Assembly: GCF_900105685.1 (NCBI RefSeq)
Contig: NZ_LT629781.1
Coordinates: 3,162,001-3,226,000 of the forward strand
Direction: 5' to 3'
Length of the DNA stretch: 64,000 bases
Source: Verrucomicrobium sp. GAS474
Lineage (GTDB): Bacteria > Verrucomicrobiota > Verrucomicrobiia > Methylacidiphilales > GAS474
Numbering within the stretch: position 1 is the stretch's first letter; every line of letters begins with the position of its first letter. The notes under the pieces were generated by a model. It saw nothing but the letters and a program-made list of their open reading frames with translations, ran no database searches and had not been told where the DNA came from. Below are positions 1 through 64,000 of the stretch, in pieces. The translations under genes were made by a program, and so were the position numbers.

Positions 1-2599
1 GGACGGGCCACGACATCGTCGGGGCGTGGAAGCCGTAGTCGATGAGCCGCTTCGCGACGTCCTCGACCTCGATCCCGGCCTTCTTCCAGCCGCGCAGGTC
101 GATGATGCACTCGTGAGCGACGAGGTTCCCGTGGCCCCGGAAGAGGACGGGGAAATGATTCTCCAGGCGGCGGGCGATGTAGTTCGCGTTCAGGATCGCG
201 AGCTTCGTCGCCTCGGTGACGCCGGAGCCGCCGAGCATCGCGATGTAGGCCCACGAGATCGGGAGGATCGAGGCGCTCCCCCACGGGGCCGAGGAGACCG
301 CGCCCGACTTCCCCGAGGTCCCGTTCCCGATCACCGAGTGGGAGGGAAGGAACGGCTTCAGGTGGGCGGCGACGCCGATGGGGCCGACGCCGGGACCGCC
401 GCCGCCGTGCGGGATGGCGAAGGTTTTGTGGAGATTGAGGTGGCAGACGTCGGCCCCGATGTCGCCGGGGCGGCAGAGGCCGACCTGGGCGTTCATGTTC
501 GCGCCGTCCATGTAGACCTGCCCGCCCGCCGCGTGGACGATGCGGCAAATCTCGACGATCCCTTCCTCGAAGACCCCGAAGGTCGAGGGATAGGTGACCA
601 TGAGCGCGGCGAGGTCGGCCTTGTGGGCCTCGGCCTTCGCCCGGAGGTCGGCGATGTCGATGTTCCCCTCGGCGTCGCAGGCGACGGCGACGACCTTGAA
701 GCCGGCCATCGCGGCGCTCGCCGGATTGGTGCCGTGGGCCGAGGTCGGGATGATGCAGACGTGGCGGTTCCCCTCGCCCTTGGAGAGATGGTAGTCGCGG
801 ATCGCCAGGAGCCCGGCGTATTCGCCCTGGGAACCGGCGTTCGGCTGGAGGGAGACGGCGGCGAAGCCGGTGATCTCGGCGAGCCACCCTTCGAGCTCGG
901 CGAAGAGCTCCGCATAGCCCTGCGCCTGCTCGACGGGGACGAAGGGATGGAGCTTCGAGAAGCCGGGGAAGGTGACGGCGAGCATCTCGCTCGTCGCGTT
1001 GAGCTTCATCGTGCACGACCCGAGGGGGATCATCGACGTGGCCAGGGAGATGTCCTTCAGCTCCAGGTGGCGGACGTAGCGGAGGAACTCGGTCTCGGTA
1101 TGGTGCCGGTTGAAGACGGGATGGGTGAGGATCGCCCCCTGCCGCGCGAAGGCGGCGGGGAACGCGGCGTCGAGGCCCGGGCTCTCCTTCAACGCATCGA
1201 AGGTCAGCGGCGTCTTAGGGGAGAAGAGGGCGAGCAGGGCGTCGATGTCGGCGGGGGTCGTCGTCTCGTTGAGGGAGATGGCCAGGGAACGGGTCGGCAG
1301 CCCCGCGTCGAGGGTGCGGAGATTGATCCCGGCGGCGACGGCGCGGGCCATGAGGCCGTCGACGGTCTCCCCGGCGGCGGGGAAGACGTGGAGGGTGTCG
1401 AAGAACGGGGCCTCGCCGAGGGCGTACCCGGCGCGGCGGAGCCCTTCGGCGAGCGCCTTCGCCAACAGATGGACGCGGGCCGCGATCCGGCGGAGCCCCT
1501 CGGGGCCGTGCCAGACGGCGTAGAAGGAAGCCATGTTCGCCAGCAGCGCCTGGGCGGTGCAGATGTTGCTCGTCGCCTTCTCGCGGCGGATGTGCTGTTC
1601 CCGGGTCTGGAGGGAGAGGCGGAGGGCGTGGTTCCCCTGCGCGTCCTTCGAGACGCCGATGAGGCGGCCCGGCATGGAACGCTTGTACTCGTCCTTCGTG
1701 GCGAAGAAGGCGGCGTGGGGCCCGCCGTAGCCGAGGGGGACGCCGAAGCGTTGGGAATTGCCGAGGACGATGTCGGCCCCGAACTCGCCGGGGGGCCGGA
1801 GCACCGTCAAGGCGAGGAGGTCGGCGGCGACGACGACGAGGGCGCCCGCCTCCTTCGCCTTCGCGATCGGGGCGTCGTAGGAAAGGAGGGAGCCGTCGGT
1901 CGCCGGATACTGGAGGAGGAGGCCGAAGACCGAGGCGTCGATGAGCGCCGCGTCCTTGAAGACGTCGGTCACGAGGACGGCGATGCCGAGCGGCTTCGCG
2001 CGGGTCTGGACGACCTCGACGATCTGGGGATGGGCGAGGTGGGAGAGGACGAAGAGGCGGGCCCCGTCGTTCTTCCGCAGGTGGAAGGCCATCGCCATCG
2101 CCTCGGCGGCGGCGGTCGCCTCGTCGAGGAGGGAGGCGTTCGCGACCTCCATCCCGGTGAGGTCGGAGACGAGGGTCTGGAAGTTGAGCAGCGCCTCGAG
2201 GCGGCCCTGGGAGATCTCCGCCTGGTAGGGCGTATAGGAGGTGTACCACGCCGGGTTCTCCAGGACGTTCCGCTGGATCACCGGCGGGACGATGCAATCG
2301 TGGTAGCCCGTCCCGATGTAGGTGCGGAAGAGCTGGTTCTTTTCCGAGAGGGAGCGGAGCCGGGCCACCCCTTCCCGCTCGCCGAGGGCGGCGGGGAGCG
2401 CCAGCGGACGGCGGAGCCGGATCGCCTCGGGGACCGCCTCGTCGACCAGCGCCTCGAGCGAGGCATGGCCCGTGACCTTCAGCATCGCGGCGACCTCGTC
2501 GGCGTTCGAGCCGAGGTGGCGGGCGGCCAGCCAGTCCGAGGGACCGGCGAGGGCGTCGTTGGCGGAGGAAAGGGCGGAGGCGGGGGGGCGGGAGGTCAT
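1..2599 (-). CDS. gcvP: Glycine dehydrogenase (decarboxylating), P-protein; 3' end outside window
   Basis: The PLP-dependent P-protein decarboxylates glycine and passes the aminomethyl group to lipoyl-GcvH. The minus-strand frame is open from the ATG at 2599 to the left edge, giving 866 codons; the family is about 950-970 residues, so only the C-terminal tenth is missing. The N-terminal half has the ARHLG and [10 protein letters not shown] regions. The PLP-lysine site HLNLHKTF is followed by a glycine-rich stretch ([11 protein letters not shown]), and the SCTMKLNA motif lies further upstream. It is a single-chain (fused) P-protein, not the split GcvPA/GcvPB form. It follows gcvH by 25 bases and is the last visible gene of the gcvT-gcvH-gcvP operon. 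Long open frames on the other strand here are GC-driven shadows. Confidence 0.96.
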
Positions 2600-2624
2600 C
2601 GGAAGCGGAGGCACTGTCGGAAGA

Positions 2625-3014
2625 CTAGGAGGCGATCAGTTTGGCGTAACCGGCGGCGTCGTTCAGCTTCGCCGTCTGGGAGGGGTCGGAGAGGCGGAGC
2701 TTGAAGATCCACGCCTTGCCGTAGGGATCGGTGTTGACGAGGACGGGCTCGCCCTCGAGGTCCTTGTTCACCTCGATGACCTCGCCCGAGAGCGGGGCGT
2801 AGATGTCGGAGGCGGCCTTGACCGATTCGACGACGGCGGCGGGCGACTTCGCGGCGACGACCTTGCCGACCTTCGGCAGCTCGACGAAGACGACGTCGGA
2901 GAGTTCGCTCTGGGCGTGGTCGGTGATGCCGACCGTGGCGATGTCGCCGTCGAGTTTCACCCATTCATGGGATTCGGCGTAAAGGAGGCCTTCGGGGATG
3001 TGGCTGCTGCTCAT
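2625..3014 (-). CDS. gcvH: Glycine cleavage system H protein
   Basis: Lipoyl carrier protein of 129 residues, the normal family length. It shuttles the aminomethyl intermediate between the P- and T-proteins and dihydrolipoamide dehydrogenase. The lipoylation site is K66 in ESVKAASD, and the flanking hairpin ([16 protein letters not shown]) is typical. It lies between gcvT (31-base gap) and gcvP (25-base gap), so the three are probably one transcript. No lipoylation enzymes or lpd gene are in the window, so the L-protein must be elsewhere. Identification is secure. Confidence 0.97.
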
Positions 3015-3045
3015 AAAAGTGGAGTTAGGGTCGGTATCGGATGGG

Positions 3046-4137
3046 TTAGGAACGCTTGTAAAAGGGCTTCGGGACGACTTCGACGGGGGACCGGCGCTCG
3101 CGCACCTCGAGGTCGAGGCGCTGGCCGGGCTTCGCGTACTCGGCCTCGACGTAGGCCAGGGCGATGCCGTGGCCGAGGGTCGGGGAAAGGCCGCCGCTCG
3201 TCACCTCGCCGACGAGCTTCTCCCCGGCAAAGAGCTTGTAGTGGGAGCGGGGCGGCGCCGACTTCTCGACGGGGCGGAGGGCGACGAGCCGCTGGGCGAC
3301 CCCGTCCGCCTTCTGCGCAACGAGCCGCGCCTTGCCGGGGAAGTCGGCCTCCTTCGTCAGCGAGACGAAGATCCCGAGGCCCGCCTCGAGGGGAGTCCGC
3401 TCGGGGGAAAGGTCGTTGCCGTTGAGCGGGTAGCACGACTCCAGGCGGAGGGTGTCCCGGCAGCCGAGGCCCGCCGGTTTCGCCCCGGCGGCGATCAGCC
3501 GGTCCCAGAGCGCCTCGGCCGAAGCGGCTTCGCAGAAGATCTCGAAACCGTCTTCGCCGGTATAGCCGGTCCGGGTGATGAAGGCGAGGAACGGGAGACG
3601 GGCCGGGACGATCCCGTTGCGCGGGGGGCGGGGCCAGCCGAGGTCGGCCAGGAGAGCGTCGCTCTTTGGTCCCTGGAGGGCCACGGCGGCATAGGAGGCG
3701 CTCTTGTCCGCAAAGACCACGCCCTCGCCCGGGAGCCGGGATTCGATCCAGGCGCGGTCCTCGTCGATCTTCGAGGCGTTGACGACGAGGAAGAAGGCCT
3801 CCTCGTCGGCCCGGTAGATGATCAGATCGTCGATCACACCGCCCTGCCCGTTGAGCATGAGGGTGTATTGGCCGTCGCCGATGCGGAGACGCTCGATATC
3901 GTTCGTCAGGAGGGAATTGAGGAAGGCCGCGGCGGCGGGGCCCTCGATCATGAATTCGCCCATGTGGGAGATGTCGAAGAGCCCGGCACCGGTGCGGACG
4001 GCCTGATGCTCGTCAAGGATGCTGGTGTAGAAAACCGGCATCGACCATCCGCCGAACTCGACCATCCGGGCCCCGGCCTTCCGGTGCGCCGCCGCAAGGG
4101 GCGTTTCGAGGAGGGGAGCGGAGACAGGAGCGGTCAT
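3046..4137 (-). CDS. gcvT: Glycine cleavage system aminomethyltransferase, T-protein
   Basis: Tetrahydrofolate-dependent aminomethyltransferase that releases ammonia and makes 5,10-methylene-THF. From the ATG at 4137 it has 363 residues (MTAPVSAP...), close to the family length. Typical motifs are [28 protein letters not shown] and the [11 protein letters not shown] folate-site segment. The frame stays open 15 codons upstream, to about 4182. An AGGAGG lies just before that extension, whereas no clear ribosome-binding site precedes the ATG at 4137, so the true start is unsettled; I chose 4137 because homologues begin near here. No room exists upstream for a glycine riboswitch: the neighbouring gene ends at 4216. 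Confidence 0.94.
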
Positions 4138-4215
4138 TGGAGAGGCTAGAGAGAAGAAAAAGTAGGTGTCAAATACATCCACGATCTCTTTCTCAACCTC
4201 CTGACTTAGCGAACG

Positions 4216-6744
4216 CTACCGATGAGCCCCCAAGTCATGAACCGCACGGGCCTTCCCCTGATATTCCTCGAATTTCCAGCCGGGATCCCGAAGAAGCGCC
4301 TCGTAAGCTGCGATCGCCTCATCCCGCCGCTTTTCCGGCCAGGCAAGGATAAACAGAGGCATGCCGGGGATTTGCGAAAGGAACCACGCCTCCAGATCGC
4401 CATAACGGACGGGGAAACGGGTTCCCACCGCCGGTCTCACCGGAAAGGGCGTGGCGCCGCTCTTCGAGAACGAACCACCGCCGACGTAGGCCGCCACCCC
4501 TTCCGCCTCCACTTCTCCCTCCCCAGCCATGGCTTTATTCTCCAGGATCGACGCCACCTCGGCACGCACCCCGGCGAAGCGGAGCATGGGGGAAGTCAGG
4601 AAGGCATCGTGATCATAAATCCAGTCGGTTTTTTCAAGAAAGAGCGCCCCTCCTCCGCCCTTGGCGAACAAAGCATCGACCGCAGCGCTCATGCCCGGAG
4701 CGTCGGGATGCTTCCACGCCAGAACGCAGAGATCGCCAAACTGCCCGTGTTCCGGAGCCCCTTTCCAATTTTCAGTAATGAGACTCAGCCATTCCACGGC
4801 ACTCTTCGCCGCCGGGACTCCTCCGGTTCTCAAACGCCACTCCAGGAACGTAGTGATTGGCTCGAGCCTTAGCCACTCTGCGGAGCCTACGCTAAAAGGA
4901 GGTGGCTTCACATACCCCGCAAGGATTTGCGCGGAAGCCTCTTCCAATTCGGCCTTTCTCCCCCGCCCATCCCACTGGGCCAAAGCCGTTCCGACAAAAA
5001 GCACCTTCTGGAAAGCGTCCCGCCAGGCATTCGCCTCCTGCACGGTTCTCAACCGCGCCTCTTCCCCTTTGAGACGGCGAACCAGCAGATCGGAGACCGA
5101 AGGATCCTTCAGTTCACGCAATGCCTCACCTTTCATTTCCGTGGTCGGATGCCCGTCTGCCGGAGGGACGCTCGTAAACGTCGTCGCCCCCATGGAACGG
5201 ACCCTTACATTCATCGGCTCGACGATGCGCCGCATCGCCTCCAGCCAAAGAGCCTCGGAGGCATGCTCATTCCCCACGATCCGATACCAGCGCTGGGGGA
5301 TCGGCTCGTTTCCATAAGCGTTCCAGTAGGCGCGAATTTGCGACGCCATCGCCTTTCGCCCCTCGTCTTCATGCTGGGTGAGCCCGTCATTGATCGCCCC
5401 GGTGCGGAAGAAATCGGCGTTCAAGATCGAGGCGAGAGCCACATATGCCACCTCGGAGACAGAGACAACAGTGCGGCCCCGGAAAAAATCCCGCCCAAAA
5501 CGGACGGATCGGGTCATCCGGGTATCGAATTCGAGGCAATCGAGGAGAGGGCCGACGGCGTCCTCCCCCTCCCCGATCAAGGCCTGAACGATCGGATCGT
5601 CCGCTGGATTGACATTCCCGGGCTGGCCGTCCTGCGTAGCCGAAACCAATTCCAAATTGCGAATCAGGTTCCGAATCCGCTCGGGATCGCCCTGGCCCTT
5701 CGGCATGACGGGAGCCTGGAGCGATAGGATAGCAGAACGTTTCGACAAAGAAGGGACGAGAGCATAAGCGGGTTCCGCGACCCGTCTTTCCTCATCCGCC
5801 AGCAGTACTGGCACCTGTCCAAAGATCACCCGAGCGTCGCTCCATTTCACCCGCGTACTGTCGATCACGGCCTCGTGTCGTTGCGCCTCCACTTCGACGC
5901 GAGGAAGGAGGGAATCCAACCTCCGCAGATCGGCGAGCGCCAATCGATCATCCCCCCGGCGTTGGGCACCCAGTGCACGGTCGAAAAGAGCCCAACACCA
6001 TTCCCGGGCCAGATAAACGTAGTCATCTCCGCTTCCGAAGCCTGATTTCCATTGTTCCTCGACCCGCCCCGCCAACTCGCCTTCTCCCAGCCGCAGCAAA
6101 AAGATCGCCTGGAGCGCGGTCAACCTCGGTCCCTGTCCCGGCACAGGTTCCGCCAATGCAACCCCCGGAGCCACGCCTTCCCTTTCCGAAACGGCATGAT
6201 CCAGCCGGGTGGGAAAATCAAAAACAACATGCTCCTTCCCCTGCGCCACATCTTCCCGCTTGCGACGTTCCTCTCGCTGTTCATTCGTGATCCGCACGGC
6301 GTCGAGCCAAGCCCGATCTTCACGTAACGCAGCTTCCACATCGGCCCGCAAATCAAGCTCGTGACCGATGGAAACCAGAGGATAGACCAATCCATTCCAA
6401 CCGATGCCGAAACGGGGCGGTCCCGACACGGCAGGGATCGCCCACCCATGGATCGGGATCAGCGCGCCGTCACCCCACGTGCTGCTGCCGACGACGACCG
6501 TCATTTCCCGATAGGTGCAGCCCCGGGGATCGGGGAATCCGAGGTCGAACAACAAGCCAACGTCGTGAACGAAACCTTCAGACAAACCGGCTTCGCGAGG
6601 CTGCCACACCACCTGCTGCTGCGGCGGCACGGGCATAGTCTCCCAGCCGTAGCGGGGCAGAATCTCCCCAGCCGATGCCCGAAAAAAGGACGTCAGTAGA
6701 AGGAGTCCGCAGAGACTCCGCAAGGGAAGCGAATGGAGCCCCAT
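4216..6744 (-). CDS. Large secreted protein of unknown function (842 aa)
   Basis: I do not recognise a family. The N-terminus is a signal peptide (MGLHSLPLRS, then a hydrophobic core ending near ASA at about residue 25), so the product is probably periplasmic or outer-envelope. There are no further obvious membrane segments. Residues about 370-420 (IVQALIGEGEDAVGPLLDCL and after) and the long helical C-terminal half look like irregular HEAT/armadillo-type helices. The region around residues 85-130 is rich in Gly, Trp and Pro. GC content is visibly lower than in the neighbours, with more A/T-ending codons. It sits directly upstream of gcvT on the same strand (79-base gap) but has no evident link to glycine metabolism. 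Confidence 0.8.
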   Translation of the reverse strand: MGLHSLPLRSLCGLLLLTSFFRASAGEILPRYGWETMPVPPQQQVVWQPREAGLSEGFVHDVGLLFDLGFPDPRGCTYREMTVVVGSSTWGDGALIPIHGWAIPAVSGPPRFGIGWNGLVYPLVSIGHELDLRADVEAALREDRAWLDAVRITNEQREERRKREDVAQGKEHVVFDFPTRLDHAVSEREGVAPGVALAEPVPGQGPRLTALQAIFLLRLGEGELAGRVEEQWKSGFGSGDDYVYLAREWCWALFDRALGAQRRGDDRLALADLRRLDSLLPRVEVEAQRHEAVIDSTRVKWSDARVIFGQVPVLLADEERRVAEPAYALVPSLSKRSAILSLQAPVMPKGQGDPERIRNLIRNLELVSATQDGQPGNVNPADDPIVQALIGEGEDAVGPLLDCLEFDTRMTRSVRFGRDFFRGRTVVSVSEVAYVALASILNADFFRTGAINDGLTQHEDEGRKAMASQIRAYWNAYGNEPIPQRWYRIVGNEHASEALWLEAMRRIVEPMNVRVRSMGATTFTSVPPADGHPTTEMKGEALRELKDPSVSDLLVRRLKGEEARLRTVQEANAWRDAFQKVLFVGTALAQWDGRGRKAELEEASAQILAGYVKPPPFSVGSAEWLRLEPITTFLEWRLRTGGVPAAKSAVEWLSLITENWKGAPEHGQFGDLCVLAWKHPDAPGMSAAVDALFAKGGGGALFLEKTDWIYDHDAFLTSPMLRFAGVRAEVASILENKAMAGEGEVEAEGVAAYVGGGSFSKSGATPFPVRPAVGTRFPVRYGDLEAWFLSQIPGMPLFILAWPEKRRDEAIAAYEALLRDPGWKFEEYQGKARAVHDLGAHR

Positions 6745-6795
6745 CGAGCTCTTTTATCTCATGAGAAGGAAAAGGCTACAAGATCGATTCATCCA

Positions 6796-7656
6796 CTAAG
6801 GACGCCACACCTTAAAAGGCTCGGCGAAGAGATTCTCCCCGAATTCCTTGCGGAAGGCGGCGGCCAGGGCGGCGGCATCGCCCCCCTTCCCCAGCAGGGC
6901 GAAGACGGAGCTGCCGCTCCCGCTCATCATCGCGCCGACGACGCCGGGCTGGCGGGTGAACCATTCCTTGGCGGTCGGGAGCCAGAGGTATTTGGAGAAG
7001 ACGGGCGGCTCGAGGTCGTTCCGGAGCGCGCCGAAGGAGAACTCCGGCCCCTGGGAGCCGGGCTGCGGGTTCTGCGCGTAGGTCTGGTAGGCCCACGGCG
7101 TCGGGACGCCGAAGCCGGGATGGACGAGGAGGCCCTGGACGGCTTCGGTGTCGGCCCCGCTCCAGGCGGCGACCGGCTCGATGATCTCCCCCCGGCCCGT
7201 GCAGAGGGCGGGGCGGCGGTAGATGAAGAAGGGGACGTCGCTCCCCAGCCGGGCGGCGATCTCGGCCAGATCGGCATCGGAGGCGGCGACGCCCGTCAGC
7301 TGCCTCAGGGCGAGGAGGACGTGGGCGCCGTCGCTGCTCCCCCCGCCGAGACCGGCCCCGACGGGGACCCGCTTCGTCAGGGCGATGTCGACCCCTTCCT
7401 TGATCCCGAACCGTTCGATGAAGAGCCGGGCGGCCCGCCAGGCGAGGTTCGTCGGGTCGGCGGGGAGGTCGGCCCGGTCGCAGGTCATCGTCACCGACGG
7501 ATCCCCCTCCCCTTTGAGGGAGACCGTGAGGAGGTCGCCGACGGTGATCGGCACCATGAGGGTTTCGAGCGCGTGGAAACCGTCGGGCCGCTTGCCGACA
7601 ATTTTCAAATAGAGGTTGATCTTTGCGGGTGCAAAGACTTCAATTTTTTTCAACAT
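6796..7656 (-). CDS. ispE: 4-diphosphocytidyl-2-C-methyl-D-erythritol kinase
   Basis: GHMP-family kinase of the MEP isoprenoid pathway; it phosphorylates CDP-ME at the 2-hydroxyl. The protein has 286 residues, normal for IspE. The N-terminus APAKINLYL carries the conserved Lys. The GHMP ATP-binding loop PVGAGLGGGSSD lies at residues 98-109, and LGSDVPFFIY carries the catalytic Asp. The C-terminal GSGSSVFAL glycine motif is present. The start is supported by AGGAA seven bases before the ATG. It is divergent from pyrF across only 32 bases, so the promoters must be compact or overlapping. Confidence 0.96.
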   Translation of the reverse strand: MLKKIEVFAPAKINLYLKIVGKRPDGFHALETLMVPITVGDLLTVSLKGEGDPSVTMTCDRADLPADPTNLAWRAARLFIERFGIKEGVDIALTKRVPVGAGLGGGSSDGAHVLLALRQLTGVAASDADLAEIAARLGSDVPFFIYRRPALCTGRGEIIEPVAAWSGADTEAVQGLLVHPGFGVPTPWAYQTYAQNPQPGSQGPEFSFGALRNDLEPPVFSKYLWLPTAKEWFTRQPGVVGAMMSGSGSSVFALLGKGGDAAALAAAFRKEFGENLFAEPFKVWRP

Positions 7657-7688
7657 CAGACGTTTCCTTAACCGGTAAAATAATCCAA

Positions 7689-8375
7689 ATGCCCGCCGAT
7701 CCCATCATCGTTGCCCTCGATTTCGACGAAGCCGAACAGGCTCTCCGTCTCGTCGCGCAAATCAAGGATTATCTCCGCTTTTTCAAGGTCGGCAGCCAAC
7801 TTTTCACCCGGGAAGGCCCTCTTTTCATCCGGCAGCTCCGGGAGCAGGGCGTCGAGGTCTTCCTCGACCTGAAGTTCCACGACATCCCCGAGACGGTCCG
7901 CAAGGCCGTCCGCGCCGCCGCCGCCCTCGACGTCCGCTTCCTCACCATCCACGCCTCGGGCGGTCCCGCCATGATCGAGGCGGCCCTGAAGGGGGCCGAG
8001 GGCACCGGGACGACCGTCCTCGGCGTCACCGTCCTCACCAGCATGGACGAGGCCTCCCTCCGGGCCACCGGCCAGGCCCGGACCCCTGGGGAGCAGGTCC
8101 TCTTCCTGGCCGAGATGGCCCAAAAGGCGGGGCTGAAGGGCCTCGTCTGCTCCCCTTTGGAGATCGCCCCGATCCGGGAACGGCTCGGGAAGGAGATCGT
8201 CCTCGTCACCCCCGGCATCCGGGGAACCGCCGACCGCCTCGGCGACCAGAAGCGGACCCTTTCGGCCGAGGAAGCCCTCCGCCTGGGGGCGAGCCACCTC
8301 GTCATCGGCCGCCCGATCACCGAGGCCGCCGATCCCGTCGCCGCAGCCCGGGCCTTGGCCACGGTCTCGGCCTGA
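7689..8375 (+). CDS. pyrF: Orotidine-5'-phosphate decarboxylase
   Basis: TIM-barrel enzyme catalysing the last step of UMP synthesis (OMP to UMP plus CO2). The start at 7689 gives 228 residues, beginning MPADPIIVALDF, as bacterial short-type PyrF usually does; the frame extends upstream into the ispE start region, but that part is not PyrF-like. The catalytic D-x-K-x-x-D tetrad segment is DLKFHD (D60, K62, D65). The phosphate-binding end has TPGIR and the terminal VIGRPIT. Divergent from ispE. No other pyr genes are nearby. Confidence 0.97.
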   Translation: MPADPIIVALDFDEAEQALRLVAQIKDYLRFFKVGSQLFTREGPLFIRQLREQGVEVFLDLKFHDIPETVRKAVRAAAALDVRFLTIHASGGPAMIEAALKGAEGTGTTVLGVTVLTSMDEASLRATGQARTPGEQVLFLAEMAQKAGLKGLVCSPLEIAPIRERLGKEIVLVTPGIRGTADRLGDQKRTLSAEEALRLGASHLVIGRPITEAADPVAAARALATVSA

Positions 8376-8547
8376 TCCGGTCTCAATCGGATCGGATTCG
8401 GCCCGAACGGGCTTCCCCCGAATCTCTCTTTCTTCTTCTCTGAGAGCGGTTTCAGGTGTTTCGTCCGCTTTTTTGCCCATTTCGTCCAAATTCGCTTAGT
8501 AAATGGCGAATCGGCGCTTTCATGTATTCCAGTACCCAGGGGAATTC

Positions 8548-10800
8548 ATGCGTCTTCACTTACACAGCCTGTCGATGCGCGTTCTGGGGGGGGTGGCCGC
8601 CATCCTCCTCGCGTCAGGCGTGGCCAGGGCCGACGTCGCCCCCGCTCCCGATGCGATCCGGGTCCAGTTGAAGTGGACCCACCAGTTCCAGTTCGCCGGT
8701 TATTACGCGGCCCAGGAAAAGGGCTACTACAAGGATGCCGGCCTCAACGTCGATCTTCAGGAGGCCACTCCGGCCACCGACGTCATCAAGGAAGTCGTCG
8801 ATGGCCGGTCCCAATACGGCGTCGGCACCTCCGACCTGATGCTCGCCCGGGCGAAGGGCGCCCCGGTCGTCGTCCTCGCCGTCATCTACCAGCACTCCCC
8901 CTTCGTCCTCCTCGCCCTCCACGGCGACACGATCCGGGACATCCACGACCTGGTCGGGAAGCCGATCATGATGGAGAAGCAGTCGGCCGACATCCTCGCC
9001 TACTTCCACAACGAGGGGATCGATCCCTCTAAGCTGAACACCGTCCCCCACACCTTCAATGTCGACGACCTGATCTCCGGGAAGGTCGCCGCGATGACGG
9101 CCTACTCGACCGACGAGGCCTATCTCCTCCGCTCGAAGGGCTACGAGTCGATGGAATTCACCCCCCGCTCCGGCGGGGTCGATTTCTACGGGGATTCCCT
9201 CTTCACGACCGAGAAGGAACTCCACGACCATCCCGACCGGGTCCGCGCCTTCCGCAAGGCGACGCTCCAGGGCTGGAACTACGCGATGGAGCATCCCGAC
9301 GAGATCATCGACCTCATCCTCAAGAAGTACCCGAGCCAGAACACCCAGGACCGCCTCGTCTTCGAGGCCATCGAGACCCGCCGCCTGATGCACCCGGAGC
9401 TGATCGAGATCGGCTACATCAACCCCGGCCGCTGGAAGGAAATCGAGGAGGTCTACCGCGAGACCGGGATGATGGACAACCACGTCGACCTCGACGCCTT
9501 CCTCTACAAGGAAAAGAGCGGCCTCGACCTCCACGAGATCTACTGGATCCTCGCCGTCTTCGGCGCCGTCACCATGGCGGCCCTCCTCTGGCTCTTCCCC
9601 CTCCTCCGACTGAACCAGAAGCTCCGCCGGGAAATCCTCCTCCGCTCCCGGACGGAACAGCAGCTCCGCCGCAGCGAGAAGCAATACCGCGACCTCGTCG
9701 AGGCCGCCCCCTTCCCCATCCTCATCGCGGAACCGAAGAGCCTCCAGATCCTCTTCGCCAACCGGCGCGCCTTCGAGCTCCTCGAGCTTCCGACTCCCAA
9801 CCCCGCGAACCCCGGCGGCCCGGCGGCCCACCATTTCTACGCCTATGCGGAGGACCGGGACCGGATCGTCGCCGGGGTCTCGTCCCATCGTTCCCTCTGC
9901 GACGAGGAGATCGCCTGCCTCACCGGCAAGGGCCGCCTCATCTGGACCCTCGTCTCGGCGGGGGGGATCGAATTCGACGGACGCCCCGCCGTCCTCCTCT
10001 CCCTCACCGAGATCACCCACCGCCACCAGCGGGAACTCGAACTCCTCCAGGCGAAGCAGGCCGCCGAGAGCGCCAACGCCGCGAAGAACAGCTACGTCGA
10101 GGACGTCAGCCAGGAAGTCCGCAAGCCCCTCACCGGGATCATCGGCCTCGTCCGCCTCGTCCTCCAGAGCACCCTGCCGCAGGATGTCCGGGAAAACCTT
10201 CTCCTCGTCGAGAAAGCGGCGGGAAGCCTCGTCCACCTCGTCACCGACCTCTTCGACCGGACGAAGGACCAGGAAGACAAGAGCGAATTCAGCCCCGCCC
10301 CCATCGACCTCCGCACCTTCACGAGCGAGCTGGGCGACCTCTTCCGCCCCGCCGCCGAGGCCAAGGGGCTGATGCTGGAGCACACCGTCGACGAGGGGGT
10401 CCCGGTCTCGGTCCGCCTCGACCCGCTCCGCCTCCACCAGATCCTCTCGAACCTCGTGAACAACGCGTTGAAATTCACCGAAAAGGGGAAGGTCACCGTC
10501 AGCGTCCAAATGGGCCAGACCGACGAGGTCGGCAAGGTCCTCCTCCGGTTCCACGTGAAGGACACCGGCCCGGGCGTCGCCGCCTCGCTCCAGGGGAAGC
10601 TCTTCGACCTCCCCCCCGCCACCGCCCCCGATACCGACGCCCGCCCCCATGGCAGCGGCCTCGGCATCGCCCGCGACCTCGCCCGCCGGATGGGCGGCGA
10701 TATCCTCCTCCAGACCCGCGAGGGCGAGGGCAGCCTCTTCCTCGTCACCCTGCTGGCCGATATCAATCAGGCCGCCGCGCCGGTCCCGGCCACCGCGTAA
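8548..10800 (+). CDS. NMT1/THI5-like periplasmic sensor fused to PAS and histidine-kinase-like module lacking the phosphoacceptor His
   Basis: The start at 8548 is favoured over an upstream ATG at 8503: AGGGG lies five bases before it and it begins a signal peptide (MRLHLHSLSMRVLGG...ARA). Domains in order: NMT1/THI5-type solute-binding domain (about 30-310; IRVQLKWTHQFQFAGYY is typical), one membrane helix (about 332-354), PAS (about 375-490), a degenerate HisKA region, and HATPase_c (N box near 628-645, DTGPGV, then GSGLGIA). The HisKA motif normally reads SHE(I/L)RTPL; here it is SQEVRKPL with Gln at residue 522 (codon CAG, 10111-10113). Autophosphorylation on the usual His is therefore not possible. 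The ATP site looks intact. There is no receiver domain and no neighbouring response regulator. A DctA-type transporter follows after 110 bases. Confidence 0.9.
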   Translation: MRLHLHSLSMRVLGGVAAILLASGVARADVAPAPDAIRVQLKWTHQFQFAGYYAAQEKGYYKDAGLNVDLQEATPATDVIKEVVDGRSQYGVGTSDLMLARAKGAPVVVLAVIYQHSPFVLLALHGDTIRDIHDLVGKPIMMEKQSADILAYFHNEGIDPSKLNTVPHTFNVDDLISGKVAAMTAYSTDEAYLLRSKGYESMEFTPRSGGVDFYGDSLFTTEKELHDHPDRVRAFRKATLQGWNYAMEHPDEIIDLILKKYPSQNTQDRLVFEAIETRRLMHPELIEIGYINPGRWKEIEEVYRETGMMDNHVDLDAFLYKEKSGLDLHEIYWILAVFGAVTMAALLWLFPLLRLNQKLRREILLRSRTEQQLRRSEKQYRDLVEAAPFPILIAEPKSLQILFANRRAFELLELPTPNPANPGGPAAHHFYAYAEDRDRIVAGVSSHRSLCDEEIACLTGKGRLIWTLVSAGGIEFDGRPAVLLSLTEITHRHQRELELLQAKQAAESANAAKNSYVEDVSQEVRKPLTGIIGLVRLVLQSTLPQDVRENLLLVEKAAGSLVHLVTDLFDRTKDQEDKSEFSPAPIDLRTFTSELGDLFRPAAEAKGLMLEHTVDEGVPVSVRLDPLRLHQILSNLVNNALKFTEKGKVTVSVQMGQTDEVGKVLLRFHVKDTGPGVAASLQGKLFDLPPATAPDTDARPHGSGLGIARDLARRMGGDILLQTREGEGSLFLVTLLADINQAAAPVPATA

Positions 10801-10850
10801 AGCTTCGGACCTCGGGTTTTCCCTGCCGCCCCGCCGAGGGGGGAGCAGTT

Positions 10851-10879
10851 TTGCCTAGACAGTTCGTTATAATTGTAAT
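10851..10879 (+). promoter_or_regulatory. Candidate sigma70-type promoter for the dicarboxylate transporter
   Basis: In the AT-rich gap before the dctA-like gene there is TTGCCT (10851-10856) and, 17 bases on, TGTAAT (10874-10879). A TATAAT also occurs at 10868-10873 but has no -35 at proper spacing. The composition contrast with the GC-rich surroundings supports a promoter here. The exact elements are a guess. Confidence 0.4.
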
Positions 10880-10910
10880 TTAAGCGGACTTAAGGTATCT
10901 TACCGAGAAT

Positions 10911-12230
10911 ATGAGCACCCTGCCGTCCAAAGAGGTCTTGAAAGAATCGCCCCATCGGAAACCGTGGTATCGGATCCTCTACATCCAGGTCCTCGTCGCC
11001 GTGGCCCTCGGCATCCTCGTCGGCCACCTCTATCCCGATCTCGGGAAGCAGCTGAAGCCCCTCGGCGACGGCTTCGTGAAGCTCATCAAGATGATCATCG
11101 CGCCGATCATCTTCTGCACGATCGTCCATGGCATCGCCTCGACGAGCGACAAGCGGAAGTTCGGCCGCGTCAGCCTGAAGACCCTCGTCTACTTCGAGAT
11201 CGTCTCGACCCTCGCCCTCCTCATCGGCCTCGCCGTCGTCCTCTTCTTCCAGCCCGGCACCGGCTTCAACATCGATCCCGCCACGCTCGACCCGAAGATC
11301 GCCCACAAATACCTCGACCAGTCGCAGAACCTCACCGTCGTCGACTTCCTCCTGAACCTGATCCCCGAGTCGTTCTTCGCCCCCTTCTCGAGCGGCAACC
11401 TCCTCCAGACCCTCCTGATCGCGAGCCTCACCGGCGTCTCCCTCTCGATGATCGGCGAGCCCGCCCTCCCCGTCCTGCGGGCCGTCGACACCGTCGCCAC
11501 GGTCATCTTCAGCATCATGCGGATCGTCGTCCGGATCGCCCCCATCGGCGCGTTCGGCGCGATGGCCTTCACCGTCGGCAGCTACGGCATCGGCTCCCTG
11601 AACAAGCTCGTCCTCCTGATCGCGACGTTCTACCTCACCTCCGTCGCCTTCATTGTCATCGTCCTCGGGATCGTCGCGAAGATCAGCGGCTTCTCGATCT
11701 TCCGCTTCCTCGCCTACATCAAGGAGGAACTCCTCCTCGTCCTCGGCACCAGCTCCTCGGAGACGGCGCTTCCCGGCATGATCAACAAGATGGAAGGCCT
11801 CGGCTGCACGAAGCAGACCGTCGGCCTCGTCATCCCCCTCGGCTACAGCTTCAACCTCGACGGGACGAACATCTACATGACCCTCGCCACGATCTTCCTG
11901 GCGCAGGCGACCAACACCCACCTCGACGCGTGGCAGATCTTCGTCCTCCTCGGCGTCTCGATGCTCTCCTCGAAGGGGGCCAGCGGCGTGACCGGGGCCG
12001 GGTTCATCACCCTGGCGGCGACCCTCGCCGTCGTCCCCACGGTGCCGATCGAATCGCTCGCCATCCTCGTCGGCATCGACCGCTTCATGAGCGAGTGCCG
12101 CGCGATCACGAACATGATCGGCAACGGCGTCGCCACCGTCGCGATCAGCCGTTGGGAAAACGAGGTCTCGGCGGAAGAGGTCCGCGCCAATCTCGAAAGG
12201 CCCCGCTCGGTCGTCGAGGCGGTCGCCTAA
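10911..12230 (+). CDS. dctA: Na+ or H+/C4-dicarboxylate symporter, DAACS family
   Basis: Inner-membrane secondary transporter of 439 residues with the family's hairpin and helix layout. Diagnostic motifs: the Ser-rich re-entrant loop [11 protein letters not shown] (around 280), the [12 protein letters not shown] segment (TM7), [13 protein letters not shown] (second re-entrant hairpin) and the [16 protein letters not shown] segment (TM8), whose Asp and Asn bind substrate and cation in the family. Substrates are likely succinate, fumarate or malate; glutamate/aspartate relatives cannot be excluded from sequence alone. It follows the NMT1-PAS-kinase-like gene, so that protein may sense a related carboxylate (inference from position only). 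Confidence 0.93.
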
Positions 12231-12237
12231 CCGAGCT

Positions 12238-13536
12238 CTAGATCGAAGGGTCGGCGGAGTCCCCGCCGACCTTCTTTTCCAGGGAGCGGACCAGCTCCCG
12301 GTGGGCGGCGTTCTGGGGCTGGAGGCGGAGGGACTGGCGGGCGGCGTCGAGGGCCGCGTCCCATTGGGACAGCTGGATCGCGCAAAGGGACATCCCCTGC
12401 CACGCGCCGAAGTGGTCGACCTTCATCCGCACCACCTGGCGGCAGAGCGCGAGGCTCTCCTCGTAGCGTTTTTCCAGATAACAGACCGTCGCCAGCTTGT
12501 TCACCGGCTCGGCCCAGGCGGGGAAGGCGGAGATGAGACGGGCGAAGACCTCCTCGGCCCCGGGATAATCGGCCTTGTCGAGGCGCGTCATGCCGCGCTC
12601 GATCTCGGTGCGGGCGGCGGCCCCCTCCTCGTTGAGCCAGCACTCCCAGAGCCCCCGCATCGCCAACGGGGCGATGCCCGGCTCCTCCAGCGCCAGCATC
12701 GCCACGAGGAGGGCCTCGGCCTTCGACTCGACCAGCGCGTGGAGCGCGAGCGCCCGGGCCGTTGAATCCCCCTCGATCAGCTTCCGCGTCACCGCGTAAA
12801 GAGCCTCGGCCAGGGGGGAGACTCCCTCGCTCTTCCGCCCTTCGGGCTTCGAGATCGACAGCGGAGAGGAAAGGGAAGAGGCGAGGAAGGTCTCCTCCGA
12901 CTCCTGCTTCCGCTGGGGGGAGTCCTCCGCGGGCTCGTGCGTCTCGTGAATCGGGGGCGTCCCCGGCGGTCCCTTCGGAGCGCCTTTTCCGGGCGGCTTC
13001 TCCTTGGCCTTCGCCTTCGTCTTCGGCGTCGTTTTGGCCGGCTTTTTTTCGCCGCGCAACGGGGCCAAGTCGGGATCGGCTTCGGCCTGCTTCCTCAGGC
13101 GGGGATCGAGCGCCACAGCCTGTTCGAGGAATGCCTGCGCCTCGGTGAGCCGGTCGGTCTGGGCAGCGTAGCAGGCGAGATTGAAGGGAATCAGCGCCTC
13201 CTTCGGATGGAGGGAGAGGGCGAGCTCGAGGACTTTCCGGGCCGCGGTGATCGATTGCTCCCGCCGTAGGGCGTAGGCCCAGCCGATAAACCAGGCGGGC
13301 CGGGTCGGTTCCCGGCGGGCGCACCGCTCCCCGACAACGCGCATCTCCCCCCACCGCCGCGCCTCCTGGAGGATGGCGAGGCGGAGCTCGTCGAACTCGA
13401 ACCGGGGACCGATCTTCGCCTCGGCCTCGGCGGCCTCGGCCAGGGCCTCGTCCCACATCGACAGCTCGTAGTAGCCCAGAATGGTCTGGATCTCGCGGCG
13501 GACGTCGGAATCTCCTGAGAACTTCGGCGCGGACAT
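12238..13536 (-). CDS. TPR-repeat protein with two TPR blocks and a Lys/Pro-rich linker
   Basis: Cytoplasmic-looking protein of about 432 residues from the ATG at 13536; a TTG start eight codons upstream is possible. Residues about 20-155 form a TPR block (repeated W..A, ALxLHPKEA and AVALDPRLR patterns). They are followed by a basic, Pro/Lys-rich low-complexity linker (about 160-215: KPAKTTPKTKAKAKEKPPGK). A second TPR block ends with SLRLQPQNAAHRELV. No catalytic domain is visible, so it is presumably a scaffold. It is convergent with the transporter (7-base gap) and divergent from nadE. The function cannot be named. Confidence 0.85.
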   Translation of the reverse strand: MSAPKFSGDSDVRREIQTILGYYELSMWDEALAEAAEAEAKIGPRFEFDELRLAILQEARRWGEMRVVGERCARREPTRPAWFIGWAYALRREQSITAARKVLELALSLHPKEALIPFNLACYAAQTDRLTEAQAFLEQAVALDPRLRKQAEADPDLAPLRGEKKPAKTTPKTKAKAKEKPPGKGAPKGPPGTPPIHETHEPAEDSPQRKQESEETFLASSLSSPLSISKPEGRKSEGVSPLAEALYAVTRKLIEGDSTARALALHALVESKAEALLVAMLALEEPGIAPLAMRGLWECWLNEEGAAARTEIERGMTRLDKADYPGAEEVFARLISAFPAWAEPVNKLATVCYLEKRYEESLALCRQVVRMKVDHFGAWQGMSLCAIQLSQWDAALDAARQSLRLQPQNAAHRELVRSLEKKVGGDSADPSI

Positions 13537-13649
13537 AAGATCTTGAGTTATAAACTTCAATTACGACGATAACCCCTAAATTCCATGCCACCAAAAAGAT
13601 TTCCTCTCGCTCCCGCCCGCCAACGGCGGTAAAACACGAAAGCATCCGC

Positions 13650-15296
13650 ATGAAAATCGGCCTCCTTCAGCTCAACTCCACTATCGGAGATTTTTCCGGA
13701 AATGTTAGCAAGCTTCTCGAAGGCTACGAAAAACTCGTCAAGGAAGGGGCCGACATCGTCGTCACGCCGGAGCTCTATCTCTGCGGCTACGCCTCGCGCG
13801 ACCTCTTCCTCCGTCCCGACTTCATCGAGGCGACCCAGCTCGCCCTGAGGCAGGTTGTCAAGGAAACCGCCCACGGAGAGGCCTCCCTCTGCGTCGGCTT
13901 CGCCGAGCGGAACCCGGTCCGCCCCGGGCGGCCCCTCTGGAACTCGGTCGCCTGGATCCACCGGGGCCAGATCGTCCAGACGATCCACAAGACCCTCCTC
14001 CCGACCTACGATGTCTTCGACGAGGACCGCTACTTCGAGCCGGCCAAGTCGGCCGCCCTCGTCCGCTGGCAGGACCGCCTCATCGGCGTCACCATCTGCG
14101 AGGACATCTGGAACGACAACGATTTCTGGCCCGAGGCCGATCGCCGCTACCATTACGATCCCGTCCGCAACCTCGCCGTCGCGGGAGCCCAGCTCATCCT
14201 CAATCTCTCGGCTTCCCCGTGGTACGCCGGGAAGCAGACGACGCGGAACGCCATGCTCTCCCGCATCGCCCAGGACGAAGGGGTCCCCATCGTCCAGGTG
14301 AACCTCGTCGGCGGGAACGACGAGCTCGTCTTCGACGGCCAGAGCACCGTCTTCGACGCCACCGGCCATCTCCTCCACGCCGCCCCCTCCTTCGCGGAGG
14401 CCACCTCGACTGTCGATCTCAGCTCCCCCGCGCCGGTCGAGACGGTTACCCTCTCCCCGGAGGAGAAGCTCTACCGCGCCATCGCCCTCGGCCTCCGGGA
14501 TTACGTCGAGAAATGCGGCTTCAAGTCGGTCGCCCTCGGTCTCTCCGGCGGGATCGACTCGGCCGTCGTCGCCGCCCTCGCGGTCGAGGCCCTCGGCAAG
14601 GAGAACGTCCACGGCTATTCCCTCCCCTCCCGCCATTCGAGCCCCGGCAGCCTCGACGACGCCCGGAAGCTGGCGGAGAACCTCGGCATCCCCCTCCACG
14701 TCGTCCCGATCGCCGACTCGGTCGAGACGTTGGAGAAGACCCTCGGCCCCCTCTTCCAGGGGAAAGAGGCCGACGCCACCGAGGAGAACATCCAGGCCCG
14801 CCTGCGCGGTGTCCTCCTGATGGCGCTCTCGAACAAATTCGGCCACCTGATCCTGACGACGGGAAACAAATCGGAGATCTCCGTCGGCTATTGCACCCTT
14901 TACGGCGACATGTGCGGCGCCCTCGCCCCGATCGGCGACCTGTGGAAGACCGAGGTTTATGCCCTCGCCCGCTGGATCAACCGGGAGAAGGAATTCATCC
15001 CCGCCGCCTCGATCACGAAGCCCCCCAGCGCCGAACTCCGCCCGAACCAGACCGACCAGGACAGCCTTCCCGATTACGCCGTCCTCGACGCGATCCTCCA
15101 GGCCAGCCTCGTCGACCACAAGAGCCGCCTGGAGCTGATCGACATGGGCCATGCGCCCGAACTCGTCGACGACATCCTGCGCAAGATCCGGGTCAGCGAA
15201 TACAAGCGGCAGCAGGCCGCGCCGGTCCTCAAGGTCTCGCCCCGTGCGTTCGGCACGGGACGGCGCATCCCCATCGCCCATCGGTTCAAGGGATAG
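13650..15296 (+). CDS. nadE: Glutamine-dependent NAD+ synthetase
   Basis: Two-domain enzyme of 548 residues that amidates nicotinic acid adenine dinucleotide with glutamine nitrogen. The N-terminal nitrilase-type glutaminase has the Glu-Lys-Cys triad: E41 (TPELYLCGY), K114 (HKTLLPTYDVFDE) and C150 (TICEDIW). The C-terminal ATP-pyrophosphatase domain has the P-loop SGGIDSA (299-305), TGNKSE, and the GDMCGALAPIGDL segment. All catalytic residues are present, so it should use glutamine as well as ammonia. It stands alone, convergent with the chemoreceptor gene. Confidence 0.97.
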   Translation: MKIGLLQLNSTIGDFSGNVSKLLEGYEKLVKEGADIVVTPELYLCGYASRDLFLRPDFIEATQLALRQVVKETAHGEASLCVGFAERNPVRPGRPLWNSVAWIHRGQIVQTIHKTLLPTYDVFDEDRYFEPAKSAALVRWQDRLIGVTICEDIWNDNDFWPEADRRYHYDPVRNLAVAGAQLILNLSASPWYAGKQTTRNAMLSRIAQDEGVPIVQVNLVGGNDELVFDGQSTVFDATGHLLHAAPSFAEATSTVDLSSPAPVETVTLSPEEKLYRAIALGLRDYVEKCGFKSVALGLSGGIDSAVVAALAVEALGKENVHGYSLPSRHSSPGSLDDARKLAENLGIPLHVVPIADSVETLEKTLGPLFQGKEADATEENIQARLRGVLLMALSNKFGHLILTTGNKSEISVGYCTLYGDMCGALAPIGDLWKTEVYALARWINREKEFIPAASITKPPSAELRPNQTDQDSLPDYAVLDAILQASLVDHKSRLELIDMGHAPELVDDILRKIRVSEYKRQQAAPVLKVSPRAFGTGRRIPIAHRFKG

Positions 15297-15325
15297 GCCC
15301 GGCTTCACGGGCCCCCGGCGCATCC

Positions 15326-16996
15326 CTACTCCCCGGTAAACCCGGAGGAAGACCGCAACGCCTTGCTCTCCGTCCGCGCTCCCGGCATCGGGATGCCGGA
15401 GGAAACCCGGGCCTGGGTCGCCACCACGTGCCGCTTCTGGACGGGGGCCGAGGCATGATGGGAGACTTCCGCACCCTCTCCGTTCACTAGCGCCAACAAA
15501 GCGCCGACCGCCCCCTGGAGCTCGACCGCCTGCTGCTGGAGCTCCTGCGCGGCGGCGGAGGTCTGCTCGGCGCCCGAGGCGTTGGCCTGGGTCACCTTGT
15601 CCATCTGCTCGATCGCCGTCGTGATCTGGCTGAGGCCGAGGCTCTGCTCTTTCGAGGCCGTGGCGATGCCCGAGACGAGGTCATCGACCTCCCGGACACC
15701 GGAGACGATCGCCCCGAGGCTCTCGCTGACCCCTTCGGACTTCCGCGCGATTTCCTCGATGCGGGCCGCCACCTGCCGGTTCACGTCGACGCCACGGACG
15801 CTCTGCGCCACCGAGGCGTCGATCATCCGGGCGGTCTCCTTCGCCGCGTCGGCGCTGCGCTGGGCGAGGGAGCGGACTTCCTCGGCCACCACGGCGAACC
15901 CGGCCCCGGCCTCGCCCGCCCGAGCCGCCTCGACGGCAGCGTTCAGGGCGAGGATGTTCGTCTGGAACGCGATCTCGTCGATCGTCTTCAGGATCTTCGA
16001 GACATCGTCGCTCGATTTCTTGATGTCGTTGATCGCCGATCCCATCGCGACGCTCGCCTGCTGGATCGCCGTGGTCGCGTCCCTCATCTCGTCCGTCCGG
16101 GCGACCCCCTCCTCCGCGGCGCTCCGCGTCCGGGTCGAGATCGTCCGCGCGTGCTCGGCGCTCTCGGCGTTCTTCCGCGTCATGCTGGAGATCTCCTCGA
16201 TGCTAGCGCTCGTCTCCTCGATGCTCGCCGCCTGCTCGCTCGCTCCCTCGGCGAGGCTTTGGCTGCTCCCGGCGACCTGGCCGGAGGCGCTCGCCACCTG
16301 ATCGGAACTCCCCCGCAGCGTCACGCTGATCCGGTTCAGCGATTCATTGATGCCCCGGACGATGAAGGAGCCCATGGCAATCGCCACGACGACGACGAGG
16401 GCCAGCGCCACCCAGATCGCCAGCATGCCGTCGCGCGCCTTCTTGTTGCTCGTCGCCGAAGTTTCTCGCAGGTGGACCCGGTTAAAATCGATCTCGGCCC
16501 TGAGGGCTTTGACGAAATTGGTCCCCGCAGGAATCATGTTTTGCTTCCACTCGTCCATCGCCTCCTTCGGCTGGCCCTTGTCGACGAAAGCCGAGACTCC
16601 GTCGATCGCCTTGAAATAGACCGCCTTCGTCGCCAGGACATCGTCGTAAAGCTTCCCCTCCCCGATGTCCTCATCGACCTGTTTCTTGTAATCCGCGATC
16701 ATCCTGTTCAGATCGGCCTGGCCCGAAGCGGTCTGGGCGAGGCCCGTCTTGATCTCTTCCGAAGCTCCCGTTACCGCGCTCAGAAGGAGGCGAACATTGC
16801 CCCGGCGCAGGTCGTTGACAGCCGTCTGGATGTCGACCAGGGCCTCGACCGAGGGAGTCCAATCCTCGGCAATTCGTTCCACATCATCATGAACCCCCGA
16901 GATGCGGTTGATCCCGAAGACGCCGATCAGCAGGGCGAGCGCGAGCAAGAGTGAGAAGCCAAACAGAACCCGCTTCCGAATCGTCCAATTTTCCAT
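15326..16996 (-). CDS. Methyl-accepting chemotaxis protein without a recognisable HAMP domain
   Basis: Membrane chemoreceptor of 556 residues. The start is the ATG at 16996, preceded by GAAAGG; a start seven codons upstream is less likely. TM1 lies at about 11-29, a helical periplasmic domain at about 30-185 (four-helix-bundle type; its WTPSV segment is shared with the paralogue), and TM2 at about 191-213. After TM2 only some 15 residues separate the membrane from the long Ala/Ser/Glu signalling coiled coil, so no normal HAMP domain is visible. The highly conserved tip ([14 protein letters not shown]...) is at about 341-375. There is no C-terminal NWETF-type CheR tether; the chain ends in ...FTGE. 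It is a tandem paralogue of the next gene. No che genes are in the window. Confidence 0.93.
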
Positions 16997-17081
16997 GGTA
17001 CCTTTCTTTCGACACAATGAGGCATTCTCTTAGGTCCTTTTTGGACTTCTTCGGGAAAGCCCGTTCATTTCACTCCCCCCC

Positions 17082-17126
17082 TTGAAAAAGAATGGGGGAG
17101 ATCGCCCTGCCCGGCAATCTCCCCCT
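17082..17126 (-). terminator. Intrinsic terminator of the upstream chemoreceptor gene
   Basis: An inverted repeat at 17094-17125 has 13-base arms (GGGGGAGAT.GCC and its complement, one mismatch) around a six-base loop. Read on the minus strand it is followed directly by ATTCTTTTTC. It lies 29 bases after the stop of the gene ending at 17154. A C-run at 17074-17081 could pair with one arm in a competing structure. Confidence 0.8.
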
Positions 17127-17153
17127 TGCTAAAAGTCAGCCGTTTACCCCGCC

Positions 17154-18818
17154 TCACTCCCCCTGAAAGGGAATCGACGCTTTGACTGCCGTCAAGCGGG
17201 GGGATTGCCGGACCCCGTGGCTATTTTTCGGCAGCGATGCCGCCGGACGGGAGGGGAGTGGGATGGCCTGGCGAACAGGCACCGCCCCCGTCCCGGCACC
17301 GCCATTGATCAGGCCCATGAGGGACCCGACTGCCCCTTCCATTTCCCCGGCCTGGTTGTTCATTTCCTGGGCGGCAGCCGAGGTCTCTTCGGCGGCGGCG
17401 GCCGTCGACTGGGTGACCTTGTCCATCTGCTCGATGGCGATCGTGATCTGGGTCAGCCCCGTCGATTGCTCCTTCGAGGCCATCGCGATGCTGGAAACCA
17501 ACTCATCGACCTCGCGCACCCGGCCGACGATCTCCTCGAGGCTCTGGGCAACTCCCTCCGATTTCCGCGAAATTTCATCGATGCGCATCGACACCTGAGT
17601 ATTCACCTCGACGCCGCGCAGGCTCTGGGCCGCGGAGGCCTCGATCATCCGCGCCGTTTCCTTCGCCGCATTGGCGCTCCGCTGGGCGAGGGAACGAACC
17701 TCCTCCGCCACCACGGCGAATCCGGCGCCGGCTTCGCCCGCCCGGGCCGCCTCGACGGCGGCATTCAGGGCAAGGATATTCGTCTGAAACGCGATCTCGT
17801 CGATCGTCTTGATGATCTTCGAGACATCGTCGCTCGATTTCTTGATATCCTGGATCGCGGAACCCATCTCGCGGCTCGCCGTGAGGATCGCCTGGGTCGC
17901 GGTCTTCATTTCGTGGGTGCGGGCGACGCCCTGCTCCGCGGCGTTCCGGGTCTCGGCCGAGATCGTCCGGGCATGATCGGCGCTCTCGGCGTTCTTCCGC
18001 GTCATGCTGGAGATTTCCTCGATGCTGGCGCTCGTCTCCTCGATGCTCGCCGCCTGCTGGCTGGCCCCCTCGGCGAGGCTCTGGCTGCTGCTGGAAACCT
18101 GCCCGGAGGAGCTCGCCACCTGGCTGGAGCTTCCTTTCAGGATCTCCCCGATCCGGTTCAGAGAGAGATTGACGCCGCTCACGATGGCAATGCCGATCAG
18201 GAGGGCGAGGCCGACCGAGACTCCCAGGCCGATACCGATGCCCATGACGGCCATCGAGGCGACCTTATTGCTCAGGTTGGCCTGATTGGTCAGGTGAGAC
18301 TGGTTGAATTCCACCTCAGCATCGATCGCCTTCACCAGAGCGTTCCCCGCCGGAGAGGCTTTCTTGGCGCGCAGTTCCTCGGCGGCGCTGAGCTGCCCCG
18401 ACCTCAGGAGGGCGCTCACTTCGTTGATGGCGTCGAAGTAGGGCTTGCTGGTCGCAGCCATCTCCTCATAGAGCTTCATTTCCCCGGTATCCCCTTCGAC
18501 CAAGGTCTTGTAATCGGCGATCATTTTCGCCAAGTCGGCTTCCTCCTGGACAACCTTCTTTGACACCTCCTGACCCGCGTCGATCGAAACCGTCGCCGCC
18601 GTCAGAAGCATCAGCAGATTCTCCCGCCGCAAGGTACCCACCTGGCTTTCGATCTTGGTCAGGGCGTTGACCGAGGGCGTCCAGTTCGTGGCGATATCAT
18701 CAATGTCGCTCTTCAGCCCGGAAATCCGGTTGATCGCAAAAAGTCCGATCACGATCGAAAGGCCGATCACCAACGCAAAGCCGAAAATCACCCGCTTACG
18801 AATCGTCCAGTTTTTCAT
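17154..18818 (-). CDS. Methyl-accepting chemotaxis protein (paralogue of its neighbour)
   Basis: Chemoreceptor of 554 residues, clearly a tandem duplicate of the gene at 15326-16996. Shared features are the N-terminus ([12 protein letters not shown]), the WTPSVNAL periplasmic segment, a near-identical signalling tip and a C-terminus ending ...QGE. The periplasmic domains have diverged much more than the cytoplasmic parts, as expected for receptors with different ligands. It has two membrane helices and no recognisable HAMP domain after TM2. It is followed by a strong terminator, so the two receptors are probably separate transcripts. Upstream is an exact FNR/CRP-type palindrome, suggesting oxygen- or redox-linked expression (inference). 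Confidence 0.94.
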
Positions 18819-18873
18819 AATCCTTATTTGTTCTCTTGAGAGTTAACTCCGTGCTTCCTTGCAAAATGCCTGC

Positions 18874-18887
18874 TTGATTTTGATCAA
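18874..18887. promoter_or_regulatory. FNR/ANR-type binding site upstream of the chemoreceptor gene
   Basis: TTGAT-TTTG-ATCAA matches the FNR consensus TTGAT-N4-ATCAA at all ten specified positions. It is centred about 62 bases upstream of the receptor start at 18818, in an AT-rich gap. A class II arrangement (site near -41.5) would place the transcript start near 18839. Other CRP/FNR-family regulators use similar sites, so the exact protein is unknown. Confidence 0.6.
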
Positions 18888-19009
18888 TCGCTTCCTTTGG
18901 AATATAAGGAAAACACATCCCGTTTATCAATAAGTAATGCCACCTGAGGTCCTTCCCCTAGACGCGTAGGCGCACACACCGCACCCATCGAAGAAAGGTT
19001 TACGAATCG

Positions 19010-19459
19010 CTATCGGGAAATGAGGTCGGGAAACGTCTCGACCCACCGCTTCAACACCGGCTGGGGACGGCCCGAGGCGATGTTGACCGTCACCATGGTC
19101 TGGCGGCAGCGGGTGAGGAGGACGCCGTCGGAGGCGCGGAAAATCTCGAACTCGAGGTGGAACCGGATTTTCTCAAACGAGACGAGGCGGCCCTCGATCC
19201 GGAGATCGTCGCCGAGGCGGGCGGGCTTCAGGTAATCGATCTCGGTCCGGGCGACGACGGGGACGATCCCGGTATCGGCCATCTCCTTCATGGTCCAGCC
19301 GAGGTTGGCGGCCAGGTCGGTGCGGACGACCTCGATCATCCGGAGATAGGCGACGTTGTGGACGACGCCGCCCGCGTCGGTATCGAAGTAATAGACCCGG
19401 ATCGTCCCCGTGTAACGGGGGGAAGGCGGCTGAGGAGAAGGAGAGGCCCCGTCGCTCAT
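19010..19459 (-). CDS. YbgC-like acyl-CoA thioesterase (4HBT hotdog fold)
   Basis: Protein of 149 residues, normal for a single hotdog domain. The active-site region VYYFDTDAGGVVHNVAYL matches the 4HBT/YbgC pattern, with Asp in FDTDA and the Val-His pair at the start of the central helix. The start at 19459 lies two bases past the stop of ppk2, so translation is probably coupled. In-frame sequence upstream is only ppk2 read in another frame. Family members hydrolyse acyl-CoA or acyl-ACP and are often linked to phospholipid or Tol-Pal functions; no tol/pal genes are here, so the substrate is open. Confidence 0.9.
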   Translation of the reverse strand: MSDGASPSPQPPSPRYTGTIRVYYFDTDAGGVVHNVAYLRMIEVVRTDLAANLGWTMKEMADTGIVPVVARTEIDYLKPARLGDDLRIEGRLVSFEKIRFHLEFEIFRASDGVLLTRCRQTMVTVNIASGRPQPVLKRWVETFPDLISR

Positions 19460-19461
19460 TC

Positions 19462-20181
19462 TCAGACCTCGAGCTCTTTTTCGAGGGCGGAGGTGACGGC
19501 CTTCAGCACCTTCACGCGGGCATACCACTTGTGGTCGGCCTCGATCAGGTGCCACGGGGCGTGCTTGTGATGGGTCTTCTCGAACATGTCGTCGGCGCTG
19601 GTGATGTATTGGTCCCACTTGCGCCGGTTCCGCCAATCCTCGTCGTTGATCTTCCAGTACTTGGTCGGGTCGTTCTCCCGCTTCTTGAAGCGGCGGAGCT
19701 GCTCGTCCTTGCTGATCATCAGGTAGAACTTCAGGAGGATCACCCCGTCGTCGACGAGGGTCTTCTCGAACTCGTTGATCTCGCGGTAGGCCCGCTTCCA
19801 CTCCGGCTCGGTGGCGAAGGACTCGATCCGTTCCACGAGGACGCGCCCGTACCAGGAGCGGTCGAAGACGGTGAATTCCCCGTAGGAGGGGAGCTTCGCC
19901 CAGAAGCGCCACATGTAATGGCGGCGATACTCCTCGGTCGTCGGCTTCACGATGGAATAGACGCGGACGGTGCGGGGATCGAGGTGCTCCGTGACGCGCT
20001 TGATCGCGCCCCCCTTCCCGGCCGCATCGGGCCCCTCGAAGACGCAGACGAGGGAGCGTTTCGAGTGGTTGAGCTTCGCCTGCTGGCGGACGATCTTCAG
20101 CTGCAGCTGCTTCAACGTCTCCTGATAGTCGTTTTTATCCGAAATCGTCTTGGTGAGGTCGAGCTGGCTGATCTTCAGCAT
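19462..20181 (-). CDS. ppk2: Polyphosphate kinase 2 family protein
   Basis: P-loop kinase of 239 residues, the size of a single-domain PPK2, transferring phosphate between polyphosphate and nucleotides. The Walker A region is FEGPDAAGKGGAIKR (about 48-62), the second conserved Asp is D107 in FDRSWYGR, and the lid has RRFKKRENDPTKYWK. The subfamily (ADP/GDP-, AMP- or NMP/NDP-acting) cannot be settled by eye. It is translationally close to the thioesterase downstream. No ppk1 or ppx is in the window. Confidence 0.93.
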   Translation of the reverse strand: MLKISQLDLTKTISDKNDYQETLKQLQLKIVRQQAKLNHSKRSLVCVFEGPDAAGKGGAIKRVTEHLDPRTVRVYSIVKPTTEEYRRHYMWRFWAKLPSYGEFTVFDRSWYGRVLVERIESFATEPEWKRAYREINEFEKTLVDDGVILLKFYLMISKDEQLRRFKKRENDPTKYWKINDEDWRNRRKWDQYITSADDMFEKTHHKHAPWHLIEADHKWYARVKVLKAVTSALEKELEV

Positions 20182-20394
20182 AGTGGCTCAAGCCGATAGC
20201 AGTTGGTAACTGGGCCTACAAGCATTGAATTTGCGGCGTCTTTGCGCGGCGTTGCCATTCATCTCCCCGGCCGATCCGGGGCATGAGCCAAATTCACCGC
20301 CGGGATAAAATTGAGGTTGGCTTTTTAGGGAATCGGTAGGCAAAACGGAAGACCCCTTTCCGAACGAAAACCAATCACAACCACCAAGAATATC

Positions 20395-21852
20395 ATGAGC
20401 ACCCCTCAAGCTGACATCGGCCTCATCGGCCTGGCCGTCATGGGCCAGAACCTCGTCCTCAACATGAACGACCACGGCTACACCGTCGCCGTCTTCAACC
20501 GGACGGTGAAAAAGGTCGACGACTTCCTCGCCAACGAGGCGAAGGGGACGAAAGTCATCGGCGCCCACTCCATCGAGGAACTCTGCAAGCTCCTGAAGCG
20601 CCCCCGCCGCGTCATGCTCATGGTGAAGGCCGGAGCGGCGGTCGACGAGTTCATCGGCCACATCCTCCCCTTCCTTGAAAAGGGCGACATCATCATCGAC
20701 GGCGGCAACTCCTACTACCCCGACTCGATCCGCCGCACGAAGGACCTCGCCGCGAAGGGCATCCTCTTCGTCGGCAGCGGCGTCTCCGGCGGCGAGGAAG
20801 GCGCGCGCACCGGCCCCTCCATCATGCCCGGCGGCGCGAAGGAAGCCTGGCCCGCCGTGAAGGAAATCTTCCAGTCGATCAGCGCGAAGGTCGACGGCGG
20901 CGCCCCCTGCTGCGACTGGGTCGGCGAGGACGGCGCGGGCCACTACGTGAAGATGGTCCACAACGGCATCGAGTACGGCGACATGCAGCTCATCTGCGAG
21001 GCCTACCAGCTCCTCCGCGACGGTCTCGGCATCGAGGCCGACGAGTTCCATTCCATCTTCACCGAGTGGAACAAGACCGAGCTCGACTCCTACCTCATCG
21101 AGATCACCAGCGACATCTTCAAGTTCAAGGACACCGACGGGGCCCCCCTCGTCGACAAGATCCTCGACACCGCGGGCCAGAAGGGCACCGGCAAGTGGAC
21201 CGTCGTCTCCGCCCTCGACACCGGCACCCCCGTCACGCTGATCGCCGAGGCCGTCTTCTCCCGCGCCCTCTCCTCCATGAAGGACGCCCGCGTCGAGGCC
21301 TCCAAGATCCTCAAGGGGCCCGACGCCAAGTTCAGCGGCGACAAGAAGAAGTTCATCGACGACGTCCGCCTCGCCCTCTACGCCTCGAAGATCATCTCCT
21401 ACGCCCAGGGCTACCTCCTCCTCCGCGCCGCGGCGAAGGAAAACAACTGGGAGCTGAACTACGGCGGCATCGCCCTCATGTGGCGCGGCGGCTGCATCAT
21501 CCGCAGCCGCTTCCTCGGCAAGATCAAGGAAGCCTTCGACAAGAACCCCGCCCTCGTCAACCTCCTCCTCGACGGCTTCTTCGCCGGCGAGATCGAGAAG
21601 TCGCAGGGCGCGTGGCGCCGCGTCGTCGCCCAGGCCGTCACCCTCGGCATCCCGGTCCCGACGTTCTCCACCTCGCTCTCCTTCTACGACGGCATCCGCA
21701 CCGCGAAGCTCCCGGCGAACCTCCTCCAGGCCCAGCGCGACTACTTCGGCGCGCACACCTACGAGCGGCTCGACAAGCCCCGCGGCGAGTTCTTCCACAC
21801 GAACTGGACCGGCAAGGGCGGTTCGGTCTCCTCGACGACCTACAACGCGTAA
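20395..21852 (+). CDS. gnd: 6-phosphogluconate dehydrogenase, decarboxylating
   Basis: Oxidative pentose phosphate enzyme of 485 residues making ribulose-5-phosphate, CO2 and NAD(P)H. It has the Rossmann GLAVMGQNL start, then NRTVKK at the cofactor 2'-phosphate site (Arg and Lys suggest NADP). GGNSYYPDS, GSGVSGGEEGAR and the active-site HYVKMVHNGIEYGDMQ follow. Full length, as expected for the long (dimeric) class. zwf starts 45 bases after the stop, and the two form an operon. No pgl (lactonase) gene is present between or next to them. Confidence 0.97.
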   Translation: MSTPQADIGLIGLAVMGQNLVLNMNDHGYTVAVFNRTVKKVDDFLANEAKGTKVIGAHSIEELCKLLKRPRRVMLMVKAGAAVDEFIGHILPFLEKGDIIIDGGNSYYPDSIRRTKDLAAKGILFVGSGVSGGEEGARTGPSIMPGGAKEAWPAVKEIFQSISAKVDGGAPCCDWVGEDGAGHYVKMVHNGIEYGDMQLICEAYQLLRDGLGIEADEFHSIFTEWNKTELDSYLIEITSDIFKFKDTDGAPLVDKILDTAGQKGTGKWTVVSALDTGTPVTLIAEAVFSRALSSMKDARVEASKILKGPDAKFSGDKKKFIDDVRLALYASKIISYAQGYLLLRAAAKENNWELNYGGIALMWRGGCIIRSRFLGKIKEAFDKNPALVNLLLDGFFAGEIEKSQGAWRRVVAQAVTLGIPVPTFSTSLSFYDGIRTAKLPANLLQAQRDYFGAHTYERLDKPRGEFFHTNWTGKGGSVSSTTYNA

Positions 21853-21897
21853 GCCAACGCCCCAGCCCACCAGCCAGGCAACACACGGGAGCCCCCC

Positions 21898-23436
<1,539 letters not shown>

Positions 23437-23453
23437 GCGCCCTCCTCCCCTTC

Positions 23454-24170
23454 ATGCCCCACCCGCTGCCACGCCTTCTCCGGATCGGAGCCCTAGGCGT
23501 GGCCGTTGGGATCGGGGGGATGGGGAGCTTCCCGGCGGCGGCGGCCACCGCCGATAAGGCGACCGACAAGGCCCCTGCCAAGGAAAAGGAGGCCGAGGTC
23601 AAGCTCGACCCCTGGCAGGAGGCCTTCGTCACGTTCAAGACCGGCGATGCCGAGAAGGCCGCCGCCCTCTGCGAGGCCGCCTTGAAGGGCGAGCCCAACA
23701 ACGTCCGGTTCCTGATGCTCTACGCCCGTTCCCTCGCGGCCCAGGGCAAGAACGAACCGGCCGAGGCGACCTTCAGGAAGGCGATCGCCCTCGACCCGAA
23801 CTCCTCCGCCTACCGCCGCCAGTTCGGCGACTTCTACTACCGCCTCCGCCGCTTCGACGCGGCGAAGCCCTGCTACCAGGAAGCCCTCCAGCGGGGCGGC
23901 GAGACCGCCGAGCTCTCCCTCCAGCTCCTTTACTGCGCCGTCGGCCTCGGCGACGCGGGCGAGGCGGAACGGCTCGCCTCCGGCACCGTCTTCAACGCCT
24001 TCGACGAGGCGACCCCCGCCTATTACTTCGCCAAAGCCGCCGTCGCCCAGATGAAGAAGCGGCCCGACGAGGTGAAGCCCCTCATGCAGCAAGCCGAGAC
24101 CCTCTACGGCCACGATCTCTTCCTCCAATACGGAAGGGATTATTTCTTCTTGTTTGCCAGCAAGCCGTGA
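23454..24170 (+). CDS. Secreted TPR protein
   Basis: Protein of 238 residues with an N-terminal signal peptide (MPHPLPRLLRIGALGVAVGI... ending near AAA). A short Lys/Ala-rich linker follows, then four to five TPR units: WQEAFVTFKTGDAEKAAALCEAAL, the AIALDPNSSAYRRQFGDFYY unit and others up to the C-terminus. Likely a periplasmic scaffold. It follows zwf by 17 bases, but nothing in it points to carbon metabolism. The open frame extends far upstream inside zwf in another frame; the ATG at 23454 is chosen because it begins the signal peptide. Confidence 0.87.
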   Translation: MPHPLPRLLRIGALGVAVGIGGMGSFPAAAATADKATDKAPAKEKEAEVKLDPWQEAFVTFKTGDAEKAAALCEAALKGEPNNVRFLMLYARSLAAQGKNEPAEATFRKAIALDPNSSAYRRQFGDFYYRLRRFDAAKPCYQEALQRGGETAELSLQLLYCAVGLGDAGEAERLASGTVFNAFDEATPAYYFAKAAVAQMKKRPDEVKPLMQQAETLYGHDLFLQYGRDYFFLFASKP

Positions 24171-24238
24171 ATGAGGCATAGTCCGCCTCCACCCTCGACG
24201 GGATCGCCCCGAGAGCGGCTGTGATGCCCAGAGCACAC

Positions 24239-24313
24239 GGCGGGATAGCCAAGTGGTAAGGCCGGGCTCTGCAAAAGCCCCATGCGCCGGTTCGATTCCG
24301 GCTCCCGCCTCCA
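24239..24313 (+). tRNA. tRNA-Cys (anticodon GCA)
   Basis: A full cloverleaf can be folded. The acceptor stem is GGCGGGA (24239-24245) with TCCCGCC (24303-24309). The anticodon stem is GGGCT/AGCCC with loop CTGCAAA, giving GCA; the T stem is GCCGG/CCGGC around TTCGATT. The discriminator base is U and CCA is genomically encoded (24311-24313). It sits between the TPR gene and a kinase gene, with no sign of an integrated element. Confidence 0.97.
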
Positions 24314-24445
24314 ATTTACCCGCTCCTCCCGGGAGGAGCGCCCAGCCGCCCCCCCTCACCCATGTCCTTCCGCTTCGCCCGATTCTGCATCTCGGCGATC
24401 TCCTTCGGGGTCACCCCCCATACCTCGTTCGAGGAACGGAAGAAG

Positions 24446-25642
24446 ATGCAGATCCTGAACGTCGTCCTCATCGCGATGATCGTCGGCGGTGGGATCCGCA
24501 CCGTCAGCAATCTCTACGCCCATCTCTGGCAGCCCCTCCCCTTCAACCTCTTTTTCATGCTCGGGGGCTGCCTCTCCATGGGCTTCATCCTGAAGAAACG
24601 GTTTAGGACGGCCGCCGCCGTCGGACTCCTCACCGCCGCCCTTTCCTTTGCGGCGACGGGGTGGCTCTTCCACAACGGCCGCGAGGAATCGCTCCTGTTG
24701 CTGATTGCCATCGGCTCGATCCTCTTCGGATCGACGGCCCTTCGTTACCTCTTCTTTGCGATCCTGGGAGGCCTCTTCATCGCCGTCAAAATCTCCTATC
24801 GCGACCTGGGGGACGAGTCCCACTTCCTCTTCGTCGTCAACATGGTCGTCTTCCTCTTCGCCTACTGCTGGCTCCTGAACATCTTCCACGAGATCTACAA
24901 CACCTACCGCGAGGAGATCGACCGCAAGAACGCCTCGCTCCAAGAGGCCAACCAGGCGAAGAACAAGATCTTCTCCCTGATCTCCCACGACTTCCTCGGT
25001 CCCATCGGGCGGCTGAAATCGTCGCTCGATTTCCTCGACCAGGACCTCATCAGCCCGGCCGATTTCAAGGCCTACCGGCAGACCCTGCAACAGGAGGTCG
25101 GCCACGTCATCCACTCGATGCGGAACACCCTGAATTGGTCGACCGAGCAGCTCCAGCGGATCGAGGCGATCCCCGAAACCATCTCCCTCCGGGCGGTGGC
25201 CGACGAGGCGCTCCAGCTTCTTTCCGGCATCGGCAAGGACAAGGGCGTCTGCTTCGAAAACCGGATTCCCGAGGACGCGCAGGCCTGGGCCGACCGGACC
25301 CAGGTCGTAGCCATCTTCCGCAACCTCCTCTCGAATGCCGTGAAATTCACCCCTTCGGGAGGCCTCGTCGAGATTGACGGGAAAAAGAGGACCCCGACGT
25401 CGGGAGAATGGGAAATCAGCGTCCGCGACACCGGGGTCGGCATGAAGCCGGAACAGCTCGAAAAGCTCTTTGCGCCGGGCAACTACCGCTCCACGCCGGG
25501 AACGAACCGGGAATCGGGAATCGGCCTTGGCCTGCGGATTTGCCATGAGTTCGTCGGCAAAAACGGCGGGACGATCACGACCGAAAGCGCCCCCGGCTCG
25601 GGCACCTCGATCCGCTTCACCCTTCCTGCGGCCAGCGCCTGA
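24446..25642 (+). CDS. Membrane sensor histidine kinase
   Basis: From the ATG at 24446, preceded by GAGGAACGGAAG, the protein has 398 residues; the frame extends to an ATG at 24362 that has no ribosome-binding site. Five or six hydrophobic helices occupy about residues 1-145, with little outside the membrane. A short coiled coil leads to the HisKA box FSLISHDFLGPI with the phosphoacceptor His at residue 181, then HATPase_c: FRNLLSNAVKFT (N box), DTGVGM (G1) and GIGLGLRICHEFV (G2). The kinase looks fully active. No response regulator lies nearby, so its partner is an orphan elsewhere. The input is probably sensed in or at the membrane. Confidence 0.9.
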   Translation: MQILNVVLIAMIVGGGIRTVSNLYAHLWQPLPFNLFFMLGGCLSMGFILKKRFRTAAAVGLLTAALSFAATGWLFHNGREESLLLLIAIGSILFGSTALRYLFFAILGGLFIAVKISYRDLGDESHFLFVVNMVVFLFAYCWLLNIFHEIYNTYREEIDRKNASLQEANQAKNKIFSLISHDFLGPIGRLKSSLDFLDQDLISPADFKAYRQTLQQEVGHVIHSMRNTLNWSTEQLQRIEAIPETISLRAVADEALQLLSGIGKDKGVCFENRIPEDAQAWADRTQVVAIFRNLLSNAVKFTPSGGLVEIDGKKRTPTSGEWEISVRDTGVGMKPEQLEKLFAPGNYRSTPGTNRESGIGLGLRICHEFVGKNGGTITTESAPGSGTSIRFTLPAASA

Positions 25643-25662
25643 TCGGCGCTCAGGCCTCGCCC

Positions 25663-26268
25663 TTACTGGACGAACCGGATCGAATCGACCGAACCGTTTC
25701 CGTCGAACTCCTTTTTATAGACGAGGTGGGCGGAGGCATTCCCGCCCTGCACTCCGGGGACGGCGACCGTCGGCGGGGAGCTGTAGCCGGAACCCCCGTT
25801 GGTGATGACGAACCGGGTGACGCTTCCGCTTTCGACGAGGGCGTAGGCCTCGGCGGGCTTCGTCGGCCACATCTCTCCCTTGCTCTTGTTGTAACGATAG
25901 TAGTTCGAGACCGTATCGAGCCGTTCGTTGGTGATCCCCAGGGGGGCGAGGACGTCGAGGAGGGCCTTCTTGTTTTGGCGGGCCTCATCGGGAGTCGGCC
26001 CTCCCGCGTTCGGCCCGGCGGGATGGACATGGCTGAAGGCCTCGCGGAAGGTCTCGGGAGGGACGCCGAGCGCCCCCGCGATGAGGATCACGGGACGCCC
26101 CCGATCGCGGGGGTCGGTGTCATGGCCGCCGCTAAAAATCACCGGCACCCGCGTGAAGGCGTCGGCGGGGGTCACCGAGTCGGCCTGGGTTCCCGGCAGG
26201 AAGGTCCAGAGCGCAGCGATTCCGAACAGCAGAGATCGACGGCAGGAGGTTTTCATCGGTCCCCTCAT
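25663..26268 (-). CDS. Small secreted protein of unknown function
   Basis: About 201 residues from the ATG at 26268, which has GAGGGG six bases upstream; an ATG at 26256 is also possible. Starts further upstream would lie against the terminator of the respiratory operon. There is a signal peptide (SLLFGIAALWTFLPGTQA). The middle (SGGHDTDPRDRGRP, then AFSHVHPAGPNAGGP) is His- and Asp-rich. The C-terminus holds VITNGGSGYSSPPTVAVPG, a motif common in secreted proteins of Verrucomicrobiota. No enzyme family is recognised. Confidence 0.75.
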   Translation of the reverse strand: MRGPMKTSCRRSLLFGIAALWTFLPGTQADSVTPADAFTRVPVIFSGGHDTDPRDRGRPVILIAGALGVPPETFREAFSHVHPAGPNAGGPTPDEARQNKKALLDVLAPLGITNERLDTVSNYYRYNKSKGEMWPTKPAEAYALVESGSVTRFVITNGGSGYSSPPTVAVPGVQGGNASAHLVYKKEFDGNGSVDSIRFVQ

Positions 26269-26312
26269 CGTCCTCCCCTCTTCAACCGATGTCGATGCCA
26301 CTTTCACTGCCG

Positions 26313-26352
26313 ACGAAAAACGCCCACCTCCTTGGCAGGAGAGCGGGCGTTT
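26313..26352 (-). terminator. Intrinsic terminator of the bc-caa3 operon
   Basis: Eight-base arms AAACGCCC (26318-26325) and GGGCGTTT (26345-26352), with an inner CTCCT/AGGAG pairing, form a hairpin. On the minus strand it is followed by a T run. It is 20 bases after the stop of the cytochrome b gene at 26373. Confidence 0.8.
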
Positions 26353-26372
26353 GCCTTTCCAGAAGGAAGGGA

Positions 26373-27830
26373 CTAGTCGATCCCCTTCTGGCCGGTATGG
26401 AGTTCCTCGGGATGCTGGCTGTGCTTGCGCTTGCGGTCTTCGAGGAAGGCGACGAGGTCGCGGAGGTCGTTCGCTTCCATGTTACCGGCGTAGCCGGGCA
26501 TGTTCACGCCGCCCATGTTGATGCGGATGACGAGGTTGTCCTTCTTCAGGCGATCGCCGACGAAGGTGAGGTCGGGGCCTTTCTTGCCGCCGTCATGGCC
26601 CATCTGGTGGCAGTTATAGCAGCCCTTGTCCTGGAAGAGCTGGGCGCCGTGCCAGATCGGGCCTTCGGTCGCGCCGATGAACTCGGCGGTGATCGGCTTC
26701 GGATGGACCTTGGGGGTCCAGTCCATCTTCTCGCCGGCCACCCAGAAGCCGCCGACGAAGAGGTAGGCGGTGATGAGCGCCACGACCGACCAGGGCCGCT
26801 TGCTCGGCGAGCGGTGACCGGAATTGCTGAGGAACGGAACCGCGAAGAGCAGGATGCCGAGGAAGGCGGGAGCGCCGAGGATGATGTAATCCTCCATGTC
26901 CGACTGGGCCAGGGAGAGTACCGCGAGGTACCACTTCAGGTAGAAGTCGGGCGTCGGAGAGGTCTCGATGATGCTAGGATCGGGGGGAAGCTCGACCGGG
27001 GGCGGCTCGAACCAGATCGCGGCCGCGAGGACGGCGAGGACGACGAAGAGGCTGAAGAACGAGTCGCGCCAGGCCATGAGCCAGAACGGGATTCCGGTCT
27101 TCTCCAGGCGGGCGTGGTATTCCTCGCGGTAGGTCTCGACGATGACGGGATGCTCCTCGTTCGGCATTTCGGCGATGCCGTGGCGCATGACGAGGACCAT
27201 GTGGAGGCCGATACCGGCGATGGCGAGGGCGGGGAGCACGAAGACGTGCATGGTGAAGAACCTCCCCAATGTCGCCCCGTTCACGTTGTCCCCTGCCAGG
27301 ATGAAGTGGGCCAGCCAATGGCCGATGACGGGCACGCGGGCGGCCTGCTCGGCGGCGACGACGATCGACCAGACGGCGTTGCTGTCCCACCGCAGAGTCT
27401 GGCCGGTGAAGCCGAGGCCGAGGGTGAAGGCGAGGAGGAAGATGCCGGTGACCCAGTTCATTTCCCGCGGGAACTTGTAGGAACCGTGGAAGAAGACCTG
27501 CCCCATGTGGATGCCGATGAGGAGGATCATCGCCGAGGCGCCGAAGTAGTGCATGCCGCGGATGAGATGACCCCAGGGGGCCACGTCGGCGATGTACTTC
27601 AGGCTGTCGTAGGCCTGCCCGCCGGAGGGGATATAGGAGAACATCAGGGCGACCCCGGTGGCGACCTGGATCATGAACGCCATCAGCGTGGCGCTGCCGT
27701 AGACGTACCACCACTTCGCGTCCTTGGGCGCGAGGTGGGTGAGTACGGGGCCGAACATGGCCCAGATGCCTGTCCGATCCTCCATCCACTCGAGGGAATC
27801 GATAACGAGCTTTTGCGTCTTTTTGAGCAT
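26373..27830 (-). CDS. Cytochrome b (b6-type) fused to a C-terminal cytochrome c domain
   Basis: Quinol-oxidising core of a bc complex, 485 residues with about eight membrane helices. Haem b ligands are H94/H108 (13 residues between) and H195/H210 (14 between); 13 then 14 is the b6-type spacing. The Qo-site motif, PEWY in most families, reads PDFY (294-297). After the last helix (about 347-365) comes a single c-type haem domain: CYNCH (404-408), with M444 in NMPGY as the likely sixth ligand. No separate cytochrome c1 gene exists in the operon, so this domain probably takes electrons from the Rieske centre and hands them to the oxidase. It starts 16 bases after the Rieske stop. Confidence 0.94.
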   Translation of the reverse strand: MLKKTQKLVIDSLEWMEDRTGIWAMFGPVLTHLAPKDAKWWYVYGSATLMAFMIQVATGVALMFSYIPSGGQAYDSLKYIADVAPWGHLIRGMHYFGASAMILLIGIHMGQVFFHGSYKFPREMNWVTGIFLLAFTLGLGFTGQTLRWDSNAVWSIVVAAEQAARVPVIGHWLAHFILAGDNVNGATLGRFFTMHVFVLPALAIAGIGLHMVLVMRHGIAEMPNEEHPVIVETYREEYHARLEKTGIPFWLMAWRDSFFSLFVVLAVLAAAIWFEPPPVELPPDPSIIETSPTPDFYLKWYLAVLSLAQSDMEDYIILGAPAFLGILLFAVPFLSNSGHRSPSKRPWSVVALITAYLFVGGFWVAGEKMDWTPKVHPKPITAEFIGATEGPIWHGAQLFQDKGCYNCHQMGHDGGKKGPDLTFVGDRLKKDNLVIRINMGGVNMPGYAGNMEANDLRDLVAFLEDRKRKHSQHPEELHTGQKGID

Positions 27831-27846
27831 AACTAAGTGGGGAAAA

Positions 27847-28506
27847 TCAGGCCAGGAAGATGGGCTGGGTCATGAGCTGGACCTCGCCGCCTTCGGTGCG
27901 GACTTCATAGCGGTTGAGGGACTTCGGGGGCGGTCCGGCGACGACGTTGCCGTCCTTGTTGTAGACCCCGCCGTGGCAGGGGCACATGAAGAGCTTGGCC
28001 TTCGGGAGCCAGCGGACGGGGCAGCCGAGGTGGGAGCAGTTCACCGAGAAGGCGATGAAGTCGGTCTCGCTCTCGCGGCGGACCCAGGCGGCGACCTTCG
28101 AGGTGACGCCGGCCCAGGAGAAGTCGTCCGGGTTGGCGAGCTCGACGAGGACGGTCTCGCCGACGACGAACTTGTCGATCGGGCCGACGGAGACGAATCG
28201 GTGCTTGTTCCCCTCGATGCTCGGAAGGACCATGTAGCCCGCGATCGGGACCGTGAGGACGGCACCGGCAATGGCGCCGGGGATCGCCGTCTTGAGGAAC
28301 TCGCGACGCTCGAAGTCGTTCTTGAAGATGGGACCGTCGAAGAGGGGCTTGGAAGCGCCATGGCCGTGGCCGCCATGATCGTGGTCATGACCTCCGCAGC
28401 AGCCTTCGCCTTCGACGTGGGTGTGAGGCTGCGCGCCGGGGGCGACGGCGTCATGGGAGTGGTCGTGGCCGCCGCAGCAGCCGCCGGAAGTGGAATCGTT
28501 ACTCAT
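27847..28506 (-). CDS. Rieske iron-sulfur protein with a His/Cys-rich N-terminal tail
   Basis: The 2Fe-2S subunit of the bc complex, 219 residues. Cluster ligands are C157 and H159 (CSHLGC) and C175 and H178 (CPCHGG); C162 and C177 form the usual disulfide pair. An RREFLK sequence before a hydrophobic helix (about 73-95) resembles a Tat-type membrane anchor. The first 50 residues are unusual: two copies of CCGGHDH, each followed by His/Asp/Gly-rich sequence, look like metal-binding sites and precede the anchor, so they should be cytoplasmic. The start overlaps the preceding small gene by eight bases. Confidence 0.94.
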   Translation of the reverse strand: MSNDSTSGGCCGGHDHSHDAVAPGAQPHTHVEGEGCCGGHDHDHGGHGHGASKPLFDGPIFKNDFERREFLKTAIPGAIAGAVLTVPIAGYMVLPSIEGNKHRFVSVGPIDKFVVGETVLVELANPDDFSWAGVTSKVAAWVRRESETDFIAFSVNCSHLGCPVRWLPKAKLFMCPCHGGVYNKDGNVVAGPPPKSLNRYEVRTEGGEVQLMTQPIFLA

Positions 28507-28780
28507 GGGAAGAGGAGGACGTGGACGTTTTGGACGCTTGGGCCGTCTTTTTCCAGTCGGCGCGGAGTTCGCCGAGCCAGACCCGCAGGGCCAGGATGAT
28601 GAGGCCGAGGCCGACGGCGGAAAGGATCCACGAAGTCAGGGGACCCCAGGCGGTGAAGACGATGCCGGCGGAGAAGAAGACCGGGGCGAAGGTCGGCGGG
28701 GGGATGATTTCGGGCAGGGGCTTGCTCCAGCCCGTCTTGTCGACCGGGGCGGAGGGTTGCTGAGGCGTTTCGTAAGACAT
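28499..28780 (-). CDS. Small membrane protein, probable subunit IV-like component of the oxidase
   Basis: Protein of 93 residues with a Pro-rich N-terminus (PPPTFAPV), two adjacent membrane helices (about 32-48 and 50-67) and a polar Ser/Lys-rich tail. Position between ctaG and the Rieske gene, plus size and topology, suggest a small cytochrome oxidase subunit; sequence alone does not prove it. It overlaps the Rieske start by eight bases, so translation is coupled. Confidence 0.75.
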   Translation of the reverse strand: MSYETPQQPSAPVDKTGWSKPLPEIIPPPTFAPVFFSAGIVFTAWGPLTSWILSAVGLGLIILALRVWLGELRADWKKTAQASKTSTSSSSHE

Positions 28781-28792
28781 GATCGGATCTCC

Positions 28793-29638
28793 TTAGGCGT
28801 GGGAAGACTTGGAAACGGCGGTGGCGGCACCCTCGTTGGCGAGGGTGGAGTCGGGCCGGGCGTACCAGCGGTAGAAAAGGACGAAGACGCCGCTCATGTA
28901 GATGAGGCAGGAAGGGACCCACATGAGGAGGCCGCCGATCTGCTGGTCGTGCTGGGGGGTGAGGCCGAGGTCACCCTGGATCCAGCTGCGGAGGCCGAGG
29001 GGATCCATGCCGTGCGCGAAGGAGGGGCAGACGCTGACCGGGGAGAACGTGAGGTAGATCCCGATCAGGGTGCAGGCGACGCAGGAGGAGAAGAGGTAGC
29101 CGACGCCCTGGAGGGGGTGGAGCCGCTGTTCCGAGACGGGGGCGATCACCGGCCACCAGAAGGCCGCACCCATGAGGAGGAGGCTGGCGGTCTGGATCTG
29201 GGAAACCGCACCGATCTCCTGAGAGGCGGAGCAGAGGGAGGGCAAATGCCAGAAGCCCATCGCGCCGATGCCCATGGCCCAGCCGAGGAGGGGCTTCCCG
29301 AAGAGGGCCGAGGCCTTCGAGAGGAAGGGGCTCTTCTTCAGCGCCGACGTCACGACCTCGGGATCGAGGCTCATGAGGAGGAGGGCCGGGGCGACGAGGA
29401 GGAGCAGGATGTGGTGCACCATGTGGACGCTGAACAGGTAGCCGTTGGAGAGGCGGGCCAGCGGCGAGACGGTGGCCAGGAGGAAGGCCGTGACCGAGGC
29501 GGCGAAGAGGAGCGGACGGCTCCCCGACATCCGGCCCCGATGGGAGCGGAGGTAGAGGAAGGCGGCCACGCCCGCGACGATCCACGCCGGGGAGGTCCAA
29601 TTCCAGAGACCGAGAACGAGGGAAACTTGGGAACTCAT
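28793..29638 (-). CDS. ctaG: CtaG-type cytochrome c oxidase assembly factor
   Basis: Polytopic membrane protein of 281 residues with about seven helices. It matches the caa3-type CtaG family: the His-rich segment VHMVHHILLLLVAP, the GFWHLP helix and the PQHDQQIGGLLMWVP segment near the C-terminus. In Bacillus-type caa3 oxidases CtaG is needed for making active enzyme, probably in copper handling. It is distinct from the Cox11-type protein that shares the symbol. It lies between the oxidase core and the bc genes. Confidence 0.9.
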   Translation of the reverse strand: MSSQVSLVLGLWNWTSPAWIVAGVAAFLYLRSHRGRMSGSRPLLFAASVTAFLLATVSPLARLSNGYLFSVHMVHHILLLLVAPALLLMSLDPEVVTSALKKSPFLSKASALFGKPLLGWAMGIGAMGFWHLPSLCSASQEIGAVSQIQTASLLLMGAAFWWPVIAPVSEQRLHPLQGVGYLFSSCVACTLIGIYLTFSPVSVCPSFAHGMDPLGLRSWIQGDLGLTPQHDQQIGGLLMWVPSCLIYMSGVFVLFYRWYARPDSTLANEGAATAVSKSSHA

Positions 29639-29678
29639 AGTGTTTAGCGGAGTGTTTGCAAACGTCTTAAGTGGAGCC

Positions 29679-31949
29679 TTAGAACAAGCGGGTGATCCAG
29701 CCGATCGGGTGGTAGATCATCAGGAAGAGGACGACCCAGACGACGTCGACGAAGTGCCAGTACCAGCCGAGCGCCTCGAAGGATTCCATCCGGTTCTCGG
29801 TCTTCAGGTTTTCCTTCATCAGGCCGAGGCCCCAGAAGACCGCGAGGGCGATGATGCCGACGAAGACGTGGATGCCGTGGAACCCGGTGAGGGTGAAGAA
29901 GGTGCTGCCGAAGACGTTGCGGCCGAGGTTGATCCCCTCGCCGAAGAGCTCCGCGTATTCGTAGGCCTGGCCGCCGACGAAGGTGAGGCCGAGGACGATC
30001 GTCGCCCCGAGCCAGCCGAGGAACTTCCGGTCGTTGCCCGCGCGGAGGAAGTGCTCCGCCTTGTGCATCGTCCAGCTGCTCGCGAAGAGGGCGATGGAGA
30101 AGAACCAGGTCCGGGGGATGTTCAACACGGTGTCCGCGTTGATGTCGGGCGGCGGGTTGTGGTTGAAGAGGATGTAGGCGCTGATGAGCATCGAGAAGAA
30201 GACGCCTTCGGAGCTGATGAAGAAGATCATCAGGACCTTGTTCAGGTGCATCTTGATCGGGGCCTCGTCCTTCGTCGGTTCCCGCTTGATGTCCATGTCG
30301 TCCGGGTGGGCCAGATCCCAGAGGGGACGGGGTCCGTGGATGGGGGGGACGAGGTCGAAGTTGTCGTGGGGAGGCGGCGAGGTGGTGGCCCATTCCAGGG
30401 TCCAGCCGTTCCAGGGGTTGTTCCCGGCGATCTGGCCGCGCAGGTTGCTCTTGATGATGTTGTAGATGAACGGGAGCGTGCCGAGAGCGAAGATCAGAGC
30501 GCCGACGGAGGAGATGCAGTTCAGGATGCTCCAGCCGGGGAGGTCGGGGTAGGTGTAGATGCGGCGCGGCATCCCCATGAGGCCGAGGAAGTGCTGGACG
30601 AAGAACGTCATGTTGAAGCCGATCATCGTGCACCAGAAGTGGATGCGGCCGAGGCGCTCGTCGAGCATCCGGCCGGTGATCTTCGGGAACCAGTAGTAAC
30701 CGCCGGCGAAGAGGCCGAAGACGGTGCCGCCGATGAGGACGTAGTGGAAGTGGGCGATGATGAAGTAGCTGTCGCTCACGGCCCAGTCGAACGGGGCGAC
30801 GGCGAGCATGACGCCGCTGACGCCGCCGCAGACGAAGACGATCAGGAAGCCGATGCAGAAGAGCATGGCGGTGGTGAACTTGATGCGGCCGCGCCACATC
30901 GTCGAGGTCCAGTTGAAGATCTTCACCCCGGTCGGGATGGCGATCAGCATGGTGCCGACGGCGAAGAAGGCGTCGGCGTAGATGCCGAGGCCGGCGACGA
31001 ACATGTGGTGGGCCCAGACGCCGAAGCCGAGGAGGGCGATGGCGACCGCCGAGACGGTGATGAAGCCGTAGCCGGTGATCGGGCGGCGGGAGAAGACGGG
31101 GATGATCTCGGAGACCATGCCGAAGGCGGGCAGGATGAGGATGTAGACCTCGGGGTGGCCGAAGACCCAGAAGACGTGCTCCCAGAAGAGAGGGTCGCCG
31201 CCGCCCGCGCTCTTGAAGAAGTGGGCGTCGAGCATCCGGTCCGCCGTGAGCATGACGAGGCCCGCGTTGAGGGCGGGGAGGGCCAGCACCGTGAGGATCG
31301 CGGTAATGAACGACATCCAGACGAAGAGGGGGACGCGCTGGAGGCTCATGCCCGGAGCGCGGAACTTCAGGACCGTGACGATGATGTTGAAGGAGGAGCC
31401 GACGGAGCCGATACCGAGGGCGAGGAGGCCGAGGCTGTAGTAGTCCGGCCCGAGGGTGGAGGTGAAGGTCCGCTCGCTCAACGGGGCGTAGCTGAACCAG
31501 CCGACCTCGGGGGCGGCCCCGGTGAGGAAGCTGAAGTTCAGCATGATGCCGCCGAGGGGGAACATCCAGAACGCGAGGGCGTTCAACCGCGGGAAAGCGA
31601 CGTCCCGCGCGCCGACCATGAGGGGGACGAAGTAGTTCTGGAACCCGGCCAGCACGGGCATGCCGACGAGGAAGACCATGCTGGTGCCGTGCATGGTGAA
31701 GAGCTGGTTGAAGGTCAGCGGGGAGATGAAGTGGGCATTGGCCCAGCAGAGCTGGAGGCGCATGAGGAGCGCCTCGCTCCCGGCGACGACCAGGAAGAAG
31801 AGGGCGCCGACCATGTACATGACGCCGATCTGCTTGTGATCGACGCTGGCCATCCACTCGAAGCGGAGGCTGCGGAAGCCGCCGTGCCCGTGGGCATCGT
31901 GGCCGTGGGCGTCGGAGGAGTGGGAATCGGAAAGGGTGGAGGAGCTCAT
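29679..31949 (-). CDS. Cytochrome c oxidase subunits I and III fused in one chain (caa3 type)
   Basis: Haem-copper oxidase core of 756 residues. The first ~530 are subunit I: the CuB/haem region FGHPEVYILILPAFG with Glu (type A1 signature), HH of WAHHMFV and the HFHYVL haem ligands. The D-channel set N.(10).D...N is intact in NYFVPLMVGARDVAFPRLN. After a Pro-rich linker (about 535-575) comes subunit III with FHGIHVFVG and WYWHFVDVVWV. Such I-III fusions are known, for example in Thermus caa3. The N-terminal tail is His-rich (DAHGHDAHGHGG). It follows coxB by six bases. Confidence 0.95.
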   Translation of the reverse strand: MSSSTLSDSHSSDAHGHDAHGHGGFRSLRFEWMASVDHKQIGVMYMVGALFFLVVAGSEALLMRLQLCWANAHFISPLTFNQLFTMHGTSMVFLVGMPVLAGFQNYFVPLMVGARDVAFPRLNALAFWMFPLGGIMLNFSFLTGAAPEVGWFSYAPLSERTFTSTLGPDYYSLGLLALGIGSVGSSFNIIVTVLKFRAPGMSLQRVPLFVWMSFITAILTVLALPALNAGLVMLTADRMLDAHFFKSAGGGDPLFWEHVFWVFGHPEVYILILPAFGMVSEIIPVFSRRPITGYGFITVSAVAIALLGFGVWAHHMFVAGLGIYADAFFAVGTMLIAIPTGVKIFNWTSTMWRGRIKFTTAMLFCIGFLIVFVCGGVSGVMLAVAPFDWAVSDSYFIIAHFHYVLIGGTVFGLFAGGYYWFPKITGRMLDERLGRIHFWCTMIGFNMTFFVQHFLGLMGMPRRIYTYPDLPGWSILNCISSVGALIFALGTLPFIYNIIKSNLRGQIAGNNPWNGWTLEWATTSPPPHDNFDLVPPIHGPRPLWDLAHPDDMDIKREPTKDEAPIKMHLNKVLMIFFISSEGVFFSMLISAYILFNHNPPPDINADTVLNIPRTWFFSIALFASSWTMHKAEHFLRAGNDRKFLGWLGATIVLGLTFVGGQAYEYAELFGEGINLGRNVFGSTFFTLTGFHGIHVFVGIIALAVFWGLGLMKENLKTENRMESFEALGWYWHFVDVVWVVLFLMIYHPIGWITRLF

Positions 31950-31955
31950 GCTAAC

Positions 31956-33011
31956 TTATTTGAGGGTCTCGAGATAATTGGTCAGATCGTGGGCCTGCTC
32001 TTCGCTGAACTGGAAGTTGGGCATGTTGCAGCCGGGCTTGATGGCTTGGGGATTCTTCATCCAGAGGTAGAGCGCCTCCGGGGTGTTGTGGGTGATGACC
32101 CCGGCGCCGAGGGTCTCCCGGGAGGCGACGTGGGTCAGGTCGGGCGCGTAGCGGGCTGTGCTGACGCCGTCGATCCGGTGGCAGGTGCCGCAGGTCTGGT
32201 CCTGATAGATCTTGTAGCCGCGGGCGATGCTCTTCTCGAGGTCGCCTAGGGCGGAGACAGGAGCGACGGCAGCGGCGGCGGTCCCGGCCTTCGTGGCGAA
32301 AGCGGCGGGGGCGGCAATGGCGGGAGTCTCGCCAGAGGGCACCTTCGGCGTCGCCTTCTGCTGGGCGACCCAGGCGGCGTAATCCGCCGGGCTGTCGACG
32401 ACGAGGAGAAGGCGCATCCAGGCGTGCTGGTTGCCGCAGAACTGGGCGCAGGCCCCGAGGTAGCGGCCGGGGACGTTGTGCTGGAAGACGATGGTGTTGT
32501 GGTGGCCGGGGATCATCTGCTGCTTCCGGCCGACGTCGGGAACCCAGAAGGTGTGGATGACGTCGTAGGAGTCGAGCTGGACGGTGAAGGGCTTCCCGGC
32601 CTCGATGTGGATTTCGTTGGCCGTGATGATCCCGAGGTCGGGATAGCGGACGTCCCACCACCACTGGGCGCCGGAGACGATGATGTCGGGCTTGGCTCCG
32701 GGGAGCGGCTCGCCGTTGTTCTTGCCGAAGAGGCTGGCGACGGTGATCCAGCCGAGGTAGACGCAGATCAGGAGGGGGATGATCGTCCAGACGATTTCGA
32801 TCCGGTGATCGAGAGGCTTCTGGGACGGTTCACCGGCTTCGCCGCGGTCCCGGAAGTGAACGATCGAGTAGATGACCCAGGCGGTGACGATGAGGAAGAT
32901 GGCGACGCAGACCGCCGTGACGATGAGGGTGATCCGGGTCATCTCCGCGGCCTGCGGGGACTGGCTCGATAAAGTCGGGATCCACTTGGACAAAAAGGAT
33001 TCTGAGAGCAT
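31956..33011 (-). CDS. Cytochrome c oxidase subunit II with C-terminal cytochrome c domain
   Basis: First gene of the respiratory operon, 351 residues. Two N-terminal membrane helices (about 27-50 and 72-95) are followed by the CuA cupredoxin domain with ligands H153, C188, C192, H196 and M199 (CAQFCGNQHAWM), and an Ala-rich linker. A fused c-type domain has haem motif CGTCH (274-278) and a Met ligand in CNMPNF. This makes the oxidase caa3-type, able to take electrons directly from the bc complex domain. No cleavable lipobox is seen. Confidence 0.95.
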   Translation of the reverse strand: MLSESFLSKWIPTLSSQSPQAAEMTRITLIVTAVCVAIFLIVTAWVIYSIVHFRDRGEAGEPSQKPLDHRIEIVWTIIPLLICVYLGWITVASLFGKNNGEPLPGAKPDIIVSGAQWWWDVRYPDLGIITANEIHIEAGKPFTVQLDSYDVIHTFWVPDVGRKQQMIPGHHNTIVFQHNVPGRYLGACAQFCGNQHAWMRLLLVVDSPADYAAWVAQQKATPKVPSGETPAIAAPAAFATKAGTAAAAVAPVSALGDLEKSIARGYKIYQDQTCGTCHRIDGVSTARYAPDLTHVASRETLGAGVITHNTPEALYLWMKNPQAIKPGCNMPNFQFSEEQAHDLTNYLETLK

Positions 33012-33088
33012 GATCTAGGGGGTGACAATAACGGTAAAACTCGACAATGCTTGGGGCAAAATAGCAATGAATAACCGGGGGCGAAACC

Positions 33089-33134
33089 GCGGCAATTTGC
33101 CGCATATCGACCACAAGTTGCCGCAGGTTGCCGT
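33089..33134. promoter_or_regulatory. Repeated TTGCCGC sites upstream of the respiratory operon
   Basis: The 267-base divergent gap (33012-33278) is AT-richer than its surroundings and holds a near-palindrome, GCGGCAA-T-TTGCCGC (33089-33103). Two further same-orientation copies follow: TTGCCGC at 33118-33124 and TTGCCGT at 33128-33134. They lie 78-123 bases upstream of coxB. This looks like an operator array for a regulator of the operon or of the divergent phosphoesterase gene; the factor is unknown. Confidence 0.5.
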
Positions 33135-33278
33135 AGGTATTTTTTAATTTCAAATAGAAAGAGTCGGTGCGCATTCTTTTTTAAGCTGGAAGAACAAAAA
33201 ACATCCGGTTAACCCACTTTCCCTTTCCCCTCCCCCTTCGCATCCTCCTTTGCCCTTGCTTCCGTCCCGCTTCTTTCA

Positions 33279-34499
33279 ATGAAACTCCATTTCGCCACGG
33301 TCGTCTTCCTCATCGCGCTCACCCTCAACGGAATCTGCTGGGGATTGCTCTACGGCTTCGTCCGCCGCCTCTCGCCGCCCTGGCGTCGGGGCCTCCGCAT
33401 CGCCCTCGCCTGCTTCATCGGCTTCGAGCTGCTCGGGTTCTGCTGGATCACGATCCCGCGCATGATGTTCCATGAAGCCCCGCCGCTGCCAGGCCGTTTC
33501 CTGCCGAGCCTCATCCTGCTCTGGAACCTGCTGACGCTTCCCCTGGTCACCGCGTTCCTCCTGGTGGCGGCGGCGATCCGCCACCTCGTCCGCTGGAGCG
33601 GCAAGCTCTATCGCCGCTATCGGACCGCGCCCGTGCCTTCCCCCTCCCCCGACACGACGACAAGCGCGACCGAAGAAGAAGTGGCCAACCCGAACCGCCG
33701 CCAATTCCTCTTCCGCACCGGTGCCGCCTTGCTTCCCGCCGTCTCGACCCTCGGGATGACGGTGGCAGCGTACCTCCAACTCCCCTTCTTCCGGACGCGC
33801 AAGACCGAGGTGCTGATTCCCGATCTCCCGCCGGAGCTCGACGGCCTCCGCATCGCCCATGTCAGCGACTTCCACGCGGGACGCTTCATCGATACCGATT
33901 ACCTCCGGCGGATCACCGACACGGTGAACGCCCTCGACGTCGACCTCATCGCGTTCACGGGAGACCTGATCGACTACAACCTCACCGATCTTCCCGCCGC
34001 CCTCGATTGCCTGCGCGGGATGCGATCCCGCTACGGCCTCTGGCTCTGCGAGGGGAACCACGACCTCTATGAGGACGCCGACGCCTTCCGCGCCGCGGCC
34101 CGGGCCTCGGGGCTGAACTTCCTCTTCAACGATTCCCGGGTGATCACCGTCCGCGAGGTCCCGGTCCAGATCATCGGCCTCAGCTGGGAGACGAGCGTCG
34201 GTCCCGACCGGATCGACTGGCGGGCCGATACCTTCCCGATCCTGCTGGGGCATCATCCGCATTGCTTCGACGGCGCCGTCGCGGCCGGCATTCCCCTCAC
34301 CCTCTCCGGCCACACGCACGGCGGGCAGATCATGCTGACGAAGTCGATCGGCTGCGGCCCCGTCTTCTTCCGGTACTGGTCGGGGCTCTATGAAAAGGAA
34401 GAGTGCCGCCTCGTCGTCTCGAACGGCGCGGGGAATTGGTTCCCCCTGCGGATCAATGCCCCGGCGGAGATCGGGTTGGTGACGTTGAAGCGGGTTTAG
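33279..34499 (+). CDS. Membrane-anchored metallophosphoesterase (YkuE-like)
   Basis: Protein of 406 residues. Three N-terminal membrane helices (about 5-27, 36-58, 72-96) precede a linker and a second hydrophobic segment led by NRRQFLFRTG. The C-terminal calcineurin-like domain has all the metal-site motifs: DFHAGR (D-x-H), GDLID, GNHD, GHHP and GHTHGGQ. Relatives include YkuE-type phosphodiesterases, some acting on lipid A precursors or UDP-sugars; the substrate here is unknown. It is divergent from the respiratory operon and overlaps the next, convergent gene by four bases. Confidence 0.9.
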   Translation: MKLHFATVVFLIALTLNGICWGLLYGFVRRLSPPWRRGLRIALACFIGFELLGFCWITIPRMMFHEAPPLPGRFLPSLILLWNLLTLPLVTAFLLVAAAIRHLVRWSGKLYRRYRTAPVPSPSPDTTTSATEEEVANPNRRQFLFRTGAALLPAVSTLGMTVAAYLQLPFFRTRKTEVLIPDLPPELDGLRIAHVSDFHAGRFIDTDYLRRITDTVNALDVDLIAFTGDLIDYNLTDLPAALDCLRGMRSRYGLWLCEGNHDLYEDADAFRAAARASGLNFLFNDSRVITVREVPVQIIGLSWETSVGPDRIDWRADTFPILLGHHPHCFDGAVAAGIPLTLSGHTHGGQIMLTKSIGCGPVFFRYWSGLYEKEECRLVVSNGAGNWFPLRINAPAEIGLVTLKRV

Positions 34500-34858
34500 C
34501 CCGAAGGCCACCCCTTGCGCGTTCCCTCGTCTTCTGGCTGTTCCTCGATGCTGAAGACCCGCCAGCGGGTCCGGGCCGAGGTGACTTGGCCCCGCCCGAA
34601 GGTCCGCTTGAAATCGACGAGGAGGACCCAGCCCTCGACGGTCCGGATCCGGTAGCGGTGCTTCCGCACGTAGCGTTCGCCGCTGCCGTGGCTGCAATCG
34701 CCGAATTCCCGGCGGGAGTCGAGGACCTCGGCCACGGTCCATTCCCGATCCCGCCAACGGAAACGGCGCGGCACCCCCGGCTCGCCCCGGGACATCAGGG
34801 CGGTATCGAAGCTTCCCTCCAGCGGAAGGAGCGGCTCGCTGACGAAGGCGCGGGGCAT
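34496..34858 (-). CDS. Small cytoplasmic protein, DUF6504-like
   Basis: Protein of 120 residues without signal or membrane segments. The core (FRWRDREWTVAEVLDSRREF, then YRIRTVEGWVLLVDF) resembles the small beta-rich DUF6504 family; this is from memory of the pattern, not a search. It is basic and Arg/Trp-rich. Convergent with the phosphoesterase gene, sharing four bases at the stop codons. Function unknown. Confidence 0.65.
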   Translation of the reverse strand: MPRAFVSEPLLPLEGSFDTALMSRGEPGVPRRFRWRDREWTVAEVLDSRREFGDCSHGSGERYVRKHRYRIRTVEGWVLLVDFKRTFGRGQVTSARTRWRVFSIEEQPEDEGTRKGWPSG

Positions 34859-34896
34859 GGCTGGGCCGGGCAGGGACGTTGGAGGGAGGAACCAGG

Positions 34897-35484
34897 CTAG
34901 GCCTGGCTCGAATACAAGGAGCCGATGGCCGTTGCCGCCTGCTGATTGTAGTAAAGGCTTGCGATGTTCCCGGTGAGGGAGCCGGTGGAGGAATCGGAGG
35001 CGGAGGAGCCGTTGTTCAGCAAGCTGACGGCCGAACTGATCAACGAGGCCTTGCTCGCGGCCAGCCCTTCCTTGCCCGCCGCGATGGTGGCATCGACGCC
35101 CGAGGCATCGGAGGAGCCGCCGGTCCCGGCGATTCCGGCGCGGGTCAGGGCGGTGAGGAGGGAAAGCTGGGCGATGTTCGAGATGCCGCCGCCGGTGCCG
35201 GAATCTTCGCCGCTCGTCGAGCTGATGAGGGAGCTGAGGGCGCTCTGCTGGGAGGCGAGGCCGGTCTGGGCGGCCGCTGAGGTGGTGGAGCTCCCCGAGG
35301 TGCCGAGGGAGATAATCGAATTGGCGCTCTGGCTCGCCGTCAGGTTCTGCGTGGCGAGGGCGTACTGGCTGTTGAGGAGGGTCTGGGCCGCGCTGGAGGC
35401 CTTTTGCTGGGCCTCGGAGAGGCCGGAGTAGGCGTCGGCCGACAGGTAGCCCGAGGGGATCACGGAGCTGACGCCTGTAGCCAT
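34897..35484 (-). CDS. Ser/Ala/Gly-rich low-complexity protein of unknown function
   Basis: About 195 residues from the ATG at 35484 (a TTG two codons upstream is possible). No signal peptide or membrane segment stands out. Composition is dominated by Ser, Ala, Gly and Thr, with heptad-like helical stretches (SEAQQKASSAAQTLLNSQYA; ASLISSAVSLL) broken by Gly/Ser linkers. This resembles filament, flagellar-rod or surface-assembly proteins in texture only. Cysteine is absent. I cannot assign a family. It lies between the FAH hydrolase and the small DUF6504-like gene. Confidence 0.7.
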   Translation of the reverse strand: MATGVSSVIPSGYLSADAYSGLSEAQQKASSAAQTLLNSQYALATQNLTASQSANSIISLGTSGSSTTSAAAQTGLASQQSALSSLISSTSGEDSGTGGGISNIAQLSLLTALTRAGIAGTGGSSDASGVDATIAAGKEGLAASKASLISSAVSLLNNGSSASDSSTGSLTGNIASLYYNQQAATAIGSLYSSQA

Positions 35485-35515
35485 AAACAAAGGCTACTCC
35501 CCTTTCCCCGACAAA

Positions 35516-36319
<804 letters not shown>

Positions 36320-36322
36320 GAT

Positions 36323-37219
36323 TCAGGATTTTTTAAAGAGGGAGAGGGCTTGCTGATTTTCCCACCGAACGGCGAAGTCCGCAAGGGTGTCGAAGTCGGC
36401 CCGTTCCTTGAGCCAGAGGAGATAGGCCTCGAGGCGGGCGACCATCTTCTCCCCCGCGCGGCGGCGGACGACGAAGGGGATCTTGAAACCCTTCAGGGAG
36501 GTGAATTCCCAGGGATGGAAGAAGATGTTGAGGTAGCCGTCCTCCCGCAGGACCCACTGGCTGGCGAGGCGGTAGAGGGCCATCGGGGAATGCTTGAAGC
36601 TGAGCCAGAAGAGCGGGTACCGGACCAGGGGCGAGGCCGAGACGGGAAGGATCGTGACCCCCTCGCTGCCGAGGTCGCCGAGGCGGTAGGCCGTGCGCGG
36701 TTTCTTGAAATTGTTGTAGCGGCCCGGGAGCCAGATCGGATTGTCGGAGGAATCGTAGCGGTATCCGGCGGCGGCGAGGGCGCGGCGGTCGAACTCCCCG
36801 AAGCGGGCGCGGCGGAAGCCGGTGACCGGCTTCCCGGTGATTTGCTGGAGGGCGACCCGGGAGCGGAGGAGGTCCCGCTCCTCGAAGGAGGAATGGCTCC
36901 AGCCGTGGGAGGCGACCTCGTGCCGCAGCGGGCTCTCGGCGATCCGCCGGATCATCTCGGGCCGGGCCGCGGCGAAGACGGCGGTGGTGAAGAAGGTAGC
37001 CCGGACGCCGGTCCGGTCGAGGAGTTCCAGGACGGCGGTGAGGCCCCGCGTGCCGACGTCGATCTGGGTTTCCTCGGAAGGGAGGTTCCCCTGGCCGTAC
37101 TCGCCGGGGAGGTCGAATTCCTCGACGTCGAAGCTCAGGAGGGCCTTGGGGAGCGGCTTCGCGATGCCGGGGCGGAGCCGGATGCTCGTCCCGCCGAGGT
37201 TAGTATTTACCCGCGACAT
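36323..37219 (-). CDS. Polysaccharide deacetylase (NodB domain, CE4)
   Basis: Protein of 298 residues without a signal peptide. NodB motifs: SFDVEEFD (catalytic base and metal Asp), SHGWSHSSFEE (metal His pair), FRRARFGEFD and the C-terminal FFHPWEF. The form resembles deacetylases of exopolysaccharide loci that begin with SFDVE. The start overlaps the end of the GT2 gene by 20 bases, so the two are translationally coupled. The pairing suggests glycan synthesis in which a lipid-linked sugar is N-deacetylated (inference). Confidence 0.9.
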   Translation of the reverse strand: MSRVNTNLGGTSIRLRPGIAKPLPKALLSFDVEEFDLPGEYGQGNLPSEETQIDVGTRGLTAVLELLDRTGVRATFFTTAVFAAARPEMIRRIAESPLRHEVASHGWSHSSFEERDLLRSRVALQQITGKPVTGFRRARFGEFDRRALAAAGYRYDSSDNPIWLPGRYNNFKKPRTAYRLGDLGSEGVTILPVSASPLVRYPLFWLSFKHSPMALYRLASQWVLREDGYLNIFFHPWEFTSLKGFKIPFVVRRRAGEKMVARLEAYLLWLKERADFDTLADFAVRWENQQALSLFKKS

Positions 37220-37940
37220 CGTTGAAACGGATCTGGACGAGGCCGAGGAACATCCGGAGGGAATCCCGGATGAGCTTCAGCTTCGAGGTTTTGTAGCTGT
37301 GGGCCGAGCTGACGCGGACGGGGATCTCCCCGACGCGGTGGCCGTATTTCTTCGCGAGATAGAGGAGTTCCACATCGAAGGAGAAGCCGCCGATCCGCAT
37401 CTTCTCGAAGAGCTTCCGGCCCACCTCGCGGCGGAAGCCCTTCAGCCCGGCCTGGGTATCCCGGTGGGGGATCCCCATGAAGAGCCGGACCAGGCGGTTG
37501 AAGCCGCCCCCGAGGAGCTGCCGCCGAAGGACGACGCCCTCGTTCTTCGAGTCGGGAAGGTTCCGCGAGCCGATGACGACGTCGAATTCGGCCAGCGTCG
37601 CGCCGAGGTGGAGGACCTGGTCGAGGGAATAGGGCAGGTCGCCGTCGGTGAAGCAGAGGCGCTCCCCCTTGGCCTGGGAGAACCCGGCGCGGACGGCGTT
37701 CCCCTTCCCTCCGTTGGCGGTCAGGGCGAGGAGGTGGACGTTGGCGGGGGCGCCGGGGGCGGAGAGCCGGGCGGCGATCAGGGCGGGGGTCCGGTCGAGG
37801 GAGCCGTCGTCGACGATGACGAACTCCCATTCGGGCTTCGTCTCGGCGAAGGGAATCAGCTCGTCCAGGGTCCGTCCGACGGCGTTTTCCTCGTTGTAGA
37901 TGGGGAGGATCAGGGAAAGCTGGAGCGAGGACGGCGGCAC
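37200..37940 (-). CDS. Family 2 glycosyltransferase, dolichyl-phosphate-mannose-synthase type
   Basis: GT-A enzyme of 246 residues: LSLILPIYNEENAV at the N-terminus, VIVDDGS and TDGDLPY for nucleotide-sugar and metal binding, and a GGFNRLVRLFMG segment typical of DPM1-like enzymes. No C-terminal membrane helices are present. It probably transfers a sugar to a polyprenyl phosphate at the membrane face. It overlaps the deacetylase gene (20 bases), an arrangement that recalls ArnC/ArnD pairs, although the specific sugar cannot be read. Confidence 0.9.
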   Translation of the reverse strand: MPPSSLQLSLILPIYNEENAVGRTLDELIPFAETKPEWEFVIVDDGSLDRTPALIAARLSAPGAPANVHLLALTANGGKGNAVRAGFSQAKGERLCFTDGDLPYSLDQVLHLGATLAEFDVVIGSRNLPDSKNEGVVLRRQLLGGGFNRLVRLFMGIPHRDTQAGLKGFRREVGRKLFEKMRIGGFSFDVELLYLAKKYGHRVGEIPVRVSSAHSYKTSKLKLIRDSLRMFLGLVQIRFNDVAGKY

Positions 37941-38002
37941 GGTCCCCTACTCATTACAGGGCCGGGGGACGGAGGAAAATCAGAAAATGAGACCGTCTCC
38001 CC

Positions 38003-39790
38003 TCAAATGATGAGGTCGGGATAGGTCTTCTTCGCGAACTCGGCGAGACCCTTGACGATTTCGTCATGGGTCGAGGCCGCAAGGTAGGTCCGGGCGATCT
38101 CGGCGCATTCCTCGCGGTTGACGCTCTGGATCGCCTTCTTCACCCGGGGGACGGAGACGGAGCCCATGCTCAACTCGTCGATGCCGAGGCCGATGAGGAG
38201 GGGGGTGAGGAGGACGTCGCTCGCCATTTCGCCGCAGATGCCGGCCCAGATGCCGTTCTTGTGGGCTTCCTCGGCGACCCGCGCGATGAGGCGGAGGACG
38301 GCGGGATGGCACGGCTGATAGAGGGAGGCAACGCGCTCGTTGAGGCGGTCGACGGCCATCGTGTATTGGACGAGGTCGTTCGTCCCGATGCTGAAGAAGT
38401 CGACTTCCTTCGCGAGGATGTCGGCCGTGAGGGCCGCCGAGGGAACCTCGATCATGACGCCGATCTCGACCTTTTCCGGGACGGGGACGCCCTCGGCGCG
38501 GATCTCGGCGAGGGCCTCGAGGAACAGGGCCTTCGAGCGGCGGATCTCGGCGATGTCGCTGACCATCGGGAACATGACCCGGACGTTCCCCTCGACGCTG
38601 GCGCGGGCGATGGCGCGGAGCTGGGTCTTGAAGACGTCGAGGCGGTCGAGGCAGAGGCGGATGCCGCGCCAGCCGAGGAAGGGATTGGCCTCGGGCTCGT
38701 CCCCGGTGATGAGGACGGCGGCCTTGTCGCCGCCGACGTCGAGGGTGCGGATGATGATCGAATGGGGCTTCGCGGTCTGCGCGGCCTTGCGGTAGACCTC
38801 GCACTGCTCCTCCTCGCCCGGGAGGTCGTTGCGGTTGATGAAGAGGAACTCGGTGCGGTAGAGGCCGATCCCCTCGGCGCCGCTCTCCGCGACGTGGGGG
38901 AAGTCCTCCGGCAGCTCGACGTTGGCCGAGATGATGACGCGGTGGCCGTCCCTCGTCGCCGCGAGGGTGTCCCGCAGGGTGTCGAGCTGCTCCTCGACGC
39001 GGTGGCGGCGCTCCTCCATCTGCCCGTACTCGAACTTCGTCTGCTCGTTCGGCAGAAGGATGAGGAGGCCGGTGATGCCGTCGAGCAGCACCTCCATGCC
39101 GTTCTCGATCTGGTCGACGACGTCGCGCAGACCGACGACGGCGGGGATGTTCAGGGAGCGGGCGATGATCGCCGCGTGGGACATCCGGTTCCCCTGCTCC
39201 GTGGCGAAGCCGAGAAGGGCGGAGCGATCGGTCGCCATGAGATCGGTGAGGCTCAGGGCGTCGGCGACGACGATGCAGGGCTGGGAGATCTCGACCCCGG
39301 CCTCGCCCGGCGCGCGGAGGTTCTGGAGGACGCGGCGACTGACGTCGTGGATGTCCTCGGCCCGCTCGCGGAGGTAATCGTCCTCGAGGGCGAGCATCTG
39401 GTCGGCCAGGCTGCTGGTGATGTCCTGGTAGACGGCCTCGACGGAGATGAGCTTCTCGGCGAGCTTCGCCTTCACGCCCTGGAGGATCGTGGGGTCCTCG
39501 ACGACGAGGAGGTGGGCCTCGAAGATGGCGGCCTCGGCCTTGCCGACCGAGGTGGCGAGGCGTTCCTGGGCCTCGAGGATCTGCTGGCGGGTGCGGAGGA
39601 GGGCGACTTCGAGTCGCTCCAGCTCGGCGGGAATCTTGTCGGCCGTGATCGGACGGCGGCGGATGTTGGGGCGGTTCTGCCTCAGCAGGAGAACCGGGCC
39701 GGTGGCGATCCCCGGGGAGCCGGGAATGCCTTGAAATCGAGTCTCGGTGGCAACCTTGTTTGTTTCGCGTTGCACACTCTTTGAGGCCAT
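38003..39790 (-). CDS. ptsI: PTS enzyme I (phosphoenolpyruvate-protein phosphotransferase)
   Basis: Enzyme I of 595 residues; it autophosphorylates from PEP and passes phosphate to HPr. The phospho-His is H205. The loop before it usually reads GGxTSH; here it is GNRMSHAAIIAR, which keeps the His but changes the neighbours. The PEP-binding barrel has GLYRTEFLF, FPMVSDI, FFSIGTNDLVQY and the Cys in ICGEM. It follows ptsH by 15 bases. No EII genes are in the window, so the system may be mainly regulatory (inference). Confidence 0.95.
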   Translation of the reverse strand: MASKSVQRETNKVATETRFQGIPGSPGIATGPVLLLRQNRPNIRRRPITADKIPAELERLEVALLRTRQQILEAQERLATSVGKAEAAIFEAHLLVVEDPTILQGVKAKLAEKLISVEAVYQDITSSLADQMLALEDDYLRERAEDIHDVSRRVLQNLRAPGEAGVEISQPCIVVADALSLTDLMATDRSALLGFATEQGNRMSHAAIIARSLNIPAVVGLRDVVDQIENGMEVLLDGITGLLILLPNEQTKFEYGQMEERRHRVEEQLDTLRDTLAATRDGHRVIISANVELPEDFPHVAESGAEGIGLYRTEFLFINRNDLPGEEEQCEVYRKAAQTAKPHSIIIRTLDVGGDKAAVLITGDEPEANPFLGWRGIRLCLDRLDVFKTQLRAIARASVEGNVRVMFPMVSDIAEIRRSKALFLEALAEIRAEGVPVPEKVEIGVMIEVPSAALTADILAKEVDFFSIGTNDLVQYTMAVDRLNERVASLYQPCHPAVLRLIARVAEEAHKNGIWAGICGEMASDVLLTPLLIGLGIDELSMGSVSVPRVKKAIQSVNREECAEIARTYLAASTHDEIVKGLAEFAKKTYPDLII

Positions 39791-39805
39791 CCTCGGGGAG
39801 TCTGT

Positions 39806-40114
39806 TTACTCCTCGTCGAATTTGCGAGAAATAATTTCCTCGATATCCTTGAGGGCGTTGGCGGCGTCGTCGCCGACGGCAGTCAGCTTCAGGCGGGAGC
39901 CGCAACCGGCGGCGAGGAGCATGAGGCCCATGATGCTCTTGCCGTTCACCTCTTCGCCGTCCTTTTCGACGATGAGATCGGCGCTGAATTTGTTGGCAAC
40001 ACGGACGAACATCGCCGCAGGGCGGGCGTGCATGCCGAGTTTATTGAGGATCACGACTTCGCGCGTGATTTTTGCCCCTCCGGCCTCGCCTTTTTTTGCT
40101 GCAACGCTGCTCAT
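39806..40114 (-). CDS. ptsH: Phosphocarrier protein HPr
   Basis: HPr of 102 residues, about 15 longer than usual because of an Ala/Lys/Gly-rich N-terminal extension. The phospho-His is H29 in GMHARPAA. The regulatory Ser is S60 in NGKSIMGLM, the site HPr kinase modifies. It lies between hprK (125-base gap) and ptsI (15-base gap). Presence of both His and Ser sites agrees with the HprK gene in the same run. Confidence 0.96.
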   Translation of the reverse strand: MSSVAAKKGEAGGAKITREVVILNKLGMHARPAAMFVRVANKFSADLIVEKDGEEVNGKSIMGLMLLAAGCGSRLKLTAVGDDAANALKDIEEIISRKFDEE

Positions 40115-40132
40115 CGTTCTCTTGCCTCAAAT

Positions 40133-40148
40133 AAACGTAAAAACGTTT
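40133..40148. repeat. Perfect inverted repeat upstream of ptsH
   Basis: AAACGT-AAAA-ACGTTT, six-base perfect arms around four bases, 19 bases before the ptsH start in an AT-rich gap of 125 bases. It could be an operator for ptsH-ptsI or a weak hairpin after hprK; there is no clear T run in the reading direction. Confidence 0.5.
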
Positions 40149-40239
40149 CTTAAATTGTTACTCCACCCACGGTTGATGTCATTTCGCCCGGTTTAACCAA
40201 TAAAATCCACCCCTTTTTTTACCCAGACCCCATTTTTCG

Positions 40240-41286
40240 TTACTTTTCCCGGTTCCGCATCACCGCGAGCAGCCGCTCGTTAAATTCCAAGGCCGAATTT
40301 TGGCCCATGCTACGCAATTTCTGGTCGCACGCGGCGACTTCGACCAGCGTCGCCAGATCCCTTCCCGGCCTCACAGGGATGGTGACATGGGGTACTTTGA
40401 TTTGCAAGATTTCATAGTAGTCCTGGTCGAGGCCGATCCGGTCGATCTCCAGCTCCGGCGTCCACTCGGCCAGGGTCACCACGAGGTCGAGGCGCTTCTC
40501 AAGACGTATCCCTCTCACCCCGAATAAATTAGCAACATTGATGATCCCGATCCCGCGCACTTCCATATGGAAGCGGGTGATCTCCGTCGAGGTGCCGACC
40601 AGTTCGCGGTTTTCGAGGCACCGGATGCGGGTGATATCGTCGGCCACGAGGCTGTGGCCGCGATCGAGGAGGGAGAGGACGCACTCGCTCTTGCCGACGC
40701 CGCTCTTGCCCCGGATCAGGATGCCGATGCCCTGGATGTCGACCATGCTGCCGTGCTGCGTCGCCTGGGGGGCGAAATCGATCTCGAGGCAGATCGTCGC
40801 CGCGTTGATGAGGCGCATCGTCGTCAGCGGGCTCTGGAAGACCGAGATTTCGGCCGACTCGGCCTCCTCGAGGATCATCTTCGGCGGCTTGATGTCCCGC
40901 GCCAGCATGAGGCAGGGGATGCCGTGGCGGAACATCTCGCGGATCCGCTCGCGTCCCTCCTCCTGCGGGAGGGACTTCAGATAGGAGGTCTCGCTGCTGC
41001 CGATGACCTGGACGCGGTTGCTCGCGAAATACTTGAAATAACCGGCGAGGCCGAGGCCGGGACGGTTCACCGATCCCTCGCGGATGAAACGCTGGAGGCC
41101 GCCCGCGCCGGCGAGGAGCTTCAGCTGCAGCGTGTCCGCGTGCTGGGTGTAGAATTGGCCGACGGTGACCTGGGGGATCTGGCTTTTCGTGAGGGGGGTC
41201 GGTTTGTCCGATTTCCCCGATTTTCCTGATTTCCCCTGGTTCCCCGAAGAGGAGCCCGAACCCTTGCGGGAAGCCGATGGTGCCAT
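40240..41286 (-). CDS. hprK: HPr kinase/phosphorylase
   Basis: Bifunctional enzyme that phosphorylates or dephosphorylates the regulatory Ser of HPr, 348 residues. A Ser/Gly/Lys-rich N-terminal tail (about 1-30) precedes the normal N-domain. The kinase domain has the HGSMVDI catalytic His (H178), Walker A GKSGVGKS (193-200), ADD (D216/D217) and the family signature MEVRGIGIINVANLFG. All expected residues are present. It lies 19 bases after pabB and upstream of ptsH-ptsI. Confidence 0.96.
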   Translation of the reverse strand: MAPSASRKGSGSSSGNQGKSGKSGKSDKPTPLTKSQIPQVTVGQFYTQHADTLQLKLLAGAGGLQRFIREGSVNRPGLGLAGYFKYFASNRVQVIGSSETSYLKSLPQEEGRERIREMFRHGIPCLMLARDIKPPKMILEEAESAEISVFQSPLTTMRLINAATICLEIDFAPQATQHGSMVDIQGIGILIRGKSGVGKSECVLSLLDRGHSLVADDITRIRCLENRELVGTSTEITRFHMEVRGIGIINVANLFGVRGIRLEKRLDLVVTLAEWTPELEIDRIGLDQDYYEILQIKVPHVTIPVRPGRDLATLVEVAACDQKLRSMGQNSALEFNERLLAVMRNREK

Positions 41287-41305
41287 CCTTCGCTAGATAA
41301 TCCGT

Positions 41306-42511
41306 TTATCGCCGCGTGGCCAGACTATTATTGCGGGAGCCCGGCGCGTCGGCCTGGGCCAGCCGCTCGTGGTAGGCCTCGACGGCGAGGCGGAGGCCGC
41401 GCGACTTGTGGAGCGTCTCCTCGTATTCGCGGAGGGGATCGGAATCGGCGGTGATGCCGCTGCCGACGTGGAACTGGAGCCCCTCCCCCTCGTGGATCAT
41501 GGTGCGGATCGCCATGGAGAAGGCGGCGTCCCCGTTGAAGCCGATCCAGCCGATCGCCCCGGTGTAGAGGCCGCGCGGCACCGGTTCCAGCTCGGCGATG
41601 ATTTCCATCGCCCGCCGCTTCGGCGCGCCGGTGATCGAGCCGCCGGGGAAGCAGGCGGAGATCGCCGCGATCGGGTCGACCCCCTCGCGCACCAGTCCCT
41701 CGACGGTCGAGACGAGGTGGTAGACCTGCGGATAGCTTTCCAGCCGGAGGAGATCGGTGACCGAGACGGTCCCGTACTCGCAGATCCGGCCGAGGTCGTT
41801 GCGCTCCAGATCGGTGATCATGACGAGCTCGGCCTGTTCCTTCGGGTCGGTGATCAGCTCGTAGGCGAGCTGCCGGTCGCGCAAGGGATCGCGGTCCCGG
41901 GGACGGGTCCCCTTGATCGGCTTCGTGACGATGCGGCGGCCGTCGAGGCGGAGGAAGAGCTCGGGCGAGGCGCAGAGGATCGAGGCGTCGCCCGATTCGA
42001 GGAAGGCCGCGCCGGGGGCGGGGCTCCGCTCCATGAGGCACTCGAAGAGCAGGTAGGGATTCCCCCGGAAAGGGGTGCGGAAGCGGTGGGTGAGGTTGAT
42101 CTGGTAGATGTCCCCCTGCGCGATGTATTCCTGGGCCGTCCGCACCCGGGCGGCGAAGGCCTCCGCGTCGAGGTCGGAAACCCAGTCCGTCGGCAGCGCC
42201 GCCCCGGCGGGGAAGAGGCCCCGGCGGGCCTTCCATTGGGGATTGTTCTCCGCGGCGGGGACGACCTCGATCTCGGGATAGATGCCGAAGCGGAAGGAGC
42301 CGTCGTAGCGGAAGCAGCCGACGGCGCCGCCCGCCGGATGGGGCCGGTCGGCCCGGCTGCCGTGGGGGTTCCGCGAGGCCGCCCGGGCGAGGGCCTCCCG
42401 CAGGCGCGGCCAATCGGCGGCCTCCCCCTCGATCACCTCGACCGGATTGGCTCCCTGGTAGAGAACGCCGGGGACGTTCCAGGAGTTGAGGGAGAAGAAG
42501 TCGGAAGGCAT
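41306..42511 (-). CDS. pabB: Aminodeoxychorismate synthase component I
   Basis: Chorismate-using enzyme of the ADC/anthranilate synthase family, 401 residues from the ATG at 42511 (AAGGGA upstream; a TTG six codons earlier is possible). KPIKGTRPR has the Lys that marks PabB rather than TrpE, which has Ala there. GDIYQINLT, LERNDLGR and CFPGGSITGAPK are further family motifs. The N-terminal domain is short. No pabA or pabC is adjacent, so the glutaminase partner is encoded elsewhere. Position between the M16 peptidase and hprK has no clear metabolic logic. Confidence 0.93.
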   Translation of the reverse strand: MPSDFFSLNSWNVPGVLYQGANPVEVIEGEAADWPRLREALARAASRNPHGSRADRPHPAGGAVGCFRYDGSFRFGIYPEIEVVPAAENNPQWKARRGLFPAGAALPTDWVSDLDAEAFAARVRTAQEYIAQGDIYQINLTHRFRTPFRGNPYLLFECLMERSPAPGAAFLESGDASILCASPELFLRLDGRRIVTKPIKGTRPRDRDPLRDRQLAYELITDPKEQAELVMITDLERNDLGRICEYGTVSVTDLLRLESYPQVYHLVSTVEGLVREGVDPIAAISACFPGGSITGAPKRRAMEIIAELEPVPRGLYTGAIGWIGFNGDAAFSMAIRTMIHEGEGLQFHVGSGITADSDPLREYEETLHKSRGLRLAVEAYHERLAQADAPGSRNNSLATRR

Positions 42512-42530
42512 GGCGTTCCCTTCTTCCAAC

Positions 42531-43832
42531 CTACCGCGATGGAACGGAGGCCGCCAGCTTCGCCAGCGCTTCCTTCGTCACGCCGGGGCCGACCGAGGCG
42601 ATGGCGAGGTTCCGGGGCACGAAGAGCGAGGCGGCGACCTGCTGGACTTCCTCCCGCGTCACCGCGGCGATCCGGGCCTCGACCTCGCGGGGAGTGAGGA
42701 CCTTCCCGTAGCCGATCATCCCCTCCCCGGCCCACATCATCTGGTTGGACGTGCTCTCGAGGCCCATGTAGGTCTGCCCGACGACGTAATCCCGCGCCCG
42801 GCGGAGTTCGGCGGCGGAGGGAGGCTTCGCCACGATCTCGGCGAGGGTCTGGAGGATGAGGCCCAGGGCCCGCTCGGTCTTCTCGTTCTCGACCCCGGCG
42901 AGGACGGAGAAGCTCCCCGTGTCATGATAATAGGAAATCTGGCTGGCGATCGAGTAGGCGAGGCCGTGGCGCTCCCGGATCCGCTGGAAGAGCCGCGAGC
43001 TCATGTTCTCCCCGACGATGACGGAGAGCATCTTCGCCGCATAGCGGGAGGGATCGTGGCGGGAGCCGCCCCGGAAGCCGAGGGCGATGTGGGTCTGCTC
43101 GATCCCCTTCTCGAGCGCCGAGACGCGGGAAGCCATCGCCTCTGCCTTGCCGCCCGGCTTGAACAGCGCGCTGGCGGGCAGGGAGAAGCGGGCCGCCGCG
43201 CCACCGCCCTTCCGCCTGCCGAGGTGGGAGAGGACCTCGGGCAGCGTCGTCCGTCCGGCGACGGTCACCGTCATCCGGGAGGGGGCGCAGTACCGCTCCC
43301 GGCAGCCGACGAGGTCGGCCCGGGAGAGGCGGGAGACCGAGGCCCGCGTCCCGGTGATCGGCCGTCCGAGGGCGCTCCCGGGCCAGAGGAGGGCATTGAG
43401 CCGCTCCTGGACCAGCTGCGAGGGCTGGTCGTCATACATCTTGATCTCCTCGAGGATCACGCCGCGCTCGCGCTCGACCTCCTCCGGGGCGAAGAGGGAG
43501 CCGTCGACCATGTCGAGGAGGACGTCGAAGAGGAGCGCCAGGCGGGAGGCCGGGGCGGCGGCGTGGTAGCAGGTCATCTCCTCCGAGGTGAAGGCGTTGA
43601 GGTACCCGCCGACCCCCTCGACCGCCTCGGAGATCTGGCGCGCGGTGCGCCGCTTTGTCCCCTTGAAGAAGAGGTGCTCGATGAAGTGGAGGGCGCCGGA
43701 AAGGCGGGCCGCCTCGTGGCGGCTGCCGACGGGGAACCAGAGGCCGACGCAGACGCTCTCCACCTGGGTCATCTCGGAGACGACGACCGGGATGCCGCCC
43801 GCCGAGAGGGTCGACTGGAAGACCATGCCCAT
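42531..43832 (-). CDS. M16 family zinc peptidase (processing-peptidase-like)
   Basis: Protein of 433 residues with the inverted zinc motif HFIEH (H-x-x-E-H) near residue 49 and the distal Glu in ERGVILEEI. The C-terminal M16 half has GLAYSIAS and the QTYMGLEST segment. Both catalytic and structural halves are present in one chain, as in bacterial PqqL/YmxG-type peptidases. No signal peptide, so cytoplasmic or membrane-associated. It follows lptE by seven bases. Confidence 0.92.
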   Translation of the reverse strand: MGMVFQSTLSAGGIPVVVSEMTQVESVCVGLWFPVGSRHEAARLSGALHFIEHLFFKGTKRRTARQISEAVEGVGGYLNAFTSEEMTCYHAAAPASRLALLFDVLLDMVDGSLFAPEEVERERGVILEEIKMYDDQPSQLVQERLNALLWPGSALGRPITGTRASVSRLSRADLVGCRERYCAPSRMTVTVAGRTTLPEVLSHLGRRKGGGAAARFSLPASALFKPGGKAEAMASRVSALEKGIEQTHIALGFRGGSRHDPSRYAAKMLSVIVGENMSSRLFQRIRERHGLAYSIASQISYYHDTGSFSVLAGVENEKTERALGLILQTLAEIVAKPPSAAELRRARDYVVGQTYMGLESTSNQMMWAGEGMIGYGKVLTPREVEARIAAVTREEVQQVAASLFVPRNLAIASVGPGVTKEALAKLAASVPSR

Positions 43833-43839
43833 CTTTCGC

Positions 43840-44361
43840 CTACCAGCCCTCGACGACGAGGGCGACGATGCGCTTGGCCAGATCCTGCTCGGCGATCGGC
43901 AGGGCCTGACGCTCCGCCTCGACCTGATCGCGCCCGACGAAGTAGGAATTGACCCCGCTGACCTCGGCGTTGTCGACGATCTTCTTCCCCGTCCGGCGGT
44001 TGACGCAGGTGACGCGGGCGGAGACCGAGATCTTCAGCTGCGTCGTCGAGGAGACGTCGAGGTACTCGGTCTGCATCTGCTCCCGCCCGATGCTGACGAT
44101 GGTCACGGTGAGTTCGGCATCGGCGGCGTTCGTCCCGGAGGTCTTCAGCGTCCCCTCCTGGTCGAAGGCGCGGATGATCGCCGAGGTCGTCGGGACATCC
44201 ATCCCCGGCTCGAGCGTCGCGTTGTGGATCACCGGGACGTAGATCGTCGAGACGCCCTGGATGTTCTTCCCCCCGACGCTGCCGACGCGGTACCCGGCGC
44301 AGCCGCCCAGGCCCAAAGCCAACATCAGCGCGGCGCAAGGCGCGATCAGGGAGGCCTTCAT
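43840..44361 (-). CDS. lptE: LptE-like LPS-assembly lipoprotein
   Basis: Protein of 173 residues with a lipoprotein signal (ALGLGGC, Cys at about residue 21), followed by GYRVG, as in LptE-family proteins. The core pattern IYVPVIHNATLEPGMD matches the segment typical of divergent LptE (DUF-type) lipoproteins, and basic residues alternate in the later beta strands. In the family it plugs the LptD barrel in the outer membrane. Start and stop overlap as TGATG with the BamD-like gene, so the two are translationally coupled. Confidence 0.85.
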   Translation of the reverse strand: MKASLIAPCAALMLALGLGGCAGYRVGSVGGKNIQGVSTIYVPVIHNATLEPGMDVPTTSAIIRAFDQEGTLKTSGTNAADAELTVTIVSIGREQMQTEYLDVSSTTQLKISVSARVTCVNRRTGKKIVDNAEVSGVNSYFVGRDQVEAERQALPIAEQDLAKRIVALVVEGW

Positions 44362-45440
44362 CAGTTCGCCTCCCCGACGGGATTGAGGACCGGCGAGCCG
44401 ACGGAGGGGGCCGCGGGCGAGGGAGCGGGCGGCGCGGCCTCCCCTCCCGTCGGCATCGGCACGTCGGTGGTCCCGGCACCGACGAGGGGCCGGAGCTGCT
44501 CGACCTTCTTGCGGGCTTCCTTCGCCTGCGCCGAGTCGGGGTTCCGCTGGATCACGTCGTTGTAATAGATGTAGGCCGCCTTGTATTGCTTATCCTTCTC
44601 GTAGAAGCGGGCGATGTTGAAGCTCCCCTGCGTCTCCTTCCCCTTGAGGAGGGCGATGTGGGTGTTCGCGGCGGCGACCTTCTCGCTGTTCGGGTAACGG
44701 ACGATGAAGTCCTCGAAGGCCTCGATCGCCTTCTGCGCGGCACTCTGGTCGTACTCGGGCTCGCGGGAGGCGATGTACCAGGCGTAGCCGATCTGGTACT
44801 GGGCGTCGGTGGCGACGGGATGGCCGGGATACTTGTCGAGGATCTTCGTGTAGGAGGCGACGGCGTCGGGGAATTTCTTCTGCTTTTCCCGCGCCAGGCC
44901 GATCTTGAACTGGGCCTCGGCGGCATGCTCGCCGTAGGGAGCGGCCTTGATGATGTTCTCGAAGATCTCGGCGGTGCGGTCCATCGAGGGGCCGAGCGGG
45001 ATCCGCATGAGGCGCTGCGGCTCGCCCGCGAGGTAAAGGTTCCCGATGGCGAATTCCCGGTCGAGGGCCTGCTCGAAGAAGGTGCTGGCCGGGTACTTCT
45101 GGATCATCTTCTGGTAGGCCTTGTAGGCGTTCCAGAAGTCGGCCTTTTTCTCGAGGCAGAAGCCGATCTTGAACTGGGCCTCGGGGGCGAAGAACGAGAG
45201 CGGCCACTTGCGGACGAGGATGCGGTAGGCCTTCAGGGCGTCGTCGAACTTCTGATCGGCCTCGAGCTTCTTCGCGATCTCGAGCTGGTCGCGGGAACTC
45301 GACGCCGAAAGGCCCGCGCCGGAGCTCTCGTCGACCCAGCCCTCGCCGGAACGCCACACCAGGGCCGCGCCGGCCGGTACGGGAAAAGAGAGCGCGGCAC
45401 CGAGGCCCAGCAAGGCGAACAGGAGAAAACGACGACCCAT
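44361..45440 (-). CDS. BamD-like TPR outer-membrane assembly protein lacking a lipobox
   Basis: Protein of 359 residues with a signal peptide (FLLFALLGLGAALSFPVPAGA). TPR units follow from about 50 to 300, with the BamD-type helices (FDDALKAYRILVRKWPLS, AAEAQFKIG, FEDFIVRYPNSEK). A Pro/Ala-rich tail closes the chain. Unlike classical BamD there is no lipobox cysteine after the signal, so it would be soluble or otherwise anchored. It is the first gene of the minus-strand run with lptE, M16 and pabB. Confidence 0.88.
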   Translation of the reverse strand: MGRRFLLFALLGLGAALSFPVPAGAALVWRSGEGWVDESSGAGLSASSSRDQLEIAKKLEADQKFDDALKAYRILVRKWPLSFFAPEAQFKIGFCLEKKADFWNAYKAYQKMIQKYPASTFFEQALDREFAIGNLYLAGEPQRLMRIPLGPSMDRTAEIFENIIKAAPYGEHAAEAQFKIGLAREKQKKFPDAVASYTKILDKYPGHPVATDAQYQIGYAWYIASREPEYDQSAAQKAIEAFEDFIVRYPNSEKVAAANTHIALLKGKETQGSFNIARFYEKDKQYKAAYIYYNDVIQRNPDSAQAKEARKKVEQLRPLVGAGTTDVPMPTGGEAAPPAPSPAAPSVGSPVLNPVGEAN

Positions 45441-45606
45441 CGCGGAAACCTAGAGAGCGTTGCCCAATTATACAAGGCGGCGTTTAGAGCTCCCCCATCC
45501 GCTTCTTTTTCATTTTAAAAACAGGATGAAAAAATGAGAATTCGATAAACAAAATAGCTCTTATTGCGTTGACAACTTTTAGGCAAAGGGGAGCATCGTT
45601 CCTCCA

Positions 45607-46011
45607 ATGAAAAAACTCATTGCTTCCTCTCTCCTCGTGGCATTCTGCGCCTTCGCCCCCGCCTTCTCCGCCTCCGCTGCGTGCGACGCGGGCAAGTGCA
45701 CCGCCCCCGAAGGCAACAAGTGGCACCTGACCACCGTGAAGTGGATCAAGGCCAACGAGAATGACCTCGACCGCGACGACACCAAGGTCGCCATCATCGG
45801 CAAGGTCACCGCAAAGCACAACGACCACGTCTACTTCTTCACCGACGAGGACGGCGGCAAGATCCAGCTCGACAGCGACATCGACCTCCCCGTCGGCAAG
45901 ACGATCGTCATCCGCGGCCGCGTCGACCAGGCCTTCCTCCACATCGGGCCGCTCGAAATCAACGTCGATAGCTGGCGCAACATCGGCAAGCTCGGCGAAG
46001 TCCTCAAGTAG
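45607..46011 (+). CDS. Secreted bacterial OB-fold (BOF, YgiW/YdeI-type) protein
   Basis: Protein of 134 residues with a signal peptide (ending SASA around 24) and one OB-fold. The pattern KVTAKHNDHVYFFTDEDGGKI, LPVGKTIVIRGRVD and LEINVDSW matches the small periplasmic BOF family involved in stress tolerance. Two Cys follow the signal (ACDAGKC), a possible disulfide. A TTGACA at 45569-45574 may be its -35 element, but no good -10 is visible. It is followed by a strong terminator. Confidence 0.85.
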   Translation: MKKLIASSLLVAFCAFAPAFSASAACDAGKCTAPEGNKWHLTTVKWIKANENDLDRDDTKVAIIGKVTAKHNDHVYFFTDEDGGKIQLDSDIDLPVGKTIVIRGRVDQAFLHIGPLEINVDSWRNIGKLGEVLK

Positions 46012-46030
46012 CCTTCGCGTCCTTCCCAAG

Positions 46031-46064
46031 AAAAACGCCGCTCCCCCCGGAGCGGCGTTTTTTT
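46031..46064. terminator. Bidirectional intrinsic terminator between convergent genes
   Basis: Ten-base perfect arms ACGCCGCTCC (46035-46044) and GGAGCGGCGT (46049-46058) enclose a CCCC loop, with A-run before and T-run after (46031-46034, 46059-46064). It serves the OB-fold gene and, on the other strand, the reductase gene ending at 46089. Confidence 0.9.
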
Positions 46065-46088
46065 GCGTCTCAATACCGTTCTGCCGTT

Positions 46089-46931
46089 CTAGACCTTCGG
46101 CCGTTCGAGCAGCCGGATGAGGGAGATGAAGTCGTCGTCGGAGAACCCCCTCCCCGTCCCGGCCTCGTAGACTTCGAGGAGCCGTTCGAGGAGCGGGAAG
46201 TGGCGGCGTCCGGCGACGGTCTTCGCCTGCCGGAGATCCTTGTACATGTGCTTCAGGGAGAATTGGGGCGCGAAGTCCTCCTCCCGGATCAGCCGTTCCT
46301 TCAGCGCCACGATGCCCGAGTTCGAGACATTGAGCTTCAGCGCGGAGAAGTAGACCTCGTCGGCGATTCCCGCCGAGCGGGCGAGGGAAAGGCTTTCGCA
46401 CAGGGTCTGCGCCACCCCGGCGATGTTCAGGTTCATCGCCAGCTTCAGCGCCGAGGCCGCCCCGATCCCGCCGATGGGCAGGATCGCCTTCGAGAGGCGC
46501 TGCAGCACGGGCCGGGCCGCCTCGATCACCGCGTCGTCGCCACCGATGTAATAGACCGTCTCCCGCTTTTCCGCCGCCGGCTTGCTGCCGGTGAAGGGAC
46601 AGTCGAGGAACGAGGCACCCGTCGCGCGCACCTTCGCCTCCGCCTCATGGACGGCCTCGGGCGTGATGGTGCTCGACTGGATTACGATCTGGCCCGGCTT
46701 CAGGACGGGGACGATCGCGTCGATCACCCCGCCGACCGCCGACGCGTCGGAGACGACGACGATCACGTGGGTCGCCCCCCGCGCCGCGTCGGCAGCCTCG
46801 GCGACGACGTGGGGCCGATCCTTTTTCGTCCGGTTCCACAGCGCCAGCGGGACGCCGTCGGCCTCGAGGTTCTTCGCCCACGCCTCGCCGATGATTCCGA
46901 GGCCTAAAATCGCTACCTTCGTTTCGCTCAT
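46089..46931 (-). CDS. NAD(P)-dependent beta-hydroxyacid dehydrogenase (HIBADH/6PGDH family)
   Basis: Protein of 280 residues from the ATG at 46931 (MSETKVAILGLGIIGEAWA); in-frame sequence upstream is unlikely to be translated. The N-terminal Rossmann fold has GLGIIG, the NRTKK loop suggests NADP use, and TGSKPAAEK resembles the TGSKPAAE segment of glyoxylate/succinic semialdehyde reductases. The catalytic Lys lies in GIGAASALKLAMNLN. Substrate is probably a small beta-hydroxyacid or semialdehyde. No operon partner. Confidence 0.9.
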   Translation of the reverse strand: MSETKVAILGLGIIGEAWAKNLEADGVPLALWNRTKKDRPHVVAEAADAARGATHVIVVVSDASAVGGVIDAIVPVLKPGQIVIQSSTITPEAVHEAEAKVRATGASFLDCPFTGSKPAAEKRETVYYIGGDDAVIEAARPVLQRLSKAILPIGGIGAASALKLAMNLNIAGVAQTLCESLSLARSAGIADEVYFSALKLNVSNSGIVALKERLIREEDFAPQFSLKHMYKDLRQAKTVAGRRHFPLLERLLEVYEAGTGRGFSDDDFISLIRLLERPKV

Positions 46932-47235
46932 GTTAAGGGAGGACCGTACCATGCGCTTCGGTCCCGGACCACTCATTCCCCGCCGTAAAAAGTGGCCCAG
47001 GATTTGCTTAACATCCGTCGAACGCTGTTTTCTCTGAATGGAAGACATTCCTAAAAAGATCAGGCAATGAATGCAGTTTCCTTGTAAAGCAATCGAAGTG
47101 ATATGGACTTGAACTCCTCCAACTCACGGCATATAAACATCCCGCTCGCTCAGGGTGGGGAAAATACCGCAAAAATGCGGTCGTCGGTTTGAGATTTGGA
47201 AAAGTGCGGCTAAGCTACAAACCTAATAACCTATC
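46932..47235. promoter_or_regulatory. Gene-free 304-base divergent region with a perfect inverted repeat
   Basis: AT-richer gap between the reductase and DUF4912 genes. It contains ACCGCA-AAAA-TGCGGT (47166-47181), six-base perfect arms around AAAA, 55 bases before the DUF4912 start, the same 6-4-6 geometry as the repeat before ptsH. No T run follows it, so an operator is more likely than a terminator. I see no ORF, RNA gene or clear promoter boxes otherwise. Confidence 0.5.
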
Positions 47236-48462
47236 ATGGCAAAGAAAACCTCTGAAGGAGCCTCGCGCCGCTCCCAGGCGCGGACGAAATCGGAACGGGT
47301 CGCCGCCGAAAAGGCCGCCCCGGTACTCCGCAAATCCCCCCGCGTCGCCGCCTCCCTCCGTCCCGCCGATCCGCAGCTCAGCGCCCGCCCCGTCGTCCAG
47401 TCGGTCGACCCCGAGGCCTACAAGTTTGTCCTGACCCCGCCGCCGATGGCTCATCACGAGGTTCCCGCCTACGAGCACCTCGGCGAGCTCCCCGAATCCT
47501 ACGGCACGAAGAAGGTCTATCTCGTCGCCCGCGATCCCTATTTCCTCTTCGCCTACTGGGACCTCACCGGCGACCAGTTCCGCGACCTCGCCCATCAGGC
47601 GAGCGACGGCAAGGTCTTCCTCGTCCTCCTCTCGGAGAACGGCAACCGCGTCCAGCAGATCGAGATCGGGCCGTGGGCGAAGCACTGGTACCTCCACACC
47701 CACAACCCCGGTGCGACCTACTACGCCGAGCTCGGCTTCTTCCGCGACGGGAAGTTCGAGGTCGTCTCCCGCTCCGGCAAGACGAAGACCCCGCGCGACA
47801 CCGTCTCGCCGAACACGAAGGGCCGCTTCGTCACCCTTCCCTTCCACATCCCCTTCCGCAACCTGCTGGAGATGATCCGCGCTCACATGAACCCGGGCGA
47901 GGAACTCGTCGAGACTCTCGGCCGCCTCCAGGAAGAGGGCTTCACCTTCCCCTTCGAGGTCTTCGAGAACGAGGCCGATCCCGGCGACGGCGTCTACGAC
48001 TACCTCGGCGACGAGATCCACCGCACCCACCGCGTCGGCTCCCACGACATCACCGAGGTCCTCCGCCGCCGCATGGAGCAGAACCGCAGCACCAGCTCCG
48101 GCCAGTGGCCCATCGTCGGCCCGATGCCGAGCAGCCACACCACCCCCTTGGGCTCCTCCTTCGGCGCGCCGCGGAACTTCTTCATGCACGTCAACGCGGA
48201 GCTGATCATCTACGGCGGCACCGATCCGAAGGCGAAGGTCCGCATCGACGGGCGGAACATCGCGCTGAAGGAAGACGGCACCTTCACCTTCCACTTCAAC
48301 CTCCCCGACGGCCAGTTCCACATCCCGATCGAGGCCGTTTCCCCCGACGGCGTCGAGCGGCGCTCGGCCCTCCTCTCCTTCCTCCGGTTGAGCGAGTTCA
48401 TCGGGCAGGTCGACGCCACCTCGCAGACGCCCCGCCCGGAACCCTTCGGCCGCTTCGCCTGA
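47236..48462 (+). CDS. DUF4912 domain protein
   Basis: Protein of 408 residues. A basic N-terminal tail (about 1-55, Lys/Arg/Ala-rich) precedes the DUF4912 domain (about 85-260): the segment YLVARDPYFLFAYWDLT is the hallmark, followed by WYLHTHNPGATYYAELGF. The C-terminal part (about 310-385) has an Ig/CBM-like beta pattern (AELIIYGGTDPKAKVRIDG, GTFTFHFNLPDG). No catalytic residues are known for the family. It often accompanies GH57 and glycogen-type genes, and a GH57 gene follows here after 102 bases, so a carbohydrate-binding or regulatory role in glucan metabolism is a fair guess. Confidence 0.85.
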   Translation: MAKKTSEGASRRSQARTKSERVAAEKAAPVLRKSPRVAASLRPADPQLSARPVVQSVDPEAYKFVLTPPPMAHHEVPAYEHLGELPESYGTKKVYLVARDPYFLFAYWDLTGDQFRDLAHQASDGKVFLVLLSENGNRVQQIEIGPWAKHWYLHTHNPGATYYAELGFFRDGKFEVVSRSGKTKTPRDTVSPNTKGRFVTLPFHIPFRNLLEMIRAHMNPGEELVETLGRLQEEGFTFPFEVFENEADPGDGVYDYLGDEIHRTHRVGSHDITEVLRRRMEQNRSTSSGQWPIVGPMPSSHTTPLGSSFGAPRNFFMHVNAELIIYGGTDPKAKVRIDGRNIALKEDGTFTFHFNLPDGQFHIPIEAVSPDGVERRSALLSFLRLSEFIGQVDATSQTPRPEPFGRFA

Positions 48463-48481
48463 TTCACGCCTTGCCTTGAAA

Positions 48482-48521
48482 TCGAGCTAAGTCGAACTAA
48501 GTCGAGCCAAGTCCAGCGCAG
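48482..48521. repeat. Four tandem 10-base repeats before the GH57 gene
   Basis: TCGAGCTAAG, TCGAACTAAG, TCGAGCCAAG and TCCAGCGCAG follow each other without gaps, the first three nearly identical and the last degenerate. The 10-base period puts each copy on the same face of the helix. The array ends 43 bases before the GH57 start and begins 19 bases after the DUF4912 stop. Confidence 0.7.
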
Positions 48522-48564
48522 CGATCCCCTCTCTTCCCACCGCCCACCCCGAAAACGTTCCCAT

Positions 48565-50154
48565 ATGCATTCCGAGCCTCAGGGCTATCTCTCGCTGATC
48601 CTCCACGCGCATCTTCCCTTCGTCCGCCACCCCGAGTACGAGAACTTCCTCGAGGAAGACTGGCTCTACGAAGCCATCACCGAGACCTACATCCCGCTCA
48701 TCAACATGATGGACGGGCTCATCGACGACGGCATCGACTTCCGCCTCACCATGTCGATGACGCCGCCGCTCTGCGCGATGCTCCTCGATCCCCTCCTCCA
48801 GGGCCGCTACCTCCGCGAGCTGGAGCGCCTGATCGAGCTCTCCCACAAGGAAATCGAGCGGACGAAGAACAATGCCGAGTTCCACGAGCTCGCCTGGTTC
48901 TACAAGAACATGCTCGAGAACTGCCGGTACGTCTTCGCCGACAAATACGGCCGGAACCTCATCACCGCGTTCAAGAAATTCCAGGACGCGGGCAAGCTCG
49001 AGATCATCACCTGCGGCGCCACCCACGGCTACCTGCCGCTGATGATGGACTACCCCGAGGCCGTCCGCGCCCAGATCCTCGTCGCCCGGGACCATTACCG
49101 GGAATGCTTCGGCCGGGACCCGCGCGGCATCTGGCTCCCCGAGTGCGCCTTCGTCCCCGGCCTCGACAAGTTCCTCCAGGAGGCCGAGATCCGCTGGTTC
49201 ACCGTCGACAGCCACGGCGTCCTCTTCGCCGAGCCCCGGCCCGCCTACGGCATCTTCGCCCCGATCTTCACCCCGAGCGGCCCCGCCGCCTTCGGCCGCG
49301 ACGTCGAGTCGAGCAAGCAGGTCTGGAGCGCCGAGGAAGGCTACCCGGGCGATGTCAACTACCGGGAATTCTACCGCGACGTCGGCTTCGACCTCGATTA
49401 CGACTACATCCGCCCCTACATCCAGCCGAACGGGCAGCGGAAATTCGTCGGCCTCAAATACTACAAGATCACCGGCAAGACCCCGCAGAAACAGGCCTAC
49501 CGCCCCCAGGTCGCCCGCGAGATCGCGGCCAGCCACGCCGGGAACTTCGTCTTCAACCGGCAGCAGCAGATCGAGCACCTGCGCGGCGTCATGGGCCGTC
49601 CCCCCATCGTCCTCGCCCCCTACGACGCGGAACTCTACGGCCATTGGTGGTTCGAGGGGCCGCAGTTCCTGAACTTCTTCCTCCGCAAGACCGCCTGCGA
49701 CCAGAACGTCTTCAAGACGATCACGCCGAGCGAATACCTCGCGAAGTACCCGACCCAGCAGATCGCCACCCCCTCGGCTTCCTCGTGGGGCGACAAGGGC
49801 TATTGGGAAGTCTGGCTCGGGCCGACCAACGACTGGATCTACACCCACCTCCACCGCGCCGCCGAGCGGATGATCTCGATCGCCCGCGCGAACGCGAACG
49901 CCTACGGCCTCACCGACCGCGCGCTGAAGCAGGCCGCCCGGGAACTCCTGCTCGCCCAGTCGAGCGACTGGGCCTTCATCATGAAGATGGGAACGATGGT
50001 CCCCTACGCCGTGAAGCGGACGAAGGACCACCTCCTCCGCTTCAACCGCATCTGCGACGAGATCGAGCGGAACCAGATCGACGAGGCCTTCCTCGGCAAC
50101 TGCGAGTGGCGGGACAATATCTTCCCGAACGTCAACTGGCGGTATTACCTCTAG
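48565..50154 (+). CDS. GH57 family glycoside hydrolase (1,4-alpha-glucan branching-enzyme type, DUF1957)
   Basis: Protein of 529 residues: LSLILHAHLPFVRHPE at the N-terminus, nucleophile Glu E193 in GIWLPECAF, and acid/base Asp D354 in APYDAELYGHWW. The C-terminal helical DUF1957 part contains SSWGDKGYWEVWL and the QSSDWAFIMKMG segment typical of GH57 branching enzymes. It probably forms alpha-1,6 branches in an alpha-glucan, though some relatives are amylases. It is convergent with a GT4 gene (9-base gap). Confidence 0.93.
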   Translation: MHSEPQGYLSLILHAHLPFVRHPEYENFLEEDWLYEAITETYIPLINMMDGLIDDGIDFRLTMSMTPPLCAMLLDPLLQGRYLRELERLIELSHKEIERTKNNAEFHELAWFYKNMLENCRYVFADKYGRNLITAFKKFQDAGKLEIITCGATHGYLPLMMDYPEAVRAQILVARDHYRECFGRDPRGIWLPECAFVPGLDKFLQEAEIRWFTVDSHGVLFAEPRPAYGIFAPIFTPSGPAAFGRDVESSKQVWSAEEGYPGDVNYREFYRDVGFDLDYDYIRPYIQPNGQRKFVGLKYYKITGKTPQKQAYRPQVAREIAASHAGNFVFNRQQQIEHLRGVMGRPPIVLAPYDAELYGHWWFEGPQFLNFFLRKTACDQNVFKTITPSEYLAKYPTQQIATPSASSWGDKGYWEVWLGPTNDWIYTHLHRAAERMISIARANANAYGLTDRALKQAARELLLAQSSDWAFIMKMGTMVPYAVKRTKDHLLRFNRICDEIERNQIDEAFLGNCEWRDNIFPNVNWRYYL

Positions 50155-50163
50155 GGTAATCGG

Positions 50164-51306
50164 TCAGGAGAACAGAATCCGCGCGGAGGCCGTCCAGTCC
50201 GGCTTCCGCGCCCATTCCTTCCCTGCCGCGCCCATGCGGGCGCGCAGGGCCTCGTCGGAAATCAGCCGGGCCAGCACCTTCGAGAGCGCGGTGACGTCCC
50301 CCTCCTCGACGAGGAGGCCCGTCTCCCCGTCCTTCACCGCCTCGTCGACGCCGCCGGAGCGGTAGCCGACCACCGCCTTGCCGAGCGCGCCCGCCTCCAG
50401 GTAGGTCATCCCGAAGCCTTCGACGCTCCGCGCGAGGGAACGGCTGCTCATCACGTAGAGATCGCACCGGGCGAACGCGCCGGCCATCTCCCCTTCGGGA
50501 ATTTCCCCGAGGTAGGCGAAGGGGACGTTTCCCTCGCGGCAGACCCGCTGGATCTCCCGCAGGTAGGAGGGATCGCCCGCGCCGCCCACCTCGTAGACCA
50601 AGCCGCGCCGCACCTCCGAAGGAAGGAGCGCCAAGGCCCGCGCCGTGTCGATCTGCCCCTTGCGCGGATGGAGCCGCGCCAGCGTGAGGATGCGGAACGG
50701 ACGGATCTCCAGCGGAGCCCGGGGCGAGGCTGCCTCCTCCTGCAACAGGCGGTCCGCATCGATCCGGATCGCCTCCCGCAAGGCGCAGGGAGCGACGACG
50801 ACCTTCTGCCCCGAGGTCAACAGGCCGCTCTCCTCCACCAACCGGGCCGCGCAACGGGAGGACGAATAGACCGCCCGCCCCGCCAGCCACCGCCGGGCCG
50901 CGCGGAACATCCCCGGGCTGCGGCGATAGCGGAGCGCCTCCGATCCGTGAAAGACCGGCACCGCGTCGACCTCCCGCAACAGGCCGAACCGGTGAAAATA
51001 AAGAAACGCGAGATGGGCCCCGACGCTCCCGAGGAAGAGCCGCTTCCCCCGGAATTCGCGCCGACGCCACCACAGCGCCGCCATGAAGCGGGCCTGGTCC
51101 CAGAACCGGAGCGAGCCCCGCCCGCCGAGCCGCCGGACCGGCACCCCGCGCCGGTCCTCCGCGCTGACCGCGCCGGGAGCCCAGACCTCGACGGGAATCC
51201 CCGCGGCAAAGGCCGCGTTGGCGACTTCGGCGCAAAACGTCCCGGCCCCGCCCCGGAAAGGGGCGTACTCGTGGGTGATGACGATGGAAGGCCACGCTGG
51301 TTTCAT
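50164..51306 (-). CDS. Family 4 glycosyltransferase
   Basis: GT-B enzyme of 380 residues. The N-terminal half starts with IVITHEYAPFRGGAGTF (a glycine-rich acceptor/phosphate loop); the C-terminal half has RILTLARLHPRKGQ and the E-x7-E donor-site motif EGFGMTYLEAGALGKAVVG. No membrane segment. The acceptor is unknown; proximity to the GH57 gene could point to glucan, and proximity to the ACP-dehydratase gene to lipid glycosylation. It is divergent from that gene across 84 bases. Confidence 0.9.
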   Translation of the reverse strand: MKPAWPSIVITHEYAPFRGGAGTFCAEVANAAFAAGIPVEVWAPGAVSAEDRRGVPVRRLGGRGSLRFWDQARFMAALWWRRREFRGKRLFLGSVGAHLAFLYFHRFGLLREVDAVPVFHGSEALRYRRSPGMFRAARRWLAGRAVYSSSRCAARLVEESGLLTSGQKVVVAPCALREAIRIDADRLLQEEAASPRAPLEIRPFRILTLARLHPRKGQIDTARALALLPSEVRRGLVYEVGGAGDPSYLREIQRVCREGNVPFAYLGEIPEGEMAGAFARCDLYVMSSRSLARSVEGFGMTYLEAGALGKAVVGYRSGGVDEAVKDGETGLLVEEGDVTALSKVLARLISDEALRARMGAAGKEWARKPDWTASARILFS

Positions 51307-51390
51307 AAGTTTTTTTGGAAAACAGGCGTTTTAACCTTTACGCATCCGGTGCGGGACTTAAATTTACCGTTCACAGTTTACTGGAGATCT

Positions 51391-52287
51391 ATGCCGTTGG
51401 ATGAGAAACAAGTTGCCGACCTGAAACAAGCCTTAAGACGTTGCAGGCCCGAAGTTTTTGAGGCTGTCCTGAAGTTCCGCAACGAGAACGAGGTCTCCCT
51501 CGCCCCCATGATCGTCAAGGGGATCATCGAGCGATACCTCCCCGCCGAGTCGAAGATCTCCATCGCCGACACGACTCCCGAAACCCTTCTGGCCGAAGAC
51601 CTCGGCATCGACTCCCTGACGATGCTCGAGATCGTCCTCTCCATCGAGGAGGCCCTCGGCTTCCGCATCGAGGACAGCGAGCTGCGGAACATCCGCACCA
51701 TGGGCGACGTCACCACCTTCATCAACAAGAAGATCTCCGGCGAGCCGACCGAGACCGCCTCCTCCGCCGTCGTGAAGAAGTACGACCGCGACAAGATCGC
51801 CCTCATCGTCCCCCAGCAGCCCCCCTTCCTCTTCATCGACGAGGCGACCATCGAGGGCGACTCCCTCACCGCCTCCTACCTCCTGAAGGGCGACGAGCTC
51901 TTCTTTGACGGCCACTTCAAGGACAACCCCGTCGTCCCCGCCGCCATCGTCTTCGAGGCCCTCGGCCAGGCCTGCTGCCTCTGGGTCCTCGACGAGGGCG
52001 CCAAGCGGCTCGACCATCCCGTCGCCAGCAACGAGGTCGTCTTCGCCTCCCTCGACGGCGCCTCCTTCCACAAGCGCGCCAAGCCGGGCGATCGCCTCGA
52101 CTTCGAGGCGAAGCTCCTCCGCCTCCGCGCCCCCGTCGCCCTCTTCGAGGGCGTCGTGAAGGTGAACGGGGCCAAGGTCGCCAAGATCAACAAGCTCATC
52201 CTCGCCTTCGGCGACATCGAGAGCCTGGAAAAAGCGGCCGAGGCCGCCGACGCCGAAGAGGCCGCCGCCGTCCCTGCCGCCGCCTAG
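51391..52287 (+). CDS. Acyl carrier protein fused to a FabZ-like 3-hydroxyacyl-ACP dehydratase
   Basis: Fusion of 298 residues with GGAG four bases before the ATG. Residues about 35-117 are an ACP: the phosphopantetheine Ser is S75 in DLGIDSLTML. A linker leads to a hotdog dehydratase (about 133-275) with PFLFID and HFKDNPVVPAA; His H175 and Glu E189 sit 14 apart, as the catalytic pair does in FabZ. The C-terminus is Ala/Glu-rich. Such a fusion would dehydrate 3-hydroxyacyl chains carried on its own ACP. It heads a mini fatty-acid set with the ketosynthase and SDR genes, separated from them by a terminator-like hairpin. Confidence 0.92.
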   Translation: MPLDEKQVADLKQALRRCRPEVFEAVLKFRNENEVSLAPMIVKGIIERYLPAESKISIADTTPETLLAEDLGIDSLTMLEIVLSIEEALGFRIEDSELRNIRTMGDVTTFINKKISGEPTETASSAVVKKYDRDKIALIVPQQPPFLFIDEATIEGDSLTASYLLKGDELFFDGHFKDNPVVPAAIVFEALGQACCLWVLDEGAKRLDHPVASNEVVFASLDGASFHKRAKPGDRLDFEAKLLRLRAPVALFEGVVKVNGAKVAKINKLILAFGDIESLEKAAEAADAEEAAAVPAAA

Positions 52288-52306
52288 GACTCCGTCCCGC
52301 CTCCCC

Positions 52307-52351
52307 AAAGACCCCGATCGGATTTGCATCCCGATCCGGGTCTTTTTTTTT
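52307..52351 (+). terminator. Intrinsic terminator between the ACP-dehydratase and ketosynthase genes
   Basis: Long hairpin: arms start AAAGACCC (from 52307) and end GGGTCTTT (to 52345), with one bulge near the middle and a TTGC loop, followed by a run of T to 52351. It lies 20 bases after the stop. The ketosynthase start is only 34 bases further, so downstream genes need read-through or a very short promoter. Confidence 0.8.
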
Positions 52352-52385
52352 GCATCGCCGCCCCTTCCCTGTACATTCAGTGCCT

Positions 52386-53663
52386 ATGCGTCGCGTCGTC
52401 GTCACCGGTCTCGGCTTCATCACCAGCATCGGGAATTCCCAGGCCCAGGTGCTCGAAAGCCTGCGCGAAACCAAAACCGGCGTCGGCCTCTTCGACGAAT
52501 TCGCCGGGGCCGACGTCCCCGTGAAGCTCGGCGGCATCATCAAGGACTTCGCCTTCCCCACCACCGATCCCGAGGACTGGACGATCCCCCCGGAATACAA
52601 GCTCGGCCGCGCCCAGCTCCGCTCCATGGGGCCGAACGCCATCTTCGGCTTCGCCGCCGTCCAGCAGGCCATCGCCGCCGCGGGCCTCGGCCCCGAACTC
52701 GTCTCCCATCCCCGCACCGGCCTCCTCTGCTCCTCCGCCGGTTCGATGTGGCTGATGTACGACCACCTCAACGTCATGGTCACCCGCGGCATCCAGAAGT
52801 GCCAGCCCCTCGGCATGGTCGCCTCGATCCCCGGCACCCTGAACATCAACCTCGGCGCGCTCTACAAGATCAAGGGCTCCTGCTGGGGCATCATCAGCGC
52901 CTGCGCCTCCTCCGCCCACGGCCTCGGCAGCGCCACCGACCTCATCCGCATGGGCCGCCAGGACGTCATGTTCGTCGTCGGGGCCGAGGACAACTCGAAG
53001 TTCACCGGCCTCCCCTTCGCGGGCATCCGCGCCCTCAGCGCCGCCACCGATCCGAAGCTCAGCCCCTGCGCCTTCGACCGGAAGCGCGACGGCTTCGTTT
53101 TCACCGGCGGCGGGGCGACCCTCGTCCTCGAGGAACTCGAACACGCTAAGAAGCGGAGCGCGAACATCCTCGCCGAGGTCGTCGGCTGGGGCGAGTCGTC
53201 CGACGGCTACAACATCATGGCCCCCGACCCGAGCGGCGACGGCCTCGCCCGCGCCATGCGCAACGCCCTCGACGACGCGAAGCTCAACCCCGCCGACATC
53301 GACTACATCAACGCCCACGCCACCTCGACCCCGCCCGGCGACATCGCCGAGATCGGCGCGATCAAGGCCGTCTTCGGCGCCACCACCGAGGGGAAGAAAG
53401 TTCCCTACGTCAGCAGCACGAAGAGCCTCACCGGCCACGGCCTCTGCCTCGCCGGGGCGCAGGAGGCGGGCTTCACCGTCCTCTCCCTCCTGGAGGGCTT
53501 CACCCCCGTCTCGGCGAACATCACCGAACTCGACCCCGGCTGTGCCGGCGTCCCCGTCGTCGACAAGCCCGTCGACGCCGCCCCCCGCTACGCCATGAGC
53601 AACTCGAGCGGCTTCGGCGGGGCCAACGTCAGCCTCCTCTTCAAGAAGTGGGAAGGGAGCTAA
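52386..53663 (+). CDS. Beta-ketoacyl-ACP synthase (KAS I/II-like)
   Basis: Condensing enzyme of 425 residues starting MRRVVVTGLGFITSIG. The catalytic triad is Cys-His-His: C173 (SACASSAH), H311 (NAHATSTPPGD) and H351 (KSLTGHGLCLAGAQE), all present, so it should be an active elongating ketosynthase rather than a chain-length factor. SGFGGANVS near the C-terminus is typical. There is no good ribosome-binding site, and the start lies just after a terminator-like hairpin. SDR follows by four bases. Probably acts in a dedicated lipid or polyene pathway with the ACP-dehydratase fusion. Confidence 0.93.
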   Translation: MRRVVVTGLGFITSIGNSQAQVLESLRETKTGVGLFDEFAGADVPVKLGGIIKDFAFPTTDPEDWTIPPEYKLGRAQLRSMGPNAIFGFAAVQQAIAAAGLGPELVSHPRTGLLCSSAGSMWLMYDHLNVMVTRGIQKCQPLGMVASIPGTLNINLGALYKIKGSCWGIISACASSAHGLGSATDLIRMGRQDVMFVVGAEDNSKFTGLPFAGIRALSAATDPKLSPCAFDRKRDGFVFTGGGATLVLEELEHAKKRSANILAEVVGWGESSDGYNIMAPDPSGDGLARAMRNALDDAKLNPADIDYINAHATSTPPGDIAEIGAIKAVFGATTEGKKVPYVSSTKSLTGHGLCLAGAQEAGFTVLSLLEGFTPVSANITELDPGCAGVPVVDKPVDAAPRYAMSNSSGFGGANVSLLFKKWEGS

Positions 53664-53667
53664 CGTC

Positions 53668-54516
53668 ATGAGCACCCCCAAGAAAGTCTTTCTCACCGGG
53701 GCCAGCGCCGGGATCGGCCTCCTCACCGCCCGCACCCTGGCCGCCCGGGGCCACCACGTCTGGGGCACCGCCCGGAAGCTCGAGAACCTCCCGACCGATC
53801 TTCCGAACTTCCACCCCGTCGTCCTGAACCTGAACGATCGAGAAGGCATCGCCGCCGCCTTCCTCGCCGCCGAGGCCGAGGCGGGCGGCACTTTCGACGT
53901 GCTGATCAACAACGCGGGAAGCGGCACCTTCGGCCCCCTCGAAGGTTTCTCCGACGACGAGTTCAAGGCCCAGCTCGACCTCCTCCTCTTCGGCCCCCTC
54001 GACCTCGTCCGCGCCGCCCTCCCCGCCATGCGGGCCGCCAATCGCGGCCTCATCGTCAACGTCGCCTCCCTCGCCACCGAGTTCCCCCTCCCCTTCCTCG
54101 CCCCCTACAGCATGAGCAAGGCCGCCCTCAGCGCGATGACCGAGGGCCTCGGCATCGAGCTCGCCCACACCGGCATCCGCCTCGTCGACCTCCGCCCCGG
54201 CGACTTCAGGACAAAGTTCCACGACTCGACCCGCCGCATCGAGCTGTCCCCCGCCCTCGCCGCCGCCTACGCCCCGAACCTCGAAGCCGCCTGGAACGCC
54301 ATCGACAAGAACATGAACAACGCGCCCGACCCGCAACAGGTCGCCGACGCCTTGGTCAGCATCGTCGAAGGAAAGACCAAGCGCCCCGTCGTCGCCGTGG
54401 GAGACATCTTCCAAGCCCGCATCGCCCCCTTCCTCGTCCGCCTCGCCCATCGCGCATGGGTGCAGTGGGGACTCAGGCTCTACTACGGGCTGAAGACGGC
54501 GAAGAAGGCCGGTTAA
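53668..54516 (+). CDS. Short-chain dehydrogenase/reductase
   Basis: Classical SDR of 282 residues: cofactor loop TGASAGIG, NNAG, catalytic Ser in NVASL and YSMSK with Tyr/Lys. TARK after the second strand suggests NADP use. A C-terminal extension (about 235-282) of hydrophobic/Arg character may contact membranes. GGGAG lies eight bases before the start. Being directly after the ketosynthase, it is likely the 3-ketoacyl reductase of the set, although many SDRs act on other carbonyls. Confidence 0.9.
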   Translation: MSTPKKVFLTGASAGIGLLTARTLAARGHHVWGTARKLENLPTDLPNFHPVVLNLNDREGIAAAFLAAEAEAGGTFDVLINNAGSGTFGPLEGFSDDEFKAQLDLLLFGPLDLVRAALPAMRAANRGLIVNVASLATEFPLPFLAPYSMSKAALSAMTEGLGIELAHTGIRLVDLRPGDFRTKFHDSTRRIELSPALAAAYAPNLEAAWNAIDKNMNNAPDPQQVADALVSIVEGKTKRPVVAVGDIFQARIAPFLVRLAHRAWVQWGLRLYYGLKTAKKAG

Positions 54517-54941
54517 GGAACATTCACGACGATATCGTCAGGAGTCCCAAACTTCCTGTCCTTGCCCGCCGAACGGATCGCCGTGATGCCTTTGTCGTCG
54601 CCCACCATTTCGTAGGGTGTCCCCCAAAGATCAAGCACCTGATCTCCCAAGGGAATATCGCGCTTGTGAAATTCCATGTAGATAATTCCTCTCGGATTAT
54701 CCCCGAGGAAGGCACGATAAACTCTTTGATTATCTCCCGTTAGATTTTGGCCGTAATCCGCCTTGTAGTTGAGAAGACCTGTCCTCAGTTGCTCCATGAG
54801 GGCATGGTTATTTGTATTTTCAGCCGCTTTTAATCCCGTGCCTCGGCTGGTAGCCGGGAATGTGAAAAAATCCAAAAGCAGAAGCCCCACGGTAAGAAGC
54901 AGCACCCACACCACTATCTTGGGCCAACGCTTGGCGCTCAT
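54513..54941 (-). CDS. Pseudopilin-like (GspG-type C-terminus) secreted or membrane protein
   Basis: About 142 residues from the ATG at 54941 (others at 54950 or a TTG at 54977 are possible). One N-terminal membrane helix (KIVVWVLLLTVGLLLL) precedes a helical part. The C-terminus DLWGTPYEM..GKDRKFGTPDDI strongly resembles GspG-type pseudopilins, where such Asp residues bind calcium. The usual prepilin GFTLIE site is absent, so it is not a standard pseudopilin. Lower GC than its neighbours. It overlaps the SDR stop by four bases (convergent). Confidence 0.75.
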   Translation of the reverse strand: MSAKRWPKIVVWVLLLTVGLLLLDFFTFPATSRGTGLKAAENTNNHALMEQLRTGLLNYKADYGQNLTGDNQRVYRAFLGDNPRGIIYMEFHKRDIPLGDQVLDLWGTPYEMVGDDKGITAIRSAGKDRKFGTPDDIVVNVP

Positions 54942-55004
54942 GTAGCACATTCTATCATCATAGAACGCCGAGAGCAAGAGAGTCCGCCTTTCGCAGAAAA
55001 TGGC

Positions 55005-56246
55005 CTATTTTTGGCTGACCTCAATCTCGCGCACCACAGCAAACGCCTCCTCCGCGATCCGCACCGTCTCGGCAATATCGGCCTCGGTGTGGGCGGTGGA
55101 GAGGAACCAGTTGTGGTGGGGGTGGAAGAAGGCGCCCCTGGCGGTCACTTCGGCGCAGAAGCGTTGCTGGCGGCGGAAGTCGGCGTCGTCGGCGAAGGTG
55201 GGATAGGGGATGGCGGGGGGGCCGGAGGAGAGGATCGTGTAACCGTGCTTCGCCCCGGCGGCGGTGAGGCCGTCCATGAGGGCTTGGCCCCGGATCTTCA
55301 TGATCTCGACGCCGTTTTCCTTTTCCAGCAGCTGGAGGCAGGCGAGCGAGGCGGCCATGGGAGGCGGGCTGTTCCAGTAGCTGCCGGTGAGGAAGACCTT
55401 GCTGGCGGCGATCCGGAGGTCTTTCCGTCCGAGGGCGGCGGAGAGGGGGTGGCCGTTGGCGATGGCCTTGCAGAAGCAGATGAGATCGGGCTCGAAGCCG
55501 AAGTAGCGGTGGGAGCCGCCGTGGTGGAGGCGGAACCCGGCGCGGATGTCGTCGAGGATGATGACGATCCCTTCGCGGCGGCACGCTTCCTCGACGCCGC
55601 GCAGGAAGCCGTCGGCGGGGAGGATGGAGGGGGAAAAGGCGGGATGGTGGAAGGGGGTGAGGATGACCCCGGCGATCTCGCCCCGGAATTCCTTCAGCCG
55701 GGCCGTGAAGGCGTCGAGGTCGTTCCACGGGAAGGTGTGGATGTGGGCGGTGTCTTCCTCGATGACTCCGGCGTGGCCGGGGGTGCACCAGGGGGCGATG
55801 CCGTGGTAGGCCCCGGCGATCTTGAGGATCTTCTTCCGCTTGGTCTGCTCGCGGGCGACCTGGATGGCCCAGGTGGTCATGTCGGAGCCGTTCTTGCCGA
55901 AGACGGCCCAGGAAGCGAAGTCGACGCGGTCGACGAGGTACTCGGCCAGCTCGATCATGACGGGGCCGGGATGATTCACGCAGAGGGCCTCGCGGCGCTG
56001 GCGCTCGGCGGCTTCCTCGACGCCGGGGTGGCCGTGGCCGAGGACGATGGGGCCGTAGCCGCACATGTAATCGATGTATTCGTTCCCGTCGACGTCCCAA
56101 TAACGGGAGCCGGAGGCGCGGACGGCGTAGTAGGGGGAGCGGCCCGGGAGGACGGCGGCGGGGGTGGTGTGGCCGTAGATGCCGCCGGGGATGACGCGGG
56201 AGGCCCGCTCGAAGAGGGCGAGGGATTGGGAGAAGTCGCGGCCCAT
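55005..56246 (-). CDS. Class III PLP-dependent aminotransferase (GSA-aminomutase-like)
   Basis: Enzyme of 413 residues from the ATG at 56246; a GTG overlapping the previous gene is possible. PLP Lys is K260 in FCKAIANGHPLSA; the PLP-ring Asp is in ILDDIRAGFR (GSA-type consensus DE-x-x-TGFR, so slightly changed). The N-terminus PGGIYGHTTP and YIDYMCGYGPIVLGHGHP match the HemL-like group. No haem genes are nearby, so it is probably not hemL itself but a specialised aminotransferase, perhaps of the lipid cluster. It follows the SCP2-like gene by four bases. Confidence 0.9.
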   Translation of the reverse strand: MGRDFSQSLALFERASRVIPGGIYGHTTPAAVLPGRSPYYAVRASGSRYWDVDGNEYIDYMCGYGPIVLGHGHPGVEEAAERQRREALCVNHPGPVMIELAEYLVDRVDFASWAVFGKNGSDMTTWAIQVAREQTKRKKILKIAGAYHGIAPWCTPGHAGVIEEDTAHIHTFPWNDLDAFTARLKEFRGEIAGVILTPFHHPAFSPSILPADGFLRGVEEACRREGIVIILDDIRAGFRLHHGGSHRYFGFEPDLICFCKAIANGHPLSAALGRKDLRIAASKVFLTGSYWNSPPPMAASLACLQLLEKENGVEIMKIRGQALMDGLTAAGAKHGYTILSSGPPAIPYPTFADDADFRRQQRFCAEVTARGAFFHPHHNWFLSTAHTEADIAETVRIAEEAFAVVREIEVSQK

Positions 56247-56250
56247 AGAT

Positions 56251-57033
56251 TTATTCAAGGTAGTCACGGAGCCGTTCCATGACGAGGTTCAGGCCGTCGG
56301 CGAGCGGGACGAGGCCGTCGACGGTGATCTGCCCGAGGCCGACGGCGGCGTAGGTGTCGGCCTCGTCGCGGAGGGCGGCGTAGGCGACGTCGATGTCGGC
56401 GAAGGTGATCTGGACGTCGGGTCGGCGCGGGGGCTGGCTCCAGCCTGCGGTCCACGCGCCGGGACGGTTCTCGAACCAGACGGTCGCATCCGCCTCCCCG
56501 CCGATGGAAAAGGCGGCAAGGCCTTGGGGGATGCCCTTCAACGTCGCCTGGCCGAGGACGTCGTACTCGGCGAGGGGCCGGAGGCCGAGGCCCGCCGCGA
56601 TGAGGGTGAGGCGGGCATGGACGCGGCGGCCCTCGGCGGTGGCGAGGACATCGCCCTCCCCTTCGAGGACGGCCTCGAGCCGCTCGGCGACCTTGCTGAA
56701 TCCGGTCAAAAGGCCGATCCGCCATGCGCCCCAGACGGGGAGCGGAACGGCGGCGGCGTTCCCGGCGAAGAAGGCGTTCAGGTGGGCGGCGGAGAGGAAG
56801 AGGAGGGTGACGTCGGAACCGGGAAGGGCCTCCGGGACATGGGCGACGCTGCCGCCCCGGAAGGTGAGCGTCGCGGCGGGACCGTCGACGATGCGGAGGA
56901 CGATCCGGGCGTTCCACCGCGCGACGACCTCCCGCGCTGCGGCGTCCTGCGCGATGAGATCGACGAAGCAGGGGAGGACGGCGTGGAGATAGAGCCGGGC
57001 GTGGCCCTGGGAGTTGAGGGGGGCCGAACTCAT
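56251..57033 (-). CDS. SCP2-like (sterol-carrier-fold) protein
   Basis: Protein of 260 residues, no signal or membrane segment. The pattern of a hydrophobic, mixed alpha/beta sequence (ARIVLRIVDGPAATLTFRGG, SDVTLLFLSAAHLNAFFAG and a second half repeating the theme, ADATVWFENRPGAWTAGW) suggests one or two SCP2-type lipid-binding folds; this is a fold-level guess. The start overlaps the stop of the GT28 gene (ATGA), and GGAG lies eight bases upstream, so the two are translationally coupled. May hold or present the acyl substrate. Confidence 0.75.
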   Translation of the reverse strand: MSSAPLNSQGHARLYLHAVLPCFVDLIAQDAAAREVVARWNARIVLRIVDGPAATLTFRGGSVAHVPEALPGSDVTLLFLSAAHLNAFFAGNAAAVPLPVWGAWRIGLLTGFSKVAERLEAVLEGEGDVLATAEGRRVHARLTLIAAGLGLRPLAEYDVLGQATLKGIPQGLAAFSIGGEADATVWFENRPGAWTAGWSQPPRRPDVQITFADIDVAYAALRDEADTYAAVGLGQITVDGLVPLADGLNLVMERLRDYLE

Positions 57034-58172
57034 CGGAGGTTCTCCAGGGTTTGCAGGAGATCGACCGGGGTGACGCGGGGACGGACGGCCTCCATGCGGC
57101 TGAGGTAGCCCTGGCGGTGCTCGGGATGGTCGATCCAGTCGCGGAGGATCTCGGGCAGGTCGCCCGGCTTCGAGATCGAGACGGAGAGGCGGTGTTCCCG
57201 GCAGAAGCGCTCGGTGATCATCTCCTGCGGCATGATTCCGCCGAGGCGGTTGAAGAGGATCGGGCAGCCGCTCTGGATCGCCTCGTTCGTCGTCCCGGAC
57301 CCGGGCCGGGCGAGGATCGCCGAGGCGGAGCGCATCAGGAGGGCCATCTTGTCGGTCGTCGGCAGGGCGCGGACGACGATGCCCTGCCTTTCGAGGATCG
57401 GGGCCAGTTCCTCGATCCGCCAGCGGGTCGCATCGTTGCTGCCGCAGAGGGCGACGACCTGGAGGGGCCGCCCGATGCGGTGGAGGACGCGGAGGAAGCG
57501 CTCGTGGTTGTTCGCGCTGTTCGCCCCGGTGCTGAGGATGACGGTGAACTTGTCGGGATCGAGCTTCAGCGTCCCGTTCCAGAAGGCCTCGGTCTCCCGG
57601 TATTCGATCTCCGAATAGAAGCTGGGATGGAGGAGGAAGCCGCCCGCGAGGGTCTTCGCCTTCGGCATCCCGAGGTCGATCGCGGCGTCGACGGTCTCCG
57701 GCATCGAGCCGATGAAGAGGTCGGCGTCGGGATTGACCCAATGGCGGCTCATCCCGTAGCCGCCCCACATCTCGGCGCAGTAGGTGACGCACTTCACCTT
57801 GTCCCGCCCGAGGACGTGCCGGGCGATGTCGAAGAAGCCGTGGTTCGTCGAGCCGTGGACGCTGACGATGACGTCGGGCCGGAAGTTCTCCAGCACCTCC
57901 ACGTAGCGGCCCCGGCCGAGGATCCGGTGGCCGTGCTTGAACATCGCGGCGACCTCGAGGTAGTTGAAATAGACGTGATGGAGCTGGGGCCAGGTCCGCT
58001 GGATCGTGTTGTAGAGCTCGACGCCGAAACGATAGAGCCCGTGCGTCGATTCGAGGGCCGAATGGACGTCGATCTTCCACTGGGGCCGCTCCTTCGCCGT
58101 CCATTGGGCGAGGGATCGCGCCCGCATATTGTGTCCCCCCCCGGTCGAGGAGGTTAGAACCATGATTCGCAT
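57030..58172 (-). CDS. GT28-type glycosyltransferase, MGDG-synthase-like
   Basis: GT-B enzyme of 380 residues from the ATG at 58172; ATG at 58163 is also possible. The N-terminal MGDG-synthase motif STGGGHNMRARSL is followed by a C-terminal UDP-sugar site ARPGSGTTNEAIQSGCPILF. Relatives glycosylate diacylglycerol (galactosyl- or glucosyl-diacylglycerol) at the membrane. There is no membrane helix, fitting a peripheral enzyme. It lies between the HTTM-like and SCP2-like genes, so a lipid acceptor is likely. Confidence 0.9.
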   Translation of the reverse strand: MRIMVLTSSTGGGHNMRARSLAQWTAKERPQWKIDVHSALESTHGLYRFGVELYNTIQRTWPQLHHVYFNYLEVAAMFKHGHRILGRGRYVEVLENFRPDVIVSVHGSTNHGFFDIARHVLGRDKVKCVTYCAEMWGGYGMSRHWVNPDADLFIGSMPETVDAAIDLGMPKAKTLAGGFLLHPSFYSEIEYRETEAFWNGTLKLDPDKFTVILSTGANSANNHERFLRVLHRIGRPLQVVALCGSNDATRWRIEELAPILERQGIVVRALPTTDKMALLMRSASAILARPGSGTTNEAIQSGCPILFNRLGGIMPQEMITERFCREHRLSVSISKPGDLPEILRDWIDHPEHRQGYLSRMEAVRPRVTPVDLLQTLENLR

Positions 58173-58214
58173 CGCTAAAACTTGGGCCAAGATTGTACGG
58201 GCCGCCGTTCGAGG

Positions 58215-59198
58215 TCAACCGCGGTTCGCCATCCGCCGGAACAAAAATCGCGTAACCCCCACACCGGGCAGCCGTCCCCAGCAGGTCCGGCCCAGGTCGG
58301 TCGATCCCGCCCCGGCCCAGGGGGAAACCAGCAGGAGGAGCCCGGCCAGCAGCACCATCGGCAGGAAAACGATCGTGAAGATGAAATAGGTGCCGACGTG
58401 GAAGAGGATCATCGCCAGACCGACGGGGCGCAGGAGCTCGGGACGGAACGCGGCCCAGAGGGCGGCGATCTGCAGGTAAATGACCCCCAGATAGAGGATC
58501 CAGCCGACCCAATGATGGTCGATCAGCCAGACGGCGACGGCGTTCGAGGTCTGCGTCTGGTTGAGGCGGTCGGCGATCTGGTTCGAGAGGGAGTAGGGGT
58601 TGAGCACCGACGTCTCCCCGTTCCACAACTGCCAGAGGCACCCCCCCACCTTCGACATCCCCGACATGAAGTAGATGTAGAGCAGGAGGAACGTCGCGAG
58701 CCAGACGACGTGGAGGAACTGCTGCCGCACCGCCCGGTTCCGCTCCGTGAAGCCGCCCCGGGGAAGGAGGACGAAGATCAGCGAGACGAGGACCCAGCCA
58801 TGCATGCTGTGGCCGATCTTCCCGAAGGAGTTGCCGTAGGCGACATACTCGAGGACGCCGACGAAGGCCGCCGCCCGCGCCCACCGCTGCTCCGGAAAGG
58901 CGAGGGCGGCGATCGCCCCGAACAGGTAGAGCGAGAGGATCGCCGTGATCCCCTCCCCCGAATGGAGCCACGCCACCGGCCAGAGCGGCGCGACGGGGAC
59001 CCGCCCGACGATCCCTTCCCATCCGGGAATGAGCGAGGCCGCCAGGTAGACCAACCCCGCATAGAAGCACCGCACCAGGACGCGGGCGTTCCCCCACGCC
59101 TCCGTCTGGCGGCGGAACGGGGAAGGAACGGGAGCCGGAGCTTCCGTCGGTTGGGAAAACCAACGCCGGACCGAGCGGAGGAAGAAAAACGGATTCAT
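58215..59198 (-). CDS. Polytopic membrane protein, HTTM-like
   Basis: Protein of 327 residues with about seven or eight membrane helices. The layout (GKIGHSMHGWVLVSLIFVLLP, YIYFMSGMSKVGGCLWQLWNG, and a later LMILFHVGTYFIFTIVFL-type helix) resembles HTTM/vitamin-K-carboxylase-like membrane proteins; this is judged by pattern only. It carries a conserved-looking His (MHGW, HHWVGW). The preceding small gene overlaps its start by four bases (ATGA), so the pair is coupled. Function unknown. Confidence 0.8.
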   Translation of the reverse strand: MNPFFFLRSVRRWFSQPTEAPAPVPSPFRRQTEAWGNARVLVRCFYAGLVYLAASLIPGWEGIVGRVPVAPLWPVAWLHSGEGITAILSLYLFGAIAALAFPEQRWARAAAFVGVLEYVAYGNSFGKIGHSMHGWVLVSLIFVLLPRGGFTERNRAVRQQFLHVVWLATFLLLYIYFMSGMSKVGGCLWQLWNGETSVLNPYSLSNQIADRLNQTQTSNAVAVWLIDHHWVGWILYLGVIYLQIAALWAAFRPELLRPVGLAMILFHVGTYFIFTIVFLPMVLLAGLLLLVSPWAGAGSTDLGRTCWGRLPGVGVTRFLFRRMANRG

Positions 59199-59674
59199 GG
59201 GACGAAGAAGGTGCGAAGGGGGGTTTCCCGGGCCGGTTGCTTCGTCTTCCAGAGGGTGATCGGATCGGCCTCGACGGCGGTCAGGCCGTAGACCGTGCCG
59301 GGCTCCATCGCAGCTTCCAGATAGCCGCGCTGCCGGACGACTTCCGCCTCATTCCCCTCCCGGCAGGCCCTCCCCAGCCGCTGAATGACGCGGAAGAGGA
59401 CGACCGAGCGGGGGTTCCGGACGACGCCCTCGGCCTGGTTGAAGGGGAGCGGCGGGGCGAACCATTTCTCCCCCACCCGCTCGATATAGACCTGATAGCC
59501 CTTCCCGTTCGGCTCCACGGGGAAGAGGATCCAGGAATAGAACGGGAAAACCTCGAGCAGCGGTGTCCCGAGGGCGGCGAAGCCGAGGAGCGCCGCGGCG
59601 GCCAGCCCGACGGCTCCCCCGACGACGAGCCGTCGGTAGGCTCGCCAAGGAGTCCGGGGGCGACGAAGGGACAT
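59195..59674 (-). CDS. Small membrane-anchored partner of the HTTM-like protein
   Basis: Protein of 159 residues with a basic N-terminus, one membrane helix (about 17-38), then a soluble part containing VFPFYSWILFPVEPNGKGYQV. Small proteins with a (F)PFxSWxLF segment often sit beside HTTM genes. The pair arrangement (overlap ATGA) is what the sequence shows; the family link is from memory. It is the first gene of the minus-strand block and is divergent from a glycosyltransferase across 82 bases. Confidence 0.75.
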   Translation of the reverse strand: MSLRRPRTPWRAYRRLVVGGAVGLAAAALLGFAALGTPLLEVFPFYSWILFPVEPNGKGYQVYIERVGEKWFAPPLPFNQAEGVVRNPRSVVLFRVIQRLGRACREGNEAEVVRQRGYLEAAMEPGTVYGLTAVEADPITLWKTKQPARETPLRTFFVP

Positions 59675-59756
59675 CGGACGAAAATAAAAAGCGCCGGACG
59701 GCTTGGCGAGGTTTTACTTGGTTTTACTTTCTGGGGAAAACCCTCATTCTCCCCGG

Positions 59757-60845
59757 ATGGCACGGATTCTTTACGGCGTGATGGGCAACACCCACGGCCA
59801 CCTCATGCGGACGCTCTCCCTCGTCAACCGGATGCCGGAGCATGAATTCATCTTCGTCGGCGGCGGCAAGGTCGCCCTCGCCATGGCCGCGATGAAGAAG
59901 TGGAAGTGCCTCGATGTCCCCGTCCTCCGCACCGTCCACCGGAAGCAGCGGGTCTCCGTTCCCCTGACGATCGGCCAGATCATCCGCTGCCACCTCGCGA
60001 TGCCCCGCGTCGTCGACAAGATCCAGGGCCTCGTCGAGAAGTGGCAGCCCGACGTCGCCATCGTCGACCGGGAGTTCTTTCTTCCCCTCGCCGCGCAGAA
60101 GATGAACCTCGCCTGCTTCTCCGTCGACCACTCCCACGTGATGAAGGCGTGCACCTATCCGGTCCCCGATTCGCAGAAGCTCTCCTGGCGGCTGGCGATG
60201 GCGAACGACTATCTCTTCTTCGACCGGACGAAGCACAACCTCAGCGTCTCCTTCTTCCACCCCCCGATGAAGCCGGCGCGGAAATACGTCGTCGACGAGC
60301 TCTTCCCCGCCGTCGTCCGCGACGTCGTGAAGACCCGCACCCCCTCGGCCGGGGACCACATCTTCGTCTACCAGACCAGCCCCACCTTCCACCGCCTCAT
60401 CGCCACGCTGAAGGAACTGAAGCGCCCCGTCATCGTCTACGGCTTCCACAACGAGGACCGCGTCGAGGGGAACGTCACCTTCCGCGCCTACCATCCCGAG
60501 CGGATCCTCGACGACCTCGCCTCCAGCGCCTACGCCGTGGTGAACGGCGGCCACAACCTCCTCTCCGAGGCCTTCTACTACGGGAAACCGACCCTTTGCT
60601 TCCCCGTCCACACCCTGTTCGAGCAGTTCATCAACGCCTGGCACGTGAAGGAAATGGGCTTCGGCGACTACTCGACGACGCTGGAGCCGACCCCCGCCCT
60701 CTTCTCCGCCTTCGAGGCGAAGCTCGCCGAATACAGCGCGAACGTGACCGCGAAGTTCCGCGAGGGGACCGACGAACTCGTCGCCCGGATGCGCCACCTC
60801 ATCGCGAACCCCCGCGAGATCGCCCCGATCAATCCCGGCGAATAG
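59757..60845 (+). CDS. Glycosyltransferase, MJ1255/VC2487-like GT-B family
   Basis: Protein of 362 residues starting MARILYGVMGNTHGHLMRTLSL, the N-terminal loop pattern of MJ1255-type glycosyltransferases. The C-terminal donor site is VNGGHNLLSEAFYYGKPTLCFPV with the Glu of an E-x-x-x-GKP motif. No membrane segment. The second glycosyltransferase of the cluster; the next starts ten bases after its stop. Confidence 0.87.
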   Translation: MARILYGVMGNTHGHLMRTLSLVNRMPEHEFIFVGGGKVALAMAAMKKWKCLDVPVLRTVHRKQRVSVPLTIGQIIRCHLAMPRVVDKIQGLVEKWQPDVAIVDREFFLPLAAQKMNLACFSVDHSHVMKACTYPVPDSQKLSWRLAMANDYLFFDRTKHNLSVSFFHPPMKPARKYVVDELFPAVVRDVVKTRTPSAGDHIFVYQTSPTFHRLIATLKELKRPVIVYGFHNEDRVEGNVTFRAYHPERILDDLASSAYAVVNGGHNLLSEAFYYGKPTLCFPVHTLFEQFINAWHVKEMGFGDYSTTLEPTPALFSAFEAKLAEYSANVTAKFREGTDELVARMRHLIANPREIAPINPGE

Positions 60846-60854
60846 GAAGAGCCG

Positions 60855-62090
60855 GTGAAAGTCGCCTACCTCTTCATCACCTTCCCCGTCGCCTCCCAGA
60901 CCTTCCTCCAGCGGGAGATCCGGGGCGTCGCGGCGAGCGGGATCGAGGTCCACGTCCATTCCATGTGGACCCCTTCCGGCGTCCCCGCGTGGGAACCGGT
61001 CCCCGGCGTCACCCTCCACACCCACCGCCCGGGCGAGCTTTTCTCCCGGCCCGACCTCTTCCTCGTCGAGGCCGTGCGGCAGCTCGCCCACCTTCCCGCC
61101 GGTCTCGCCCACCTCCTCTCCCGCCCTCCCCGCTCCGGCGACGAGTTCAACCACGCCTTCCTCGGCCTCCTCTTCGCCCTGCGGCATGCCGCCGCCTTCC
61201 GCCTCGCCGGGTACGATCTGATCCACGGCGCCTGGGCCACCGCTCCCGCCACCGCCGCCGCGATCCTCGGAGCCTTCTGCGGCTTCCCCTTCAGCTTCGG
61301 TGCCCACGCCTACGACATCCACCGGCGTGGAGGCGACCGATTCCTCGATGCCAAGCTGAAACGGGCCGCCCTCGTCCATACGACGACGCAGATGAATGTC
61401 GATTACCTCTCCGGTCGCGTTCCCGAGGCGCGGGAGAAAATCGTCCTCTCCCGGCGCGGCCTCACCACGCTGCCCCCGCTGGATGAGATCGCCGCCCGTC
61501 CCCCGATCCCCGCCGCCGGCCCCGTCCGCATCGTCTCCGTCGGCCGCCTCGTCCCGAAGAAAGGGCAGGCCAGCCAGATCGAGGCGATCGCCCTGCTGCG
61601 CAAGGCGGGCATCGCCGCGACGCTCCGCATCGTCGGGGACGGCCCCCTTCAGGCCGAGCTTGCCGCCCGCGCCGAGGCCCTCGGCGTCGCCGACGCGGTG
61701 ACCCTCACCGGCCATCTTTCCGAGGCCGCCGTCCGCGAGGAATACCGCCGCGCCGACCTCTTCTGCCACTCCGGCATCATCGACAGCGAGGGCGACCGCG
61801 ACGGCCTCCCCAACGTCATCCCCGAGGCGATGGCCTGCGGCCTCCCCGTCGTCTCCAGCGACGCGGCGGGGACGACCGAGGCGATCCATGACGGGAAGAC
61901 CGGCCTCATCGCTCCCGGCGGCAAGCCCGAGGCCATCGCCGCCGCCGTGCGGAAGCTGGCGGGCAACGACGCCCTCTGCGCCACGATCCGCGCCGAGGCC
62001 CGCGCCTGGGTCGAGGAAAACTTCCTCGTCTCCAAAAACGCCGCGAAGCTCGCCGAGGCCTTCCGCCGGGTTACCTCTTCTCGCCCGTAG
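60855..62090 (+). CDS. Family 4 glycosyltransferase
   Basis: Protein of 411 residues starting at a GTG with AGGA upstream. The N-terminal fold has FPVASQTFLQREI, GAHAYDIH and HTTTQMN; the C-terminal half has IVSVGRLVPKKGQ and DGLPNVIPEAMACGLPVVSSDAAGTTE (donor-site motif). FPVASQTF and the E-G-x-P-N-V pattern are typical of exopolysaccharide/glycolipid WcaL-like transferases. Its end overlaps the convergent gene by 20 bases. Confidence 0.92.
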   Translation: MKVAYLFITFPVASQTFLQREIRGVAASGIEVHVHSMWTPSGVPAWEPVPGVTLHTHRPGELFSRPDLFLVEAVRQLAHLPAGLAHLLSRPPRSGDEFNHAFLGLLFALRHAAAFRLAGYDLIHGAWATAPATAAAILGAFCGFPFSFGAHAYDIHRRGGDRFLDAKLKRAALVHTTTQMNVDYLSGRVPEAREKIVLSRRGLTTLPPLDEIAARPPIPAAGPVRIVSVGRLVPKKGQASQIEAIALLRKAGIAATLRIVGDGPLQAELAARAEALGVADAVTLTGHLSEAAVREEYRRADLFCHSGIIDSEGDRDGLPNVIPEAMACGLPVVSSDAAGTTEAIHDGKTGLIAPGGKPEAIAAAVRKLAGNDALCATIRAEARAWVEENFLVSKNAAKLAEAFRRVTSSRP

Positions 62091-64000
62091 GGTAGACGAT
62101 CACGAGAGGCTTTCCTTCGACGGGCCGTTCCAGACGCGTCCGCACGTCCTGCCCCGCCGGATCCTTGAAGACGATCTCGTAAAAGCCGGGAACGTCGAAG
62201 TTGATATCCTCGAACGAGAATGTTCCGTCACTCGCTCTCGGCATAACGCTGGAGCCGAAGGAATGCCTCTCGGAGTGCCGATAGTTTAAACTGATCTCGA
62301 CGCCCCCGACCGGCTTTCCCTCTCCATCGACCAACGCTCCCTGAACCGGAACCCCCGGATGCCACGTCATGTCCCGCTCGACGATCGGATGGGCTGCATC
62401 GACTTCGAGCGCTTCTCCTGCTTCGAAGTGGGTCCCTGCCCACAAAAACACCCGGTAGGTTCCGCCGAACGGAAGCGGCGTCGTTTGATAACGGTCCATC
62501 AACATGGCGCTGTCGATGATCGCCTCACCGCTATCGATTCCCTTGTCCTTCAGAACAGAAGGCGCTTTCACCACATCGATGTGAGTGAAGAAACTCTTCG
62601 TCGAGGGGCTTCCGTCAGGCAAGACCACCCGGCCCCGGATCACCCCTGCCGGGACCAGGGTGATTTTTTTGGAGAACGTTGCGTCGCTTTCCTTGATATC
62701 AAAATCCTCCCTAGGGAACCAATAGCCGAGGAGCCGGTCTGCCGAAACACTCATCCGGTTCGGGGCGGGCACCTCGATCTCCGCGTGCCCCTCGGAAAGC
62801 GGAAGATCTTTCAAGACTCCCCTCTGGGCTATCCCCTCTCCCACCCCCGATTCCAAGAAATAGACATGCAACGCCCCGCCGGGCATCGGCTGTCCCCTCC
62901 CCGGATTGAGGAAGATCTCGACGTGCGACTTCGTATCCTTCCCTGCCAAATCGAAGACATAGCCCTCGGTATCCTTCTTCAGATTAACGTCGAAGCTTCT
63001 TCCGCCGACCTGAAAGGTATAGGGAACCCCGGAAACGAGATGAGACGAAGGAAGTTCATCGAAAGAGAAGAACAGTTCCTCTCCCGAAGACGAAACCGTC
63101 AACGTCCCCGCGACATCGTATCCCACCGCCTGGGCATGCCCCAGCTGGGCCATCAGATGACAGATAATCGCCGAAGGCATCGAGCCCGTTCCATCCCTTC
63201 CCCTGGGATGAACGATCTTCCCGCTGAATCGCATTCCTTTCTCCAGCGGAAAAGTCTGCTCCAGGACTCCCTCACCGACTCGCAACGGAAAAACGGCCAA
63301 CGGATAGCCTGCCGCTTTCACATAAACGCGATATCCCATCTCCTCGCTGAGATCGTTGACGACGAAACGGCCAGCCTCATCCGAATGCGCCAAGATTTGG
63401 GGTTCATAATCGATGCCGTAGGAGGAATGGACACTTCCATTCGATTCCAATTCCGCCGCCATCTGCACCTCCGCCCCGGCAACCGGTCTTCCACTCTCCT
63501 CATCGACGATGATGCCCCGCGCAGGAATCGACGGACGCAGGACCACGTCGATCAGCTTGTCCTCCTCCCATGCATGGTATTCGGCGACGATTTTTTGCCA
63601 GCCGGGCCGGAAGAAAGTCAGCTTGGCCTTGGTATCGACGGCGAATTGTCCCAGGGAAACCGTTCCATCGCTCCCCGTCTGTTCGGAAACCCCGAAATTC
63701 GGATCATGCTGTCCTACCCACCCTTCCACCTTCACGCCGGGAAGCGGCGCGCCCGTTTCCGAAACGACCCGAATCCGCGCCGGAATTCCTTTCTTAAACA
63801 CCACCTCGACCGGGCCAACCTTGCCACCCTCGGCCTTCGGCAGCTGCATCGAGAAAGGGGCGTACCCGGCGGCCCATCCCGAGAGCCACACGAAATCGCC
63901 CTTGCCTTTGGCAGCAAAGGTTTCGCCCGTCCGTTGGATGTCGGCAAAGGTTCTTCCGTTTTCGTACCGACTCGTCACGTTGAGCGAGATTTTCCGAGGC
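62071..64000 (-). CDS. Large secreted protein with carboxypeptidase-regulatory-like domains; 5' end outside window
   Basis: The frame is open from the right edge to the stop at 62071, so the N-terminus is missing; at least 643 residues are visible. Repeated beta-sandwich units with the carboxypeptidase-regulatory pattern appear: RVVSETGAPLPGVKVEGW, GIIVDEESGRPVAGAEV, and VPVQGALVDGEGKPVGGVEI. Such units are found in secreted or outer-membrane proteins. No catalytic motif is visible. Lower GC than the neighbours, like the 842-residue protein near 4216-6744. It overlaps the GT4 stop by 20 bases (convergent). Confidence 0.8.
   Translation of the reverse strand, partial: PRKISLNVTSRYENGRTFADIQRTGETFAAKGKGDFVWLSGWAAGYAPFSMQLPKAEGGKVGPVEVVFKKGIPARIRVVSETGAPLPGVKVEGWVGQHDPNFGVSEQTGSDGTVSLGQFAVDTKAKLTFFRPGWQKIVAEYHAWEEDKLIDVVLRPSIPARGIIVDEESGRPVAGAEVQMAAELESNGSVHSSYGIDYEPQILAHSDEAGRFVVNDLSEEMGYRVYVKAAGYPLAVFPLRVGEGVLEQTFPLEKGMRFSGKIVHPRGRDGTGSMPSAIICHLMAQLGHAQAVGYDVAGTLTVSSSGEELFFSFDELPSSHLVSGVPYTFQVGGRSFDVNLKKDTEGYVFDLAGKDTKSHVEIFLNPGRGQPMPGGALHVYFLESGVGEGIAQRGVLKDLPLSEGHAEIEVPAPNRMSVSADRLLGYWFPREDFDIKESDATFSKKITLVPAGVIRGRVVLPDGSPSTKSFFTHIDVVKAPSVLKDKGIDSGEAIIDSAMLMDRYQTTPLPFGGTYRVFLWAGTHFEAGEALEVDAAHPIVERDMTWHPGVPVQGALVDGEGKPVGGVEISLNYRHSERHSFGSSVMPRASDGTFSFEDINFDVPGFYEIVFKDPAGQDVRTRLERPVEGKPLVIVYPTGEKR

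Follow-up and report, generated by a model that had tools for sequence, protein, structure and literature searches.

What might a bacterium build with a chain-extending set that looks incomplete? This question is raised by three genes of Verrucomicrobium sp. GAS474 within the window analysed here, a stretch of 64,000 nucleotides of contig NZ_LT629781.1 (positions 3,162,001 to 3,226,000). An earlier note, made from the letters alone, had described an ACP-dehydratase fusion next to a ketosynthase (KS) and an SDR, with neither a malonyl transferase nor an enoyl reductase (ER), and proposed that the set could yield unsaturated or polyene chains. Our analysis points to a different product: the locus probably encodes a type II module dedicated to building the acyl chain of a sphingoid base, a chain that would be handed to an enzyme of the serine palmitoyltransferase (SPT) type.

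An ACP-dehydratase fusion beside a ketosynthase and an SDR

All three ORFs are present between positions 51391 and 54516 (Table 1), and the first does hold an ACP and a FabZ-like dehydratase (DH) in a single chain: PF00550 matches residues 55-111 (E 1.8e-7) and PF07977 residues 141-266 (E 1.7e-16). In the AlphaFold2 model of the fusion (pLDDT 91), an ACP with an N-terminal extension is joined through a short linker (pLDDT 67) to a domain with the hot-dog fold of FabZ, and this DH domain matched FabZ with a TM of about 0.9 in a PDB fold search. The N-terminal extension, with helices at residues 5-14, 20-32 and 35-48 in the model, is kept in an alignment of 11 orthologues; a second alignment of the fusion comprised 50. 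Among homologous ORFs, some of them duplicates of one genome, the phosphopantetheine Ser75 of the DSL motif is present in 75 of 76, the DH residues His175 (51913-51915) and Glu189 (51955-51957), spaced 14 apart as in FabZ, are conserved in nearly all of the 76, the KS residues C173, H311, K346 and H351 in essentially all 72, and the SDR residues S134, Y147 and K151 in 50 of 51. The full Cys-His-His triad claimed for the KS is therefore confirmed, together with its Lys.

The earlier note had named an assembly artefact as one explanation of the fusion. Full-length ACP-DH homologues are present in 45 of 388 Verrucomicrobiota genomes, and congeners at 84% and 73% identity also carry the fusion; since it recurs in close and distant relatives alike, we reject an artefact. 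In three genomes (G180, G280 and G343) ACP and DH occupy two neighbouring ORFs, which points to a fusion or fission event within the family unless a frameshift accounts for the split. Some Opitutales genomes (G195, G068, G143, G399, G322 and others) also encode the N-terminally extended ACP in additional free-standing copies away from the locus. In genus g15 of family f8 (L053:9624-10115 and L054-L057) the DH domain has a free-standing homologue of about 50% identity; its neighbours are a DegP-like protease and a type III pantothenate kinase, and the SPT clade, the KS and the ACP are all absent.

The KS is about equally near the FabB and FabF models of NCBIfam and falls below both equivalog cut-offs; in a structure search FabB structures gave the top scores. 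For the SDR the best NCBIfam model was NF049977 (KdsR, 3-ketosphinganine reductase), at 160 bits against a cut-off of 400 and well above the FabG models, and a PDB search returned generic SDRs only. Being absent from 16 of 53 neighbourhoods, the SDR may not take part in the elongation cycle. This absence and the KdsR-like score fit better with reduction of a 3-keto base, a step in which another reductase could replace it, than with a fixed elongation role. KS and SDR are separated by 4 nt and a strong hairpin lies between ACP-DH and KS, so that the three genes may form two transcription units.

Table 1. Features of the locus and its surroundings, in positions of the window.
Feature	Position	Strand	Description
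GT4-family glycosyltransferase	50164..51306	-	PF00534/PF13692; divergent, kept upstream of ACP-DH across Opitutales
ACP-DH fusion	51391..52287	+	298 aa; PF00550 and PF07977
N-terminal helical extension of ACP	51391..51540	+	residues 1-50; two helices before ACP helix I
ACP domain	51553..51723	+	residues 55-111; PF00550; phosphopantetheine Ser75 at 51613-51615
FabZ-like hot-dog dehydratase domain	51781..52215	+	residues about 131-275; PF07977; PDB fold match to FabZ
Terminator-like hairpin and T-run between ACP-DH and KS	52307..52345	+	dG -21.4 kcal/mol; z -6.2 vs shuffles; pattern scan match
Ketosynthase, KAS I/II type	52386..53663	+	425 aa; PF00109 and PF02801; C173-H311-H351 plus K346
SDR, 3-ketodihydrosphingosine-reductase-like	53668..54516	+	282 aa; PF00106
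Class-III aminotransferase, glutamate-1-semialdehyde aminomutase-like	55005..56246	-	PF00202; window-type loci only
MGDG/diglucosyl-DAG-synthase-like glycosyltransferase	57030..58190	-	PF04101; NF010134/NF010135 weak
Glycosyltransferase	59781..60845	+	PF13528; synteny in L167 and L089
Glycosyltransferase	60855..62090	+	synteny; between MGDG-like glycosyltransferase and SPT in Opitutales

Housekeeping fatty-acid genes lie elsewhere in the genome

FabD, FabG, AcpP and FabF are grouped elsewhere in the same genome, all above their NCBIfam cut-offs, and an LpxC-FabZ fusion and a FabV enoyl reductase (at 1500836) are also present. The enzymes of the window miss the housekeeping equivalog cut-offs (DH 76 bits against 113 for FabZ, KS 350 against 494 for FabF, ACP 49 against 71). 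On these grounds we reject housekeeping fatty-acid synthesis as the role of the set, a possibility that the earlier note had tied to a lack of other fab genes. The set of carrier, dehydration, condensation and possibly reduction functions is thus real and non-housekeeping. No enoyl reductase is encoded at the locus; the FabK model gave a weak match only, and no FabI was recognised by eye among the SDR matches inspected. With FabD and FabV available in trans, the lack of a malonyl transferase and an enoyl reductase at the locus is answered, much as the earlier note had supposed when it looked to standard genes elsewhere. The whole genome has only three PF00550 ACPs and therefore the fusion is its only SPT-linked carrier.

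A second specialised set, of aryl-polyene-like content, lies in the same genome (G000:C1 about 1971.8-1977.0 kb; L058:9266-14468) and comprises an ApeI/FabZ-like dehydratase, a lipid A-type acyltransferase, an FAD-dependent halogenase-like protein, an ACP, an unassigned protein and a KS. This separate KS/ACP/ApeI-like cluster at 1972-1977 kb fits the polyene or aryl polyene type better, and we rejected that assignment for the window set.

The module is co-inherited with an SPT-type alpha-oxoamine synthase

At 3227675-3228868, 1.7 kb past the end of the window and 13 kb from the fusion, the genome encodes an alpha-oxoamine synthase (AOS), on the other strand from ACP-DH and not in one operon with it. 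Its best PDB match is the SPT of S. multivorum (298 bits; best non-SPT 246). In a phylogenetic tree it groups with SPTs of Bacteroidota and AcpR-linked SPTs of proteobacteria, references identified by homology and gene context and not by assay, and is split from BioF/KBL/ALAS with support of 100/99; the Verrucomicrobiota enzymes form a well-supported clade of their own. The PLP Lys, the Asp and both AOS His are invariant in all 28 SPT ORFs. Like KS, DH and SDR it scores below the curated equivalog cut-offs (NF047600, 379 bits against 640; NF047599, 347 against 500), and we therefore name it SPT-type and not SPT. By sequence it is an SPT-type alpha-oxoamine synthase, with a putative activity in condensing serine with a long-chain acyl thioester. 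One MAG has its SPT-type ORF in two pieces (L050, G029:C216:10685-11865), either through a frameshift error or through decay.

Delimiting the SPT clade by score (at least 569 bits, the next match scoring 427), we found both SPT and ACP-DH in 44 of the 388 Verrucomicrobiota genomes (43 fused and 1 split), SPT only in 1, ACP-DH only in 4 and neither in 339, giving a Fisher p of about 4e-52 with genomes counted as independent and thus uncorrected for relatedness. The five genomes that break the pattern are G209, G215, G171, G180 and G280. Where the two genes share a contig they are at most 25 kb apart in 24 of 28 genomes, and of 18 genomes whose fetched flanking sequence lacked SPT, 16 carry one elsewhere (G447 and G451 have none). 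Inside the order to which the window belongs, presence and absence of the two genes agree within families f2 (G029 versus six others), f8 (G009 versus g11 and g15) and f9 (G028 and G048 versus ten others), and the KS tracks the same genomes.

Proposed role and the question of unsaturation

Two precedents make a dedicated module that feeds acyl-ACP to SPT a natural idea. The SPTs of Rhodobacteria work preferentially with a specialised acyl-ACP (PMC9386255), and P. fluorescens produces very-long-chain sphinganines by means of a PKS together with an SPT and a KDSR-like SDR (PMC12134224). In the pathway that we propose, the fused ACP would carry the growing chain, which the KS would lengthen with malonyl units from housekeeping FabD. 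Ketoreduction would fall to housekeeping FabG or to the local SDR, dehydration to the tethered FabZ-type domain and enoyl reduction to housekeeping FabV. The finished acyl-ACP would then pass to the linked SPT-type enzyme, which would condense the chain with an amino acid, of which serine is the likeliest, into a 3-keto base. Where present, the SDR would reduce the 3-ketone of this base, and the neighbouring lipid-type glycosyltransferases, which suggest a glycosylated product, would decorate the lipid.

It is this tie to an SPT-type enzyme and to lipid-type glycosyltransferases that argues for a sphingoid base as the product and against a free polyene. Of the product first suggested for the set, the free polyene thus falls away, and unsaturation survives only as a possible trans-2-enoyl chain passed to the SPT-type enzyme. 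In such a variant, which we consider unlikely, no enoyl reduction would occur on the fused ACP; the tethered DH would leave a trans-2-enoyl (or isomerised) chain, and its condensation by SPT would give a 4-ene, sphingosine-type base with no desaturase. The tethering of a DH with fully conserved active-site residues to the carrier, the lack of a local ER, and a KS about as near to FabB as to FabF with FabB structures scoring best, are consistent with it. The housekeeping FabV argues the other way, and the very-long chains from AcpXL/FabZXL/FabFXL sets are saturated. These comparable sets also make their chains with no local ER (PMC11901934).

Gene neighbourhood in relatives

The earlier note had proposed to look for the same gene order in related genomes, and a shared cluster with GT4, KS, SDR, glycosyltransferases and SPT was indeed found, above all in Opitutales. 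The usual order there is a GT4 gene on the minus strand, then ACP-DH, KS, SDR, the MGDG-synthase-like glycosyltransferase and two further glycosyltransferases, and lastly SPT on the minus strand. Some of the gene calls in relatives come from a simple gene caller of our own and are approximate. The MGDG-like enzyme is the most constant neighbour (50 of 53 loci with enough flank). Between the SDR and this gene the window holds, at 55005-57033, the aminotransferase and a 260-aa protein with no Pfam match, a pair seen only in window-type loci (L167 and L089, with aminotransferase identities of 71% and 63%); the two proteins could modify the base or the sugar. One locus of this Verrucomicrobiota type, L088 (CAJCIA010000088.1), is titled Betaproteobacteria and yet matches G028, a genome of the window's order, so that its title looks wrong.

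The constancy of the MGDG-like and GT4 glycosyltransferases, together with the 13 kb between SPT and fusion in the window genome, would also suit a set that makes the N-acyl or another acyl chain of a glycolipid, the SPT being a neighbour in the same lipid pathway. We give this a small probability only: SPT stands directly upstream of ACP-DH in L048, L052, G048 and G029, in G048 these two adjoin while the KS is on a different contig, and the AcpR precedent is of a dedicated ACP that feeds SPT itself (PMC9386255).

A sphingoid base thus remains our preferred product. A specialised FabA/FabB-like route to unsaturated fatty acids for ordinary phospholipids, with an incidental SPT linkage, could draw on the FabB-like KS scores, the FabZ-type DH and the fact that some FabZ relatives isomerise, but is very improbable given the nearly perfect SPT co-occurrence, the absence of the set from most Verrucomicrobiota although they need membrane fatty acids, and a DH with the FabZ-type Glu and not the FabA-type Asp.

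Comparison with known systems

Bacteroidota SPT/KdsR resembles our system in its SPT-side alpha-oxoamine synthase and KdsR-like SDR; to our knowledge no dedicated ACP, KS or DH has been described there. The AcpR/AasR-fed SPT of Rhodobacteria (CC_1162, CC_1163, CC_1165; PMC9386255) shares with the window a specialised ACP that is co-inherited with SPT and, in our case presumptively, supplies its acyl substrate. In Rhodobacteria, however, an acyl-ACP synthetase loads a preformed fatty acid onto a stand-alone AcpR encoded beside spt, whereas in the window the ACP is fused to a DH and joined by a KS, which implies synthesis or elongation rather than loading. The canonical AcpR-spt layout was found in a Klebsiella plasmid.

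SgaABC of Pseudomonas fluorescens MYb115 (PMC12134224) likewise unites in a single cluster a dedicated capacity for polyketide-type chain building, an SPT and an SDR of the KDSR kind. SgaA, which stands beside the AOS, is a single protein, an iterative multidomain type I PKS, whereas the window has separate type II-like proteins, of which only ACP and DH are fused, plus glycosyltransferases. The Rhizobiales cluster acpXL-fabZXL-fabF2XL-fabF1XL-adh-lpxXL (PMC11901934) also combines a dedicated ACP with a FabZ-type dehydratase, with KS and with a dehydrogenase, neither MAT nor ER being encoded locally, and the A. fabrum ACP-fabZ and fabF lie in two transcription units (PMC11901934), like the possible split at the locus studied here. 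It differs in feeding a lipid A acyltransferase (LpxXL), in its two KSs and in its separate ACP and FabZ; the window has one KS and no acyltransferase recognised at the locus, and no specific sequence kinship between the two systems emerged. On the best reading of these analogies the module would work like AcpXL/FabZXL/FabFXL or SgaA, as a member of neither.

In the known sphingolipid pathways of bacteria the acyl chain either comes preformed, through AcpR/AasR or as acyl-CoA, or is made by one type I PKS. If our reading is correct, Opitutales and the window's order would have a third means of feeding SPT, a type II module that is co-inherited and in part fused. Our literature search on sphingolipids of Opitutales, Methylacidiphilales and Verrucomicrobiota and on ACP-dehydratase fusions, which covered mainly journals outside subscription, returned no account of the locus; for this phylum it returned only a report of Spt-like genes, in 22 Verrucomicrobiota Black Sea MAGs (PMC11334938), and it is here that distinctive sphingoid bases would be predicted. 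Should the 4-ene variant be true, these bacteria would obtain sphingosine-type bases straight from chain assembly and would need no desaturase. The combination of ACP-DH, KS and SPT offers a gene marker for choosing cultured Opitutaceae to examine.
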